A stretch of 64,000 bases of DNA from the NCBI GenBank assembly GCA_003215775.1, contig QCJW01000001.1:62001-126000 (forward strand), given 5' to 3'. Origin of the DNA: Prochlorococcus sp. AG-409-G20. GTDB taxonomy: Bacteria; Cyanobacteriota; Cyanobacteriia; PCC-6307; Cyanobiaceae. A program made the translations under genes and the position numbers. Shown in pieces: positions 1-64,000 of this stretch (the first letter of the stretch is position 1; every line of letters starts with the position of its first letter). Under the pieces are notes generated by a model. It saw only the letters and a program-made list of their open reading frames with translations. It did no database searches and was not told the origin of the DNA.

Positions 1-1
1 C

Positions 2-1420
2 AACTCAAATGAAGATCAAGTCGTACAAAGGGCTAAGGAGCATTTTGAACGAAGCCTTATAGAGGTTGGAGGGAGTCTCGCAGGGAGTGTTGCGGCTCTG
101 GAACACCCAGCAAATAATGAAGCCCTTAATTATGGCGAAATATTTCTTCGAGATAATGTGCCAGTAATGATTTACCTTCTCACACAAAAGCGTTACGACA
201 TAGTTAAACAATTCCTAAGTGTTTGCCTAGATCTTCAAAGCACTACATATCAGACCCGAGGAGTTTTCCCTACAAGTTTTGTTGAAGAGGGAGGTGATTT
301 GATAGCCGATTACGGGCAAAGATCAATAGGCAGAATTACGTCAGCCGATGCAAGCCTTTGGTGGCCAATCCTATGCTTGTTATATGTAAGAAGAAGTGGT
401 GATAAGAGCTTTGGGACAAGTCAAAGAGTTCAAAGAGGAGTTCAACTTCTTCTAGACCTAGTACTTCATCCGACATTTGAAGGCACACCAGTCCTATTTG
501 TCCCAGATTGTTCATTCATGATTGATAGACCAATGGATGTATGGGGAGCACCATTAGAAGTTGAGGTACTTCTTTATGCATGCCTAAGAAGTTGTATCGA
601 GCTAATGGAGTTAAGTAGGAAAAATCAAGTAAGCAGGCTCCTAGATCAACGGCTTGTTCTAACAAGACAGTGGGTTCATGACCTTAGACAATTTCTTCTT
701 AAGCACTATTGGGTGACAAGCAAAACCATGCAGGTTCTTCGCAGAAGGCCTACTGAACAATATGGAGAAGATCAACACCAAAATGAATTCAATGTGCAAC
801 CACAAGTTGTTCCTTCTTGGCTTCAAGACTGGCTAGAAAACCGAGGAGGTTATCTGATAGGAAATATCAGAACAGGCAGACCTGATTTTCGTTTTTACAG
901 CCTAGGAAATTCTCTTGCCTGCATGTTTGGGGTTCTCACTGCTCCTCAACAAAGAGCTTTGTTTCGTTTAGTACTGCACAACAGACATCATTTAATGGCT
1001 CAAATGCCAATGAGAATATGTCACCCCCCAATGGATGGTAGTGAATGGGAAAACAAAACTGGTTCGGATCCGAAAAATTGGCCTTGGAGTTATCACAATG
1101 GAGGCCACTGGCCAAGTCTTCTTTGGTTCTTTGGTGCTTCAATCCTTCTTCATGAGAAACGTTATCCCCATGCTGATGTCCTTTTGATGGGCCAAATGCG
1201 CGCTCTCCTTGAAGAATGTTATTGGAGTCAACTAAACCAACTCCCAAGACAAAAGTGGGCTGAATATTTTGATGGACCAACTGGGACATGGGTAGGACAG
1301 CAATCAAGGACCTACCAAACTTGGACAATAGTTGGATTCCTTTTGCTTCATCACCTTCTACGAGTTTGTCCTGAAGATGTAGAAATGCTTGCTATAAATG
1401 AATTAATTCCAAATATTTAA
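2..1420 (+). CDS. Neutral/alkaline invertase (GH100), 5' end cut by window
   Basis: Glycoside hydrolase family 100 enzyme expected to hydrolyse sucrose to glucose and fructose in the cytosol. The reading frame is open from base 2, so the true start lies left of the window; 472 residues are visible, close to the usual length of cyanobacterial invertases, so only a short N-terminal piece should be missing. Family-typical stretches include NYGEIFLRDNVP near the left edge, GVFPTSF, the tryptophan-rich DASLWWP, RPMDVWGAPLE and a C-terminal WSYHNGGHWP block. It converges on petD with a 13-base gap. In marine picocyanobacteria such enzymes sit in sucrose turnover; that role here is inferred from family. 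Confidence 0.9.
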   Translation, partial: NSNEDQVVQRAKEHFERSLIEVGGSLAGSVAALEHPANNEALNYGEIFLRDNVPVMIYLLTQKRYDIVKQFLSVCLDLQSTTYQTRGVFPTSFVEEGGDLIADYGQRSIGRITSADASLWWPILCLLYVRRSGDKSFGTSQRVQRGVQLLLDLVLHPTFEGTPVLFVPDCSFMIDRPMDVWGAPLEVEVLLYACLRSCIELMELSRKNQVSRLLDQRLVLTRQWVHDLRQFLLKHYWVTSKTMQVLRRRPTEQYGEDQHQNEFNVQPQVVPSWLQDWLENRGGYLIGNIRTGRPDFRFYSLGNSLACMFGVLTAPQQRALFRLVLHNRHHLMAQMPMRICHPPMDGSEWENKTGSDPKNWPWSYHNGGHWPSLLWFFGASILLHEKRYPHADVLLMGQMRALLEECYWSQLNQLPRQKWAEYFDGPTGTWVGQQSRTYQTWTIVGFLLLHHLLRVCPEDVEMLAINELIPNI

Positions 1421-1433
1421 TTCAAAATATGAT

Positions 1434-1916
1434 TTAAAACAATCCCAATGTCAAAGATTTATCAATAGGCAAACAAGCACCTATGCCTAAATAAATAGTT
1501 AGAACCGTTCCAAATAAAAACACTGAAGTAGCAATAGGGCGTCTGAAGGGATTGGAAAACTTATTTACATTCTCAATAAACGGAACAAGCATTAAGCCAA
1601 GTGGAATCAAAGTCTGTAATGCAATCCCCAGAAGTTTATTTGGGACTACTCTTAAAATCTGGAAAACTGGATACAAGTACCATTCTGGAAGGATTTCTAA
1701 CGGCGTAGCAAAAGGATTTGCTTTATCCCCAAGCATTGCCGGATCTAAAACAGCTAAACCCACTACGCAAGCAATAGTCCCAAGAATTACAACTGGAAAG
1801 ATATAAAGAAGATCATTTGGCCATGCAGGCTCTCCGTAATAATTATGACCCATTCCTTTTGCCAGCTTAGATCTGAGCTTTGGATCAGCTAGATCAGGTT
1901 TTTTTAGTATGGTCAT
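1434..1916 (-). CDS. petD: Cytochrome b6-f complex subunit IV
   Basis: Subunit IV of the thylakoid cytochrome b6-f complex, which carries electrons from plastoquinol to plastocyanin and helps form the quinol oxidation site. At 160 residues it has the standard length and begins MTILKKPDL, with the typical [19 protein letters not shown] segment and the PEWY motif ([14 protein letters not shown]) that forms part of the Qo site. Three membrane segments are visible. It lies 63 bases downstream of petB on the same strand, the classical petBD operon. Confidence 0.97.
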
Positions 1917-1979
1917 GACAAAAAGTGAATTAAAATTTTTTAAGATCTAAAAATGATTGATCAAACATAAGGGATCGGT

Positions 1980-2636
1980 TTACAAGGGGCCCGAAATACC
2001 TTGCTTTCTAATCATCAGGAAATGCATCAGCATGAATACTGCTAGTAGCCATGGCAAAACAAATGTATGAAGGCTATAAAAGCGAGTCAAAGTTGACTGA
2101 CCAACACTTTCTCCACCTCTTAACAACTCAACCATAAAATCACCTACAACTGGAATTGCAGCAGGTACACCCGAAACAATTTTGACAGCCCAATATCCAA
2201 CTTGATCCCATGGCAAGGAATACCCAGTAACCCCAAAGGCAACTGTAATTACTGCCATAGTGACACCAGTCACCCAAGTCAATTCTCTTGGTCTTTTAAA
2301 GCCACCAGTGAGATAGACCCTGAAGACGTGAAGAATAAGCATGAGTACCATCATTGAGGCACTCCATCGATGAACTGAACGAATCAACCAACCAAAGCTG
2401 ACATCAGTCATCAAATAACTAACTGAGTTATAGGCCTCAGTAACAGTTGGTTTGTAATAAAAGGTCATCGCGAAACCAGTCGCGAACTGAATCAGAAAGC
2501 ACACAAGTGTTATCCCTCCCAAGCAATAAAAGATATTGACGTGGGGAGGGACGTATTTTGAGGTGACGTCGTCAGCTATGTCCTGAATTTCAAGACGTTC
2601 CTGGAACCAGTCGTAGACAGGTGACGAGTTCGCCAT
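1980..2636 (-). CDS. petB: Cytochrome b6
   Basis: The haem-carrying core subunit of the cytochrome b6-f complex in the thylakoid membrane. The 218-residue product begins [18 protein letters not shown] and shows four membrane helices. The haem-ligand histidines are visible in [13 protein letters not shown] and LILHVFRVY, and in [10 protein letters not shown] and [12 protein letters not shown], with a conserved cysteine near NIFYCLGG that carries the extra haem cn in this family. First gene of petB-petD, transcribed divergently from ctpA with 68 bases between the chosen starts, so both promoters must lie there or inside the 5' ends. Confidence 0.97.
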
Positions 2637-2704
2637 GCATTGGTAAGTTCTTATTCCATGATTCTACTGAATGTGCGCCAGGTTTCGTTCTAGGGATTAA
2701 TCCA

Positions 2705-4018
2705 ATGCCTAAAACTGTTAAATCTCGGAGACAATTACCGCAAAAGCTCTTAGTAGCGCTGCTATGCATAGTCTTTTGCGGATTATTCTTTTCCCCTCCA
2801 GTACTTGCCTTAAACGATGGACAAGCACTGGTTTTAGAAAGTTGGAAGCTTGTAAATGAAGGATATCTAAACAAATCCAGATTTGAAGAAGTTCAATGGC
2901 GCCGATTACGCCAAAAGGCTTTAGAAGAACCAATCACTACAAGCGAAGAGGCCTACTCAGCAATTGAATCAATGCTTCTACCCTTGGGAGATCCTTACAC
3001 CAGGCTGTTAAGGCCAGATGATTACACAGCAATGAAGGCAAGCAACTTAGGCAGTGAAATCAATGGCGTTGGGCTGCAATTAGGATCAAGGTCAGAAGAT
3101 GGAGAAATTGTTGTAATTGCCCCATTAGAAGGCTCACCAGCTGCAGATGCAGGGATCTTGAGTGGGACAACTTTATTGAGCGTAAACGGGGAGTCACCTA
3201 AATCTCTTGGCCTAGAAGCAACTGCTGCAAGACTTAGAGGCGAGACAGGTTCACAGGTTTTAGTGCTAATAAAACCACCAAATGGAGAACCTGAAGAAAT
3301 AGTTCTAGAACGCAGAAGTGTTGACCTCCGTCCAGTAAGAACTCGTAGGCTCAGGAATGAATCTCATACATTGGGATATTTAAGAATTACGCAATTTAGT
3401 GAAGGCGTGCCTGAGCAAGTCAATGAGGCCTTGCAGGAACTATCAGAAAAAGGAATAGAAGGCTTAGTACTTGATTTGCGAAACAATTCAGGCGGATTAG
3501 TTAGCTCTGGCCTTGCTGTTGCTGATGCATTCCTAAGTGATAAACCAATTGTAGAAACAAAAAATCGCGAGGGAATAAATGATGCAATTCCCTCAAACAA
3601 AGAAACACTTTATGAAGGACCAATGGTTACACTTGTGAACGGCGGAACAGCTAGCGCCAGTGAGATTCTTGCTGGAGCTTTACAAGATAACGAGAGGTCA
3701 ACTCTTGTTGGAAGCAAAACTTTTGGCAAAGGGCTAATCCAATCCCTTACAACACTTAGCGATGGCAGTGGATTAGCAGTCACAGTTGCAAGTTACTTAA
3801 CACCTAGCGGTAGAGATATACAAAATCTTGGGATAGAGCCTGATCGAACACTCGACCTTCCAGAGCCTCTGAATCCAGGCAGCACTGATGATAGATGGAT
3901 TCAAGATGCCGAGATTCTAATGGAAGCAAACCTTGATCGAAAACTACTAGAAGACAATACAAATCAAGAAAAAATATCGTCAGAGATAGAGGAAGAGATC
4001 GATTTAACTATTAACTAA
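2705..4018 (+). CDS. ctpA: Carboxyl-terminal processing protease (D1 maturation)
   Basis: Serine protease of the S41 family that trims the C-terminus of precursor D1 in the lumen so that the Mn cluster of photosystem II can assemble. An upstream ATG at 2621 would overlap the petB start, so I chose the ATG at 2705, which opens directly onto a basic region and hydrophobic signal peptide ending near PPVLA. A PDZ domain follows (about residues 100-180) and then the catalytic domain with Ser317 in GGTASASE and Lys342 in KTFGKG, the Ser/Lys dyad 25 residues apart. 437 residues is normal. The stop codon lies inside a terminator stem. Confidence 0.93.
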   Translation: MPKTVKSRRQLPQKLLVALLCIVFCGLFFSPPVLALNDGQALVLESWKLVNEGYLNKSRFEEVQWRRLRQKALEEPITTSEEAYSAIESMLLPLGDPYTRLLRPDDYTAMKASNLGSEINGVGLQLGSRSEDGEIVVIAPLEGSPAADAGILSGTTLLSVNGESPKSLGLEATAARLRGETGSQVLVLIKPPNGEPEEIVLERRSVDLRPVRTRRLRNESHTLGYLRITQFSEGVPEQVNEALQELSEKGIEGLVLDLRNNSGGLVSSGLAVADAFLSDKPIVETKNREGINDAIPSNKETLYEGPMVTLVNGGTASASEILAGALQDNERSTLVGSKTFGKGLIQSLTTLSDGSGLAVTVASYLTPSGRDIQNLGIEPDRTLDLPEPLNPGSTDDRWIQDAEILMEANLDRKLLEDNTNQEKISSEIEEEIDLTIN

Positions 4019-4032
4019 ATCGATCTCTTTAT
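3993..4032 (+). terminator. Terminator hairpin at the end of ctpA
   Basis: A perfect inverted repeat has arms of about 14 bases (3993-4006 and 4016-4029) around a 9-base loop, followed by a T-rich tail. The right arm begins with the ctpA stop codon TAA at 4016-4018. The tail ends only six bases before the ATG of the next gene. This looks like an intrinsic terminator, although it could also occlude the translation start of the following HD gene. Confidence 0.75.
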
Positions 4033-4038
4033 TTGAAT

Positions 4039-5292
4039 ATGAAATCAAGAAACTACCACGACCCACTACATGGTGGAATGGAATTAAATAATGACAATGA
4101 AGAAGAAAGAATGATAATGAGGTTAATTGACTCTATGCCATTTCAAAGACTTCGACGAATCAGACAACTTGGACCAGCATTTCTGACATTCCACGGAGCA
4201 GAATCCAGTCGCTTCACACATTCACTAGGTGCCTTTCATATTGCCAAGAAAGCTTTCAAGAAGTTAATAAAAATAGAGCCTAAACTGAAAGAACATAAAG
4301 GAATACTTTATGCATCTGCTCTGCTCCATGATATTGGTCATGGACCACTTAGTCATAGCAGTGAAGAAATATTTGGAATAAAACATGAACAATGGTCAGC
4401 GAAAGTCGTCAAAGAGAACAACGAAATCAGCAATGCTCTTGAAGATTTTGAGGAGGGTACAACTAACAAAGTTGCAGAACTATTAGGAGAAGGGAAGGCA
4501 CCTAAAAAGGTAATTAAGAGTCTTATCAGCAGCCAATTAGATTGTGATCGATTGGACTATTTATTACGAGATAGCTATTCAACTGGAACACATTATGGTC
4601 AACTAGACCTAGAAAGAATTCTTTCAGCATTGACTCTTGCGGCAGATGGGGACCTTGCTATCAGTCCAAAAGGACTAATGGCAGTAGAACATTATTTAGT
4701 CGTAAGAAGTCTCATGTATAGAAGTGTTTATAATCATAGAATTAATGAGGTATGCAACTGGATTCTTGAAAAAATAGTACGAATGGCCCGTATCTTGGGT
4801 CCCCAAAAAGTATGGGCAGATGATTATATGAAGATCTGGTTATGGTCTCCTAACGAAATAGACACAAATTCATTTCTAGAGAATGATGATATTCGCACTG
4901 GTTATCATTTCCTGCGCTGGAAAGAAGAGGCCCCCGAACCTCTTTCGGAATTATGCAAAAGATTTATCAATAGGGATCTCTTACAAGCAGTAAATATTAG
5001 TGAGATGAGCAATGAGGATCAATTGCAAGCACTTGTAATTGCAAGAAAGCTCGCAGAAAAGTCAGGGTTAAATTCAGACCTTACTTGCGGACTTCGGCAT
5101 CAAAAAACACATGGCTACTACCCTTACAAAAGTGGACTTCGTTTATGGGATGGAGTTAGCTTAAAAGCACTTGAAGAAGTATCCCCGTTAGTGAAATCTC
5201 TTATCTATCCAACTGGGGCAGCTTGGTTAATTCATCCCAAGCTAATTCATGTGGAATTCAAGCAAGAGCTTGAGCAATCCTTAAGAAACTGA
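4039..5292 (+). CDS. HD-domain phosphohydrolase (dNTPase/YwfO-like)
   Basis: Metal-dependent phosphohydrolase of the HD superfamily, related to deoxynucleoside triphosphate triphosphohydrolases. The ATG at 4039 is preferred over a TTG two codons earlier. From that start, a metal-binding histidine is in SRFTHSLG (about residue 61), His97-Asp98 in LLHDIGHGPLSHSSE, and a downstream aspartate in DCDRLDYLLRD, the H..HD..D pattern of the family. The 417-residue length fits this subgroup. The substrate cannot be told from sequence. It follows ctpA after a hairpin and precedes minC by 15 bases, so it may be co-transcribed with minCDE. Confidence 0.85.
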   Translation: MKSRNYHDPLHGGMELNNDNEEERMIMRLIDSMPFQRLRRIRQLGPAFLTFHGAESSRFTHSLGAFHIAKKAFKKLIKIEPKLKEHKGILYASALLHDIGHGPLSHSSEEIFGIKHEQWSAKVVKENNEISNALEDFEEGTTNKVAELLGEGKAPKKVIKSLISSQLDCDRLDYLLRDSYSTGTHYGQLDLERILSALTLAADGDLAISPKGLMAVEHYLVVRSLMYRSVYNHRINEVCNWILEKIVRMARILGPQKVWADDYMKIWLWSPNEIDTNSFLENDDIRTGYHFLRWKEEAPEPLSELCKRFINRDLLQAVNISEMSNEDQLQALVIARKLAEKSGLNSDLTCGLRHQKTHGYYPYKSGLRLWDGVSLKALEEVSPLVKSLIYPTGAAWLIHPKLIHVEFKQELEQSLRN

Positions 5293-5307
5293 TTCAAACC
5301 AAATAAC

Positions 5308-6000
5308 ATGAGCATAGAAAATAATGAGAGACAGCTAATCAAATTTCCTCTTCGCAAAGAAGAAGATTGGAGAACCTCATTCAAATCAAAACTTGCTAAA
5401 TTTAAGGAAGGATTTATTGAAGTTGACTGCAAAGACTGGCCTCTTAGCTGGAAAGACCTTGTCAAACTTAAATCTCTATTAGAAAGATCGGGATTTATAT
5501 TAGATGGGATTTATTCCCAGATTCCTGAAACACTTGTTAGTGCATATTCATTAGGTCTGCCAACAAACCCATTACTTTCAAAAGAAGCAGAAGGGAATTA
5601 CCAAACACAACAAAATCTCAATCAAAGTGAAGAGAGAGTGTTGTTTCACGAGGGAACTCTTCGTTCAGGTGAACATATAGAAGCAAGAGGGGATGTTCTT
5701 TTACTTGGTGACGTAAACCCAGGTGCCCAAGTTTCAGCTGGAGGCAATGTCATGATTTGGGGACGATTACTCGGGATTGCACATGCGGGGAAAACAGGGA
5801 ATTTGAATGCAAAGATCATTGCCCTAGAGCTAAGGCCTCTTCAATTAAGAATTGCCAATGAAGTTGCTCGTGGACCAGAAGGGAAACCAGAACCGGGTTT
5901 AGCCGAAGAAGCCATTCTTTACTCAGGATCCATAGTTATTCGCCCCGCCCAAACAATTTTTGTAAATAAAAAAACACACACCATTCCTCCAACGCCCTAA
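5308..6000 (+). CDS. minC: Septum site-determining protein MinC
   Basis: Inhibitor of FtsZ polymerisation that works with MinD and MinE to place the division septum at midcell. The C-terminal beta-helix domain is clear: FHEGTLRSGEHIEARGDV, then LGDVNPGAQVSAGGNVMIWG and a LNAKIIALELRPLQLRIA strand. The N-terminal half (about residues 1-100) is poorly conserved, as is common in MinC. At 230 residues it is a normal size. First gene of minC-minD-minE in the usual order. Confidence 0.93.
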   Translation: MSIENNERQLIKFPLRKEEDWRTSFKSKLAKFKEGFIEVDCKDWPLSWKDLVKLKSLLERSGFILDGIYSQIPETLVSAYSLGLPTNPLLSKEAEGNYQTQQNLNQSEERVLFHEGTLRSGEHIEARGDVLLLGDVNPGAQVSAGGNVMIWGRLLGIAHAGKTGNLNAKIIALELRPLQLRIANEVARGPEGKPEPGLAEEAILYSGSIVIRPAQTIFVNKKTHTIPPTP

Positions 6001-6110
6001 TAGTGAAGTGAATTTCATTGAAAAACCTTAAGGTTCCAATCCAAAGCTTGGCCCATTTTTCTTGAACTAACGAAAAGTCCAACTAATATTCTGAAACTTT
6101 TAAGAGGTCC

Positions 6111-6926
6111 GTGTCGAAAAATACTCGCATAATCCTTATATGTTCTGGCAAAGGAGGGGTAGGCAAAACAACCCTAACCGCCAATCTTGGAATTGCCCTA
6201 GCCAGACAAGGCTTCCGAACAGCTGTTTTGGATGCTGACTTTGGTTTACGTAATCTTGATCTACTTCTCGGGCTAGAAAATCGTATAGTTTATACCGCTC
6301 AAGAAGTTCTCGAAGAAAGCTGCCGACTTGACCAGGCTCTCGTTAAACATAAACAAGAACCAAATCTTGCTTTACTACCCGCAGGCAATCCCAGAATGCT
6401 TGAATGGCTAAAGCCAGAAGACATGCAACGCATTGTTTCGATGCTTATAGATGATTTTGATTATGTCTTAATTGATTGTCCAGCAGGAGTGGAAGATGGG
6501 TTTAGAAATGCAGTGGCAGCATCAAAAGAAGCAATTGTTGTCACCAACCCTGAAATATCAGCTGTTAGGGATGCAGATAGAGTTATTGGACTTTTAAATA
6601 CTCATAGTGTCGAGCCTATTCAACTAGTTCTTAATCGAGTCAGGCCAAAAATGATAGCGAGTCAAGAGATGCTATCTGTAAATGATGTAACTGATATTCT
6701 TGCCCTTCCATTGCTTGGCTTAGTACTAGAAGATGAACAGGTAATAGTAAGTACAAATAGAGGAGAACCTCTAACACTCAGTTCATCAAAATCACCAGCT
6801 GCACGTTGTTATACAAATATTGCAAAGAGAATGCAGGGAGAAGAAATTCCGATAATTGATCCGTCTAAGGAAGGTTCAAGTATAGGTGACAAATTCAAGC
6901 GTCTGATGCAAACAAAGATTTTCTAA
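6111..6926 (+). CDS. minD: Septum site-determining ATPase MinD
   Basis: Membrane-associated ATPase of the ParA/MinD family that recruits MinC to the membrane and is released by MinE. It starts with GTG. The deviant Walker A motif GKGGVGKT is at residues 13-20, switch I contains [10 protein letters not shown], and Walker B is in [11 protein letters not shown]. The C-terminal tail [12 protein letters not shown] is the amphipathic membrane-targeting helix typical of MinD. It is separated by 110 bases from minC and by four bases from minE. Confidence 0.97.
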
Positions 6927-6930
6927 AGCG

Positions 6931-7230
6931 ATGACAATGACTCTACGTGACATCCTAAACAAATTGCTGGGTCGCCAACCTTCAAGCGCATCAACAGCAC
7001 GTGAAAGACTTCAATTAGTACTCGCACATGATCGTTCAGATCTTAGTCCTGAACTAATGGAGCAAATGAGAAGAGAAATATTAGAAGTAGTTGCTAAGTA
7101 TGTTGAAATAGATATAGAAGCTGGTGCAGTTAGTTTAGAAACGGAAGACCGAATGACTGCACTAGTAGCGAATCTTCCAATCAGAAGACCTCTCGCAATT
7201 AACAGTAAAATAGAAGAAGTATCAAGTTAA
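6931..7230 (+). CDS. minE: Cell division topological specificity factor MinE
   Basis: Stimulates MinD ATPase and gives the Min system its pole-to-pole patterning. The 99-residue product has the MinD-interacting N-terminal segment [17 protein letters not shown] followed by the topological specificity domain with [13 protein letters not shown]. Four bases separate it from minD, consistent with translation from one message. It is followed by 211 bases without a convincing gene before tRNA-Thr. Confidence 0.96.
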
Positions 7231-7441
7231 CCAAAAGACTACTCAGGTTACAATTTTCCAGAAAAAATAGATTTACATAGTCCATAGATTCTTAGCTTGG
7301 TTAGTATTTCATATATTCCCGCTAGTGCGTTCATCTTATTAAAACTGCAATCTCAATCCTATTTTAAATAAAGTTGTTTTTTGTCTGTTTACATTCAAGA
7401 AAGCCATTAGAGGCATATTCTTGGTTAAAATCTAGATCAAT

Positions 7442-7513
7442 GCCGGCTTAGCTCAGTGGTAGAGCAGCGCTTTTGTAAAGCGAAGGTCATCGGTTCAAAT
7501 CCGCTAGCCGGCA
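7442..7513 (+). tRNA. trnT: tRNA-Thr (anticodon TGT)
   Basis: A 72-base cloverleaf folds from the sequence: acceptor arms GCCGGCT and AGCCGGC with discriminator A at 7513, D arm GCTC...GAGC, an anticodon loop TTTGTAA giving anticodon TGT, and a T arm with GGTTCAAATCC. The CCA end is not encoded. It reads threonine codons ACN, principally ACA. Confidence 0.95.
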
Positions 7514-7572
7514 TATCAACTTCCAACTCCAAACTTCTATACATAGACGGAGTTCATTCTCAAAAAGAGTGA

Positions 7573-7743
7573 TCAGACATTGTCATGCAGATCCCTACCA
7601 GAAAAAAGCCAGACAAATAAAGCAATCACAATCCAACCAATCCAAGAGATCTCAAATATTGGTGTTGTAAACAATATTGCTGGTTTCAAGATCCAATGGA
7701 AGCCTGACTGGAGAATTAGAACCAAAACAATTAACCAAATCAT
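7573..7743 (-). CDS. Small membrane protein, 56 residues, function unknown
   Basis: This short leftward frame runs from an ATG at 7743 to a TGA at 7573-7575 and starts 14 bases after the stop of the tsaC gene on the same strand. The product begins MIWLIVLVLILQSGFHW, has two strongly hydrophobic segments (about residues 2-12 and 31-46, the second with WIGWIVIALFVWLF) and ends in a short polar tail GRDLHDNV. Composition and gene spacing favour this reading over the hydrophilic frame on the opposite strand. I do not recognise a family. It looks like a small integral membrane protein co-transcribed with prmC and tsaC. Confidence 0.6.
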   Translation of the reverse strand: MIWLIVLVLILQSGFHWILKPAILFTTPIFEISWIGWIVIALFVWLFSGRDLHDNV

Positions 7744-7757
7744 TATTTCAACCCTTT

Positions 7758-8351
7758 TTATTCAATAATCACAGCACCTTTTCGTAAGACCTGCCACCTC
7801 CCAGGAGCTTCCCAAGCTAAAACCGTACTTGCCAAGCCTAAAGAACTTGGCCAAGGCAAAGGCCCTAACAATGGCAAACCAGGAAAAGATCTTGCGACGT
7901 CTTCAGCAGTAAGTGAAGGAGTTTTACCTGAAATATTTGCACTTGTAGTAGCCAAGGGTCCAGTCTGAGCAAGTAATTCCTTTGCCATCCCGAAAGCAGG
8001 AACTCGAATACCAAGACTTTCTTTCCCAGGATTCATAACATTTACCAAATCACCAACAGCTGGAAGCACTATTGTCAAAGCTCCAGGCCAAAAACTTTTC
8101 GCCATTTCCCAGGCATCATCTCTTGCTTGTGGTGAAACAAAGTCAAATAATTCTTCTGCATTCTCTCCCATCAATATCAAAGGTTTAGATAAAGGTCTTT
8201 GTTTAATTTTCCATAATTTCTCAGAGAACTCAGGCGCAATAGCTAGAGCAGGTAAGGTATCAGTTGGGAAGGCAACTGGAGAACCTTTTTTTAAAATAAT
8301 TGCCATATCTAATGAATCAAAAACTGAATCTTGTAAAGAAGTCATTTTCAT
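7758..8351 (-). CDS. tsaC: Threonylcarbamoyl-AMP synthase (Sua5/YrdC/TsaC family)
   Basis: Makes threonylcarbamoyl-AMP from threonine, bicarbonate and ATP, the first step of the t6A37 modification of ANN-decoding tRNAs. The family hallmarks are visible: KKGSPVAFPTDTLPALA near the N-terminus, KIKQRPLSKPLILM with the KxR..SKP pattern, FWPGALTIVL, IRVPAF, and PLATTSANISG. At 197 residues it is the short TsaC form lacking the extra Sua5 domain. Eight bases downstream of prmC and upstream of a 56-residue membrane protein gene. Confidence 0.93.
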   Translation of the reverse strand: MKMTSLQDSVFDSLDMAIILKKGSPVAFPTDTLPALAIAPEFSEKLWKIKQRPLSKPLILMGENAEELFDFVSPQARDDAWEMAKSFWPGALTIVLPAVGDLVNVMNPGKESLGIRVPAFGMAKELLAQTGPLATTSANISGKTPSLTAEDVARSFPGLPLLGPLPWPSSLGLASTVLAWEAPGRWQVLRKGAVIIE

Positions 8352-8359
8352 ATTTATCC

Positions 8360-9232
8360 TTATGGATTCTGACCCAATGCAAATCTCTTAACTCCTTCCA
8401 AATCTGTTTTAAACTCAATAGAGACCAATCCTATGTTCTTCATTAATTCCATAACTGAATTACTTTGATCATAATGATGCTCTATCAAAATCCAGCCACC
8501 TCTCTTTAGTCCTCTAATAGAACCTGATATAACTTCCCTTAACGATTTAAGACCATCTGAACCTCCTGAAAGAGCCAACAGAGGCTCATGCAATCGAACT
8601 TCAGGTTGCAATCCTTCAATTAGGCAATCCGGAATATATGGTGGATTGGAAACTACTAAATCAAAAGAACCCCATAGAGGCTCCAAAGGCTCCCACCATT
8701 TACCCAGAAAAAGATCTACTGATTTATTTGGGAGCAATCGCAATATATTACTTTTTGCCACACAAATAGCTTCCTGACTTAACTCAACAGCATAACCATC
8801 CCAAAGAGGCAAGGCCTTTGCAAGAGCAATAGCCAATGCACCACTACCCGTACCTAAATCTACCCAAGCACCAAAAACCTTTTCGTTAATTTTACTCAGT
8901 GCATAATCAACTAACAATTCTGTTTCTTGCCTCGGAATCATCACTGCAGAATTAACTTCTAATTCAAAATCTCGCCATGGAGAAAGTCCAAGCAAATATT
9001 GCAATGGGACATGCTCATCTAGATGTTTCATCCAGATCTGGCTCAATTTCTCTAGTGGCTTTTCAAGTAAAACCTCACTATTAGGTTTCAAATAAAGTTT
9101 CTGCAAAGAACTCCATCGCAAGCCTCCACCTATATCTAAAAGCCAATCAAGATCGACAGATCGACCACCTTTAGCTAATAAGCTTTTACGCCATAAGAAC
9201 AACTCATTTCCAGAAATTTTTAAATGTTCCAT
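8360..9232 (-). CDS. prmC: Release factor glutamine methyltransferase
   Basis: S-adenosylmethionine-dependent methyltransferase (HemK/PrmC) that modifies the GGQ glutamine of peptide chain release factors. An N-terminal helical domain precedes the Rossmann domain, which has the SAM motif DLGTGSGALA at residues 125-134 and the catalytic NPPY motif at 196-199. The PRQETE segment at about 100-105 is also typical. Length (290) is normal. It is the first gene of a leftward run with tsaC and the small membrane protein gene. Confidence 0.94.
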   Translation of the reverse strand: MEHLKISGNELFLWRKSLLAKGGRSVDLDWLLDIGGGLRWSSLQKLYLKPNSEVLLEKPLEKLSQIWMKHLDEHVPLQYLLGLSPWRDFELEVNSAVMIPRQETELLVDYALSKINEKVFGAWVDLGTGSGALAIALAKALPLWDGYAVELSQEAICVAKSNILRLLPNKSVDLFLGKWWEPLEPLWGSFDLVVSNPPYIPDCLIEGLQPEVRLHEPLLALSGGSDGLKSLREVISGSIRGLKRGGWILIEHHYDQSNSVMELMKNIGLVSIEFKTDLEGVKRFALGQNP

Positions 9233-9380
9233 CTATCAACCTTAAGACAATATCGAACTTAAATTCCTAAGCAATAATCCAATCGAAAAGCAATTATTAC
9301 TTAATTAGTTTCTTATGATAAAACAACATAGGAATATTCCCCTCGCTACTAGATCTTCAAGGCAAGAGAGGGAATTGGGG

Positions 9381-9839
9381 TCAAAGAACAGAAACATTTA
9401 TCAAATTTTCCAATGCTTGAGAGAATTGATCAGGAACTTTTCGAATTACCTTATTGACTCCTCGATCATTTCTTACCAAAGCCAGACTAACCTTTGCCTT
9501 GGCAGCTAGAGATCCATTGTTACTAATAAATTTCGTTATCCAGGGCCAACGAACGCCTTCTCTAGGTAAAACCCAACTTTGCAACTTAACAAGTTCGCCA
9601 TGATAAAGAGATTTATGATAAGTAATCTCCATGGAAATCACCGGCATCTCATATCCATGCTCAGATAAATCCGAATAACTTAATCCAACTTTTAATAGAG
9701 CTTCAATTCTTGCCTCTTCAAGCCAAGAAACATAAGAACCATGCCACATAACCCCTGCATGGTCAGTATGTTGAGGTAATACCGTTTTGTGAATATTCCA
9801 AGAATCAAACCCATCTAATCTATTAACTATTGGTTCCAA
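9381..9839 (-). CDS. Hotdog-fold acyl-CoA thioesterase, DHNA-CoA thioesterase-like
   Basis: Member of the 4-hydroxybenzoyl-CoA thioesterase-like hotdog family. The signature QHTDHAGVMWHGSYVSWLEEAR near residue 23 contains the catalytic-type aspartate in the TDHAGV motif. The nearest characterised cyanobacterial relatives hydrolyse 1,4-dihydroxy-2-naphthoyl-CoA in phylloquinone synthesis, so that is the likeliest role, but general acyl-CoA thioesterase activity cannot be excluded. No ATG precedes the domain; a TTG at 9839 gives a 152-residue protein and is the best available start. It stands alone between prmC and psbM. Confidence 0.8.
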   Translation of the reverse strand: MEPIVNRLDGFDSWNIHKTVLPQHTDHAGVMWHGSYVSWLEEARIEALLKVGLSYSDLSEHGYEMPVISMEITYHKSLYHGELVKLQSWVLPREGVRWPWITKFISNNGSLAAKAKVSLALVRNDRGVNKVIRKVPDQFSQALENLINVSVL

Positions 9840-9882
9840 AATGAATAGAGAGAAAATAAATTAAAACAGGTTAAGCTAGGAC

Positions 9883-9916
9883 AACATTTGTTGTTCCAAT
9901 TTTATCAACAAATGTT
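9883..9916. repeat. 11-base perfect inverted repeat between psbM and the thioesterase gene
   Basis: The arms AACATTTGTTG (9883-9893) and CAACAAATGTT (9906-9916) are exact reverse complements around a 12-base loop. The repeat lies 101 bases beyond the psbM stop and 43 bases before the thioesterase start, both genes reading leftward. It may be a psbM transcript terminator without a good T-tail, or an operator for the thioesterase gene; the sequence alone does not decide. Confidence 0.5.
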
Positions 9917-10017
9917 CAAATACATTGCTAATTGAGACCCACACAAGTGAGGGCCTAGCAAGATCTAACAAGAATTTTCGAGTCAGTAAACTGACCAGTC
10001 CAAATAGACTTCAGGGT

Positions 10018-10170
10018 TTACCTGCTTGGACCAATTTTCCCCTTACCTGAATCTGAGAAGAAACTCGACTTCTCTCCATCACTGGTCGAAATAAATAGAC
10101 CAATCAGGAAAATCGTTGGAACCCCAACGAAAAGGAGACTAGCAATGAAGCCAAAGTTGGTGGTTTCCAT
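10018..10170 (-). CDS. psbM: Photosystem II protein M
   Basis: Small single-helix subunit at the photosystem II dimer interface. It reads from ATG at 10170 to TAA at 10018 and encodes 50 residues beginning METTNFGFIASLL. The membrane helix spans about residues 6-28 and is followed by an ISTSDGEKSSFF tail ending KIGPSR; this extended polar tail is what picocyanobacterial PsbM proteins show. It lies divergent from psbB with about 500 bases between them. Confidence 0.93.
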   Translation of the reverse strand: METTNFGFIASLLFVGVPTIFLIGLFISTSDGEKSSFFSDSGKGKIGPSR

Positions 10171-10678
10171 GACCTTAGGTTGTTATTTCGAAAGTTATCA
10201 CCCATCGACACTATAAAGCTGCTTTTCGTCAGGGCTCGTCATCCCTCTTAGCAGCCAGAAACAAAAAAACTACTAGCTCTCACGTTAGAAATTCCATGAA
10301 AACATGCTCTCTAACTGAGAAGTCAAGGAAAAACACTACTCGAATCAAGTAACAAATTCTTTGAAATTTGTCTTTATGCAAATACTTCAGAAAGAGCTAA
10401 AGAAAACAATTTGACAAATTTGAAATCGATTGAATTTCAACGGATTGGTGCACTTGATAACGTTTTTTGCTACTTGGCATTGAGTTTTGTGACCGAAGCC
10501 TCAAATAAGCTCAAATCGCCGAAACACGCATGACGACAGGGAAGCTAGCGAGAAAAGGGTTCCAGGAGTATCACTACACGTTTCAGCTAGCGACAAGAAG
10601 TACCTTCTCGCAAGGGAGACGCTTTACGATCGGTCGGTCTGGCTGCATTAAGCAGCTGCGTTCCACGAACCTGACCCC
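10171..10678. promoter_or_regulatory. 508-base region between psbM and psbB; probable long psbB leader
   Basis: No convincing gene is seen on either strand. The left part (to about 10500) is AT-rich and should hold the divergent promoters. The last 150 bases are visibly richer in G and C, contain two copies of GCTAGCGA (10541 and 10587) and a small hairpin GCTGC-ATTAA-GCAGC at 10642-10656. No Shine-Dalgarno-like sequence precedes the psbB ATG. A structured mRNA leader is a reasonable inference, not a demonstrated one. Confidence 0.45.
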
Positions 10679-12235
10679 ATGGGATTGCCCTGGTATCGGG
10701 TGCACACAGTCGTCATCAACGACCCTGGCCGACTTTTGGCCGTGCACCTCATGCATACAGCTTTGTTAGCCGGCTGGGCCGGCTCCATGGCCCTATATGA
10801 ATTGGCCATCTTTGATCCATCGGATCCAGTACTTAACCCTATGTGGCGCCAAGGCATGTATGTCATGCCTTTCATGGCACGCCTAGGTGTAACAAGTAGC
10901 TGGAATGGTTGGGACCTAACCGGAGGAACCGGTTCCTTTGACTTTGATTCTTTAGGTTTCTGGGGTAAAGCCCTTCCTTACTCAACTTTCGAAGGTGTTG
11001 CAGTAGCACATATCCTCTTCAGTGGTCTGCTGATGTTGGCAGCAATCTGGCACTGGACCTACTGGGATCTTGAACTCTGGGAAGATTCACGAACAGGTGA
11101 AGCTGCACTTGATCTTCCTAGGATTTTTGGAATTCACCTTCTTCTAGCAGGACTTACTTGCTTTGGTTTTGGTGCATTTCACTGCTCCACTGTCGGATTA
11201 TGGGTATCAGACCCATATTCATTGACTGGTCACGTAGAGCCAGTAGCTCCCGCATGGGGCGCTGCAGGCTTTAACCCCTTCAACCCTGGAGGAGTGGTAG
11301 CAAACCACATAGGTGCTGGCATCATTGGAATTGTTGGTGGGATTTTCCATATCACCAATAGACCAGGTGAGAGGCTCTATCGAAACTTAAAGATGGGAAG
11401 CCTTGAAGGCGTACTAGCAAGCGCTCTTGCTGCAGTACTTTTCGTATCTTTTGTTGTCTCAGGAACAATGTGGTACGGATCAGCTACTACTCCAGTTGAG
11501 TTATTCGGTCCAACCCGTTATCAATGGGACTCTGGTTATTTCAGAAATGAAATCAACCGTCGTGTCCAAGTCGCCGTAGACAATGGCGCCTCAAAAGAAG
11601 AGGCTTATGCCTCTATCCCAGAGAAGCTTGCCTTCTATGACTATGTTGGCAACAGCCCTGCTAAGGGAGGTCTTTTCAGGGTTGGCGCAATGGTCAATGG
11701 TGACGGTGTACCTACAGGTTGGCAAGGTCACATTGCTTTCAAAGATAAAGAAGGCAATGAGCTTGAAATCCGCAGAATTCCTAATTTCTTTGAGAATTTC
11801 CCTGTAATTCTTGAAGACAAATTAGGTAATGTCCGTGCAGACATTCCATTCCGCAGGGCCGAAGCAAAGTATTCATTCGAGCAAACTGGCATTACAGCAA
11901 CCGTTTATGGCGGTGATCTAAATGGTCAGACCTTTACAGACCCAGTTGTCGTGAAGCGTCTCGCACGTAAAGCTCAACTTGGTGAATCCTTTAAATTCGA
12001 CCGCGACAGGTACAAATCAGACGGAGTCTTCAGAAGCTCTCCAAGGAGCTGGTTTACATTTGCTCACGCCAGCTTTGGTTTGCTATACCTCTTTGGTCAC
12101 TGGTGGCATGCCGCAAGGACTCTTTACCGCGATACATTCGCTGGGATTGATGCCGAAATCGGCGATCAAGTTGAATTTGGCCTCTTCAAGAAACTTGGAG
12201 ACGAATCAACCCGTCGTGTTCCTGGACGTGCATAA
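10679..12235 (+). CDS. psbB: Photosystem II CP47 chlorophyll-binding protein
   Basis: Core antenna protein of photosystem II, embedded in the thylakoid. The product starts [19 protein letters not shown] and has six membrane helices carrying chlorophyll-ligating histidines (for example [44 protein letters not shown], and [21 protein letters not shown]). The large lumenal loop lies between helices 5 and 6. At 518 residues it is full length. psbT follows 57 bases downstream and then a terminator, so psbB-psbT form one unit. Confidence 0.98.
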
Positions 12236-12292
12236 AAACCACGACCAATTTTCACCGGCTCATTGAGCTACTAGACCCTACCGAGAATCTCG

Positions 12293-12382
12293 ATGGAAGC
12301 CTTCTCTTACGTTCTCATCCTTACTTTGGCACTTGGTACATTGTTCTTCGCTGTCGCTTTTCGCGATCCTCCGAAGTACTAA
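12293..12382 (+). CDS. psbT: Photosystem II protein T
   Basis: Single-helix photosystem II subunit at the dimer interface. The 29-residue product begins [19 protein letters not shown] and ends FRDPPKY, which is diagnostic of PsbT. It lies 57 bases after psbB, the conserved neighbour, and a strong intrinsic terminator starts 19 bases after its stop. Confidence 0.96.
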
Positions 12383-12401
12383 CAAACCTACTTATGCCAA
12401 T

Positions 12402-12429
12402 AAAAAGCCCCGTTATCACGGGGCTTTTT
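12402..12429 (+). terminator. Intrinsic terminator of psbB-psbT
   Basis: A 12-base stem (AAAAAGCCCCGT with ACGGGGCTTTTT) around a 4-base loop TATC with a GC core and a T-run forms a textbook rho-independent terminator. It starts 19 bases after psbT. Confidence 0.9.
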
Positions 12430-12553
12430 AATTTTTAGATCTACTCGTGATATAGATTCTCATAAAACAAGTCTTACTAAAAAATCAAAAAAAGACTATA
12501 AATATATTTCCCAAATAAAAAAAATAACTTTTACCCCTTCTCATATCACCTAA

Positions 12554-12581
12554 GAATGTATACATTGGTAAAAATACATTC
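12554..12581. promoter_or_regulatory. Inverted repeat upstream of nrdR, possible operator
   Basis: GAATGTAT (12554-12561) and ATACATTC (12574-12581) are perfect inverted copies. The left arm is itself part of a 12-base palindrome AATGTATACATT (12555-12566). The element lies 18 bases before the nrdR start, where a repressor or autoregulator would bind. It is not an obvious match to the NrdR box known from other bacteria. Confidence 0.4.
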
Positions 12582-12598
12582 CTACTTTTAGGGCACGT

Positions 12599-13075
12599 AT
12601 GCAATGCCCCTCATGCCAAAACACTGACAGTCGAGTCCTTGAATCACGTGCTGCAGACGCAGGACGAAGTGTTCGCAGACGTCGAGAATGTCTGAACTGC
12701 GACTTCCGCTTTACTACCTATGAAAGGGTAGAAACTGTTCCTATTTCAGTACTAAAAAATAACGGTAGTAGAGAGATTCTCAGCAGAAGTAAACTTATCA
12801 GCGGCATTACAAGGGCCTGTGAAAAAACCCCTATCAGTGCTGAGAAAATAGAAACCCTAGTTGACGAATTAGAACTCCAACTACAGCAACAGAACATTAG
12901 GGAGATTCAAAGTTCAGACATTGGGGAGTTGGTTTTAGACGAACTAAAAAAGATTAATGAAGTTGCTTATATTCGTTTTGCTTCGGTATACAGAAAGTTT
13001 CATGGGATTCACGATTTTGTTGAAACCTTAGAAAACTTTAAATCAAGCAAAGAAGAACTAGCCCCTGTTCGCTAA
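12599..13075 (+). CDS. nrdR: Transcriptional repressor NrdR
   Basis: Zinc- and nucleotide-binding repressor of ribonucleotide reductase genes. A zinc ribbon is formed by Cys3, Cys6, Cys31 and Cys34 (MQCPSC and CLNCDF), followed by RFTTYERVE and an ATP-cone domain to about residue 140. At 158 residues it is full length. In low-light Prochlorococcus the usual target is a vitamin B12-dependent ribonucleotide reductase; no such gene is in the window. Confidence 0.95.
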
Positions 13076-13118
13076 GAGAGCTCATAGATCTGTAGAGTAT
13101 TCAACTAATTCCTTTAAG

Positions 13119-13168
13119 TCGGCGGGCTTTTGGGAAACACTCTCACTCTGTCGCCAAGGCAGACCGCC
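13119..13168 (+). promoter_or_regulatory. GC-rich, foldable leader of rps1
   Basis: The bases just before rps1 are much richer in GC than the surrounding spacer. GGCGG at 13121-13125 pairs with CCGCC at 13164-13168, and inside this a second GGCG/CGCC pairing is possible. Ribosomal protein S1 genes elsewhere are autoregulated through structured leaders, so this is a candidate control element. The fold has not been computed. Confidence 0.35.
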
Positions 13169-13176
13169 ATTCAATA

Positions 13177-14283
13177 ATGTCTTCTACTCCCAAAGAGCTC
13201 TCTAAAGAAACTGCAACTGACTCAACTTCTGATATCGAAACATCAACTGTCAATAATGCTAATAATTCTGACTTAAAGGAAATTGAGCAGGAAGAAGATC
13301 TCGGGATACCTGAAGAAGTCCCAACAGCAGATGATCCTAAAAGCCGGGCCAAAAAGAAAGACTTAGATGGAGCAGGATTTACTCTTGACGAGTTTGCCTC
13401 ACTCTTAAGCAAATACGATTACAACTTCAAGCCTGGAGATATTGTCAATGGAACTGTTTTTGCTCTTGAGTCAAAAGGAGCAATGATTGATATAGGCGCT
13501 AAGACCGCAGCTTTTATGCCTATGCAAGAAGTATCAATAAATCGTGTAGAAGGCCTTAGTGATGTTCTTCAGCCTTCTGAGACAAGAGAATTTTTCATAA
13601 TGAGCGAAGAAAATGAAGATGGACAACTTGCACTTTCTATTCGACGTATTGAATACCAACGTGCATGGGAAAGAGTAAGGCAGCTACAAAAGGAAGATGC
13701 AACCATTTACTCAGAAGTCTTTGCCACTAACCGAGGCGGTGCGCTAGTTCGAGTAGAAGGCCTTAGAGGTTTTATACCTGGTTCACATATCAGTACCCGT
13801 AAAGCAAAAGAAGAACTAGTTGCTGACTTTTTACCCTTGAAATTTCTTGAAGTAGATGAAGAACGAAATCGACTAGTCCTTAGCCATAGAAGAGCTTTGG
13901 TAGAGAGGAAGATGAATCGATTAGAAGTTGGCGAGGTTGTTGTTGGAGCCGTAAGAGGAATTAAACCTTATGGCGCGTTTATAGATATTGGAGGAGTAAG
14001 TGGATTGCTACATATCTCCGAAATTAGTCATGAACATATTGAGACCCCTCACTCAGTCTTAAATGTCAATGATCAAATGAAGGTCATGATTATTGACTTA
14101 GATGCAGAAAGAGGAAGGATTTCACTATCAACGAAGGCTCTTGAACCCGAACCAGGAGATATGTTGACAGATCCGCAGAAAGTTTTTGATAAAGCAGAAG
14201 AAATGGCTGCAAGATACAAGCAAATGCTTCTTGAGCAAGCAGAGGAAGGAGAAGATCCATCAGCAAATGTAATGACTGTCTAA
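13177..14283 (+). CDS. rps1: 30S ribosomal protein S1
   Basis: RNA-binding ribosomal protein that promotes mRNA recruitment to the 30S subunit. After an acidic, low-complexity N-terminal stretch (about 70 residues) come three S1 repeats: FKPGDIVNGTVFALESKGA, a second around ALVRVEGLRGFIPGSHIS, and a third, strongest one LEVGEVVVGAVRGIKPYGAFIDIGG followed by SGLLHISEIS. The 368-residue length fits the short cyanobacterial S1 rather than the six-domain proteobacterial form. It lies 101 bases after nrdR. Confidence 0.95.
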   Translation: MSSTPKELSKETATDSTSDIETSTVNNANNSDLKEIEQEEDLGIPEEVPTADDPKSRAKKKDLDGAGFTLDEFASLLSKYDYNFKPGDIVNGTVFALESKGAMIDIGAKTAAFMPMQEVSINRVEGLSDVLQPSETREFFIMSEENEDGQLALSIRRIEYQRAWERVRQLQKEDATIYSEVFATNRGGALVRVEGLRGFIPGSHISTRKAKEELVADFLPLKFLEVDEERNRLVLSHRRALVERKMNRLEVGEVVVGAVRGIKPYGAFIDIGGVSGLLHISEISHEHIETPHSVLNVNDQMKVMIIDLDAERGRISLSTKALEPEPGDMLTDPQKVFDKAEEMAARYKQMLLEQAEEGEDPSANVMTV

Positions 14284-14304
14284 ATAACTTATATATACCT
14301 TTCA

Positions 14305-15117
14305 ATGCCGAAACTTACCCTCAAAGGAGAATCAATCGGTGTTATCAAAGGGGTGCTATTTGACAAGGATGGCACCCTAACTAACAGTGAGAATAATCTA
14401 AGGCAGCTTGCAAGCTTCAGAGTTAACGAAACAATATCTACATGTCAAAAGATGGAATTAGAAGAACAAGATATATTCATTCTGAATAAATCACTATGTT
14501 CTGCATATGGATTAAGTGATGAGGGGCTAACCTCAAATGGTTGTGTAGCTATTGCTTCTAGACAACAGAATCTATTTTCAACAGCTACAATACTTTGCGT
14601 TACATTAAAAGATTGGGCAAGCTCATACGAAATTGCAACTACCATTTTCAAAAAGGTTGATGATATCTTATTAACCAAATCAAAACCTAAAAGACTTCTC
14701 CCCGGAGCCAAAGATTTATTAAATAGACTACGAGAAGCAGAATTAAAATGTGCAATAATTAGTAACGACAGTGAAGAAGGGATTGATAATTTCTTGAAGA
14801 CAAATAATTTGATTGATAATTTCTCTGGAGTTTGGAGCGCTGATCATTCACCAGCCAAGCCTGATAAAGGAGCTGTTTTTGGCATTTGTAAGCAGCTTGG
14901 GCTCCAACCACAAGAATGTGCCCTGATTGGAGATGCAGATTCAGATCTTGGCATGGCCCATCAAGCAGGTGTTCAAATAATCCTTGGTTATACAGCGGGC
15001 TGGTCTACCCCTCCTAAATTAAAATTCCATCAACACCTTATTCATCACTGGAATGATTTAACTACTGACCAAAGCACTAGATTTTCATACAATATTCAAA
15101 GCAATGAACATGAATAG
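14305..15117 (+). CDS. HAD-superfamily phosphatase (phosphoglycolate phosphatase-like)
   Basis: Haloacid dehalogenase-type phosphatase. Motif I is FDKDGTLT (nucleophile Asp in DKDGT, about residue 21), motif II is the serine in CAIISNDS, motif III a lysine in [11 protein letters not shown], and motif [12 protein letters not shown]. The helical cap lies between motifs I and II. Family members include Gph, but the cap is diverged and the substrate is not predictable. It begins 21 bases after rps1 and overlaps the start of metK by 14 bases, so these genes may be co-transcribed. Confidence 0.85.
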
Positions 15118-16333
15118 TTACGTTTTCACTTCAGAATCAGTCACTGAAGGCCATCCAGACAAAATTTGCGATCAAATTAGTGATGCAATTCTCGATGCAT
15201 TACTTTCACAAGACCCTTTAAGCAGAGTTGCCTGTGAGACAGTAGTCAATACAGGACTATGCCTAATAACAGGAGAAGTTACATCTACTGCGAAAGTCGA
15301 CTTTATAAAGCTTGTTAGGAATGTCATTGATGATATTGGCTATAAGGGAGCTCGAGCTGGAGGATTTGATTCCAACAGCTGTGCAGTATTAGTTGCCTTA
15401 GATCAACAATCACCTGATATTGCCCAAGGAGTCAATGAAGCCGAGGACCACTCTGGTGACCCTCTAGATAAAGTTGGTGCCGGAGATCAAGGAATAATGT
15501 TTGGCTATGCATGTAATGAAACGCCAGAACTTATGCCTCTCCCAATAAGTTTGGCCCACCGATTATCAAGACAACTCGCAAAAGTAAGGCATGAGGGTAC
15601 TTTGGAATACTTATTACCTGATGGGAAAACTCAAGTCAGTGTTTTATATGAAAACAAGCGACCTAAAGCAATAGAGACTATTTTAATCTCAACCCAGCAC
15701 ACAGCTGAAGTCAAAGGAAAGTCTGATGAGGAAAGTATTCGCAATCAAATCATTGAAGACCTATGGGAAAATGTTGTATTACCTGCAACTTCAGATCTAT
15801 CCTTAAGACCAAATCGTGATACCACAAAATTCCTAGTTAATCCAACAGGAAAATTTGTCGTAGGTGGTCCACAAGGAGATGCTGGCCTTACTGGTAGAAA
15901 GATAATTGTTGATACTTATGGAGGATATGCCAGACATGGCGGTGGAGCTTTCTCAGGAAAAGATCCTACAAAAGTAGATAGATCAGCAGCATATGCAGCC
16001 AGGTTTGTTGCAAAATGTCTTGTCGCAGCAGATCTAGCCGACAAAGCAGAAGTACAGCTTAGCTATGCTATTGGAGTCGCAAAGCCAGTTTCAATCTTAG
16101 TAGAAACATTTGGGACAGGGAAAAAGTCAGATAATGAACTTCAGGCCCTAGTGATTAAACATTTTGACCTACGTCCAGGAGCCATTATCAAGCAATTTAA
16201 TCTTCGAGAGCTTCCAAGAATTAGAGAAGGTAATTTCTATAGAAAAACCGCAGCCTATGGACATTTTGGTCGCCAAGATCTTGATCTTCCATGGGAAAAC
16301 GTAAAAGAAAAAGTAGCGACCTTAACTGAATAA
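15104..16333 (+). CDS. metK: S-adenosylmethionine synthetase
   Basis: Forms S-adenosylmethionine from ATP and methionine. The hallmark sequences are [20 protein letters not shown] at the N-terminus, [12 protein letters not shown] (the ATP-binding motif) and the glycine-rich [19 protein letters not shown] near residue 280. Length 409 is typical. Two in-frame ATGs (15104 and 15110) are possible; both overlap the preceding HAD gene. SAM made here feeds methyltransferases such as PrmC, and its by-product is handled by MtnP, both encoded in this window. Confidence 0.97.
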
Positions 16334-16352
16334 ATAATTCTAGCCAAGTCCA

Positions 16353-17594
16353 ATGGCTTCATCACAGCTCTTTTTAGGAATAGACTTAGGAACAAGTGGA
16401 GTCAAGATCGCAGTTATCAATGAGAGCAGGGAAGTTATACATAGCGAAGATAAAAAATATAGAAGAGGAGTTGAATTTCCCAATGATTGGCGAGAATGCT
16501 GTACAAAACTAATAGGCAATCTTGAGATAGGTATCAAAAGAAATATCCTAGGCATATCTGTTGATGGAACTTCTGGCACTCTTCTTGCATGTGACAAGAA
16601 AGGGAATCCGATTGGGCAGGCAATTCCTTATTACGTTAATCATAAAAATAAGAAATTTCTGCAGTCATTAAACCCTAAGAAAGAAGATACTATTAATTCA
16701 AACAATAGCCTATTTAAGGCCCTTTATTTAATAAATAAATATGGAGAAAGCATACTCTTAAGGCACCAAGCAGATTGGATTACTGGATGGCTAATTAATG
16801 ATTGGAGCTCTGGCGAAGCAGGCAATAATATAAAATTAGGTTGGGATGTAACTAATAAAAGTTGGCCCAGTTCTTTTGAACAATTTACATGGTTAGATGC
16901 ATTACCTTCTATTACAGAAAGCGGGAGTCTTCTAGGTTATATTAATTATAATTTAGCTAAACACTTAGGTCTTAATGAAACTATTCAGATTTTCTCTGGG
17001 ACAACTGATTCAAATGCTGCCGTCCTAGCAGCAGATCTAACTCAAGAAGATGGTGCAACAATCCTAGGTAGCACAATTGTAATTAAGCGTTTTGTCGATT
17101 CTCCATTAAAAGGAGCCGGGGTTACAAACCATCTCATAGGGCATCGATGGTTAGCAGGAGGAGCTTCTAATGCTGGCTGCAAAGTCTTAGGAAAATTTTT
17201 TAATGACAAGGATTTAAAAGAATTAAGCAATCAAATTAATCCAAAAATTGATAGTGGAATAACACTAATTCCGCTCCCATCGACTGGTGAAAGATTTCCA
17301 TATAATGATCCCAAGATGGCACCAATTCTTGAACCTAGGCCTATTAGCGATGCGCTTTATCTTCATGCCTTACTTGAAGGTCTAACCAAAATCGAAGCAG
17401 CTGCATGGGAAAAGCTTATAGAGCTAGGCGCAACTCCGCCCAAGCAGATAATCACTCTAGGAGGAGGAGCAAACAATCCACAATGGAGACGACTACGTCA
17501 AAGAATCATCGGCATACCAATAAAGACCTGCAAATCACCTCCAGCCAAAGGAGTTGCCATTATTGCGCTTGAAGGATTTCTAACAAATAACTAA
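16353..17594 (+). CDS. FGGY-family sugar kinase (ribulose/xylulose kinase-like)
   Basis: Carbohydrate kinase with the two-domain ASKHA fold. The N-terminal phosphate-binding strand is FLGIDLGTSGVKIAV, SVDGTSGTLLACD follows, the catalytic-type segment is FSGTTDSNAAVLA, and the C-terminal domain carries ITLGGGANNPQWRRLRQ. At 413 residues it is shorter than E. coli xylulokinase and resembles the compact cyanobacterial and plant kinase, for which D-ribulose has been reported as substrate. It sits 19 bases after metK. The exact substrate remains an inference from family. Confidence 0.85.
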   Translation: MASSQLFLGIDLGTSGVKIAVINESREVIHSEDKKYRRGVEFPNDWRECCTKLIGNLEIGIKRNILGISVDGTSGTLLACDKKGNPIGQAIPYYVNHKNKKFLQSLNPKKEDTINSNNSLFKALYLINKYGESILLRHQADWITGWLINDWSSGEAGNNIKLGWDVTNKSWPSSFEQFTWLDALPSITESGSLLGYINYNLAKHLGLNETIQIFSGTTDSNAAVLAADLTQEDGATILGSTIVIKRFVDSPLKGAGVTNHLIGHRWLAGGASNAGCKVLGKFFNDKDLKELSNQINPKIDSGITLIPLPSTGERFPYNDPKMAPILEPRPISDALYLHALLEGLTKIEAAAWEKLIELGATPPKQIITLGGGANNPQWRRLRQRIIGIPIKTCKSPPAKGVAIIALEGFLTNN

Positions 17595-17718
17595 CCGAGA
17601 TAAAAGCTCTTTCTTACAAAAAATCAATATTCTGCAAAATCATTCTGTATTAGATATTGAGATTTACATTTATTTGAGGGTATATAGGATAAATTTATAA
17701 TGCTAAACAAATAACAAC

Positions 17719-17997
17719 ATGACAGCCCAGCCAATTACACCTGAGATCAGTTCACGAATCTGTCGTCATATGAATAATGATCATCAGGATGCAATCATTA
17801 CTTATGCAACAGAATACGGAGGCATAACGAATATAGAAAGTGCGAAGATGATTGAAATTACTCCATCTCAAATGGAGCTAGAAGTCAATGGAGAGTTCTT
17901 AGAAATACCTTTTGATCACCTTCTTAAAGACAGTGAGGATGCACATCAAACTTTAGTTTTGATGACCAAAAATAAGAGAATAAGCACGAAAAAATAG
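17719..17997 (+). CDS. DUF2470 domain protein
   Basis: A 92-residue stand-alone DUF2470 domain with the typical RICRHMNNDHQDAIITYATEYGG segment; the closely spaced histidines and NDH are the domain signature. The same domain occurs at the C-terminus of haem-utilisation and glutamyl-tRNA reductase-binding proteins, where it binds haem or partner enzymes. A role in tetrapyrrole handling is therefore plausible but not shown. It is monocistronic, with 124 bases upstream and tRNA-Phe downstream. Confidence 0.8.
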   Translation: MTAQPITPEISSRICRHMNNDHQDAIITYATEYGGITNIESAKMIEITPSQMELEVNGEFLEIPFDHLLKDSEDAHQTLVLMTKNKRISTKK

Positions 17998-18124
17998 TAC
18001 CTTGCCTAAAAAAGCCTCAGTACGTTAACGACCAATACACCTGAAGAGCATTTGATCAGACTGCACTATCAAGTCAATAGATTGACGGTCTGTGATCTAA
18101 AATCAGAAGGATCTGAAAGATCAA

Positions 18125-18197
18125 GCCGGGATAGCTCAGTTGGTAGAGCAGGCGACTGAAAATCGCCGTGTCCCCAGTTCAAATCTGGGTCCTGGCA
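18125..18197 (+). tRNA. trnF: tRNA-Phe (anticodon GAA)
   Basis: A 73-base cloverleaf: acceptor arm GCCGGGA paired with TCCTGGC (one G-T pair), discriminator A at 18197, D arm GCTC/GAGC, anticodon stem GGCGA/TCGCC with loop CTGAAAA giving anticodon GAA, and a T arm with AGTTCAAATCT. CCA is not encoded. Confidence 0.95.
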
Positions 18198-18560
18198 CCT
18201 TTCTTAAGACAAAAGCAAAATTCCCAAAGATAACTAGTTTAGGAAAACTTGGACAAAGCTAAAACCTACAAAACTTTCATATCAAACCAAAAAACGCCTC
18301 TACCTCTAAGAGACGAGCACAAAGCTCAAAGAATCAATAAAAAAACAACCAATTAATGAGGTTTCCAAAAAGAGATTCCAAACTATAATTACATTCTAAT
18401 TATTGCAACTGGTTAATCAAAACAATCACTTTTAAGATGAAATAAAAAGGAATGTTCTTTGAAAAATATTAAGCTTCCAGGCCAAATAGTAAAGTTTCTT
18501 TTTAGACTAATTTAATCAAATGGCTTCTACACAGAGAGGCTTTCTGTTGTAACAGAGGTT
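18198..18560. other. 363-base spacer without a recognisable gene
   Basis: AT-rich sequence between tRNA-Phe and a 77-residue ORF. Short frames on both strands stop within about 15 codons. Near the right end ACAGAG occurs twice (18531 and 18552), flanking AGGCTTTCTGTTGT. I see no tRNA, no clear terminator and no strong promoter. Confidence 0.6.
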
Positions 18561-18794
18561 TTGACCTTGGCTTTTTCAAGAAAATTTGAAGGCAATGATC
18601 GTTCCTTTAACAATGCCGATAGTTTTGCCATGGCATTTGATGATGCATGGCGCAAACTAGATTTAGAGCAAAAGAATCCAAAGGATAAGCTTCAAGTAGT
18701 TTTGTCTGAGCTAAAAGATCACCCTTTTCTACAAGATAACCCAGTAAAAGCTAATGAAATTGGTGAATTTCGCATAAGATTACTAGGGTTATGA
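18561..18794 (+). CDS. Hypothetical protein, 77 residues
   Basis: I do not recognise this protein. No ATG is available at the N-terminus; TTG codons at 18561 and 18567 are the candidate starts. The product is soluble and mixed-charge, with segments FEGNDRSFNNADSFAMAFDD and LQVVLSELKDHPFLQDNP, and ends LRLLGL-like after a predicted helix. It is convergent with the 159-residue coiled-coil gene, with 14 bases between stops. Codon usage resembles its neighbours, so I consider it probably real. Confidence 0.55.
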   Translation: MTLAFSRKFEGNDRSFNNADSFAMAFDDAWRKLDLEQKNPKDKLQVVLSELKDHPFLQDNPVKANEIGEFRIRLLGL

Positions 18795-18808
18795 GCCTAG
18801 AGTATTAA

Positions 18809-19288
18809 TCATGTAGGCATCAAAGGCATTTGAGGGTCATCTATATATTCTGTTTCAGAAAGAGTATTATCTTCTGACCATACTTCTGATTGATTATCGG
18901 AAAAATCTTGTTCTTCTTCATAGTTATTTTCACTTAGTAAATCATCTTCTATTGGAATTTGGTCACAAGGGTGATCATTTTGAATATTTTGATTCTTAAT
19001 TTTATTTTCTAAAATAGATTCTGAAATATCTTCCTGTTTTTGCAATAAGTTCTTTAATATCTGAATTCTTTCTTCGCTTTCTTCTAAAAGATCTTGTAAT
19101 TTTTCTTGCTTTAACGGATCCAAACGTGATGAAATTGATCTTTCAAGAGTCTCTAGTCTTTCTTCCAAGTCGAGGACTCGAATAGTCAAATTCTCCTCTA
19201 ACTCACTAAAGCCATGCAACTGCTTAATAAGTCTTGGAGTAAAAGATTCACTTTGCCTACTCAATGCCACAGATAATGGCCTCCACAA
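18809..19288 (-). CDS. Hypothetical acidic coiled-coil protein, 159 residues
   Basis: Unrecognised. The first 90 residues are predicted helical with heptad-like leucines (ELEENLTIRVLDLEERLETL, then QEKLQDLLEESEERIQIL), suggesting a coiled coil. The last 60 residues are highly acidic and low in complexity (EDDLLSENNYEEEQDF and similar) and probably disordered. Only a TTG at 19288 is available as start. It is divergent from the PucC-type transporter gene with 89 bases between, so the two may share a control region. Confidence 0.6.
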   Translation of the reverse strand: MWRPLSVALSRQSESFTPRLIKQLHGFSELEENLTIRVLDLEERLETLERSISSRLDPLKQEKLQDLLEESEERIQILKNLLQKQEDISESILENKIKNQNIQNDHPCDQIPIEDDLLSENNYEEEQDFSDNQSEVWSEDNTLSETEYIDDPQMPLMPT

Positions 19289-19377
19289 GGAATCTTGTTT
19301 GATAGTATCGATACCTAGCTAGATGTCCATGATATTAGTGGTATCAAGTCAATATTGAATCAGTCAACCCTTTCGCA

Positions 19378-20790
19378 ATGACATCTATAAACCAAAAAGC
19401 AGCTCAACCCGATTCCAGCTCTCAATTAACTCCGTTAAAGCTTGCAAGACTTAGCTTATTTCAAGGCTGCCTTGGATGTCTTGCAGTTATTTTCGCAGGG
19501 ATGCTCAATAGAATAATGATTTCAGAGCTTGCATTCCCAGCAATCCTGGTTGGGGGAGGACTTGCATTCGAGCAATTAATGGCACCTTCTAGAGTTCTTT
19601 TTGGGAATATATCGGACAACTTTCCACTTAGAGGTAGAAGACGCACTCCATATATATGGATTGGATCAGCATGCTTCTGTGCAATGGCAACAATCTCTAT
19701 ACCAATAATCTTTAAAACTGAAGAAGCCCTAAGGCAAGGAGACTTTATCTCTATTACAACTTGTGTTATCGGGATGTGTACTCTTTTTGCATTATATGGT
19801 CTTGCTATTTCAATGGCCTCGACTCCTTATCTCGCACTTGTTATTGACCTAACTAATGAGAAAGAAAGGCCTCAGGCTGTTGGAATTATCTGGTGCATGT
19901 TAACGATAGGGATAGTAATTGGAGCAATTTCCATATCAATAGCAACTAAAGGACTTGATGGTGTTACAGAGCCCTCATTACTTCAACCAGCCCTTCAGAA
20001 ATTCATGACTTGGGTAAGTTCAATCATTTTCATAATTTCAATATTTGCATGTATAGGTATAGAATCAAAAGAAAAAAAAGAGATTTCTAGGAAAGAGAAG
20101 AACAATGAAATAGGTCCTGTCAAAGCCTGGAAACTTGTGAGGTCGAGTAGTCAAACTATGGTATTCTTTAGTTTCTTAATTCTTTATACTTTGGGATTGT
20201 TTTTACAAGACCCAATTCTAGAAAGTTTTGGGGGCGAAGTATTTGCATTACCTATTTCTAAAACAACACTTCTAAATGCGTTCTGGGGGTGTGGGACCCT
20301 GGTAGGTTTGCTCATGGGAGGGTTATGGATAACACCTAAGCTTGGCAAGTTATCAACAGCAAAAATAGGCTGTTGGATGATAATAAGCTCTCTAATTTTA
20401 TTAATATTTAGTGGAATAATATCAAACGTAAATAGCTTATACGGAGTTCTCGTAATATTCGGTCTGTCTGCAGGGATTGCCACTAATAGCGCTCTTTCGC
20501 TAATGTTGGACCTTACATTGCCAGAAGTTGCCGGAACTTTCGTTGGAGTATGGGGACTAGCACAAGCATTATCCAGAGCCCTAGGAAAAGTATTTGGGGG
20601 CGGATTGCTAGACATTGGAAGAATAATCAGTGGCCCCGAGAATCCATTATTAGCATTTTCTTTTGTGTTCTGTTTAGAAGCTTTAGTGATGATTGCCGCA
20701 ATAGTCGTTCTAAATAAACTTAATATTCAGAGATTCAGAGAAGATACTTCTATAAAAATGGAAACCCTAATGATGGCTGACATCGACTAA
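19378..20790 (+). CDS. PucC/LhaA-family MFS protein
   Basis: Twelve-helix major facilitator protein of the PucC family, whose bacterial members assist assembly of chlorophyll or bacteriochlorophyll antenna proteins. The 470-residue product has the segments LSLFQGCLGCLAVIFAGMLNR, FEQLMAPSRVLFGNISDN with the RRRTPYIWIG loop, and SMASTPYLALVIDLTNEKERP, all typical of the family. A role in antenna pigment delivery fits its place just upstream of the phycoerythrin linker gene and the importance of chlorophyll a2/b2 Pcb antennae in this organism; that is inference. Confidence 0.82.
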   Translation: MTSINQKAAQPDSSSQLTPLKLARLSLFQGCLGCLAVIFAGMLNRIMISELAFPAILVGGGLAFEQLMAPSRVLFGNISDNFPLRGRRRTPYIWIGSACFCAMATISIPIIFKTEEALRQGDFISITTCVIGMCTLFALYGLAISMASTPYLALVIDLTNEKERPQAVGIIWCMLTIGIVIGAISISIATKGLDGVTEPSLLQPALQKFMTWVSSIIFIISIFACIGIESKEKKEISRKEKNNEIGPVKAWKLVRSSSQTMVFFSFLILYTLGLFLQDPILESFGGEVFALPISKTTLLNAFWGCGTLVGLLMGGLWITPKLGKLSTAKIGCWMIISSLILLIFSGIISNVNSLYGVLVIFGLSAGIATNSALSLMLDLTLPEVAGTFVGVWGLAQALSRALGKVFGGGLLDIGRIISGPENPLLAFSFVFCLEALVMIAAIVVLNKLNIQRFREDTSIKMETLMMADID

Positions 20791-20831
20791 AAAATCATAG
20801 GGCATTTTATTTAATGCATTACTACTAGAAG

Positions 20832-20854
20832 ATATACATCAATTAGTTGTATAT
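20832..20854. promoter_or_regulatory. Inverted repeat upstream of ppeC
   Basis: ATATACA (20832-20838) and TGTATAT (20848-20854) form a 7-base inverted repeat with a 9-base spacer, and a perfect TATAAT lies at 20890-20895, about 30 bases before the ppeC start. Together they resemble an operator with a -10 box for the rightward phycoerythrin genes. No matching -35 is evident. Confidence 0.35.
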
Positions 20855-20924
20855 GGTTTCAGTATAAGTATAAGCAGTCAGAAACTGAATATAATTATCT
20901 TATAAATCTTTTTAAACAAGTGAA

Positions 20925-21860
20925 ATGTCCTCTATCCCTAATGCGGCGCTTCATTTTGGGGCTCAATCAATAGTTGACGGCAATGCATCCTATGGAAAAA
21001 CTAGGGTATCCAAAAGCACTCAGATCAGCTATTTCCTTCATTGCAAAGCAGGCTGCATGCCTGGCCAAGCTGAACTATTTAGGACTGACTCCTTAAGCAA
21101 ACCTGATTTTGGAGAGCCAATTGATGAAAACAATATCACTAGATCTTTTAAAGAAAAAAATCTGATCAGACTTGGAATTCCAAAAGGACCTAGGGCTATT
21201 GATTCTAATCTTTATCCATACACCTATGATAAATATGAACCCTATGATGATGACTCATTAAACATAGCTTTGAAAGCCACATATCGTCAAATCTATGGTA
21301 ATTTTAATCTCATGGAAAGTGAGCGGCCAAAAGATTTAGAAAGAAAGCTTAGAAATGGTGATTTAACAATTAGGGATTTCGTAAGATTACTTGCGAAAAC
21401 ATCCTTTTATAAAGAACATTATTTTGAGAATGTAAACCAACAAAGATCTATTGAACTTAATATTAAACATATCCTTGGGAGGCCACCTATAGGCCAAGAG
21501 GAAATCATAAAGCATGTACAATTGATATTTAATTATGGATTTGATTATCATATAGACACTCTGATTGATTCTACTGAATACCTAGAAATATTTGGCCAAG
21601 ATATAGTTCCTTATCCAAGATGTTGGAATTCTCCTTGCGGAACAACAACTTCTAGCTTTAACAAAGCTGCAGCATTAGCAAGAAGTTTTGCAACAAGTGA
21701 TAATGCAATTCACGGGAGAAAAACTTCACCTGAGGCCAAGGGAGGCAAAAGTCAGATCCTAGATAGCTTGGTTAATTTTGGGAATGGAAACACAATAAAA
21801 CTTCCTGAGCATATGATGACGACTAAAAATGAGCATGCAGCCAGCATGCTAAAAGGTTAA
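20925..21860 (+). CDS. ppeC: Phycoerythrin-associated linker polypeptide
   Basis: Phycobilisome-type linker related to the Mpe linkers of marine Synechococcus. The Pfam PBS-linker domain occupies roughly residues 95-220, with ALKATYRQIYGN, LRNGDLTIRDFVRLLAKTSF, NIKHILGRPPIGQEE and DYHIDTLIDSTEYLEIFG. The N-terminal extension carries Cys40 and Cys44 (FLHCKAGCMPGQ); some Synechococcus Mpe linkers bind a bilin through an N-terminal cysteine, so these are candidate attachment sites. In an organism thought to lack phycobilisomes, this single linker probably organises or tethers phycoerythrin. First gene of ppeC-orf62-cpeS-cpeT. Confidence 0.88.
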   Translation: MSSIPNAALHFGAQSIVDGNASYGKTRVSKSTQISYFLHCKAGCMPGQAELFRTDSLSKPDFGEPIDENNITRSFKEKNLIRLGIPKGPRAIDSNLYPYTYDKYEPYDDDSLNIALKATYRQIYGNFNLMESERPKDLERKLRNGDLTIRDFVRLLAKTSFYKEHYFENVNQQRSIELNIKHILGRPPIGQEEIIKHVQLIFNYGFDYHIDTLIDSTEYLEIFGQDIVPYPRCWNSPCGTTTSSFNKAAALARSFATSDNAIHGRKTSPEAKGGKSQILDSLVNFGNGNTIKLPEHMMTTKNEHAASMLKG

Positions 21861-21936
21861 TGATTACGCAATTGGATTGAGTTACAACCAAACAAACACC
21901 TACAGCAATTCTTCTTTAGTTAAATTCGTTCTAACT

Positions 21937-22125
21937 ATGTCTCACTTTCGTCCACCTTCCAGCGAAAGACCTGGTGACCAGTCTTCAAAAACTCCATCTG
22001 GGAAAAAAGTACCTATGGCTATGTCAATGATGGTGGATTCAATGGTTAGAATGATCCAAAAAGCAAATAAAAATGAATTAGACTTAGAAAACGAAGAGAA
22101 TAGTGAAACAGTGAATGAAAATTGA
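21937..22125 (+). CDS. Small methionine-rich protein in the phycoerythrin locus, unknown
   Basis: I do not recognise a family. A TTG at 21877 would give 82 residues, but the ATG at 21937 gives a compact 62-residue protein starting MSHFRPPSSERPGDQ. The middle (VPMAMSMMVDSMVRMIQKA) is a methionine-rich amphipathic helix, and the tail is acidic (ELDLENEENSETVNEN). Its last 11 bases overlap the start of cpeS, which suggests translational coupling and a function tied to bilin attachment or phycoerythrin assembly. That link is context only. Confidence 0.65.
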   Translation: MSHFRPPSSERPGDQSSKTPSGKKVPMAMSMMVDSMVRMIQKANKNELDLENEENSETVNEN

Positions 22126-22651
22126 GCAATTCATTGCTCAAAGTGAAGGCGAATGGCAATCAATGAGAAGTGGACACTCTCTAGCATTCCGTCAATTTGA
22201 GCAAGTTATTAGCCTAATTACAATCAAGAGAATCGAAAGTAATCATCCAGATGTTATTAGTTTACTGAATTCAAACAATAAGTTAAAAGGAGAGCTAAGT
22301 ACTCCTTTTCGAATTAATTGGAAATCAGAAAGTGATTGGAATGACGATGATTTATCAAACAATGGTGAAGGGAGTTGCATCTTAGTTCCTTTAAAGAACA
22401 CATCAAGAGAGGGGCATATATTAAGAAACAAAGGCTACTCAGAGAACTCACAAGTCGTCTCTTCATATAAATTCTTAGAAGATGGCACCTTTGTAATGTT
22501 GACTGACTACATTAATTCGATTGCAGAAGAAAAGATATGGTTTATATCTGATAATGTTAGGTGTCGTTCTTCTGTTGTGAGAACATCCAAGGGCTCTGGA
22601 ATTTTACAAACATCATTTGCATCGGAAGTTAGAAAGATAGAGTGCACGTAG
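22115..22651 (+). CDS. cpeS: CpeS-type phycoerythrobilin lyase
   Basis: S-type bilin lyase with a lipocalin-like beta barrel; in phycoerythrin-containing cyanobacteria CpeS attaches phycoerythrobilin to the beta-82 cysteine. The 178-residue protein has the family pattern FIAQSEGEWQSMRSGHSLA near the N-terminus, then FRINWKSESDWN, and the C-terminal EEKIWFISDNVRCRSSVV. Its start overlaps the preceding small gene, and cpeT follows after seven bases. Confidence 0.88.
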   Translation: MKIEQFIAQSEGEWQSMRSGHSLAFRQFEQVISLITIKRIESNHPDVISLLNSNNKLKGELSTPFRINWKSESDWNDDDLSNNGEGSCILVPLKNTSREGHILRNKGYSENSQVVSSYKFLEDGTFVMLTDYINSIAEEKIWFISDNVRCRSSVVRTSKGSGILQTSFASEVRKIECT

Positions 22652-22658
22652 ATATATT

Positions 22659-23294
22659 ATGAATAGTCTTGAGAATGAAGATTTAGTCAAATTTTGCAAA
22701 ATATTATCTGGTGTATACAGTAATTTTGAACAGGCTCAAAAAGAGCCGCATCTATATGCACATATTAATATCTATTTTATTCCAATTTCCTGCGATATGT
22801 TTAGAGCCCCCACATTCTATTCGGAGCAATCTTATGATTACTCACCATGGACACCTTATAGACAAGCTATACACAAAGTCATAAAAAGAAAAAATTTATT
22901 CATTGTCCAAAATTTTAATATTAAGAATGCAGAAAGACTTGCAGGCTCTGGAATTCATCCTGAACTACTTAGATGTTTCAACAAAGATTTATTAAAAGAA
23001 AGGAAAGGTTGTTCAATGATATTTAAAGAGATAGATAATAAAAAATATTCTGGGGAAATAGAGAGGGGAAAATCATGCATTATCAAAAAAGGGAATAAGC
23101 TCACTTATTTAAAAAGCACAGTAGAACTTGATAAAAACAAATGGATTAGTCTAGACGAAGGTTTTGATATAAAAACTAATCAAAAAATTTGGGGTTCAGA
23201 ACATGGGGCTCTACACTTCAAAAGAATTACCAATCTCGAAAGTAAAGTCAATCAATTATGGAATATCAACGATCAACTAGGAAAAGACTTCTAA
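22659..23294 (+). CDS. cpeT: CpeT-type bilin lyase
   Basis: T-type lyase of the CpeT/CpcT family, which attaches a bilin at the distal beta cysteine (position about 155-165) of phycobiliproteins. The 211-residue product has FCKILSGVYSNFEQAQKEP at the N-terminus, HINIYFIPISCDMF, and PTFYSEQSYDYSPWTPYRQ, the family core; WGSEHGALHFKRI closes the barrel. It is convergent with cpeY, with only six bases between stop codons and no terminator visible. Confidence 0.88.
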   Translation: MNSLENEDLVKFCKILSGVYSNFEQAQKEPHLYAHINIYFIPISCDMFRAPTFYSEQSYDYSPWTPYRQAIHKVIKRKNLFIVQNFNIKNAERLAGSGIHPELLRCFNKDLLKERKGCSMIFKEIDNKKYSGEIERGKSCIIKKGNKLTYLKSTVELDKNKWISLDEGFDIKTNQKIWGSEHGALHFKRITNLESKVNQLWNINDQLGKDF

Positions 23295-23300
23295 TCCAAA

Positions 23301-24626
23301 TCAGAATGAATTAATCAATTGATTAACCTTGAATCTAACAAAAATATGAGAATCACTTTTACAACTACTAAGCAACTCCATAAGTTCATCGCGGTTTTTT
23401 CCCAGAAGCTGAGTCTCTAATGAAATCAAGCAGGCGAATCTACACACCCAAAATGGTGTCTTGTCCTCATTTAACCAATTTTTAATAAAAGACTTATATT
23501 TTTTAGGTCCTATTGACATAAGATTCATAATAGCTGCTGGTTTAAATTTTATATAATCAGGCCATTCTTGACTCAATGCAGATAAAGAAATCATTTCTAT
23601 TTTTTCTTTTTGATCTTTTCCCCATTTGTCCTTCAAAAGAAATAACATTAAAAAGAAATATAATGCTCCATAATCTTTACTAGCGCTATCTAGGGAAGGG
23701 TACAAAAAAGGCCATATGTGTTGAGTTTCCATATTAATTAACTTCTTCAAGCATGGATAAGATCTAGCAAAGTCAGTATTAAATAAGCCATCAACTAACA
23801 ATTCAATATTAGATTCCGAATCATAGTCATAGATCATATCTAAATTATTTGGATCATCTATAATTAAAGATTGCACGGTTGAAAGAAGCTCAAGATTATT
23901 TACTGAAAGCTTCTCAACAGGCCAGAGTGCTTCTAAGGCTTTGATGCGAAAGATAGGCGCAACAGGTGCTTTTAGAACAAAGAAAAGCAAATCAGAAGCC
24001 TGGGAGTCAATTACATCATGAACAGCACAATGTCGATCATTTTGATTAGGTAGAAAAAGATGGTTCTTCAAATCTGATATATTTTCATGGGTTCCACAAA
24101 GCCTGGAAACTGCTGCTATTGCGGCTCCCTTAACGCTAATCGAAATAGAAGTATCTTTTATCAAAAGATTTATCTTTGGAATTGCAGATTCCACGCCCAT
24201 AAGAGCAAGACTTTGAATTATTAATCTTCTATTCTGGTCCGGGTTATCTAACAAGTGAATTATATCTATATGCAATTTAGGATTATCACAACCCAATTCC
24301 TTCAGAGCCCAGACTGCATTCTCAACTAGATATTTATCATTACTTTTCAGACAATCAGCAATCAAAGGAATTGCATTCTTGCAATCTAGTTTAGCTAGGC
24401 TATCTACAGCTTTTCTTTTAGCGATTAGAATTGGTTGCTCAGTGGATTGTGATTCGAGCACTCTTAGCAAAGCATCCTCAGTCTCCTGGCCAGGATATTT
24501 AGCCAAATGAAAAACAGCCTTGTAATAATCACTGGACAGCTTCAAATCGGCAATTGGCTTCTTAAGAATCTCTAAAGCAACCTCTTTGGACAATAGTGGG
24601 AGATTGTCAAAATTACCAACTTTCAA
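23301..24626 (-). CDS. cpeY: CpeY, HEAT-repeat bilin lyase
   Basis: E/F-type lyase built of HEAT-like helical repeats. CpeY in Fremyella attaches phycoerythrobilin to the alpha-82 cysteine of phycoerythrin, aided by CpeZ. The 441-residue length matches CpeY. Visible repeats include KAVFHLAKYPGQETEDALLR, AVDSLAKLDCKNAIPLIAD and AVWALKELGCDNPKLH. The corresponding target here is Cys73 of CpeA. Transcribed leftward, divergent from the MpeX-like gene with 203 bases of AT-rich spacer. Confidence 0.85.
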   Translation of the reverse strand: MKVGNFDNLPLLSKEVALEILKKPIADLKLSSDYYKAVFHLAKYPGQETEDALLRVLESQSTEQPILIAKRKAVDSLAKLDCKNAIPLIADCLKSNDKYLVENAVWALKELGCDNPKLHIDIIHLLDNPDQNRRLIIQSLALMGVESAIPKINLLIKDTSISISVKGAAIAAVSRLCGTHENISDLKNHLFLPNQNDRHCAVHDVIDSQASDLLFFVLKAPVAPIFRIKALEALWPVEKLSVNNLELLSTVQSLIIDDPNNLDMIYDYDSESNIELLVDGLFNTDFARSYPCLKKLINMETQHIWPFLYPSLDSASKDYGALYFFLMLFLLKDKWGKDQKEKIEMISLSALSQEWPDYIKFKPAAIMNLMSIGPKKYKSFIKNWLNEDKTPFWVCRFACLISLETQLLGKNRDELMELLSSCKSDSHIFVRFKVNQLINSF

Positions 24627-24829
24627 GTTTTAAGCTAAAAAAATATCAAAATCATTTTAAATGGTCGAACAAAAAACTTATATTTACTTAATGCTTATTA
24701 AGAGTATCCAAACATGGTTGATTGGATAGTATTCATGAAATATTCTCAAATTAAATTTTTATATTTTCCATAGAATAAGGTAAAAAATTGCTATTTTATA
24801 AATAATCAGTCAAGAATCACCAAAGGCCA

Positions 24830-25726
24830 TTGTATCCAGGCAAACCAAATCCTATTAAGCTTGATGAATTCAAACTTACCGATCAAGAAGCAGAGGAACT
24901 TGCCAACGAGTTAAAAGCTCAATGCCAGAAAGGTATAAGACCTAGGGAAGACTCATATCAAATAAACCGACTAATTGCTGGATTGGGAGATAAAAGAGGT
25001 CTGTTAAGAAGAACTTTCTCTGAAAGCCTTGGTTTAATTGGCAAAGAAACCTTACCAGCACTAAGAGAGGTTCTTTTACACCATCCAAATGTCACTGTCA
25101 GAAGAGCCGCTGCAAAAACATTAAGGCTAGTAGGAGACGAAAAGGCTCTACCAGACCTCCTAAAAGCCCTTTTAAATGACCCTGACCCTGTCGTACAAGG
25201 CTCATCAGTAGGAGCCATGGCAATATTTGGGGCAAAAGCCGTAGAAGAATTGCTAAAAGTTCTGATCAATTCCAATCACACTGAAATGCAATATGGATTG
25301 GCAACATGGGGGCTTGAATTTATTGGGTCTCAAGCCCCAGAATCACTTAAGAATGCAGCTAAATCAAAGAATCCCCGTATTAGAGCTGCTGCAATAGGAG
25401 CACTTGGAGAACAAATACATTACTTATCAGATCATTCTGCTAAAGAACTAGTCATAAAAGCCTTAGAGGATACTGATCAGAATGTAAGAACATCGGCTAC
25501 TCGACTTTTGGGAGAATTCGAAGAGAAAAATCTTATTGAAAAATTACTGATTCCCAAATTATCCGATACATCTCAAGATGTCAGAAAGCATGCAGCAATC
25601 TCCTTAATGCGAATAGATTCTAAAAAGGCATTATCAGAACTAGAGAAAAATCTTGCTGATGAAAAAGTTATTGAAGTGCTAAAAGTCTTTAAACTAGCAA
25701 TTAAAAGAATTAGAGAGTCTATATAG
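24830..25726 (+). CDS. mpeX: HEAT-repeat bilin lyase, MpeX / CpeF-MpeU-like
   Basis: A 298-residue E/F-type lyase relative with PBS-lyase HEAT repeats: RAAAKTLRLVGDEKALPDLL, VQGSSVGAMAIFGAKAVEEL, RAAAIGALGEQIHYLSD and VRTSATRLLGEFEEKN. The N-terminal MYPGKPNPIKLDEFKLTDQE resembles MpeU/MpeV/CpeF-type proteins; CpeF ligates the doubly linked bilin at beta-50/61. In SS120 the gene at this position has been called mpeX. The start is a TTG; no ATG is near. Opposite in direction to both flanking lyase genes. Confidence 0.7.
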   Translation: MYPGKPNPIKLDEFKLTDQEAEELANELKAQCQKGIRPREDSYQINRLIAGLGDKRGLLRRTFSESLGLIGKETLPALREVLLHHPNVTVRRAAAKTLRLVGDEKALPDLLKALLNDPDPVVQGSSVGAMAIFGAKAVEELLKVLINSNHTEMQYGLATWGLEFIGSQAPESLKNAAKSKNPRIRAAAIGALGEQIHYLSDHSAKELVIKALEDTDQNVRTSATRLLGEFEEKNLIEKLLIPKLSDTSQDVRKHAAISLMRIDSKKALSELEKNLADEKVIEVLKVFKLAIKRIRESI

Positions 25727-25737
25727 GCAACTTATCA

Positions 25738-25759
25738 TTGCTTATAAAAGCAAATTTTA
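25738..25759 (+). terminator. Possible weak terminator of the MpeX-like gene
   Basis: TTGCTT (25738-25743), loop ATAA and AAGCAA (25748-25753) make a six-base stem followed by ATTTTAT. It lies between the convergent stops of the MpeX-like gene and cpeZ. The stem is AT-rich and weak. Confidence 0.35.
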
Positions 25760-25771
25760 TTAGTCTTAGAA

Positions 25772-26377
25772 TTAATTATTTAATGCACGAATTGCACCTT
25801 CGCGAATAAACAGATCTCGCTGAGGATCTTCAATAATTGTTCTCAGGCACTCCTGCGCTCTATAGTCTTTAACCTCACCCAGTGCAATGATTGCAGTTGA
25901 TAGTCTTAGTAAGTTATCATCCTTAAAATTACAAATATTTAGAAGGTATGGCAAACCCTGGGAACCTATTTGCCTTAAGAGTGGAACTACAGTTAGTATC
26001 ATCTCAGGGCTATCCTTATCTATGGCCAGCTCTATTATATTCATAACTTTATCCGGAAAAGAAGCAAAACCTTTAGATGCAGAAATCTTGACGAGAACCT
26101 TTACGCAACTAGTCTGAACTAAAGTACTTTTTGTTTTTAAAAATAATTCAATCAGTGCGTCATATGCCAACTCACCAAAGCAACCTAGGGCTTTTATAGA
26201 CTTTCTTCTAATATTAGTATTATCTTTCTGGATGTTATCAATCAAGCGTATCAATGAATCATCAGGCCAATACCTAGCCATATTGACAAATGCGCTTTCA
26301 TTTATATTTGGATTAGGATGCAAAAAATCCTCAAACAAATCCTCTAGTTTCGGCTTTATTTCTTCTTGTTCCTTCAT
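25772..26377 (-). CDS. cpeZ: CpeZ, HEAT-repeat bilin lyase partner
   Basis: A 201-residue HEAT-repeat protein of the CpeZ/NblB group. CpeZ acts as a partner or chaperone of CpeY and CpeF in phycoerythrin maturation. Visible repeats are RRKSIKALGCFGELAYDALI, TSCVKVLVKISASKGFAS and RLSTAIIALGEVKDYRAQEC, closing with FIREGAIRALNN. It lies 125 bases downstream of cpeA on the same strand, so it may be read through from cpeBA. Confidence 0.85.
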   Translation of the reverse strand: MKEQEEIKPKLEDLFEDFLHPNPNINESAFVNMARYWPDDSLIRLIDNIQKDNTNIRRKSIKALGCFGELAYDALIELFLKTKSTLVQTSCVKVLVKISASKGFASFPDKVMNIIELAIDKDSPEMILTVVPLLRQIGSQGLPYLLNICNFKDDNLLRLSTAIIALGEVKDYRAQECLRTIIEDPQRDLFIREGAIRALNN

Positions 26378-26502
26378 GAAAAGTTTAGATTTGGTCGAAT
26401 AAATGCTAAAAATATGATTCGCAATAAATGAATGAGGTCAAGCAACATAGCACCTAAAAGGGCTTTAAATAACTGTTCATTAATTCGATGGATGGCGACT
26501 TA

Positions 26503-26997
<495 letters not shown>

Positions 26998-27022
26998 TTA
27001 AAAGGGATAGTTAGTGAATAAT

Positions 27023-27915
<893 letters not shown>

Positions 27916-28125
27916 ATGACAAAAGTATCCAAGAAAGAACTTCGGGAGTCTTTTGAAGAAGTAAGTGCCTATAGAGAAAGACTTGCCAAACAATTCCTTG
28001 ATGTAGCTAAGAAATTGAGAATGTCTCAAGAAAAAATTGATGCAACTATTAAAAACCACTCAGAATTAAATGATCTCGAAAGTATTCTACGTAGAATAGA
28101 AAAGCAAATGAATGAAGAAAACTAG
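27916..28125 (+). CDS. Hypothetical coiled-coil protein, 69 residues
   Basis: Unrecognised. It starts with ATG at 27916 and is almost entirely charged and helical: MTKVSKKELRESFEEVSAYR, then FLDVAKKLRMSQEKIDATI and LESILRRIEKQMNEEN. Heptad-like hydrophobic positions suggest a short coiled coil, perhaps a dimer. Divergent from cpeB across a 344-base spacer. A role with phycoerythrin or the neighbouring exporter is possible but not indicated by the sequence. Confidence 0.6.
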   Translation: MTKVSKKELRESFEEVSAYRERLAKQFLDVAKKLRMSQEKIDATIKNHSELNDLESILRRIEKQMNEEN

Positions 28126-28315
28126 TCTCAATAAAGAAAAAAACATCTTTAACTATTAGAAATTACAATACTATTTCTCTATAATTAGATTATCTTCATA
28201 GATAATTTAAGCTCATTTAGTGAAAATCCTTGCACTTTCTAGTCTCATGCTTCGAAAGGGGCGGCTGAGGTGCTGGCTCCTTCTTTAGGCAATATTCACC
28301 TAAAGGCCATAAGGT

Positions 28316-30187
28316 TTGTCTATCTGCAAGAGCTTGGCATTGGCTGCAGTTTCATGGATTCGCAGCGAAACTATCGCCGAGCTCAGGCGACTTATCGCCT
28401 ATCTCCCTCGGCGTAGGTTCCGAACTTTAATCCTCTTGATACCAATTTCGATGCTTCCTGGCATCATTGACCTGGTATCCATAGCTGTTGTTGGGCGTTT
28501 GATGGGAGCCTTGGTTGGCTCAAAACTGGCAAATATCATTCCAGGTCCAAGAATTTTTGACGGGGATGGTATTCAGCAAAGCCTATCTTTAATTGGAATT
28601 TTCATCGTCTTAGCTTGGATGGCATCAGCTACCAAGATCACACTAAGATTCCTCCAATACAGGCTCACCGCACAAGTATGGGGAGATATTTCTAGCCTAT
28701 TGCACTCCAAACTTCTTTTGCAAAGTTATTCATATCACCTTCTCCAAGGCAGAAGTAAATTTTCAGCTCTTCTATTAAGCAATGCAAGAAGGGTTTCCGA
28801 GTCAACAGTAATACCATTTCTTCTAATGTTAAGCGCAATTCCATCAGTTTTATTTCTATCAATAGGAATAGTTTTTATAGGTCAGTTACTATCAGTAGGA
28901 CTTATAGTTTCTCTTGTAATTGCATACTTGTGTATATCATTAATAGCTACGCCATATCTTCGGCATTCAGCTAAAGGACGTTTAAGAAATGAAGAGAAAT
29001 CCTCAGGGCTATTATTAGAAATGCTAGGAGCATTCCCAGACATTGAACTCAGTCAGACTCAGCCTTATTTCAACCATAGGTTTAATTCCACTATTAGATC
29101 TACTCAACGCTATGTATGGATAAGTGAATTACTACCCGAAATTCCAAGAATATTAATTGAGCCATTTGGAATCACATTAATATTTGCCCTAGGGGCACTC
29201 CCTTCTCTTATGAGTGGCGATCCAGAACGAATAAGAGGCATAATTCCCTTTCTTGCATCAGTTGCAGTCGCAGCACTTAGGCTTACACCACCTCTTCAAG
29301 ATATTTTTCGCTCTATTACTCAACTAAGAGGAGGGCTCCCACATGTCACTGAATTACTTGAAGTATTAAATCTGCCCTCTGAGAAATCAACACTTCTATC
29401 TAAAGGAGTTCCAAGTCCCGAAGGAATATCGCCCAGACATACTATTAGCCTTAAAAACGTTAGCTACCGGTATGGTAAAGAATCTCCCTGGGTAGTTGAC
29501 AATCTAAATTTAAACATCCCCGTAGGGTCTCGACTAGCTCTTGTTGGAAGGACTGGAAGCGGTAAATCAACTACAGCCAATCTTCTTTTAGGGCTGCTAG
29601 AGCCACAAAAAGGAACTTTAGAACTTGATGGCGTCAGTGTTTCAAAATTAGATCTACCTGCATGGCAAGTGAACTGCGCACATGTGCCTCAATCAATAAA
29701 TCTTCTAAACGCAAATGTAATAGAAAATATTGCCTTTGGAGTAGAAGAAGACTTAGTAGAGTTAGACAGAATCTGGGATTCTTTAGAAGCGGCTCAATTA
29801 GCCGACTTTGTTAGTGACCTCCCATATGGTCTATATACACCATTTGGAGAAAATGGAGTGCAATTATCTGGGGGGCAACGGCAAAGACTAGGACTCGCAA
29901 GAGCATTTTATCGTGATGCAAAGTTCTTAGTACTAGACGAAGCCACCAGTGCCTTAGATAACAGAACTGAACTTGACTTAATACAAGCCCTTCAACTACT
30001 AGGAAGAAGATGTACGACCTTAGTGATTGCTCATCGTTTGAGCACTGTTCAGATGTGTGATTGCATATATGAATTTGAAAATTGCCAGATCAAAGCTGCT
30101 GGAACTTTTAGCCAACTTATAGAAAAATCAAGAACATTTCGAGACCTTGTTTCAGTTGAAAGGAAAGCGTCAAATTTCAAAAATTAA
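28316..30187 (+). CDS. ABC exporter, fused permease and ATPase (MsbA-like)
   Basis: Type IV ABC exporter half-transporter of 623 residues. Residues about 40-330 hold six membrane helices; the ATPase follows with Walker A GRTGSGKST near 411, the signature LSGGQRQRLG near 517, Walker B FLVLDEATSALD and the H-loop AHRLST. A stop codon precedes the TTG at 28316 in frame, and no good ATG lies before the first helix, so TTG is the likely start. GTs and a polymerase-like gene next door suggest a lipid-linked oligosaccharide or polysaccharide as cargo. A hairpin CTTTAGG/CCTAAAG ends 10 bases before the start. Confidence 0.85.
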   Translation: MSICKSLALAAVSWIRSETIAELRRLIAYLPRRRFRTLILLIPISMLPGIIDLVSIAVVGRLMGALVGSKLANIIPGPRIFDGDGIQQSLSLIGIFIVLAWMASATKITLRFLQYRLTAQVWGDISSLLHSKLLLQSYSYHLLQGRSKFSALLLSNARRVSESTVIPFLLMLSAIPSVLFLSIGIVFIGQLLSVGLIVSLVIAYLCISLIATPYLRHSAKGRLRNEEKSSGLLLEMLGAFPDIELSQTQPYFNHRFNSTIRSTQRYVWISELLPEIPRILIEPFGITLIFALGALPSLMSGDPERIRGIIPFLASVAVAALRLTPPLQDIFRSITQLRGGLPHVTELLEVLNLPSEKSTLLSKGVPSPEGISPRHTISLKNVSYRYGKESPWVVDNLNLNIPVGSRLALVGRTGSGKSTTANLLLGLLEPQKGTLELDGVSVSKLDLPAWQVNCAHVPQSINLLNANVIENIAFGVEEDLVELDRIWDSLEAAQLADFVSDLPYGLYTPFGENGVQLSGGQRQRLGLARAFYRDAKFLVLDEATSALDNRTELDLIQALQLLGRRCTTLVIAHRLSTVQMCDCIYEFENCQIKAAGTFSQLIEKSRTFRDLVSVERKASNFKN

Positions 30188-30209
30188 TCAAAACAAGGTT
30201 AATTCATTC

Positions 30210-31376
30210 TTACACTGAAATATTCTCAAGACGAATAGATTCCAAGCGAGATATAGCAATTAAGAACACAAGAGAAACAAAAAATCCACCCATCATAAGA
30301 ATGTTTGTAATGACTCCAAAAACTAACCAGCCAACAAAAAAAATAGAAATAGAAACATTAAAAGGCCTAGAAGATATAGAAGCGAGTTTAACAAGCACAA
30401 ATGTTATCAAAAAAGGGACTAGGAAACATCCAACGTAAGAAAAATCTCGTAGAAAATCTCCAGCGATAGTATAATTATTATAGCCCCATACTTGACTTCT
30501 CTCTATAGAATGAATTGCCGATCTTTCCCAAAAAGGTGACACCCTTGACAAAAGATTAAATACTGGGAGCAAAGTTCTAGAGCCTATCCAATTAGGATCA
30601 GGAAGTCTGTCAAGCAATTCAGATAGTGTATTTAGATAAGAGAAGCAGTATCGAAGTATTTCTCTAAACAAATTATAAAACTCAGGAATAGATTGATAAC
30701 CTTCACGCAATACCTTAGGGACTTGTGTAAAAATTGATATAGCAGAGATTGAAAGGATCATTGGTAATGGATTGATTTGATTAACCCTCCAATCCCAAAC
30801 AGAGGAAATCATAAAAATAAAAAGGATGAAGACCATTCCTGCTCTTCCAGAAGTCTGCAGATCGTTCAAAAAAACACTCAAAATAGATAACGACAAAAAT
30901 ATTGTCGTCCGACGACTATTTAAATACCTATAATAAGAATAGGCTAAGCAAAACGAAGCGAAACATAGACCATTCGGATAACTCAACCAGACAGGAACAA
31001 TACTCTTCATAGCTATAGATGAATTGCGCAAATACATAAAGAACTCCTTAGCATTTGCCATCAAAGGCGTATTAAACCAAATAAAGATCCAAGTAGAAAT
31101 TTGAAGCGCAAGAGTTATAGGTACAATCTTCGCGACGCAACTCGACAAAAAGGATATGCTCTCTATAGAAAAATTTCTATCTTTATAGTCAAGAAAAAGA
31201 GGTCTCCTCCTAAACAAGAATAGTGCAAATGATATCCCTAAATAAGGAAGTAATAGCACAAAAATTGCTTGAAGAGTAATTGATCCAGGAACAAAAAAGA
31301 GATAATTAAACAGACAAGCACATAAGGTATAAATTACGTAAATATAAATTGGCAATTTCCAATCTATTGCGATCAT
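30210..31376 (-). CDS. Polytopic membrane protein, O-antigen polymerase-like
   Basis: A protein of 388 residues from the ATG at 31376 (a TTG seven codons earlier is possible). It has about ten hydrophobic helices, a large loop after the middle with SIPEFYNLFREILRYCFSYL and LPDPNWIGSRTLLPVFN, and the late motif NNYTIAGDFLRDFSYVGCFL. The layout and loop resemble oligosaccharide repeat-unit polymerases (Wzy-like). No sequence motif makes that certain. It converges on the ABC exporter and belongs to the surface polysaccharide gene group. Confidence 0.6.
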   Translation of the reverse strand: MIAIDWKLPIYIYVIYTLCACLFNYLFFVPGSITLQAIFVLLLPYLGISFALFLFRRRPLFLDYKDRNFSIESISFLSSCVAKIVPITLALQISTWIFIWFNTPLMANAKEFFMYLRNSSIAMKSIVPVWLSYPNGLCFASFCLAYSYYRYLNSRRTTIFLSLSILSVFLNDLQTSGRAGMVFILFIFMISSVWDWRVNQINPLPMILSISAISIFTQVPKVLREGYQSIPEFYNLFREILRYCFSYLNTLSELLDRLPDPNWIGSRTLLPVFNLLSRVSPFWERSAIHSIERSQVWGYNNYTIAGDFLRDFSYVGCFLVPFLITFVLVKLASISSRPFNVSISIFFVGWLVFGVITNILMMGGFFVSLVFLIAISRLESIRLENISV

Positions 31377-31643
31377 GGATGAATCAGTCTTAAGCAAAGC
31401 TAATAAAAGTTATTTTATAGATAATAGCAACTAAAGCACTGGTTTGACATAAGGCTTTAAATTGTTTCCAACAAAAGCAATCCCTTACAATGAGACTGGA
31501 GACAAAATAAAGCTTTTGCCACTAACTAATTCTTTGCAACCTAGTGAATAAGTAATTATCAAAACTTAATTTAATTTATTGTATCTAATATTATGAAACT
31601 TGATTTAAATCTTCTTGGGATTTCAAGAAAATTTATTAGTGAA

Positions 31644-32723
31644 TTAGTTCCTAAGATCTTTTAAAATAGATTCTATAATATATGCAGATTTTTTCCATTG
31701 ATAATTTTTCACCCTCTCGATCCCGTTAGATACTAAATTATTTCTCAATGAAGAATCACTAATTATTTGTTTCATCGCATCTGCAATAGAGAATGGTTCG
31801 AATGGGTTCACAAGCAAGCCTGCATCACCTACAACCTCTGGCAGAGCGCCTGTCATAGAAGCTATCACAGGAGTTTTACAAGCCATAGCTTCCAATGCTG
31901 GCAATCCAAATCCTTCCCAAAGACTTGCAAATAGAAGTCCCATGCAACTATTAAGGAGCCTCAACCTCTCCTTGTCACTAACCCAAGAGATCCATCTACA
32001 TCGTTGATCTATTTGAAGCTCAACGGCTAACTTCTTTAACTTTGGAGTATATCTATGATCCTGAGGACCAACAATCCATAATTGGACATCTGGATTCTCT
32101 ATTAAAGAAAATGCATATAATGTCCTAGCAATATTCTTATGCGGGTCATGGCGGCCCAAAATTAGGAAGAATGGTTCTCTTTTTATATCAAGTGGGTATA
32201 TTTTTTTAGAGTTAAAGCCTAATGGTATAACAATTAATTTATCAATAGGAATAAACAACTTTTCATGTAATTCTCTAGCAGTAGCATGAGAGTTACATAG
32301 AATCTTGATGGACTTATGTAAAACTAAAGGCACATAAGCAAGATGATAGGCCAATAGAGGTGATGGTCGAGGATAACGTAATGGCAAAAGATCGTGAGCC
32401 AAAACAACTGATCGGACCCCTCTACATACTGGAGCCTCAGGGACAGGAGAAAAAAGTAATTCAGCTCCTGTTCTCTTGATAAGATCTGGCAATTTTAATT
32501 GAGTCCACAATAGTCTTCGCAAATGTCCCTTGATCCCCAATTCAGGCATCAGATTTGATGGGATTGGAATGCTATTAGGACAAATATTGCCAATTGGATC
32601 AAGAACCTGAACTAAATCGGGATCAAGTTCTCTAGACAAATCTCTAGCCACAACACCTATTCCCGTAGGCTTAGGTCCAATGAAACTTCCATTAAATAAA
32701 GCAAGAGGTGTTTTATTACTCAA
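31644..32723 (-). CDS. Glycosyltransferase family 4 (GT-B)
   Basis: Retaining GT-B glycosyltransferase of 359 residues. The N-terminal glycine loop GPKPTGIGVVARDL is at about residues 17-30, the nucleotide-binding half has FLILGRHDPHKNIARTL and WIVGPQDHRYTPK, and the EX7E motif is EGFGLPALEAMACKTPVI. It most resembles mannosyl- or rhamnosyltransferases of LPS and exopolysaccharide synthesis; donor and acceptor are unknown. The TTG start overlaps the stop of the upstream GT2 gene in the sequence TTGA, indicating translational coupling. Confidence 0.88.
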   Translation of the reverse strand: MSNKTPLALFNGSFIGPKPTGIGVVARDLSRELDPDLVQVLDPIGNICPNSIPIPSNLMPELGIKGHLRRLLWTQLKLPDLIKRTGAELLFSPVPEAPVCRGVRSVVLAHDLLPLRYPRPSPLLAYHLAYVPLVLHKSIKILCNSHATARELHEKLFIPIDKLIVIPLGFNSKKIYPLDIKREPFFLILGRHDPHKNIARTLYAFSLIENPDVQLWIVGPQDHRYTPKLKKLAVELQIDQRCRWISWVSDKERLRLLNSCMGLLFASLWEGFGLPALEAMACKTPVIASMTGALPEVVGDAGLLVNPFEPFSIADAMKQIISDSSLRNNLVSNGIERVKNYQWKKSAYIIESILKDLRN

Positions 32724-33598
32724 ACCAAAGGCCTTCGGGAAGCATCAAATAAGCCTCGAAGAATAGCAATACTTATGCCAGGTGAAAGAGGAAATTTGAT
32801 TAGTGCATTGCAAAAAAGTCTTAGGCTTCGCAGAATTAAGACCAAACCGGGGCGATGTCTTTGTAAAAAGCGAATATAGCTACAAGTTGACAATCTAAAA
32901 CGTCTGGCAAGAGAGGTATCACTTCCCTGCCCACGTCTATGGCCAATTTGAATAAAAGGAGTCCATAAAATATCAACTCCATAATGAGAAACCCTTATAC
33001 AAAGATCCATATCTTCGTAATAGAGCGGTAACGATGAATCAAATCTTGGCTTAGTTGGATGAGAAGCTGGGCTGAAGATCATGTTACAGCCACTTATCCA
33101 ATCAACTTTAATAAATTTTGGACCATTCATCTTCATCATTGATTGGTCTACTCGTCTTCTTCGAAAATCCAACCCTGGATCAATCCATCCTGCACTTTTC
33201 TCAAGATTTCCATTGAGATCAATTACAGCAGTGCCAATAAGAGCATTAAGTGGAGTTGAAATTAATTCTCTGCTAAGAAGTTCAATTGTATTGTTGGCCA
33301 ATAATTCTGTATCAGGGTTCAACAACCACACCCAACCTTCCCATCCCTCAGCTTCAAGGTGGTCTAGGCCTCTATTACAACCTTGGCCAAAACCATCTCC
33401 CTCCAGGCCTTCAATCAAATTGACTGGGCAATATGCTTGCAAATCCAAAACACAAGAACTTTGGGGACTGTTATTTACAACCAACCATTTTTGGGGCTGG
33501 ATAGTTTGTCTTCTTAAATCAGCAGCAAGCGCTAACAATGCCTTCTCAGAGTGATAGGCGACTGTAAGCAAAATGATCCCACGATTTTTTACGCTCAC
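32720..33598 (-). CDS. Glycosyltransferase family 2 (rhamnosyltransferase-like)
   Basis: Inverting GT-A glycosyltransferase of 292 residues starting with GTG. The N-terminal beta strand and loop are ILLTVAYHSEKALLALAADLR, then WLVVNNSPQS. The glycine-rich GFGQGCNRGLD is followed by WLLNPDTELL, which contains the metal-binding DXD-type motif, and DWISGCNMIFSPA and YYEDMDLCIRVSHYG complete the family pattern. Similar enzymes transfer rhamnose to surface glycans. First gene of the GT2-GT4 pair. Confidence 0.88.
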   Translation of the reverse strand: MSVKNRGIILLTVAYHSEKALLALAADLRRQTIQPQKWLVVNNSPQSSCVLDLQAYCPVNLIEGLEGDGFGQGCNRGLDHLEAEGWEGWVWLLNPDTELLANNTIELLSRELISTPLNALIGTAVIDLNGNLEKSAGWIDPGLDFRRRRVDQSMMKMNGPKFIKVDWISGCNMIFSPASHPTKPRFDSSLPLYYEDMDLCIRVSHYGVDILWTPFIQIGHRRGQGSDTSLARRFRLSTCSYIRFLQRHRPGLVLILRSLRLFCNALIKFPLSPGISIAILRGLFDASRRPLV

Positions 33599-33756
33599 AG
33601 CTGGTTTTTTTGCTATGCCAATGAATCATCCTGACACTTGCAAGGTACTAATGTCTTGTTTTTTATTTACAGAGAGTCTTTCAATACCAAGTTGATTCAT
33701 CTATAAAGGTCTATATCTTCTACAGAGATTTAACTGATTCGCCATAGGCCTTTGAA

Positions 33757-36171
33757 ATGAGTTTTCTCGACGGCCTTAATGATTCCCAGAAACGGGCAGT
33801 CAACCATCACAATGGGCCTTTACTTGTAATAGCTGGTGCAGGTAGTGGAAAAACACGCGCATTAACACATCGCATTGCCCACTTATTGGGGATACATGAT
33901 GTTGACCCTTCACAGGTCATAGCTGTGACTTTTACGAATAAAGCAGCACGAGAAATGAAAGAAAGATTAGAAATACTATTAGTGAAAAAATTAGCAGCAA
34001 GACAATTTGGCCAGCCGTTCTCAACATTACCTTCGATAAAGCAGCGAGAACTAAGAACGCAGATTTACCAAGAGATAACAAAAGACCTTTGGATTGGAAC
34101 CTTTCATTCACTTTTTGCAAGATTACTGAGATATGACATTGATAAGTTTGTAGACCAAGAAGGTCTTACTTGGACAAAACAATTTTCTATTTATGACGAA
34201 GCTGATGCTCAAAGTCTAATTAAAGAAATTGTCACACAGGAACTTCAATTAGACCCAAAGAGATTTGAGCCGAAGAAAGCTAGATGGTCAATAAGTCATG
34301 CCAAGAATAATGGTTGGACGCCAGCACAACTACAAGAAAATGTCGAAGGTAAGCGTGGAGAGCTTACTGCAGAAATATATCGAAGATATAAAAGAGCGCT
34401 TTCAGCAAATAATGCATTGGATTTTGATGACCTCTTGTTAATTCCTGTTCAATTGCTAAAACAAAATGCACAAGTTTGTAGCTACTGGAATAAACGTTTC
34501 AGACATCTTCTAGTTGATGAGTTCCAAGACACAAATCGAACCCAATATGAATTAATCAAGTTACTTGTTACCAATGGAGAGGACCCACAATCTTTTAATT
34601 ACTGGGAAAATCGATCTATTTTCGTAGTAGGTGATGCCGATCAAAGCATATATAGTTTCCGCGCGGCAGATTTTACAATATTAATGGGTTTCCAAAATGA
34701 TTTTTCAAATAATTCACAAGCCAATCAGGACTCATCAATAGTTAAATTAGAAGAGAATTATAGATCAACCTCAACAATTCTTGAGGCAGCAAATACATTA
34801 ATTGAAAACAACACCGAAAGAATTGAGAAGGTTCTGAGGGCAACTAGAAGCAAGGGCGATAAAATTACGCTTACGAAATGTGATGATGAGATTTCCGAAG
34901 CTGAATCAATAGTATATAGAATGAGAATTCTAAAAGGACACAATCCTGAATCAAAATGGAAAGATATATCGGTTCTTTATCGAACTAATGCACAATCACG
35001 ATCAATAGAAGAATCTCTAGTTAGATGGAGAATTCCATATACAGTGGTAGGAGGTCTTCGCTTCTATGACAGAAGAGAGATAAAAGACATATTAGCTTAT
35101 CTAAAAGTCTTAACGAATAACTCTGACAGTGTTAGCTTACTAAGGATAATCAATGTCCCAAGAAGAGGAATAGGTAAAACAACTATTCAAAGAATAACTG
35201 ATGCATCCAATCAATTAAGAATCCCTCTATGGGAGATAGTAAGTGATTCAGAAGCCGTGCGATCACTGGGAGGAAGATCAGCTAAAGGTCTTCTTCAATT
35301 CTGTGAACTCATTAGTGAATTAAAGCAATCTATCGAGAAATTACTACCCTCTGAAGCAATTCAGCTCGTTCTAGAAAAAAGTGGATACCTGCAAGAATTA
35401 ATTACTAATGCAAATGATGAATCAGAAGAAAGGCGGAGGAATCTTCAAGAACTAGTAAATGCATCTCTTCAATATCAAGAAGAAAATGAGTCTTCTGATC
35501 TAGAAGGTTTTCTAGCCTCAGCAGCACTTGCAAGTGATGCAGACAATAAAGATACATCCGCAGACAGAGTTACATTAATGACCTTACATAGCAGCAAGGG
35601 ACTTGAATTCCCAATTGTATTTTTAGTTGGCATGGAACAAGGGTTATTCCCAAGCTTTCGTTCACTAGACAATCCTGCATCTTTAGAAGAAGAGAGGCGA
35701 CTCTGCTATGTAGGTATAACTCGTGCAAAAGAAAAACTTTATCTATCACATGCTAGTGAAAGACGAACTTGGGGCGGAATGAGGGAGCCTACTGTGCCAT
35801 CAATATTCCTCTCAGAACTTCCTGAAGACTTATTGGAAGGTGATTTACCAAGAACTGGAGGAGCTTCCATTAATCGCAATAGGCATTTAGAAAGACTTAC
35901 CAGAGTTGATAGAGATGATTTTAAATCAAACAACCAAGAACAAACTAATAATCTTCCCAAAAATGCCGTAAGGAAACTCACCGCCAATCCAATACCTGGG
36001 AAGGAATGGGTTGTTGGAGATTCAGTAGAGCATTCAACCTTTGGAGAAGGAAAAATTACACATATTTTTGGGAGTGGAGAGAAAATCTCAATCGCTGTAA
36101 AGTTCGGTGGAATGAGCCCAAAGATCCTCGACCCAAGGCTTGCTCCTATCAAGCCTATAAATGGTGAATGA
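33757..36171 (+). CDS. UvrD/PcrA-type superfamily 1 DNA helicase
   Basis: ATP-dependent 3'-5' DNA helicase of the UvrD/PcrA/Rep group, acting in repair and replication-fork clearance. Motif I is GAGSGKT (residues 27-33), Ia VTFTNKAAREMKERL, II VDEFQDTN, III VVGDADQSIYSFR, IV LEENYRSTSTI, V VTLMTLHSSKGLEF and VI YVGITRAKEKL. The C-terminal tail has a Tudor-like segment (VGDSVEHSTFGEGKI). Length 804 is normal. It is an independent gene within the polysaccharide region. Confidence 0.95.
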   Translation: MSFLDGLNDSQKRAVNHHNGPLLVIAGAGSGKTRALTHRIAHLLGIHDVDPSQVIAVTFTNKAAREMKERLEILLVKKLAARQFGQPFSTLPSIKQRELRTQIYQEITKDLWIGTFHSLFARLLRYDIDKFVDQEGLTWTKQFSIYDEADAQSLIKEIVTQELQLDPKRFEPKKARWSISHAKNNGWTPAQLQENVEGKRGELTAEIYRRYKRALSANNALDFDDLLLIPVQLLKQNAQVCSYWNKRFRHLLVDEFQDTNRTQYELIKLLVTNGEDPQSFNYWENRSIFVVGDADQSIYSFRAADFTILMGFQNDFSNNSQANQDSSIVKLEENYRSTSTILEAANTLIENNTERIEKVLRATRSKGDKITLTKCDDEISEAESIVYRMRILKGHNPESKWKDISVLYRTNAQSRSIEESLVRWRIPYTVVGGLRFYDRREIKDILAYLKVLTNNSDSVSLLRIINVPRRGIGKTTIQRITDASNQLRIPLWEIVSDSEAVRSLGGRSAKGLLQFCELISELKQSIEKLLPSEAIQLVLEKSGYLQELITNANDESEERRRNLQELVNASLQYQEENESSDLEGFLASAALASDADNKDTSADRVTLMTLHSSKGLEFPIVFLVGMEQGLFPSFRSLDNPASLEEERRLCYVGITRAKEKLYLSHASERRTWGGMREPTVPSIFLSELPEDLLEGDLPRTGGASINRNRHLERLTRVDRDDFKSNNQEQTNNLPKNAVRKLTANPIPGKEWVVGDSVEHSTFGEGKITHIFGSGEKISIAVKFGGMSPKILDPRLAPIKPINGE

Positions 36172-36228
36172 CTAAAATAAAGCTAATCTAGTAATTATGA
36201 TTAAAATAAAGTCTCGGAATTCTTTGAA

Positions 36229-37485
36229 ATGAACCCAGAGTTCAATTCAGAATTGAGATTGGCTCTTGACACAGTTCAGCAAGAGTTAATAGAAATAATA
36301 AAAGAAATAGCTAAAGAGATAGGTATTGAAAGAATCTCCTTAGTTGGAGGAGTCATCCGAGACTCAATAATCGATCAGATTGATTCTAAATATTCTAATC
36401 AAGCCTCAGATATAGATTTAGTAATAGAAGGTTCTGCAACAAATCTTGGGAATGCTATAAAAAACAAACTAGGAACAAGATTAACTAAAATACATTTCTT
36501 TAATGCATTCGACTCTATTGGGTTACAGATTGATGGATACTGCGTTGATATAACAACCGCCCGGAGTGAAATATATCAAACTCCTGGTGCAAATCCAATT
36601 GTAAAACCATCTAACTTAGAAAGAGATCTCGAGAGAAGGGATTTTAGAATAAATGCAATTGCATTAGAGCTACTTGAGAACAAACTACTAGATCCACTTG
36701 GTGGTACGAATGATTTATTAGCTAAAGAAATTGATTTTATTCATCCTAAAAGTGTCTCTGATGATCCAACTAGAATCATCCGTGGTGCAAGGTATGCATC
36801 ACGCTTGAACTTTAAGTTAACAAAGAACTCTGTAGAACAAATTAAACAGACTCTTACTTATTGGCCTTGGAGTTGGAGACATGGAGACGCAGTAAATCTT
36901 GCTCCAGCTAATTTAAGAACAAGGTTAAAGCAAGAATTAAATATTCTCTTTAGCGAATCTTCATGGATGAAAGCTATAGAAAACCTTCAAAGCTGGGGTG
37001 CACTTCTATTACTTGATGAAGGCCTACAAAATGACCAAACTTGGAAACGAAGAGTCCATTGGTCATTTAGATTAGGGATAACACCATTAACCGCACTAAT
37101 TGCAGGAGCATGTGATCCTCTAGAAATCGGAGAAAGATTACAAATAGATCAACGACAAAAGGTCCTAATTAGTCAGAGTCTCGAAATAAAAAATTGGATT
37201 AATTATATTGACAAAAAGAATAATTGTCTAAGTTGGAAGCCCTCAAGATGGTGTGAAGAGTTAGAAACTAACTCAAAGTTAACCAGTGAATCTGTTGCAC
37301 TAGCAATCTGCATGGGAATACCTTATTGGCAAAAATTATTTAAATGGTTAAGCAGATGGAGAAACGAGAAGCCCCCCTTCTCTGCCAATGATTTAATAAA
37401 AGAAGGGTGGGAGCCAGGAGAATACTTAGGAAAAGAATTAAGACGTTCTAGGCTAAGGCAAATTGACAGAAAGTATAGCAACTAA
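36229..37485 (+). CDS. tRNA nucleotidyltransferase / poly(A) polymerase family protein
   Basis: Class II nucleotidyltransferase of the CCA-adding/poly(A) polymerase superfamily. The N-terminal catalytic motif LVGGVIRDS is followed by the metal-binding SDIDLVIEG (DxD) and DFRINAIALEL; LDPLGGTNDLLAKEIDF and DDPTRIIRGARYASRL mark the flexible loop and neck. At 418 residues it fits a CCA-adding enzyme. Neither tRNA gene here encodes CCA, which agrees with a need for that activity, but A-adding-only or poly(A) activity cannot be separated by eye. Its stop overlaps that of the convergent SelD fusion by four bases. Confidence 0.88.
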   Translation: MNPEFNSELRLALDTVQQELIEIIKEIAKEIGIERISLVGGVIRDSIIDQIDSKYSNQASDIDLVIEGSATNLGNAIKNKLGTRLTKIHFFNAFDSIGLQIDGYCVDITTARSEIYQTPGANPIVKPSNLERDLERRDFRINAIALELLENKLLDPLGGTNDLLAKEIDFIHPKSVSDDPTRIIRGARYASRLNFKLTKNSVEQIKQTLTYWPWSWRHGDAVNLAPANLRTRLKQELNILFSESSWMKAIENLQSWGALLLLDEGLQNDQTWKRRVHWSFRLGITPLTALIAGACDPLEIGERLQIDQRQKVLISQSLEIKNWINYIDKKNNCLSWKPSRWCEELETNSKLTSESVALAICMGIPYWQKLFKWLSRWRNEKPPFSANDLIKEGWEPGEYLGKELRRSRLRQIDRKYSN

Positions 37486-39665
37486 AATGATTGGACTTGA
37501 CCAATAAGCTTCCACTCAGTATTCAACAATAATCTTTCCGAAAGTTTCTTATCACAAGAAATAACAATAGGGCCACAAGTTTGAGGATCAAAAAGTAACT
37601 TAAGGATTCCATTGTATTCCGAACTTCCCTTAATAATATCACCTAATACTAAATCGATTTTTACCAAAGATGTCTTATCTCCCTGGATAGACGCAAACGC
37701 CTGTTCATTGGCGGAGCTAAGTGTACTTAAAAAGCCTGATCTGAACAAATAAAGTGAAGAATCAATAGAAGGGATTGACTTCAAATCAAGTTCCAACTTA
37801 AGCAAAGGTAAAGATCTTTCAAGGCGCTTTTTATTACTTGCTGTAAGCATCTCAGAAAGATGAACTAATAAACCAAACCCTGTAATATCAGTGCAGGCAT
37901 GAACACAATTAAACAATCCCTCGTCAGACCTAATCAGATTCAAGGCGCCTAGTAATTTTTTGTAGCCACTTGAAAGTTCATCTAAGGCTAAATCAAAGTT
38001 ATATAAAGGTGCTTTGGCTTGCATAGCAGCAGCAAATAAAACCCCACTACCCAGAGCATTACTAACTAGTAAATGATCTCCATCTTGCATACCAGATTTA
38101 GTCCAAAATCCTTTATCAAATGGCAACACTCCATTAACCGCTAGAGCAAGTTGAAGACCAAGGGCTAATTGAGAGGGCGGTTGACTGCGACTTTCAATCG
38201 TGTGCCCACCAATCAACTTTGCCCCAAGAGGCTCAAGTACTGATTGAACTCCCTGTAGAGATTGACTCAATAATTCTTCTTGGATTTTTTCTGTTGAAAC
38301 TGGAACTGTAATAACAACTTGCGCTGATTGAACGGATCCACCCGAAGCCCAAATATCAGTACAAGCATGTAAGGTTGTTAATCGACCATTTAACCAAGGA
38401 TCACTTACCAAGGCAGGGAATCCATCTATACTTTGAATAACTGATGACCTACCAATCAATGCAGCATCTTCAGGTTGGTTTGCAATGTTTTTCAGACCCG
38501 AATATGAAAGAGCTGTCTTTAAAGAAGTGGCTGAGATTTTAGAGGCACAACCTCTACAAGCATAATCTTCATAACTTATTTCAACTGACTTTTTCATAAC
38601 CATTGCCTTTTCAAACTGAGACATAAAGTTTCTATCAATTTTCTCCTTTAATTTCCAAAAGATTTGACTTGGTCCTATTATTTTATTTCCCCAAATTGCC
38701 CAGGCAGTTCTTCTGCCTGACTGATGGTCTTTAGCACCTAACAATTGCAAAGCGTTTAACTGAGGTCGCCATTTAGTAAGTTCTATTCCTTGAAGCAGAA
38801 ATTGCAGATTTAGCGTAAGTACTTTGGATGCCCTGACTGCCCAAACTCCTGATTGAGGTCTTGGATAGCGAGCCAATACAGCACAATCTCCAACTGCAAA
38901 TATATTCTGTCTTCCTAATACTTGAAGTGTCTCATGAGTCAATAGCCTCCCAAATTTATTGACTTGAAGACCAGATTGAGAAAGCCATTTAGGTACAGAA
39001 TTCCCCGTACATAATAATACTGGTCCTTGTGATTTCTTTTGATCATAAATCACATCTATATTAGATCTAGTAAGTAAATTAATCCAATTTCTCTTGAATC
39101 TATAGGACCTTACACACAAAGATATTGGACAATATTTCCAGCGAGACCTTATAGCAAATGCAATTTCAACAGCCGCGAGTCCACTACCTACAATATTAAG
39201 ACTTATGCTTTTTTGATTAGAAAGTTTCGCATCATTATCCTCTATCCATTTCAGGGCATTGAAAAAAGGTTTTATACAGATAATTTGACCGGCATTCTCT
39301 ATTTCATTATACCTTTCATCTTTAAAAGTTTCCGATCCAATATCTAAACTCAAATGAGTAAAGAAAATTGCAGGTCTATCTTTCATCTTCAAACAATTAC
39401 TATATATATCTATACCTACTATCTCAGCCTTAACAAAGGAAACTCCTGCTCTATCAGCAAGATATCTTATCTTAATCAATGCGTCCTCAAGCCTATAATG
39501 CCCTGCGATAACTCCAGGAAGCATTCCAGAATAAAATGTCGTACTACTTCGACTTATTAAGGTAACAAGACCTCTAGGCCTTAGATGAGGTTTCATTGCC
39601 CACCTAAGCAGCATCAATGCATGTGAATGACCACCACCAGCCAAAACAAGATGAGCCTGACTCAT
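37482..39665 (-). CDS. selD: NADH dehydrogenase-like reductase fused to selenide, water dikinase (SelD)
   Basis: A two-part 727-residue protein. Residues 1 to about 350 are a type-II NADH dehydrogenase-like flavoprotein: LAGGGHSHALMLL (FAD-binding), SGMLPGVIAGHY, LNIVGSGLAAVEIA (NAD-binding) and IFAVGDCAVL. From about 362 comes a selenophosphate synthetase domain with Cys370, Cys373 and Lys376 (ACRGCASKIS), PEDAALI, CTDIWASGG, GGHTIE and ACTDITGFGLLVHLSEM. This fusion is known in cyanobacteria. The usual DPQTSGG motif reads DPQTCGP here. It should make selenophosphate, possibly for selenouridine in tRNA; the reductase role is unknown. Confidence 0.88.
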   Translation of the reverse strand: MSQAHLVLAGGGHSHALMLLRWAMKPHLRPRGLVTLISRSSTTFYSGMLPGVIAGHYRLEDALIKIRYLADRAGVSFVKAEIVGIDIYSNCLKMKDRPAIFFTHLSLDIGSETFKDERYNEIENAGQIICIKPFFNALKWIEDNDAKLSNQKSISLNIVGSGLAAVEIAFAIRSRWKYCPISLCVRSYRFKRNWINLLTRSNIDVIYDQKKSQGPVLLCTGNSVPKWLSQSGLQVNKFGRLLTHETLQVLGRQNIFAVGDCAVLARYPRPQSGVWAVRASKVLTLNLQFLLQGIELTKWRPQLNALQLLGAKDHQSGRRTAWAIWGNKIIGPSQIFWKLKEKIDRNFMSQFEKAMVMKKSVEISYEDYACRGCASKISATSLKTALSYSGLKNIANQPEDAALIGRSSVIQSIDGFPALVSDPWLNGRLTTLHACTDIWASGGSVQSAQVVITVPVSTEKIQEELLSQSLQGVQSVLEPLGAKLIGGHTIESRSQPPSQLALGLQLALAVNGVLPFDKGFWTKSGMQDGDHLLVSNALGSGVLFAAAMQAKAPLYNFDLALDELSSGYKKLLGALNLIRSDEGLFNCVHACTDITGFGLLVHLSEMLTASNKKRLERSLPLLKLELDLKSIPSIDSSLYLFRSGFLSTLSSANEQAFASIQGDKTSLVKIDLVLGDIIKGSSEYNGILKLLFDPQTCGPIVISCDKKLSERLLLNTEWKLIGQVQSF

Positions 39666-39794
39666 GAAACCCTAAAAAGAGTTATCTGAAGGATCATGTC
39701 TGAGAATCAAATAACTAAATAGCATTAATGATGGAATTTAGTAGAAGAAATAAATTACAAAATGCACAAAAGTCAATTAAATTTAATTGATTAT

Positions 39795-41129
39795 TCAACG
39801 ACCGGCAACCTTCAATATAGTTTTAATAGTTCGGAAAAGAATTAACAAATCCAACCAAGTGCTGAAATTCTTTAGATAGTACAAATCATAAGACAGTTTA
39901 AGCTCCGAGTCCTCAACACTTGAAGCATAGTGAGCACATACTTGAGCCCAACCACTTAAACCTGGTCTCATCCAATGTCTTTTTCGATAATGAGGAATAC
40001 TTGCCTCAAGTTCAAGTTCTAATTCTGGCCGTTCAGGTCTTGGTCCTATCAAGCTCATATCTCCCATTAACACATTTACTAATTGTGGAAGTTCATCTAA
40101 ACGAGTCCTTCTCAACCAACTCCCTACTCTTGTAATTCTCTGATCACCAGGTAATGTCCAACTTACTGGTTCATGCGCAAGAGAAACTCTCATCGTCCGC
40201 AGTTTCCAAACCTTAAATGGCTGGCCTAACCAACCACTCCTTTCCTGCACATAGAAAACTGGGCCTCTATCTTCCAACCAAATCAAAATAGTAGCAAATA
40301 TCACAAGCGGAGCTGTTAAAGCTAATAGAAGCAATGAAAGCATTACATCAGCAACTCTCTTCAACTGGCGTTGAGGGCTAAACAAAGCATTCCAAGGAAT
40401 TTCTGAATAACTCAACCATGGTTCTGGCAACAAAGTTGGAGGGATTCTCTCAAGTTGCCGCTCTGCAAGTGCTAACGGTGTTGTCAAATTGCATTCTCGA
40501 GGATCGCGTTGTTCCAACTCCTTAAAAAAAGTAAGGTATTGGCCATGTTTCCTCATCGTTGAAGACACAGCTAAGACCAATGGGCTGGGCTGTGAAGCAG
40601 CTTGTTCGAAAGGTAACCAGATTGGCATTGTCCGAGTAGGTGTTACACGCCAAGCCTGGAGTGCTTTCAAGGCTTCTTCTTCAGGGGCAACTAAAATAAG
40701 CTTCGGTTCTTCAGACTGCAAGGCCCCACGTCTTAAAGCCACACGAAGAAATAATGACCAAATAGTTGTAGGAATTAGCCAGACAAGTTGAGTGCTGCGA
40801 TAAACCAACCAAATATCTAAAGAAGGGTTCAGGACCCATCTCAAAATCGCCACCAACATTAAAGAAGCAAATAAACTAAGTCCCAATCGCTGAACTAATC
40901 TCCACCTCGGAAGTCGAGGCCAACCCAACACTGTATAAGTTCCAAATAACCATCCAAAAAGCAAATAAGCTGTAGTAGTAATTACAGCCCAGGGTAATTG
41001 ACCATTAAAAGATTGACTCCAAAAACTTCCTACAGCAACTAGCCAAAAGACCATACCTAAAAGGTCCAGGGCTGCGCAAAGAAACAAATTTCGGCGGGGA
41101 TTTCGCCAGGACAACTTTCTAAAGCTCAC
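39795..41129 (-). CDS. Undecaprenyl-phosphate sugar phosphotransferase (WbaP/WcaJ type)
   Basis: Polyisoprenyl-phosphate hexose-1-phosphate transferase that starts a lipid-linked glycan. The 444-residue protein has about four N-terminal membrane helices, a soluble region and a fifth helix (VMLSLLLLALTAPLVIF) before the catalytic domain: VFYVQERSGWLGQPFKVWKL, RTMR, RTRLDELPQLVNVL, GDMSLIGPRPERP and MRPGLSGWAQV. It should transfer glucose- or galactose-1-phosphate to undecaprenyl phosphate at the inner face of the plasma membrane. galE lies 64 bases upstream on the same strand. Confidence 0.92.
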   Translation of the reverse strand: MSFRKLSWRNPRRNLFLCAALDLLGMVFWLVAVGSFWSQSFNGQLPWAVITTTAYLLFGWLFGTYTVLGWPRLPRWRLVQRLGLSLFASLMLVAILRWVLNPSLDIWLVYRSTQLVWLIPTTIWSLFLRVALRRGALQSEEPKLILVAPEEEALKALQAWRVTPTRTMPIWLPFEQAASQPSPLVLAVSSTMRKHGQYLTFFKELEQRDPRECNLTTPLALAERQLERIPPTLLPEPWLSYSEIPWNALFSPQRQLKRVADVMLSLLLLALTAPLVIFATILIWLEDRGPVFYVQERSGWLGQPFKVWKLRTMRVSLAHEPVSWTLPGDQRITRVGSWLRRTRLDELPQLVNVLMGDMSLIGPRPERPELELELEASIPHYRKRHWMRPGLSGWAQVCAHYASSVEDSELKLSYDLYYLKNFSTWLDLLILFRTIKTILKVAGR

Positions 41130-41193
41130 ATAAAAAGCCTAATACTGCTCTCAGAAAATGTTAATCAAACAGGTAATTAATCAGGGTGAAAAC

Positions 41194-42231
41194 CTAATTG
41201 CTATAACCATACGGGTTTGCTTGCTGCCAAGCCCAAGCATCTCTACACATCTCAGAAAGTGTTCTTTTTGTTTTCCAAGATAGGCGTTCCATTGCGAGGT
41301 TAGGGTCTGCGATTGATGAAGGGATATCGCCTGCCCGTCTTTTCCCAATTTTAAAAGGAACTTTAATACCACTCTCCTTTTCAAAAGTACGCAGAACTTC
41401 AAGCACTGAATACCCCCTACCACTGCCTAGATTCACAGTCAAAAGCTGCGGTTCTTCGTCGCGTAGTACTTTCAATGCAGCGCAATGGCCTTCAGCAAGA
41501 TCCATGACATGGATATAGTCACGAATATTACTTCCATCAATTGTCGGCCAATCTCCGCCAAACACCTCCATATCCTTTCTTCGACCAATAGCGACTTGAG
41601 TTAAATATGGAAAAAGATTATTAGGTATTCCATTAGGAGCTTCCCCAATTAATCCACTTGGATGCGCCCCAACAGGATTGAAATACCTTAAAGAAGCAAT
41701 TCTCCAACCTGTCTCACTTGCAGAAACATCAGCCAATAGCGTTTCCACAGCAGCCTTAGTATTTGCATAAGGGTTTAGAGGCTCAATCAAAGAAGTCTCA
41801 GGAATAGGTACTCGTTCAGAATTGCCATATAGAGTTGCACTACTGCTAAAGACGATTGTTCTACATCTGTTCCGCCTCATTGCTTCAAGCAAACAACAAG
41901 TACCATTTACATTCACATCCCAATAAGAAAGAGGATTTCTGATCGATTCTTCAACAGCCTTCAGTCCAGCAAAATGGATGACAGCTTCGACTAATTCATT
42001 ATTTAATAAAAAGGCTTTGTCTAAATCTTCTGAATTGCGGATATCTCCTTCAATTATTTGCAATCTTTCTGGAAGCTGTAATCTTGCCAAAGTTGAAACT
42101 CTCTTAAGAGCCTCAGGAGAGCTATTAGAAAAATCATCAATGACTACCAGAGAGAAACCAGCTTCCAAAAGCGCCAAACATGTATGGCTGCCGATGAACC
42201 CCGCTCCTCCGGTTACCAACAGCTTCGCCAT
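41194..42231 (-). CDS. galE: UDP-glucose 4-epimerase
   Basis: NAD-dependent short-chain epimerase interconverting UDP-glucose and UDP-galactose. The Rossmann motif GGAGFIGSHTCLALLEAGF starts at residue 8, the catalytic pair is YANTK (YxxxK), and the substrate loop NLFPYLTQVAIGRRKDMEVF and RDYIHVMDLAEGH are typical of GalE. The 345-residue length is normal. Just upstream of the sugar phosphotransferase gene, so likely to supply UDP-galactose for the same glycan. Divergent from hisS. Confidence 0.95.
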   Translation of the reverse strand: MAKLLVTGGAGFIGSHTCLALLEAGFSLVVIDDFSNSSPEALKRVSTLARLQLPERLQIIEGDIRNSEDLDKAFLLNNELVEAVIHFAGLKAVEESIRNPLSYWDVNVNGTCCLLEAMRRNRCRTIVFSSSATLYGNSERVPIPETSLIEPLNPYANTKAAVETLLADVSASETGWRIASLRYFNPVGAHPSGLIGEAPNGIPNNLFPYLTQVAIGRRKDMEVFGGDWPTIDGSNIRDYIHVMDLAEGHCAALKVLRDEEPQLLTVNLGSGRGYSVLEVLRTFEKESGIKVPFKIGKRRAGDIPSSIADPNLAMERLSWKTKRTLSEMCRDAWAWQQANPYGYSN

Positions 42232-42311
42232 AAATACTGAAATGTTTTACACATACGATAAGTGTTTTATTGCCACCATCCCGCAATATGGCATTAGCTG
42301 TTGAGTTTGAT

Positions 42312-43574
42312 ATGGAGAAATTGCAAGCTTTAAGAGGAATGGCAGATCTATTGCCTGAGCAAACTAATCTCTGGCAGCACATAGAACTATGTATTAGAAG
42401 GCACTTCACACGCGCAGGGATTTCAGAAATAAGGACCCCCTTATTAGAGCCAACTGAACTCTTTGCGAGAAGTATCGGAGAGAATACGGATGTAGTAGGT
42501 AAGGAGATGTATACCTTTAAGGATAAAGGGGAAAGAAGCTGCACTCTCAGGCCTGAAGGAACGGCTTCAATAGTCAGATCAGCGATTCAGAATGGTCTGC
42601 TTAGTCAAGGAGCTCAAAAGCTTTGGTATTGCGGTCCAATGTTTCGATATGAACGACCTCAGGCTGGTCGACTAAGGCAATTTCACCAAACTGGTCTTGA
42701 ATTCCTAGGTTTTTCTCACCCAAGAAGTGATGTAGAAGCAATATCAATTGCATGGGATCTATTAAATGATTTAGGGGTACAAAATCTGACTTTGCAAATA
42801 AATTCATTAGGGGACTCTGAAGACAGATTTAGGTTTCGAGAAAGTCTTACTAAATGGCTTAATGAACATCTTGAAAAATTAGATAAAGACTCTCAAGATC
42901 GAATTGAGAAAAACCCTCTAAGAATTCTAGACACAAAGGATTCTGCAACAAAAGCTCTCTTAAAAAATGCTCCATTACTCAATGAATCTTTATCTACTAA
43001 AAGCAAGCAAAGGTTTAATGAAGTAAAATACTTATTAGAAGAACTACATATCCCTTTCCAATTCAACCCTCTACTAGTGAGAGGTTTAGACTATTACAGT
43101 CATACAGCTTTTGAGATCACATCAGATCAACTAGGCTCTCAATCAACTGTCTGCGGTGGCGGGAGATATGACTCATTAGTAAAGGAATTAGGAGGGCCGG
43201 ATACCAACGCTATAGGATGGGCAATTGGCATGGAGAGGATAGTGATACTACTAGATAAGCTCAAGAGTATAGATACACATAAAGAACAGAAAATTTATCT
43301 TGTTAACAAAGGGAAGGAAGCAGAATACTTTGCTTTAAAAGTAACCAGAGCATTAAGACTATTAGATAAAATAGTAGAGATAGATTTAAGTCAAGCTGCA
43401 TTCAGCAAACAACTTAAGCGAGCCGACAAGAGTGGTGCCAAATGGGCAATTATTATTGGAGACAACGAAGCAAAGGAAGAAAAAGTCGTCTTAAAGAATT
43501 TAAGATCAGCAACCGAAGATAGCACTTCAGAGAAGAATCTAGCTTTAAACGAGTTACTTAAGCTATTCACTTAA
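42312..43574 (+). CDS. hisS: Histidyl-tRNA synthetase
   Basis: Class II aminoacyl-tRNA synthetase that charges tRNA-His. The frame extends upstream to TTG 42270 and ATG 42288, but the family N-terminus [17 protein letters not shown], comparable with picocyanobacterial homologues, supports the ATG at 42312 (420 residues). Motif 1 is [18 protein letters not shown], motif 2 [21 protein letters not shown], the HisA motif [14 protein letters not shown] and motif 3 [11 protein letters not shown]. It is housekeeping, placed between two sugar-nucleotide gene groups. Confidence 0.95.
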
Positions 43575-43605
43575 GTAATTTGATCCAAAAACTATCCATA
43601 GTTGC

Positions 43606-45063
43606 GTGGCCAATTCTTCAGCTCAAATTCAAAACATCTGCTGCATAGGTGCAGGCTATGTAGGAGGCCCAACCATGGCTGTTATTGCAGACAAATGTCC
43701 GCATTTAACCGTAAATGTGGTTGATTTAAATCAAGAACGTATATCTGCCTGGAATTCAAAAAATTTACGCACACTTCCAATCTATGAACCTGGCTTAGAT
43801 CAAGTAATAGAGCGTGCACGTGGAAGAAATCTGTTTTTCTCGACAGACGTAAAGAGCGGAATTAAGTCTGCAGATATGATTTTCATCTCAGTCAATACCC
43901 CAACTAAAACCAAAGGACTTGGATCAGGACAAGCTAGTGACCTTAGATGGGTAGAAGCTTGTGCAAGAGAAGTAGCAGAGCATGCTGAAGGACATACAAT
44001 AGTTGTTGAAAAAAGCACTCTACCTGTAAAAACTGCAGCAGCTGTTCAAGCTATTCTTCATTCATCTAATCTCCCAAACAAAGATTCAGATAAATCTAAA
44101 AGCTTTGTTGTTCTCTCAAACCCCGAATTCCTAGCAGAAGGAACTGCAATTGCTGATCTTGAATGTCCTGATCGAGTTTTAATTGGCGGTGAAGATCAAG
44201 AAGCAATAAAAGCTTTATCAAATATATATTCACAATGGGTTCCCCAAGAAAAGATATTACATACAAATTTATGGAGTAGTGAGCTTTCAAAATTAACAGC
44301 CAATGCATTCTTAGCCCAAAGAATTAGCTCAATAAATTCTGTTGCTGCCCTTTGTGAAGTTACCGGTGCTGATGTAAGAGAGGTAGCAAAAGCTATAGGA
44401 ACTGACAGCAGAATTGGAGAGAAATTTCTAAGTTCAGGACCAGGCTTTGGTGGGAGCTGTTTCAAAAAAGATATTCTTAACCTTGTTTACCTATGCAGGC
44501 ACTTTGGACTCCCGGAAGTAGCGGACTATTGGCAAAATGTAGTAACTATAAACAACTGGCAACAAACCCGAATTGCAAGGTTAGTAGTCAATAAATTATT
44601 CGGTACTGTAACTTCAAAGAAACTAGCATTGCTTGGTTTTGCTTTCAAAGCAAATACAAATGACACAAGAGAGGCACCTGCAATATCTATAGCGAAAGAC
44701 TTATTAGAAGAAGGCGCTGAGCTTGCAATCTATGATCCCAAAGTTGATGCAAATCAAATCGCTTTAGATTTAGGAGTTACAGAAACTAAAGCAAACATAG
44801 GCCAGAAAAGGAATAAAGAATCGAGCCTGAATAATGAAGGTACTTGGTGGGCAGCAAAATCACTATATGATGCTAGTAAAGGAGCTGATGCTATTTTAAT
44901 TATAACTGAGTGGGAAGAGTTTAGATCTATAGATTGGAATCAAATTGGTCTGATCATGCGTCAACCTGCATGGGTATTTGATTCCAGGGGTGTAGTAATA
45001 AAAGACAAGGTCAAGTCAGCAGGGTTGAAGTTATGGATAGTAGGAGAAGGGTTCAATGACTAA
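43606..45063 (+). CDS. ugd: UDP-glucose 6-dehydrogenase
   Basis: Oxidises UDP-glucose to UDP-glucuronate with two NAD+. It starts with GTG. The NAD motif GAGYVGGP is at residues 15-22, and the catalytic cysteine is Cys285 in GFGGSCFKKD, with SSELSKLTANAFLAQR and GFAFKANTNDTREAP. The sequence is strikingly close to animal-type UGDH (GAGYVGGPT, VVDLNQERISAWNS, NPEFLAEGTA, CPDRVLIGG) rather than the shorter common bacterial form, and the 485-residue length agrees. It overlaps the next gene by eight bases. Confidence 0.94.
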   Translation: MANSSAQIQNICCIGAGYVGGPTMAVIADKCPHLTVNVVDLNQERISAWNSKNLRTLPIYEPGLDQVIERARGRNLFFSTDVKSGIKSADMIFISVNTPTKTKGLGSGQASDLRWVEACAREVAEHAEGHTIVVEKSTLPVKTAAAVQAILHSSNLPNKDSDKSKSFVVLSNPEFLAEGTAIADLECPDRVLIGGEDQEAIKALSNIYSQWVPQEKILHTNLWSSELSKLTANAFLAQRISSINSVAALCEVTGADVREVAKAIGTDSRIGEKFLSSGPGFGGSCFKKDILNLVYLCRHFGLPEVADYWQNVVTINNWQQTRIARLVVNKLFGTVTSKKLALLGFAFKANTNDTREAPAISIAKDLLEEGAELAIYDPKVDANQIALDLGVTETKANIGQKRNKESSLNNEGTWWAAKSLYDASKGADAILIITEWEEFRSIDWNQIGLIMRQPAWVFDSRGVVIKDKVKSAGLKLWIVGEGFND

Positions 45064-46072
45064 GAGATTTCTTGTTACTGGGGCTGCTGGCTTTATTGGG
45101 GCCGCGCTAACAAGAAAGCTTCTGAAAAATGGAGAGCAGGTATTTGGAATTGATAACCTCAATGATTACTATGATACAAGCCTAAAAAGAGCAAGACTAT
45201 TAGAAATTGAATCTGCAAATAAAGCTAATTCATGGTCCTTTAATCAGATATCTATAGAAAATAAAATTGATCTTGATTCAATCTTTAAGCAAGCAAAGCC
45301 TGACATAGTAGTAAATCTTGCCGCTCAGGCAGGTGTTAGGTATTCCTTAATCAACCCAAGATCATATATTCAGTCAAATTTAGTTGGCTTTAGCGAGATT
45401 CTTGAAGCATGCAAAAAATATAATGTTGAGCATCTTGTATACGCTTCAAGTAGCTCAGTCTATGGCGGTAACCAACTCTTACCTTTTCACGAAAGCCATC
45501 AAGTCAACCACCCAGTAAGCCTCTATGCAGCCACAAAAAAGTCAAATGAGCTCATGGCTCATACTTATAGCCATTTATACGGAATCCCTTCAACTGGGCT
45601 TAGATTCTTTACTGTTTATGGTCCTTGGGGTCGCCCAGACATGGCACCTATGTTATTTACAAAAGCAATACAATCTGGTAAAGCAATCAGAGTCTTTAAC
45701 TATGGCGAAATGGAACGAGATTTCACTTATATAGATGATATTGTAGAAGGTATCTTTCGCTGTTGTTACAAACCAGCAACGAGAAATAATAATGTCGATC
45801 CTGTTAATCCATACTCTGAAAAGTCAACAGCGCCTCATAGGATTTTCAATATTGGCAACTCAAATCCGGTCAAATTAATATATTTTATTAATTTATTAGA
45901 AAAATATCTTGGGAAAGAATCAATAAAAGAATACCAACCAATTCAGCCAGGAGATGTCATTGCAACAGCTGCAGATACATCTGCACTTGAATCATGGGTA
46001 GGATTCAAACCTATTACGAATATAGAAGAAGGCTTGGAAAGATTTGTTAAATGGTACTTGAGTTATTATTAG
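45056..46072 (+). CDS. UDP-glucuronate 4-epimerase
   Basis: Extended short-chain dehydrogenase that most resembles UDP-glucuronate (GAE-type) epimerases making UDP-galacturonate. The motif GAAGFIGAALTRKLLKNGEQ begins near residue 9, followed by GIDNLNDYYDTSLKRARL, typical of this group. YxxxK is SLYAATKKSNELMAH, and FFTVYGPWGRPDMAP and RDFTYIDDIVEGI complete it. The eight-base overlap with the UDP-glucose dehydrogenase gene upstream supports a UDP-Glc to UDP-GlcA to UDP-GalA pathway for surface glycan. Confidence 0.9.
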   Translation: MTKRFLVTGAAGFIGAALTRKLLKNGEQVFGIDNLNDYYDTSLKRARLLEIESANKANSWSFNQISIENKIDLDSIFKQAKPDIVVNLAAQAGVRYSLINPRSYIQSNLVGFSEILEACKKYNVEHLVYASSSSVYGGNQLLPFHESHQVNHPVSLYAATKKSNELMAHTYSHLYGIPSTGLRFFTVYGPWGRPDMAPMLFTKAIQSGKAIRVFNYGEMERDFTYIDDIVEGIFRCCYKPATRNNNVDPVNPYSEKSTAPHRIFNIGNSNPVKLIYFINLLEKYLGKESIKEYQPIQPGDVIATAADTSALESWVGFKPITNIEEGLERFVKWYLSYY

Positions 46073-46321
46073 ATTTAGACAACTCATCAATGGCAATCAT
46101 AACATTATTTAAAGCTTTTAAAATACGCAAGAATAACTTAAAGCGTAGATAAAGTTACTTATCACATTAATCTTACTTTCTAGCTCTTAGAAATAGAGAG
46201 TTAAGGAGTTTATTCAGTCCAAAAAGGAAGGTACAGGAATCCAATCAGATTATTAATTCGAACTAATACTCAAATTATCCTTATCTGAAAGTTATAATGT
46301 TAAAAAATAGTTCATGCTCCA

Positions 46322-47230
46322 TTGTCAGTTTCAGACCCTTACAACCTAAAAAATGCAAGATTAGGCGTACTAGGCGGGAGTGGTCTTTACTCCATAAAAG
46401 AACTAAAAAACACAAAGGAACTAAAGGTCGAGACACCTTTTGGCGATCCATCCGACTCCTTGCGATTAGGAGAACTAGGTGGGATGGAAATTGTTTTCCT
46501 CGCGAGACATGGCAGACATCACACCCTTACACCCACAGAAATTCCTTACCGTGCAAATATCTGGGCAATGAGATCCTTAGGTGTCAGATGGATCCTATCG
46601 CCATCAGCCGTTGGCTCCCTTCAAGAACAAATCAGACCTCTTGATCTAGTAGTACCTGATCAATTTATTGATAGAACTCACCAAAGGCCTCTTACCTTCT
46701 TTAGCGATGGCGCCGTAGCTCACGTGACGATGGCAGATCCTTTCTGCCACAACCTTTCAAGACTCATAATGGAGGCTGGTGAAGCACTCATGCCAGAAGG
46801 ACGTCAACTCCATAGAGGTGGAACATATCTAGCAATGGAGGGTCCGGCTTTTTCTACAAGAGCAGAGTCGAATTTATATCGAAGCTGGGGTTGTGCAGTC
46901 ATAGGAATGACTAATCACACCGAAGCACGATTAGCAAGAGAAGCTGAAATCGCATATACCTCTCTTGCAATGGCAACAGATTATGACTGCTGGCATGAAT
47001 CTGAGGAGAATGTCAGCGTAGAAATGGTTATAGATAATCTTCGAGCAAATGCTGAACTCGCAACCAAAATTGTGTCTTCAGCTGCCGAAATAATCTCCAA
47101 ATCAAGGCCTCAAAGCTTTGCCCATAATGCTCTGGAATTCGGGCTTATGACTTCGAAAGACAACGTTCCTTCAGATACTCGAAAAAAATTGAATTTATTT
47201 ACTGCTAGATATTGGGGGGATTTAGAATAA
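46322..47230 (+). CDS. mtnP: S-methyl-5'-thioadenosine phosphorylase
   Basis: Phosphorolyses methylthioadenosine to adenine and methylthioribose-1-phosphate, a salvage step from polyamine and SAM metabolism. The family pattern is clear: LGVLGGSGLYSI near the N-terminus, FLARHGRHHTLTPTEIPYRAN (phosphate site), GGTYLAMEGPAFSTRAE and GMTNHTEARLAREAE, and ATDYDCWH. At 302 residues it is normal length. A TTG at 46322 is the likely start; no ATG lies in frame before the domain. A hairpin terminator follows immediately. Confidence 0.93.
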   Translation: MSVSDPYNLKNARLGVLGGSGLYSIKELKNTKELKVETPFGDPSDSLRLGELGGMEIVFLARHGRHHTLTPTEIPYRANIWAMRSLGVRWILSPSAVGSLQEQIRPLDLVVPDQFIDRTHQRPLTFFSDGAVAHVTMADPFCHNLSRLIMEAGEALMPEGRQLHRGGTYLAMEGPAFSTRAESNLYRSWGCAVIGMTNHTEARLAREAEIAYTSLAMATDYDCWHESEENVSVEMVIDNLRANAELATKIVSSAAEIISKSRPQSFAHNALEFGLMTSKDNVPSDTRKKLNLFTARYWGDLE

Positions 47231-47235
47231 AAAAT

Positions 47236-47272
47236 AAAAAAGCATTGCTCTAATTCAAAGCAATGCTTTTTT
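47236..47272. terminator. Bidirectional terminator between mtnP and the psbEFLJ operon
   Basis: A 14-base perfect stem (47236-47249 with 47259-47272) has a GC core GCATTGCT and A/T runs on both sides of a 9-base loop. It lies between convergent genes, so it can end transcripts from both directions. Confidence 0.88.
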
Positions 47273-47306
47273 ATTTTTTAATAATCCTTATCTTAGAAAG
47301 ATTGGT

Positions 47307-47504
47307 TCAAGCAGAACCAACCCCAGTGTATGAACCATAGAAAAAGATACCTAAGACAAAGATAACTGCAATACCACCAGCGGTAGCAACTACCCATAAA
47401 GGAAGCTCACCTTCTGTCCATCGTCTTTCCCATGAGACTGCAGGCCTGCCGTCAGAGAGTCTGTCCGGAATCCGGCCATCTGGGCCCTTAAGTTTGGTGC
47501 TCAT
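47307..47504 (-). CDS. psbJ: Photosystem II protein J
   Basis: Small photosystem II subunit near cytochrome b559. The 65-residue product has the usual picocyanobacterial N-terminal extension [18 protein letters not shown] followed by [19 protein letters not shown] and the C-terminal [14 protein letters not shown], the PsbJ signature. Last gene of psbE-psbF-psbL-psbJ, 12 bases after psbL. Confidence 0.95.
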
Positions 47505-47516
47505 AATTAAAAAAGC

Positions 47517-47636
47517 TTAATTAAAGAAATAGCTGGAGAACAACACTCCCATAACAAAAACAAGCAGAAGGCCTAAGTAAAGGCTTGTCCGGTTTAGTTC
47601 AACCGGAAGTTTGTTGGGGTTGGGGTTGACTTGCAT
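47517..47636 (-). CDS. psbL: Photosystem II protein L
   Basis: Single-helix photosystem II subunit required for normal electron flow on the acceptor side. The 39-residue product reads from ATG at 47636: [19 protein letters not shown], with a helix [13 protein letters not shown] and the end SSYFFN, diagnostic of PsbL. It lies 16 bases after psbF and 12 before psbJ. Confidence 0.96.
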
Positions 47637-47652
47637 GTCGAAAAAGGGTCAG

Positions 47653-47793
47653 TCAGCGACGGATGAACTGCATTGCAGCAATTGCACCAAGGAAAAATAC
47701 CGTTGGGATTGCTAATGCATGTACTGCTAACCAGCGAACCGTAAAAATCGGATATTCGCGGCCAGAAGAAAGTGGTGCAGAAGATTGTGTCAT
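47653..47793 (-). CDS. psbF: Cytochrome b559 beta subunit
   Basis: Beta chain of cytochrome b559 in photosystem II. The 46-residue product starts at ATG 47793 and contains [20 protein letters not shown], in which the histidine is the haem ligand, and ends AAMQFIRR. It is three bases after psbE, its partner in the haem-binding pair. Confidence 0.96.
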
Positions 47794-47796
47794 TGT

Positions 47797-48045
47797 TTAT
47801 TTCAACCGCAGGTCTAGTTGAGCTTTGGATTCGAAGCGTTGGCTAACAACTGGAGCCTTAGTTTCAGACGCCTGAAAATAAGCATCTGGCCTTGGTGTTC
47901 CAAAAGTGTCATAGGCAAGGCCTGTTGAAACAAACAAGAATCCTGCAACGAATATTGCCGGAAGGGTTACAGCATGAATAACCCAATAGCGCACGCTGGT
48001 AATGATTTCGAAAAACGGGCGTTCCCCGGTGGAACCGGCAGCCAT
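47797..48045 (-). CDS. psbE: Cytochrome b559 alpha subunit
   Basis: Alpha chain of cytochrome b559, essential for photosystem II assembly. The 82-residue product includes [20 protein letters not shown], where the histidine ligates haem, the membrane helix [18 protein letters not shown], and the lumenal [10 protein letters not shown]. First of the four small psb genes, following ycf48 on the same strand after 111 bases. Confidence 0.97.
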
Positions 48046-48156
48046 AGCCTCACTCGTATCAGCTCGATGATCTTATCAAGGTTGTGGGTGAAATAAGGGG
48101 AGAGATGGCTGTCTTGGTTACAGAGAGTTGTGCAATGAAGATTTATTTACAAGAGG

Positions 48157-49167
48157 TCACCCAATCCAGCGAAGCAATGTACCTCTCTCCCCAAGGATAA
48201 ATCCTTTGGTATCACTACCTTCTTGCTCTGGATCGAACAGTATCCTAAGCAAATTAGAAGGTTGCCTATCTCCCACAGGGTCTATCTCCCAACTTTGGCC
48301 TTCATCTCTAGAAACCAGTAAAGTTCCATTCCCACCGGCCGCCCAAATTGCATTTCCAGGTCCCCAGGCCAAGTCCAAATAGTTATATCCATTAATAATT
48401 GGAATTATTGGCTTACTCCAAGTCTCAATATCACCATCTGGCTCGCTAAAGCGAATCTCTGCACCTCTCGACAGCATCCACAAATCTCCATTTGGCTGAT
48501 ATCCAATGCTTTGAACTCTCTTACTGCTTGCTCGTTGATGAGGCTGCCATTCACTTTGGCCAGATTCCAAAGTTGCGAAGAAATTGCCCAAACTACTAAC
48601 ACTTACATATCCACCATCTGCTGTTCGTCTTAGGTCTCGAACACCCCCAGAAGCATCATTTACCTTCCCTTCCCAATTCTCTCCGCCATCAGTAGTTCTG
48701 TATACAGCACCAGCAGTAGTAACTAATTCTGCGGAATCAGTACCCAAAGTCGTTATGAGATATGGGTCACCTGGCAATTGACTACCTAGGAATAAACGTG
48801 TCCAGTTCTTACCAGAATCAGTTGTATGCATGATCAAACTTGGCTGACCAGCTATCCACCCTTCATCTCCTTGAAAATCAATACTAATCAAACGAAAATT
48901 CTCCTCATTCGACAAATCAAGTTGCTGCTCTTGCCAAGTTTGGCCTCCATCGTTGGTTTCCAAAATCAAACGATTAGTACCAACTAAGAATCCGTGCGTT
49001 TCATCAGAAAAAGCTATATCCAAAGGATTTGCCTCTGTACTTAATGCCACTTCCTGCCATGGGCTTGTAGTCGCTATAGGGAGTCTGGTAGTCACACATC
49101 CACCTAGGCCCAAACTGATTGCAATAACGAGAATCAAATTTGCGAAATAAGAAGAAATACGATTCAT
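48157..49167 (-). CDS. ycf48: Photosystem II assembly factor Ycf48 (HCF136)
   Basis: Lumenal assembly factor that binds nascent D1 and chlorophyll-protein modules during photosystem II assembly and repair. A lipoprotein signal peptide ends at the lipobox LGLGGC (cysteine near residue 24), and the rest is a beta-propeller with repeated DGGQTWQEQ, DSGKNWTRL, DGGENWEGK and DEGQSWEID (Asp-box-like) turns. 336 residues is usual. It lies in the conserved order rubA-ycf48-psbEFLJ. Confidence 0.95.
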   Translation of the reverse strand: MNRISSYFANLILVIAISLGLGGCVTTRLPIATTSPWQEVALSTEANPLDIAFSDETHGFLVGTNRLILETNDGGQTWQEQQLDLSNEENFRLISIDFQGDEGWIAGQPSLIMHTTDSGKNWTRLFLGSQLPGDPYLITTLGTDSAELVTTAGAVYRTTDGGENWEGKVNDASGGVRDLRRTADGGYVSVSSLGNFFATLESGQSEWQPHQRASSKRVQSIGYQPNGDLWMLSRGAEIRFSEPDGDIETWSKPIIPIINGYNYLDLAWGPGNAIWAAGGNGTLLVSRDEGQSWEIDPVGDRQPSNLLRILFDPEQEGSDTKGFILGERGTLLRWIG

Positions 49168-49180
49168 AACAGAAGAAAAA

Positions 49181-49552
49181 TCAATTCAATGAGTACAAAG
49201 AAAGAAAACAAGCAACAGCCAAGGCTAATGCCCCAAAGATGAGTACATTCTTCTGGCCGGGGGTAAGGCTATTGACTCCAAAACCATAATTAAGATTTTC
49301 TTCAAAGCCACTAGGTCTAAATTTAGGACCAATATCTCTAAAGAAATCAGAGCCTTCACGACAAACAGGGCATCTAAAGGTTGTCATATCAAGATCTTGA
49401 AAGGCTGTCCCAGGATTAATTCCAACCTTCTTGATACCTTCAGAGGGCTCATAAACATAGCCACAACCTCGGCACTCGTATCTATGAGTAGTTAAATCCT
49501 TTAAAGGTTCTTCAGGTTGATTGTCTAATGAAGACATTTCTTTAGTTGGCAA
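49181..49552 (-). CDS. rubA: Membrane-anchored rubredoxin
   Basis: Iron-only electron carrier required for photosystem II assembly in phototrophs. The rubredoxin domain holds two CxxC-type pairs, YECRGCGYVYEP (near residue 28) and FRCPVCREGSDFF (about 62), which bind one iron; a flexible linker follows and the C-terminus is a single membrane helix (VLIFGALALAVACFLSLYS). The 123-residue length is typical of RubA. It is 13 bases upstream of ycf48, and divergent from ndhC. Confidence 0.95.
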   Translation of the reverse strand: MPTKEMSSLDNQPEEPLKDLTTHRYECRGCGYVYEPSEGIKKVGINPGTAFQDLDMTTFRCPVCREGSDFFRDIGPKFRPSGFEENLNYGFGVNSLTPGQKNVLIFGALALAVACFLSLYSLN

Positions 49553-49691
49553 GTTTTGAAACTTTGGTGAGATAGTCCATGGATATTAAAGAGTTAGGGA
49601 GATTGAGGTTGTGAGACTTTCTTACTCATAACTCTATCTGTGCATCTAGACCTAAGAAGATGGCAAACTAATAGGGAATCAAACATACCTA

Positions 49692-50054
49692 ATGTTTTCC
49701 CTCCCTGGGTATGACTCCTTTCTAGGGTTTCTACTAATTGCTGGGGCAGTTCCTGTTCTGGCTTTGATTACAAACAAACTTCTTGCTCCAACGCCAAGCC
49801 CTGGAGAAAGAAGGCTGACATATGAGTCAGGGATGGAACCAATTGGGGGAGCATGGATACAGTTCAATATTCGGTATTACATGTTTGCTCTGGTATTCGT
49901 TATTTTTGACGTAGAAACAGTATTTCTTTACCCCTGGGCCGTTTCATTTCATCGACTAGGACTTTTAGCATTTATCGAAGCTCTAATTTTTATAGCGATT
50001 CTTGTAGTTGCCTTAGCTTATGCATGGCGGAAAGGTGCCCTCGAATGGAGTTGA
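49692..50054 (+). CDS. ndhC: NAD(P)H-quinone oxidoreductase subunit 3
   Basis: Membrane subunit of the thylakoid NDH-1 complex used in cyclic electron flow and respiration. The 120-residue product has three helices, with [20 protein letters not shown] and [13 protein letters not shown], both family hallmarks (the latter after LVFVIFDVE). First gene of ndhC-ndhK-ndhJ, four bases before ndhK. Confidence 0.96.
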
Positions 50055-50057
50055 ATT

Positions 50058-50810
50058 ATGGATAACAGTCATTCAATTAATTCATCTCGTGATGTACGAG
50101 CCGCAACCTGTGGGCCAATAGGGACTCCTTCAGTCACTAGTGACTTGAGTGAGAATATTATTCTCACTAGTCTTGATGATCTCCACAATTGGGCACGTTT
50201 AAGCAGCCTTTGGCCGCTCCTTTATGGAACAGCATGCTGTTTTATTGAATTTGCTGCATTGATTGGATCAAGGTTCGATTTTGATCGTTTTGGCTTGGTT
50301 CCGCGCAGTTCACCAAGACAAGCAGATCTACTAATTGTTGCTGGAACAGTAACCATGAAGATGGCACCAGCTTTAGTAAGACTATATGAACAAATGCCTG
50401 AACCAAAATATGTAATTGCAATGGGTGCATGCACCATTACTGGCGGAATGTTTAGCGCAGATTCCACAACTGCAGTGAGAGGAGTTGACAAACTAATACC
50501 TGTAGATCTTTATTTACCTGGATGTCCTCCAAGACCTGAAGCAATATTTGATGCAGTTATCAAACTTCGCAAAAAAGTAGGCAATGAATCTATTACAGAG
50601 CGAAGCAAAATCGCACAAAAACATCGTTATTATACTGTTCCCCACAAGATGAATCACATCGAATCATCTATTACTGGTAAATATCTATCTTCCGAGATTA
50701 AGGTTGCCGCATTAAATGCTTCCGTAGAGCAGAAATTACCTGAAGTCGAAATATCAGAAAAGACTACTGAAATAATTACTTTATCGAATACTTCTGACAG
50801 CAATTCCTAA
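50058..50810 (+). CDS. ndhK: NAD(P)H-quinone oxidoreductase subunit K
   Basis: Peripheral-arm subunit carrying the N2 iron-sulfur cluster of NDH-1. Cluster ligands are in [11 protein letters not shown] (adjacent cysteines), [12 protein letters not shown] and [11 protein letters not shown]. The core ends near residue 185; the remaining 60 residues are a variable, charged C-terminal extension as in other cyanobacteria. Second gene of ndhCKJ; ndhJ follows four bases later. Confidence 0.97.
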
Positions 50811-50814
50811 TCTA

Positions 50815-51372
50815 ATGAATGAAAGTAAAGAGCCAATTAATCAACCTTTGCCTGTCAAGGATGAAACATCACCTGGACCTGTAAGCCAATTACTGACTTT
50901 AAAAGGGCATGAGAACATCTCACTGAAACCAGACCATTTAGGAATAGAACTGATTGCAATAAAGCCCTGCTCAATTCTTGCAGTTGCTAAAGAATTAAAG
51001 TCTGATGGCTTCGACTATTTACAATGTCAAGGAGGTTATGATGAAGGGGCTGGTGAGCAACTAGTATGTTTTTACCACCTTATTGCAATGCAGGAATTAT
51101 TAGATAAAAATCAATCTGAAAAAAATATCAGTCTAAGAGAAGTTCGTCTTAAAGTGTTCCTTAACAGAGAAGGTGATCTAGAGATCCCAAGCTTATATAA
51201 CTTGTTCAAAGGAGCTGACTGGCAAGAAAGAGAAACTTATGACATGTTTGGAATTCAGTTTAAAGATCATCCACATCCCAAAAGATTATTAATGCCTGAA
51301 GACTGGAAAGGTTGGCCTCTCAGGAAAGACTACGTTCAGCCTGACTTTTATGAGATGCAAGACGCATATTAA
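50815..51372 (+). CDS. ndhJ: NAD(P)H-quinone oxidoreductase subunit J
   Basis: Peripheral-arm subunit of NDH-1 (NuoC/30-kDa family). The hallmark near the C-terminus is [20 protein letters not shown] followed by [17 protein letters not shown]. The 185-residue protein begins with a polar segment not conserved in length. Last gene of ndhCKJ; its stop overlaps by four bases the stop of the convergent YvcK-like gene. Confidence 0.96.
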
Positions 51373-52790
51373 ATATCTTTTTTATATTGCCTATAAAAGC
51401 GCATAATTGCCAAAGAAAGACTTCTTGGATCATGTCTCAAAGTTGCAGTTGGCCTTCTTCCCTGTAATGGAGCTTGCATAACTTCATAACCTTGAGAATT
51501 CAAAGCATTTCTGTCACACATCACAGGTTCCGCTCCTCTTGCTCTGTAGTAGTCAATCAGTGGGGATGGTCCCATTTCGTCTTGAGCAAGAACAGCACCA
51601 AAAAGCCTCTTTCCAATACCTAAACTTGCCAACTGAGCCTCAATAGCTCGCAAATGCCCACTAACATCTAACCCATCTGTCTCGCCAGGTTGAGTCATTA
51701 AATTGCAGATATATAGCTTGGGCGCACTACTTTTCTGAATAGCTTCTACCAACTCTGGAACCAAAAGATTAGGCAGAAGTGACGTATACAAACTTCCAGG
51801 ACCAAGAACAATTAATTCTGCATTTGCAATGGCTTCTAAAGCTCTTGGCAAGGCAGGAGGGTTTTCGGGAAGGCATCCCATTCGCACAATTGGACTAGGA
51901 GCCTTACCTATCGCAGATTCACCCTCGATTCGTTGTCCATTCTCTAGTTCTGCCCACAACCTTACATCTGCATTTGTTGCTGGTACTACTTGACCTTGCA
52001 CCGCAAGCACTCGGCTGGAAGCAGTAATAGCAGTTTCTAGACTCCCTGTAATTGCTGTGAGTGCAGAAAGGAATAAATTGCCGAAACTATGCCCTTCTAA
52101 GCCGCTTCCAGCAGAAAAGCGATATTGAAATAATCGGGTAAGTAGTGGCTCTTCAGTAGAAAGTGCTGCCAAACAATTTCTAATATCGCCTGGTGGCTGA
52201 ACACCCAATTCGCGCCGAAGTATTCCACTACTTCCTCCATCATCAGCAACAGTGACAATCGCAGTTATTCGACTGCTATGTCTTTTCAGACCACTTAATA
52301 GCGTTGAAAGACCTGTACCTCCTCCTATGGCAACAATGTTTGGCCCTCTATTCAACTTACTTTTTGCCCTAAGGGCATCAACCAAAACAGTATTTTTGTC
52401 TGGGACTAATGCATTTTGAATTGACCCAAAACTCCGACTCTGACCCCAAAGCAAAATCCCAGCACCTGATAAAAAGACTAAGGGTCCAATAATGCTACGA
52501 GGCAAGAAAGTCTTGATTAAAGATAAAAGCAGATTCAGAACTTCAATCGTCCAATAAATAGGCTTTAAATCAGCCCAAATAGCCAACCCAATAATTGCAA
52601 TTAGCAAGCCTAAGGCAGATGTAAACATCCATCTCTTTACAACTAAACCAGGCAATAGCCACCTAAAAACTCTTCTAGAACGAGTAATCAAATCCTTCTT
52701 ATGGACTCTTCTAAGAGTTCTGTTACGACGCGCCAAAACTCTGCGCTGGTATTGGCGACGTTTCGAATAGGAGGATTTCGACGAAGTCAC
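51369..52790 (-). CDS. YvcK/GlmR (CofD-like) family protein with N-terminal membrane helices
   Basis: Relative of Bacillus YvcK/GlmR, a UDP-sugar-binding regulator of cell envelope carbon flow, with a CofD-like Rossmann fold. The core starts near residue 150 with [20 protein letters not shown], then [17 protein letters not shown], and [13 protein letters not shown], all family signatures. The basic N-terminus ([20 protein letters not shown]) is followed by two membrane helices, making it about 470 residues as in other cyanobacteria. Catalytic activity is not expected. It converges on ndhJ. Confidence 0.9.
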
Positions 52791-52896
52791 ATTTATATGA
52801 GAAGCTCCAAGTTGTGTGTTTAGGAAATCTAAAGAAGCTTCCCTAATTGCAAAGGCCAGGCAAGATTAGAAAAGACATTACAGACTAGTAGCAATC

Positions 52897-53682
52897 GTGC
52901 TCCAAGCCATTCCTGTGGTCGAGACGGAAGATTTAATTATGCAGTGGGGTACGAAAACCGTACTGCATGAGATCAACTTACTAATGAATCCTGGAGAAAG
53001 GCTTGCAATCGTTGGGCCCTCTGGTTGTGGTAAGTCAACAATCTTAAGGCTTCTCGCAGGCCTACTTTTACCTTCTAAAGGCGTTCTGCGACTTTTTGGA
53101 GCTAATCAAAATTATTTAAGGATGGATCAAAGTCATCCTCCTGATGTTCGAATGGTTTTTCAAAATCCGGCACTTTTGGGTTCACTGACTGTTGAGGAAA
53201 ATGTAGGTTTTCTCCTTAAGAGAAGCGGTCGATTAGATGAGAAACAGATCCATGAACGCGTAATGGAATGCCTGGCTGAAGTAGGTCTTTATGACGTAGC
53301 CGACAAATTTCCTGGCCAACTTAGTGGAGGAATGCAAAAAAGAGTCAGCTTTGCAAGAGCATTAATCAAAGATCCCAATGATGAATTTGAGAAAATGCCT
53401 TTACTATTATTTGACGAACCAACTGCTGGGCTTGATCCAGTTGCATGTACCCGAATTGAAGATCTAATTGTCAAAACAACCAAAATGGCAAAGGGGTGCT
53501 CAATAGTGGTAAGTCATGTCCAGAGCACAATTGAACGATCTTCGGAAAGAGTTTTATTCCTTTATGGAGGAAAGCTTCATTGGGATGGATCTATAGAAGA
53601 ATTTCGAGAAAGTAAGAATCCTTACGTTCAGCAGTTCAGGAGAGGTAGTCTTCAGGGACCTATGCAGCCAGCGGAAAGGTAA
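52897..53682 (+). CDS. ABC transporter ATPase, MlaF-like
   Basis: ATPase of an MCE-type lipid transport system. It starts with GTG; Walker A GPSGCGKST is at residues 40-48, signature LSGGMQKRVSFARAL near 148, Walker B LLLFDEPTAGLDP and the H-loop VSHVQST. The SGGMQKR variant is typical of the Mla family. The adjacent MCE gene overlaps by one base in TAATG, which supports a shared lipid importer or exporter. The permease (MlaE) is not in the window. Confidence 0.9.
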   Translation: MLQAIPVVETEDLIMQWGTKTVLHEINLLMNPGERLAIVGPSGCGKSTILRLLAGLLLPSKGVLRLFGANQNYLRMDQSHPPDVRMVFQNPALLGSLTVEENVGFLLKRSGRLDEKQIHERVMECLAEVGLYDVADKFPGQLSGGMQKRVSFARALIKDPNDEFEKMPLLLFDEPTAGLDPVACTRIEDLIVKTTKMAKGCSIVVSHVQSTIERSSERVLFLYGGKLHWDGSIEEFRESKNPYVQQFRRGSLQGPMQPAER

Positions 53683-54557
53683 TGACCATGCGGCGCAGTG
53701 TTCGTGATGCCATTGTTGGATTCTCCATAATTGGAGGCATTGCAGGCCTGACAGGTTCAATGCTTTGGCTTAGAGGTATAAGCCTAGGAGCGAAAACATG
53801 GGAGATCACAGCAAACTTTGAAGATGCAAGTGGACTGGCTGAACGATCTCCCGTTACATATAGAGGAATTCTTGTTGGATCTGTAAGCAAGATCAAAGTG
53901 CAACAAGAAAGCGTAGAAGCCAAATTACATATCAAGAATTCCGAAATAAGATTATCTAAACCTGTCTTGGCCAAAGTAATCACAAGTTCACTTTTAGGCG
54001 GGGATGTACAAGTATCACTTATCAGTTTAGGCAAGAGCCTTCCAATCAATTCTCCAACCCCAATCTCACGAGACTGTCAAAGTTCAAAATCACTTTGCGA
54101 AGGAGATGTAATCAAAGGCAAACCATTAAAGAGCATTTCATCCCTGACAGAAGAGTTTGAGAAAATGCTAGAGAAAGCAGAGCAACAAGATGTTGTCTCA
54201 AACTTAGTAGACTCAACTAAGCAATTTGACTTAACACAAAAAAATCTTGACGAATTAATTCTTCAAGCAAAAACAGAGCTCACAAGGGCCAAACCCATAA
54301 TAAAAAATCTCAAGACCGCAACTATGCATATGAATAATATACTTGCAGCAATAGACAATAAAAAGACACTCAATGATCTTCAAGAAGCAGCAAGTTCAAC
54401 TAGATCAATAGTCAAAAAGATAGACGATTTAGGAACAGATGTTAACAAAGTAATGGATGATACGACAATCATGAATGCCATTAGAAATGTAACCATTGGA
54501 CTTGGAGAATTATTTAACGAGTTGTACCCTCAAAGAGGAAACTATAGGAATCGATAG
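53682..54557 (+). CDS. MCE-domain protein (MlaD-like)
   Basis: Substrate-binding component of a lipid transport complex. An N-terminal anchor helix (AIVGFSIIGGIAGLTGSML) precedes the MCE domain, about residues 38-115, with ANFEDASGLAERSPVTYRGI, VGSVSKIKV and SSLLGGDVQVSL. The C-terminal half is a predicted coiled coil (KNLDELILQAKTELTRAKPI). It starts one base into the stop of the ATPase gene. Function in phospholipid or glycolipid traffic between the inner and outer membranes is inferred from family. Confidence 0.9.
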   Translation: MTMRRSVRDAIVGFSIIGGIAGLTGSMLWLRGISLGAKTWEITANFEDASGLAERSPVTYRGILVGSVSKIKVQQESVEAKLHIKNSEIRLSKPVLAKVITSSLLGGDVQVSLISLGKSLPINSPTPISRDCQSSKSLCEGDVIKGKPLKSISSLTEEFEKMLEKAEQQDVVSNLVDSTKQFDLTQKNLDELILQAKTELTRAKPIIKNLKTATMHMNNILAAIDNKKTLNDLQEAASSTRSIVKKIDDLGTDVNKVMDDTTIMNAIRNVTIGLGELFNELYPQRGNYRNR

Positions 54558-54574
54558 ACAAGTAAAGAGTGAAA

Positions 54575-56722
54575 TCAAGTCACGGAATCAATCGCATCCA
54601 TCGCGATTGCTGCAATTGCTTGATCACTAGCTTTCGGTAATTGAACATATTTTCCACCTGCAGACTCTGCTAAATCTTGACCCATTCCACTACCTATAAA
54701 TTTTCTTTCAGTATCTATTACTAATAGCTTAATACCTAAAGTTCTATATTTAGAAGCAACATCAAGAACTTCTTGCTTTAAATCAATCGGATTTTCATCT
54801 TCCAACTGAGGCTGACCTAAAGATTTGCCTAAAGGTACATTTCCACGCCCATCTGTAATTGCAACAACAACAACCTGACCAAGATCTCCAGTCGCCAAAG
54901 CATTGGCCCCGACACGGGCAGCCTGTGTCAACCCGTGTGCAAGTGGAGAGCCTCCACCACATGGCATTGTTTCCAGTCTCCTTTTTGCTGCAGTAATTGA
55001 ACGAGTAGGAGGAAGCAATACCTCAGCCTGTTCGCCCCTAAAAGGAATCAATGCCACTTCATCTCTATTTTCATAAGCCTCAGTAAGCAAGCGAATAACT
55101 GCTCCCTTAGCACTTTGCATACGATTCAAAGCCATAGAGCCACTAGCATCTACAAGAAAAACAACCAATGCCCCAGCTTTCTTTTGTAAAAGCTTGGAAC
55201 GCAAATCTCCTTCTTCAACAATTACCTTTCGATCAGGATTCCTAACTCTACGAGATTTTTGATAAGGAGCTGCTGCTCTTAATGTTGCATCAACAGCTAT
55301 TCGGCTAACTTTTCCTTTGGGAATAATAGGTTTTACATAACGTCCTCGACTATCACTAAGTACAGCAGACCTGCTGCCACTATTCCCGCTTTTAGATTTC
55401 GCTGAGGAAAATAATAAAAGATCAGGATCTACAGCACACGCTTCTGGGTCAAGCATGAACTCCTCCGGAACAGGAGGAGTTTGATCTTCAAGGGTATCGT
55501 CTTCGTTATCATCTTGATTCTCATCGTCTTCTGAAGAATCATCTTCTGGGTTTTCTGGTGGAGGTGATTGTTGATCTTCCGGAGGAGGTGGCTCCATTTC
55601 CTCTTCTTGGGGCGGAAGCTGTAATGCTCTTGGAGCAATAACCAGCCTTACTGCAACTTTCAAATCATCTGCATTTACTTGGTCTCTTCCACTAAGAGCT
55701 GCATGAGCTTTTGCAACTCGAACTGCATAAAGTTCTGACCTATGACCCTCAACCCCACCTCGAATTGCTTCTTTAACAAGATATTCAATCTGATCTTGAC
55801 TGATAAGAACATCTGGGAGCCATTGTCTAGCCAAAAGAAGTTGAGTCGCTAATGATTCTGTGTCTTTCGACCATTTAGCTGAAAAAGTTCGGCTACATTC
55901 ACCATGATCAAGTACTGATTCAGTAATCAAAACTCTTTGTTCGTTGGTAATCAATTGATCAGCCGAAAGAACTATGGCGAAACGATCCAACAAATGATCT
56001 CGTACAGCTCCTTCCTCTGGGTTATACGTAGCCAACAAAAGAGGTCGACAAGGGTGCGTGAGACTTAAACCTTCTCTCTCAACACGATTAACCCCTGCCC
56101 CAACAGAGGCAAGCAATAAGTTAACAATGCCATCATCTAAGAGATTTAATTCATCTACATATAAAACCCCTCTATGAGATTCAGCCAAGAGACCGGGCTG
56201 AAAAACTGGACTTCCACTTACCAGCGAGGCGGTTACATCAACAGAGCCAACAAGCCTATCTTCAGTAATCCCAAGAGGTACTTGTACAAAAGGTGCGGGG
56301 ATAACTCGAGTTGGCAGTTGATCTTGAAAAGAATCAATCTTGTTTAAAGCTTTTTGGTCATCTATAAACAGCTTTGTCCCCTCGTCCCATTCGTCAGAAA
56401 ACTTAGGATCAAGATTCAGTCCTATAGGTTTAGGGCCTTGAACGTTTGGGGTTGCTTCTAATTTTTCAGCAATATCTAGTACTTCAATTGGAGGCAGCAA
56501 AGCATGCAAACCCCTAGCCAAAACAGATTTACCAGTCCCTCTGCCACCAGCAATAATTACTCCTCCAAGACCGGGGTCAACTGCAGCAAGAAGCAATGCC
56601 AACTTTAGAGTTCCATGGCCAGTTATTGCTGCAAGCGGAAATGCTCGGTCAGCCATATCCTTGGCTTCTTGGTGCCCCACTTTTAATGCAATGGAACTAG
56701 CTTGCCTTCCGCTTGCACCCAT
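54575..56722 (-). CDS. chlD: Magnesium chelatase subunit D
   Basis: Subunit of the ATP-dependent enzyme that inserts Mg2+ into protoporphyrin IX for chlorophyll synthesis. The AAA+ half has Walker [15 protein letters not shown] (about residues 59-72) and [19 protein letters not shown]; a proline- and acid-rich linker (around residues 375-425) follows; the C-terminal integrin I domain has the MIDAS motif VDASGSM. Length 715 is normal. Start at 56722 is the first ATG; a second ([10 protein letters not shown]) lies 22 codons later. Confidence 0.96.
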
Positions 56723-56769
56723 TAGATTCCTAAGCCCTCTTTGAAGCCTTTAATAGTCTGGCTGATGAA

Positions 56770-57354
56770 ATGATGGACACCAACAAGATCCCGAAAGCAT
56801 GCACACTAGCTATTGCCTTAGGAGCAAATCTTCCAAGTCAAGTTGGACCTCCAGAAGCGACTCTAATCGCAGCCAGACCACTAATAGAAAATGAAATAAC
56901 TGAATGGCTAGGTTTTCTTCAAAAACGCAACACAACACAAGAATTAATTTCATCAAATTTAACGTTGCGATGGTCACCATTATTTGAAACAAAAGCTATT
57001 GGCGGACCTCCAAATCAACCAGATTATATAAATGCAGTTGTATTAGTTAATGGACCAATCTTTACATTTATAAAACCATCTGAGACTGCAGCATTAAATC
57101 TTCTTAAACGATTAATCAGCATAGAAATATTCTTTGGAAGATCCAGAAAATCTCCTGGCATAAAATGGGGTCCTAGATGTCTTGATATAGATTTACTCGT
57201 TTGGGGTGAACTCCAGGTCCAACATAGAGATCTTATTTTGCCGCACCCACGAATAATAGAAAGAAATTTTGTAATCACTCCATTAAGTGAAGCACTAAAT
57301 TTAGATAATCAGAAGCCAAAAAGACTTCCTCCCCAATCCAATTGGCCTGAATGA
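56770..57354 (+). CDS. folK: Hydroxymethyldihydropterin pyrophosphokinase
   Basis: Transfers pyrophosphate from ATP to 6-hydroxymethyl-7,8-dihydropterin in folate synthesis. The family motif FFGRSRKSPGIKWGPRCLDI DLL is visible near residue 120 (RxxxxKWGPRxxDIDLL), and LALGANLPSQVGPPEATL opens the protein. Two adjacent ATGs (56770, 56773) are possible starts. At 194 residues it carries a small insertion before the motif relative to E. coli FolK. It is divergent from chlD across 47 bases. Confidence 0.9.
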   Translation: MMDTNKIPKACTLAIALGANLPSQVGPPEATLIAARPLIENEITEWLGFLQKRNTTQELISSNLTLRWSPLFETKAIGGPPNQPDYINAVVLVNGPIFTFIKPSETAALNLLKRLISIEIFFGRSRKSPGIKWGPRCLDIDLLVWGELQVQHRDLILPHPRIIERNFVITPLSEALNLDNQKPKRLPPQSNWPE

Positions 57355-57427
57355 CACAAATTAAACAAAATATAATTTTACTTAAATATCGAGGCATGCT
57401 ATAGGAGGTAAAGTTCAGAATTATCTA

Positions 57428-57988
57428 ATGGGGAATCTACCTCCACAAGAGCCGCCTAATTTTCTTGAAACAAAGGCCTCTCTAAATGCACGAAAAATAC
57501 GTTTTGAAATTAATCACATTGAACTCCCTATAGGGATAAAAGGGACCTTTGGAATGATTAGGCATCCAGGTGCATCTCTTGCCGTGCCAATTACAAATGA
57601 TGGGCAAATAGTTATACTTCGTCAATATAGATTTGCAGTTGCAAGAAGAATACTTGAATTTCCAGCAGGCACTCTCGAAGAAGGCGAAGACCCGCTTGGT
57701 TCAATGAAAAGAGAACTTGCTGAAGAAGCAGGTTATGAAGCAAATCAATGGGACTTCCTAGGTGAAATGCTGCCTTGCCCAGGATATTCAGATGAAGTGA
57801 TTAATTTATTCTTAGCCAGAAATTTAAAAAGGTTAGATACTCAACCCCTAGGTGATGAAGACGAAGATCTTGAAGTTCTCCATATGAAAATGGATGAGCT
57901 CAATAATGCTCTTGCCAGTGGGAAAGAAGCATTAGATGGGAAAAGCATTACTGCTTTGTATAGAGCCCGTCAATTCCTAAATATTTAG
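57428..57988 (+). CDS. Nudix hydrolase, ADP-ribose pyrophosphatase-like
   Basis: Nudix-fold pyrophosphatase. The Nudix box is GTLEEGEDPLGSMKRELAEE AG (GX5EX7REUXEEXG; residues about 80-102), and ILRQYRFAVARRILEFPAG upstream and PCPGYSDEVINLFLAR downstream match the ADP-ribose/ADP-sugar pyrophosphatase group. A strong Shine-Dalgarno-like AGGAGG at 57403-57408 lies 19 bases before the ATG, further than ideal, and a perfect TATAAT is at 57371-57376. Substrate is inferred from family. 186 residues is usual. Confidence 0.88.
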   Translation: MGNLPPQEPPNFLETKASLNARKIRFEINHIELPIGIKGTFGMIRHPGASLAVPITNDGQIVILRQYRFAVARRILEFPAGTLEEGEDPLGSMKRELAEEAGYEANQWDFLGEMLPCPGYSDEVINLFLARNLKRLDTQPLGDEDEDLEVLHMKMDELNNALASGKEALDGKSITALYRARQFLNI

Positions 57989-58019
57989 AGTTTAAGAGAA
58001 CCTCTACTTAATAAAAAAA

Positions 58020-59249
58020 TTAAACAACTATCATTTCTCTTGCATCATTTGATTGACTAAGAAGATCTCTTAATGCTTTCGCCACATATGTCTGTTGTTC
58101 AAAACTGATTTCAGGGAAGATAGGCAAACTCAACACCTCGCTACAGAGCTTCTCAGTCAAAGGCAAGCTTCCTAATTCATAACCTAAACTTTTATAAGCT
58201 GGTTGTAAATGAATAGGAATTGGATAATAAATAATTGTGTTAATTCCTTGTTCCTGAAGTTTTTGCTTCAGCCAATCTCGACAACCACAATCTGGCAAGC
58301 CACTATTACTATTTATTTCTGGAGAAATGTGATTCTCCTGAGTGGAAATTTTCTGATTATTTGACCACTCACCAACTCTTACTACAAATTGATTCCAGGC
58401 ATGAGAACCATTTATTTTTGAAGAAGGTGATGGCAAGCAAATTCCAGGCAAGTTATCAAGAAGTTCTTGATATCTCAAAGCAATTTGCTGACGTTTTCTT
58501 ACCCATTCTTCAAGTTTAGGTAATTTGACATTCAAAACAGCTGCCTGCAATGCATCCAGTCTGCTGTTATATCCAAGCTCTGCATGAACATATCTCGTCG
58601 GCATGCCATGAACAGCTAATTCCCTCATACGTTGAGCCAAAGCTGGATCATTAGTTGTTACGGCACCACCATCCCCAGCAGCACCCAAATTTTTCGTTGG
58701 GAAGAAGCTGAAACAACCAACATCACCCCAGCTACCAACAAAGCGTCCTTTCCACTTTGCTCCACTAGCCTGTGCGCAATCTTCAATAATTTTCAAATTC
58801 TTCTTTTTAGCTAATAAACATAATTTCTCCATGTCAACAGGACAACCAAACAAGTGAACAGGCAAAATAGCCTTGGTTGAAGGTGTGATGAATCTTTCAA
58901 TTTGATCTACATTAATTAAATAATTTTCTGGATCTACATCAACAAATACTGGCCTAGCTCCTACGTCACTTATTGCTTCTGCCGTAGCAAAAAAACTAAA
59001 TGAGGTAGTAATCACTTCATCACCTGGACCTATATCTAATGCCCTCAGTGCAAGAATTAATGCATCTGTACCGCTATTACAACTAACCGCATGTGGAACT
59101 CCAATATTTGCAGCAAATGATTTTTCAAAAGCTAGGACCTCTTCCCCACCAATATAATTACCACTATGAAGAACCTTCAAAACAGCAGAATCTAACTCAG
59201 CCCCAAGCTCATGAAGCTGGTTTTCGAGACTAAAAGGAGGAACATGCAT
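58020..59249 (-). CDS. DegT/DnrJ/EryC1-family aminotransferase
   Basis: PLP-dependent sugar aminotransferase of the DegT family, usually acting on keto-sugar nucleotides for glycan synthesis. The PLP lysine is Lys186 in FFPTKNLGAAGDGG; SCNSGTDALILAL binds phosphate and EDCAQASGA contains the PLP aspartate. Compared with the family, residues about 285-315 form a polar insert ending in a CGC pair (Cys311, Cys313). At 409 residues it is otherwise normal. It could supply an amino sugar for the surface polysaccharide genes upstream in the window. Confidence 0.88.
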   Translation of the reverse strand: MHVPPFSLENQLHELGAELDSAVLKVLHSGNYIGGEEVLAFEKSFAANIGVPHAVSCNSGTDALILALRALDIGPGDEVITTSFSFFATAEAISDVGARPVFVDVDPENYLINVDQIERFITPSTKAILPVHLFGCPVDMEKLCLLAKKKNLKIIEDCAQASGAKWKGRFVGSWGDVGCFSFFPTKNLGAAGDGGAVTTNDPALAQRMRELAVHGMPTRYVHAELGYNSRLDALQAAVLNVKLPKLEEWVRKRQQIALRYQELLDNLPGICLPSPSSKINGSHAWNQFVVRVGEWSNNQKISTQENHISPEINSNSGLPDCGCRDWLKQKLQEQGINTIIYYPIPIHLQPAYKSLGYELGSLPLTEKLCSEVLSLPIFPEISFEQQTYVAKALRDLLSQSNDAREMIVV

Positions 59250-59303
59250 TAATTCACCTTAGAACTTGAAGAAGAATCTTTTAAAAATTGAGAGTGTAGA
59301 AAA

Positions 59304-59930
59304 TCATGAAAACCAATCTGGTTCATTCCCAGGATCCCACTTGATATTGCATCCAATAGAAGGTTTCTGATCGTCAGACACATTATTGCCACTCAGGACT
59401 GAATCTATAGCAGCCCTAAGATCGTTCCCACTCACTGGAATATCGTTGCCTGGCCTGCTGTTGTCTAATTGCCCCCTGTATCTAAGTGATTGAATGCCAT
59501 CGGCATTAGGAGAAAAAAGGTAAAAATCAGGAGTACAAGCTGCCTGAAGAGCTTTGGCCAAACTTTGATCCTTATCTAATAAATAAGGAAAATTCCAACC
59601 ATTTTGCTTCAATTGCAAAGCTAAATTCTGAGGGCCATCTTGAGGGTGAGTAACCAAACTATTGCTTGATATTGCAATCATCTGAACTGACTTTCCATAA
59701 TCTCTCTCTAAATCGGTCAATGCTTGCTCAATATGCTTTACAAACGGACAATGCGCACAAATAACCATTATCAGCAAAGGCTTAACTGGAAGCCTTGAGC
59801 TACTAATTATTCCCTTGTCGCACAATTCTTCATCTTGAGACCTAGTCACACCAGGCACTTGGACAGCGGCCAATTCAAATTTTGGTAATCCAGTACCCAA
59901 AGGCAACATTCTTGAAATTGTTCGAGCCAT
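59304..59930 (-). CDS. Thioredoxin-like (peroxiredoxin-like) protein
   Basis: A thioredoxin-fold protein of the AhpC/TSA-like group with LLIMVICAHCPFVKHIEQAL, a CxxC redox motif near residue 57 positioned as in thioredoxin-like peroxiredoxins, YGKSVQMIAISSNS, YLLDKDQSLAKALQAACTPD and FYLFSP. Length 208. The conserved cis-Pro lies in ACTPDFYLF. No signal peptide is seen, so it should be cytosolic. Partner and substrate are unknown. It lies 54 bases upstream of the DegT gene on the same strand. Confidence 0.85.
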   Translation of the reverse strand: MARTISRMLPLGTGLPKFELAAVQVPGVTRSQDEELCDKGIISSSRLPVKPLLIMVICAHCPFVKHIEQALTDLERDYGKSVQMIAISSNSLVTHPQDGPQNLALQLKQNGWNFPYLLDKDQSLAKALQAACTPDFYLFSPNADGIQSLRYRGQLDNSRPGNDIPVSGNDLRAAIDSVLSGNNVSDDQKPSIGCNIKWDPGNEPDWFS

Positions 59931-60053
59931 TGATTCTTAAAAACCTGCTAATGCTGTTCAACATTTTCTTTCATACTGATATCTAGCTACTTCTGTTGAA
60001 TTGAGCATTGAGTAGGAGAGAATTATCAAAACTTACAATGACGTTTCAAAAAG

Positions 60054-60836
60054 ATGCTTCTAGATCTCAGCGGAAAAAAAATCCTTGTTACAGGTATCGC
60101 AAACAATCGATCCATTGCCTGGGGTATTGCTCAGCAGTTAAAAGCCGCCGGAGCTGAACTTGGGATAACTTATCTGCCAGATGAGAAAGGTCGTTTCGAA
60201 TCAAAAGTAAAAGAACTTACAGGACCACTTGAGCCATCACTGTTTCTGCCGCTGAATGTACAAAGTCCAGATCAAATGGAAACAGTTTTCTCTACCATTG
60301 CTGAAAAATGGGGGCAATTAGATGGCCTTGTGCATTGTCTTGCCTTTGCGGGCAAAGAAGAATTAATAGGTGATTACAGTGAAACCAGTGTTGAAGGCTT
60401 TACTCGAGCCTTAGAAATCAGTGCATATTCACTTGCTCCACTTTGCAAATATGCAAAGCCATTATTTTCAGAGAGTGCGGGAGTAGTAACACTTACTTAC
60501 CTAGGAGCTGATAGAGCAATTCCTAATTACAACGTTATGGGAGTTGCAAAAGCCGCTCTAGAAGCTTCAGTGCGCTACTTATCAGCAGAGTTAGGCCCTG
60601 ACAAACAAGTCAGAGTCAATGCAATCAGTGCAGGCCCAATTAGGACATTGGCAAGTTCTGCAATAGGTGGGATTCTTGACATGATCCACAATGTTGAAGA
60701 GAAAGCCCCATTACGACGCACAGTCACGCAAAAGGAAGTAGGCAATACTGCCACTTTCCTATTAAGCGATTTAGCAAGTGGTATTTCTGGACAAACTATT
60801 TACGTAGACGCAGGATATTGCATTAATGGGATGTAA
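60054..60836 (+). CDS. fabI: Enoyl-[acyl-carrier-protein] reductase
   Basis: NADH-dependent last step of the fatty acid elongation cycle. The short-chain dehydrogenase fold has the N-terminal ILVTGIANNRSIAWGIAQQL (the FabI-type nucleotide motif), and the catalytic pair Tyr159 and Lys166 in YNVMGVAKAAL with ISAGPIRTLA after it. The 260 residues are the expected length. It is independent of its upstream neighbour and followed by hisB after 34 bases. Confidence 0.96.
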   Translation: MLLDLSGKKILVTGIANNRSIAWGIAQQLKAAGAELGITYLPDEKGRFESKVKELTGPLEPSLFLPLNVQSPDQMETVFSTIAEKWGQLDGLVHCLAFAGKEELIGDYSETSVEGFTRALEISAYSLAPLCKYAKPLFSESAGVVTLTYLGADRAIPNYNVMGVAKAALEASVRYLSAELGPDKQVRVNAISAGPIRTLASSAIGGILDMIHNVEEKAPLRRTVTQKEVGNTATFLLSDLASGISGQTIYVDAGYCINGM

Positions 60837-60870
60837 CCCAAACTTAATAATCACTACATAGGCTCAAAGT

Positions 60871-61488
60871 ATGACTATTTACAGAAAAGGAGAGATACAT
60901 AGGGTCACCAAAGAAACAGATGTAATGATTTGTTTGGGACTCGATGGCAATGGCAAATGTGATGTTGCTACAGGCGTGTCTTTTCTAGATCACATGCTTA
61001 GCCAAATTGCCAGTCATGGTCTTTTAGATATTCAAGTGAAAGCAACTGGTGATACACATATAGATGATCATCATACAAATGAAGATGTTGGAATCGCTTT
61101 AGGCCAAGCAATATCTAAGGCATTAGGTAATCGTTCTGGAATTAACCGATTTGGCCATTTTTTGGCCCCACTCGATGAAGCATTAGTTCAAGTTTCCCTT
61201 GATTGTTCAGGCAGACCTCACCTAAATTTCGATCTTGAAATACCTTCACAAAAAATAGGTTCATATGACACTGAGCTAGTAAAAGAGTTCTTTATAGCTC
61301 TTGCTAACAATAGTGGCCTGACTCTTCACATCATTCAATTAAGGGGTAGCAACTCTCATCACATTGTGGAGGCAAGCTTTAAAGCATTTGCAAGAGCACT
61401 AAGAATGGCAATTGAGATTGACCCACGAAGAGCAGGAAGCATACCCAGCAGTAAAGGGGTACTTGAGCAAGCAAATCCCCATAAGTAA
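60871..61488 (+). CDS. hisB: Imidazoleglycerol-phosphate dehydratase
   Basis: Sixth step of histidine synthesis, dehydrating imidazole glycerol phosphate. The manganese-binding histidine motifs are [29 protein letters not shown]-type DDHHTNEDV, and [17 protein letters not shown], and a C-terminal tail IPSSKGVL is typical. The 205 residues are a monofunctional plant/cyanobacterial-type enzyme, lacking the phosphatase domain of enterobacterial HisB. Confidence 0.96.
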
Positions 61489-61557
61489 TTGCAACAAAGA
61501 AGAGCTCACAAAAAAGATAAATATGAGCGATTATGAAAAGATCACATAACCAAAGAT

Positions 61558-63072
61558 ATGAAGGATTCCACAATCAATCAGAAAAAGAATAAAAGCTCTG
61601 ATCACTTCAGTAGAGAAGACTGGGCCAGTGCCTATATCAACGTTGAGAAAGAACTTACTAACGTTGAACTAACTAATTTTAAAGGGACTATACCTAAAGG
61701 TTTGACAGGAACCCTATATAGAAATGGACCTGGGAGATTAGAGAGAGGAGGCCAATGGGTTCACCATCCATTCGATGGAGATGGCATGGTTATGGCAATG
61801 TCTTTTAAGAATGGCAAAGTTTATTTCAGTAATAAGTTTATTCGTACAGAAGAATGGAAAGCAGAAGAGAAGGCAGGAAGATTTCTTTATAGAGGTGTGT
61901 TTGGAACACAAAAGAAAGGGGGAGCTCTAAACAATGCTTTCGATTTACGCCTCAAAAATATTGCTAACACCAATGTTATTAAATTGGGAAACAAACTTCT
62001 TGCTTTATGGGAAGCGGCTAGTCCATATGCAATAGATCCAGAATCTCTTCAAACATATGGAATATCAAACTTAAATGGTGTACTAAAGGAAAAAGAATCA
62101 TTTAGTGCTCATCCTAGATTCGACCCAGGGCATCACGGTGACACACGAATGGTGACATTTGGAGTCAAAACTGGACCAAACAGCACAGTTAGATTAATGG
62201 AGTTTCAAACACAAGGTCCGCAAGCTGGAAAGTTAATAAGTGATAACAAATACAACTTCAAAGGTTTCGCTTTTCTGCATGACTTTGCTATTACTCCCAA
62301 CTGGGCAATATTCCTTCAAAATTCAATAAACTTTAACCCTTTACCTTTTATCTTTGGTCAAAAAGGGGCTGCTCAATGCCTAACCTCAAAGCAAAATAGT
62401 AAAGGCAAATTCTGGCTCATCCCTAGAGATTGTGGTAGGTTTGCAAACAAACAACCATTAATCTTTGATGCTCCAGAAGGTTTTGTATTTCATCACCTAA
62501 ATGCTTACGAAGAAAAAAATTATATCATCTTAGATAGTATCTATTATAGTGATTTTCCAACAATCAAACCAAATGAAAATTTCAAGGAAATTAATTTCGA
62601 TCTAATTCCAGAAGGAAAATTAAAACGATGTATTTTTAATCTTGAAGGAGAACAGATTTCCGAAGAAACCCTCAGCGAGCAATGCTGTGAATTTGCAATG
62701 GTCAATCCATTATTCCTAGGCAAAAATGCTTCTTTCAGTTGGATGGCATGTGCAGAAATCAAAGAAGGGAATTCTCCTCTACAAGCCATCAAGAAACTTA
62801 ATCATGCCAATGGCCACGAAATCTTTTGGAGTGCAGCCCCTAGAGGGTTTGTAAGTGAACCAATAATGGCCCCAAATCAATATTCTCTAAAAGAAGATGA
62901 TGGGTGGATATTGGTTTTAATTTGGAATGGCAAAAGGAAAGGCACAGACTTAGTAATACTTAATTCAAGCAACTTAAATGAAGAAGCAATATTAGAACTT
63001 CCTATTGGGATTCCACATGGTCTTCATGGAAGTTGGGTCTCGGAATCTACTAATAGCAGCCAGAAAACATAA
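61558..63072 (+). CDS. Carotenoid cleavage oxygenase
   Basis: Non-haem iron dioxygenase of the carotenoid/apocarotenoid oxygenase (RPE65/CCD) family, expected to cleave a carotenoid or apocarotenoid double bond. Family motifs are GTLYRNGPGRLERGGQWVHH, PFDGDGMVMAM, AHPRFDPGHHGD, FLHDFAITPNW, FVFHHLNAYEE and, at the end, IPHGLHGSW, where the histidines that ligate iron are found. Length 504 agrees with cyanobacterial enzymes such as apocarotenoid 15,15'-oxygenase. Substrate not predictable from sequence. It stands alone after hisB. Confidence 0.9.
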   Translation: MKDSTINQKKNKSSDHFSREDWASAYINVEKELTNVELTNFKGTIPKGLTGTLYRNGPGRLERGGQWVHHPFDGDGMVMAMSFKNGKVYFSNKFIRTEEWKAEEKAGRFLYRGVFGTQKKGGALNNAFDLRLKNIANTNVIKLGNKLLALWEAASPYAIDPESLQTYGISNLNGVLKEKESFSAHPRFDPGHHGDTRMVTFGVKTGPNSTVRLMEFQTQGPQAGKLISDNKYNFKGFAFLHDFAITPNWAIFLQNSINFNPLPFIFGQKGAAQCLTSKQNSKGKFWLIPRDCGRFANKQPLIFDAPEGFVFHHLNAYEEKNYIILDSIYYSDFPTIKPNENFKEINFDLIPEGKLKRCIFNLEGEQISEETLSEQCCEFAMVNPLFLGKNASFSWMACAEIKEGNSPLQAIKKLNHANGHEIFWSAAPRGFVSEPIMAPNQYSLKEDDGWILVLIWNGKRKGTDLVILNSSNLNEEAILELPIGIPHGLHGSWVSESTNSSQKT

Positions 63073-63115
63073 TCAATAGGAATTAAATCAGCAGTCAAAA
63101 CTAAAATACAATAAA

Positions 63116-63733
63116 TCAACTCATAAATTGATTAGAAGAAAGTAGCACATCTAACTTCTGCAAAAACAAAGAGAAAGCGACACCTCTATGACTTAACTTT
63201 TGCTTCTGAACTGGATTCATCTCTGCATATGTCAAACTAGTACCTAAGACTTGAAAAATAGGATCATAGCCAAAACCCATTTTCCCTTTTTTCTCTTTAG
63301 TTATTAATCCTTTACAAATACCTTCAACTTGAATTAGTACCTTACCTGCTGGAGCAGCCAAGCATAGTGCTGATGTAAATATTGCTCGCCTATCTTGCAC
63401 TAAAGATAATTCTTTAAGCAAGCGAGCAATGCGCTCATCATCATTTCGAGCATAACGTGCCGAATAGATACCTGGGGCACCGTTCAAGGCATTCACACTA
63501 AGTCCAGAATCATCTGCGAAGGCCCATTGATTAGTAAAGTTGGCAACTTCTGTTGCTTTTAATCGTGCATTCTCGCTAAAGGTTCTTCCTGTTTCGTTAA
63601 TCTTGATAGTCTTTGGCTGACTAATAATATCAAAAATATCCTTTGGGAAAAGCTGAGTGAATTCCTTAATCTTTCCAATATTTTCACTTGCTATAAAAAG
63701 AATTCTTTTATCCGAGTTCTGTATATTATTCAT
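63116..63733 (-). CDS. rdgB: dITP/XTP pyrophosphatase
   Basis: House-cleaning nucleotide pyrophosphatase of the Ham1/RdgB family that removes dITP and XTP from the nucleotide pool. The N-terminal IASENIGKIKEFTQLFP carries the SxNxxK motif, FADDSGLSVNALNGAPGIYSARYA the substrate and metal residues, and GFGYDPIFQV is a C-terminal hallmark; SHRGVAF closes it. 205 residues. Its start overlaps the stop of the upstream phosphohexomutase gene by four bases, so the two are probably co-transcribed. Confidence 0.95.
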   Translation of the reverse strand: MNNIQNSDKRILFIASENIGKIKEFTQLFPKDIFDIISQPKTIKINETGRTFSENARLKATEVANFTNQWAFADDSGLSVNALNGAPGIYSARYARNDDERIARLLKELSLVQDRRAIFTSALCLAAPAGKVLIQVEGICKGLITKEKKGKMGFGYDPIFQVLGTSLTYAEMNPVQKQKLSHRGVAFSLFLQKLDVLLSSNQFMS

Positions 63734-63999
63734 ACGTTCATTGCCAATTGCTTAGCCCAATTCAAATTTTCTTTAACTCTTTCTAGATCTGGTGCCTCAC
63801 AATAAATCCTCAACAATGGCTCAGTACCTGAAAACCTAAACATCAACCAATGTTTGTTAGCCAAGCGAAGCTTTACTCCGTCTGTTCGAATCACATCGAC
63901 TACCTTTAATCCTGCAACATTAGTTGGAGGATTATCTATTAATAGTGATTCTAGTGTTCTACGAGCTTCCATATTAGCCAAGCGAAGATCTATACGATC
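63730..63999 (-). CDS. Phosphoglucomutase/phosphomannomutase, C-terminal part only
   Basis: The window cuts this leftward gene; the reading frame is open from 63999 and only the last 89 residues are seen. They contain FRFSGTEPLLRIYCEA, the phosphate-binding loop of the C-terminal domain of alpha-D-phosphohexomutases, followed by ERVKENLNWAKQLA. It would interconvert hexose-1- and hexose-6-phosphates. Which of phosphoglucomutase, phosphomannomutase or phosphoglucosamine mutase cannot be decided from this end. Confidence 0.85.
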   Translation of the reverse strand, partial: DRIDLRLANMEARRTLESLLIDNPPTNVAGLKVVDVIRTDGVKLRLANKHWLMFRFSGTEPLLRIYCEAPDLERVKENLNWAKQLAMNV

Positions 64000-64000
64000 A

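Follow-up and report, generated by a model that had tools for sequence, protein, structure and literature searches.

According to PMC9916406, low-light (LL) Prochlorococcus strains produce functional phycoerythrin (PE) in small amounts, and the PE-III gene cluster of these strains (Hess et al. 1996, 1999, cited in PMC2327270 and PMC9916406) is the closest described system to the locus studied here. This system has a single PE as its sole phycobiliprotein, an alpha subunit with one bilin site, and cpeB-cpeA together with the lyase genes in one cluster. All of these features were also found in the window, that is, the whole stretch of 64,000 nucleotides from Prochlorococcus sp. AG-409-G20 that was analysed, and the absence of other phycobiliproteins extends to the source genome. 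The window differs only in representing a new lineage, in which the loss of the alpha-139 bilin site is independent of that in the main losing clade and the IPRDM flank of the lost site is still intact in CpeA. LL phycoerythrin with one alpha site, the gene cluster, and MpeX, a putative lyase restricted to LL Prochlorococcus and uncharacterised (PMC7948978), are already described. What this comparison adds is that alpha-139 is widely retained while the lyase set stays the same, which we did not find stated in the literature but which may already be published. Our main reading, to which we assign a probability of about 0.85, is that the window carries an intact PE-III maturation cassette of LL Prochlorococcus, whose lyase set is the same regardless of alpha-139.

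The phycoerythrin cluster in the window

The genes in the window are ordered cpeS-cpeT-cpeY-MpeX-cpeZ, followed by cpeA and cpeB (Table 1), and the ORFs of the first five are all uninterrupted. The preliminary description had listed CpeS, CpeT, CpeY, CpeZ and an MpeX/CpeF-like protein at this locus, an inventory that is supported by both domain matches and similarity. The CpeS domain match covers residues 3-173, which is full length, with 188 bits (cut-off 23.3), and the CpeT match is also full length, with 184 bits (cut-off 21). The best model for CpeY, NCBIfam NF058505, scores 245.6 bits, below its curated cut-off of 600. The relatives with solved structures are CpcT (4o4o) for CpeT and MpeQ (7mc4) for CpeY. 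Identities to the Synechococcus proteins were 51-59% for CpeS (about 30% when compared with the second S-type gene associated with PE), 41-49% for CpeT (vs 28-31% for the paralog) and 33-43% for CpeY (vs about 25% for CpeY-like paralogs). Since the CpeY-like paralogs of Synechococcus are clearly farther, the window protein was taken as the CpeY ortholog, by similarity only. CpeZ is 27-35% identical to Synechococcus CpeZ and its place is conserved in related clusters, most of which also contain homologs of the unk6-like ORF. The PpeC-like linker was found in most other LL clusters, and no match to it was seen in the cluster region of three loci (L055, L058 and L059) of the MIT 0701-like group g29.

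Table 1 Genes of the phycoerythrin cluster, with positions in the window.
Feature	Position	Strand	Evidence
Phycobilisome-linker-domain protein, PpeC-like	20925..21860	+	PF00427 6.4e-43
Small unk6-like ORF, upstream of cpeS	21877..22125	+	Position as for unk6 in PMC2246261
cpeS, S-type lyase, predicted PEB attachment at beta-Cys82	22115..22651	+	PF09367 1.3e-55
cpeT, T-type lyase, predicted site beta-Cys163	22659..23294	+	PF06206 2.6e-54
cpeY, E/F-type lyase, predicted site alpha-Cys82 (Cys73 here)	23301..24626	-	NCBIfam CpeY 6.8e-73
MpeX (CpeF/MpeV/MpeU family), predicted lyase, perhaps lyase-isomerase, doubly linked beta-Cys50/61 bilin	24830..25726	+	HEAT repeats
cpeZ, HEAT-repeat chaperone-like partner	25772..26377	-	PF13646 1.1e-12
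cpeA	26503..26970	-	NCBIfam CpeA 8.2e-80, over cut-off
cpeB	27023..27571	-	NCBIfam CpeB 4.6e-95, over cut-off

The MpeX of the window lies in the same clade as the MpeX of LL Prochlorococcus, with no categorical difference between them. This Prochlorococcus clade of 64 rows (SH-aLRT 97) is apart from CpeF, MpeV and MpeU, and adjoins MpeU-type sequences (SH-aLRT 90). Identity of MpeX to the best Synechococcus-type members of the family among the fetched loci was 38-51%. CpeF and MpeV, the lyase and lyase-isomerase of beta-50/61, belong to the same family, but the window protein is on a separate branch that is nearer to the MpeU type, and position 141 of its predicted substrate, CpeB, is occupied by Ile and not by His or Leu. 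In one other cluster (L068, genome G150), the MpeX gene at 3626-4530 on the minus strand has one frameshift in a poly-G run, and Cys50 and Cys61 of CpeB are intact. This case was set aside as a natural knock-out, because the genome is an 82%-complete draft and the frameshift is possibly an artefact, the alternative being a fresh pseudogene.

In the source genome (1.50 Mb in 30 contigs, 83% complete), the only phycobiliprotein genes are two PF00502 genes, cpeB and cpeA, and there is one S-type, one T-type and one MpeX-family gene. Counting lyase genes elsewhere in this 83%-complete genome gave no further recognisable lyase, and closed relatives gave the same lyase counts. Other HEAT-type matches were proteins of 269 aa (contig C11), 257 aa (C16) and 161 aa (C7) and, weakly, an ATPase-like protein on C2. 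The cross-genome search covered the C11 and C16 proteins. All 17 genomes tested have the C11 protein, high-light and PE-less genomes among them, and the C16 protein is also encoded by two LL genomes that lack phycoerythrin, so that neither looks like a phycoerythrin lyase and both were rejected as hidden PE lyases. Two adjacent bilin reductase genes on C17 were taken as pebA-pebB, and a third reductase gene is located on C4.

Bilin sites and their predicted lyases

The cysteines of CpeB in the window are at positions 50, 61, 73, 82, 109 and 163. The bilin cysteines Cys50, Cys61, Cys82 and Cys163 (the last being Cys165 in other PE), which the preliminary description had given as kept, were read directly in the window sequence, and Asp54 is kept as well; the bilin cysteines and Asp54 of CpeB are invariant across the LL clusters. 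CpeA has cysteines at 73 and 87 only. In the alignment of CpeA from the window, 57 Prochlorococcus and 12 Synechococcus clusters, Cys73 aligns to alpha-82 and Glu130 occupies the alpha-139 column, which confirms the earlier assignment of a single alpha bilin site, with alpha-82 kept and alpha-139 lost. Around the site, the 30 clusters that keep alpha-Cys139 have a nearly invariant motif, R-x-R-V-C-[IV]-P-R-D-M, with which Synechococcus CpeA agrees at the Arg, Cys, Pro, Arg and Asp positions. The neighbours of alpha-139 are eroded in the 28 losers, among which Arg133 is kept only in the window. Residue 124 of CpeA is His or Tyr in the keepers and Phe or Tyr in the losers, and may line the alpha-139 bilin pocket. 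In the CpeA of one locus (L056, genome G026), a Cys immediately precedes the alpha-139 position (RDKCNIS), either as a shifted site or by chance.

CpeT acts at the distal beta cysteine. Among the characterised homologs of the other proteins, CpeS acts at beta-82, CpeY at alpha-82 and CpeF/MpeV at beta-50/61, and CpeZ is chaperone-like (PMC7948978, PMC9705338). By homology, CpeS would load beta-82, CpeT would load beta-163 and CpeY would load alpha-82 (Cys73), MpeX would make the doubly linked bilin at beta-50/61 as a relative of CpeF/MpeV, and CpeZ would keep the subunits soluble; the site of each lyase was thus inferred from homologs. Two residue patterns bear on the bilin colours. CpeB-141 is Ile in every LL cluster. 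At this position in Synechococcus, His blocks and Leu permits the isomerisation of PEB to PUB, with Ile not mentioned there (PMC9705338), and the Ile suggests phycourobilin at beta-50/61. In 57 of the 58 clusters, the window included, CpeY has Tyr-Gly at the positions of Tyr318/Val319 in MpeQ, as mapped from the 7mc4 alignment. This pair is that of the non-isomerising lyase MpeW and suggests phycoerythrobilin at alpha-82. According to a review, LL phycoerythrin has a phycourobilin-like site on its alpha subunit, which sits uneasily with CpeY as a non-isomerising lyase.

The lyase set and the alpha-139 site

To see how the lyase set relates to alpha-139, the cluster was compared in the window, 57 other Prochlorococcus-type genomes and 12 Synechococcus-type genomes. 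Alpha-Cys139 was kept in 30 of the 58 Prochlorococcus-type clusters, which span 20 GTDB genera, and was lost in 28. The set of cpeS, cpeT, cpeY, MpeX and cpeZ was common to retainers and losers, with the few misses being at contig ends, and the retainer genomes, several of them complete, likewise carry single S-type, T-type and MpeX genes. The cultured Prochlorococcus sp. MIT 0701 keeps alpha-139 with the same lyase set, as do other named organisms, and no retainer-specific extra HEAT protein was seen among the matches listed. Not all Prochlorococcus phycoerythrins have a single alpha site, since these 30 clusters keep two. In a tree built from the cluster proteins other than CpeA, the alpha-139 state changes at least five times, and the window pairs with a cluster that keeps alpha-Cys139 (G045, SH-aLRT 95). 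These repeated losses and the state of G045 indicate that the loss postdates the fixing of the lyase set and altered nothing there; in the window, the loss is relatively recent. At the lyase positions that are invariant in retainers, the window deviates at 0-1 per lyase. The relaxation of a single lyase after the loss of alpha-139 was rejected, because the mild excess of deviations in the larger losing clade hits MpeX, CpeY and CpeA alike; the high g2 deviation values stem from a contig split. The cassette is one inherited across LL Prochlorococcus and is unresponsive to the loss of alpha-139, a loss that made no gene dispensable.

Two records in the sample are unusual. On one contig (QCFW01000017.1, L141/L142), two inverted copies of the lyase genes were found, most likely a single-cell amplification chimera. 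A MAG named Prochlorococcus marinus MIT 9215 (L133) carries a Synechococcus-type PE cluster with His at CpeB-141, and its label is probably wrong.

The alpha-139 keepers, MIT 0701 for example, have four lyases for five sites. In these organisms, one of the four lyases would serve two sites, or alpha-139 would be loaded without a dedicated lyase, or the site would be empty. We tentatively propose, at somewhat less than an even chance, that one lyase fills both alpha-82 and alpha-139, most simply CpeY, whose predicted site is also on CpeA, or that alpha-139 is loaded without a dedicated lyase. If this is true, the repeated loss of alpha-139 with unchanged lyases would be a trace of such loading. 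It is improbable that alpha-139 is instead served, in the retainers, by a dedicated lyase of another family or by a housekeeping gene. Our lyase searches covered homologs of the S, T and E/F lyases only and we found no alpha-139 lyase named in the literature, both of which leave room for such a gene, but within the 12-kb cluster region no gene was shared by every retainer and missing from every loser, and the HEAT proteins encoded outside the cluster, on C11 and C16, are found, as noted above, in PE-less genomes. The alpha-139 keepers, a cultured strain included, represent a small natural system in which attachment at alpha-139 is testable.

The preliminary description had further argued that the lyases appear pruned to match the list of sites exactly, with no extra lyase for the lost alpha-139 site. 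The latter part stands in that no such lyase was found, but it is uninformative, because the literature names none and relatives that bear the site are also without one. One-for-one pruning, in which a dedicated alpha-139 lyase disappeared with its site, would account for the four lyases and four sites counted in the window, and Synechococcus with alpha-139 does have more lyases (PE-bearing genomes mostly have four S-type and two T-type genes); high-light genomes with a derived CpeB also keep CpeS alone. We consider it very unlikely nonetheless, as the identical set is carried by the 30 alpha-139-keeping clusters, complete genomes included, and the second PE-associated S-type gene (cpeU) is absent from retainers and losers alike, so that its loss is not tied to alpha-139. 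Lyases counted against sites in a single genome do not show co-evolution.

Lyases and phycoerythrin reduction

Lyases and sites do go together in high-light Prochlorococcus. In the six high-light genomes examined, CpeB is derived, keeping Cys61 and Cys82 but lacking Cys50 and Cys163, and CpeA is absent. CpeS was the only lyase seen in these six, and no T-type or MpeX gene was found in the four of them that were searched. This system is like the window in combining CpeS with a beta subunit that keeps Cys82, and unlike it in having no CpeA, in the loss of Cys50 and Cys163 and in retaining CpeS only, lyases and sites having been lost together. Neither a phycobiliprotein nor an S-type lyase was found in one high-light genome (G263, 100% complete) and two LL-like genomes (G184 and G232, 96-97% complete). 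These three possibly represent complete loss of phycoerythrin, and both LL cases could be assembly gaps. Lyases thus disappear along with phycoerythrin, tracking the loss of sites only coarsely and not site by site.

Such losses, together with the frameshifted MpeX of the G150 cluster, would also fit a phycoerythrin that is a decaying relic with its lyases persisting by inertia, but this is very unlikely for the window, in which all genes are intact. The bilin cysteines and Asp54 do not vary among LL clusters, the sampled lineages share about 80-94% identity in CpeB vs about 35-60% in the lyases, and the source genome has kept pebA/pebB. The earlier view that phycoerythrin is still made rather than being a relic is therefore reasonable, in line with the functional PE reported for LL strains.
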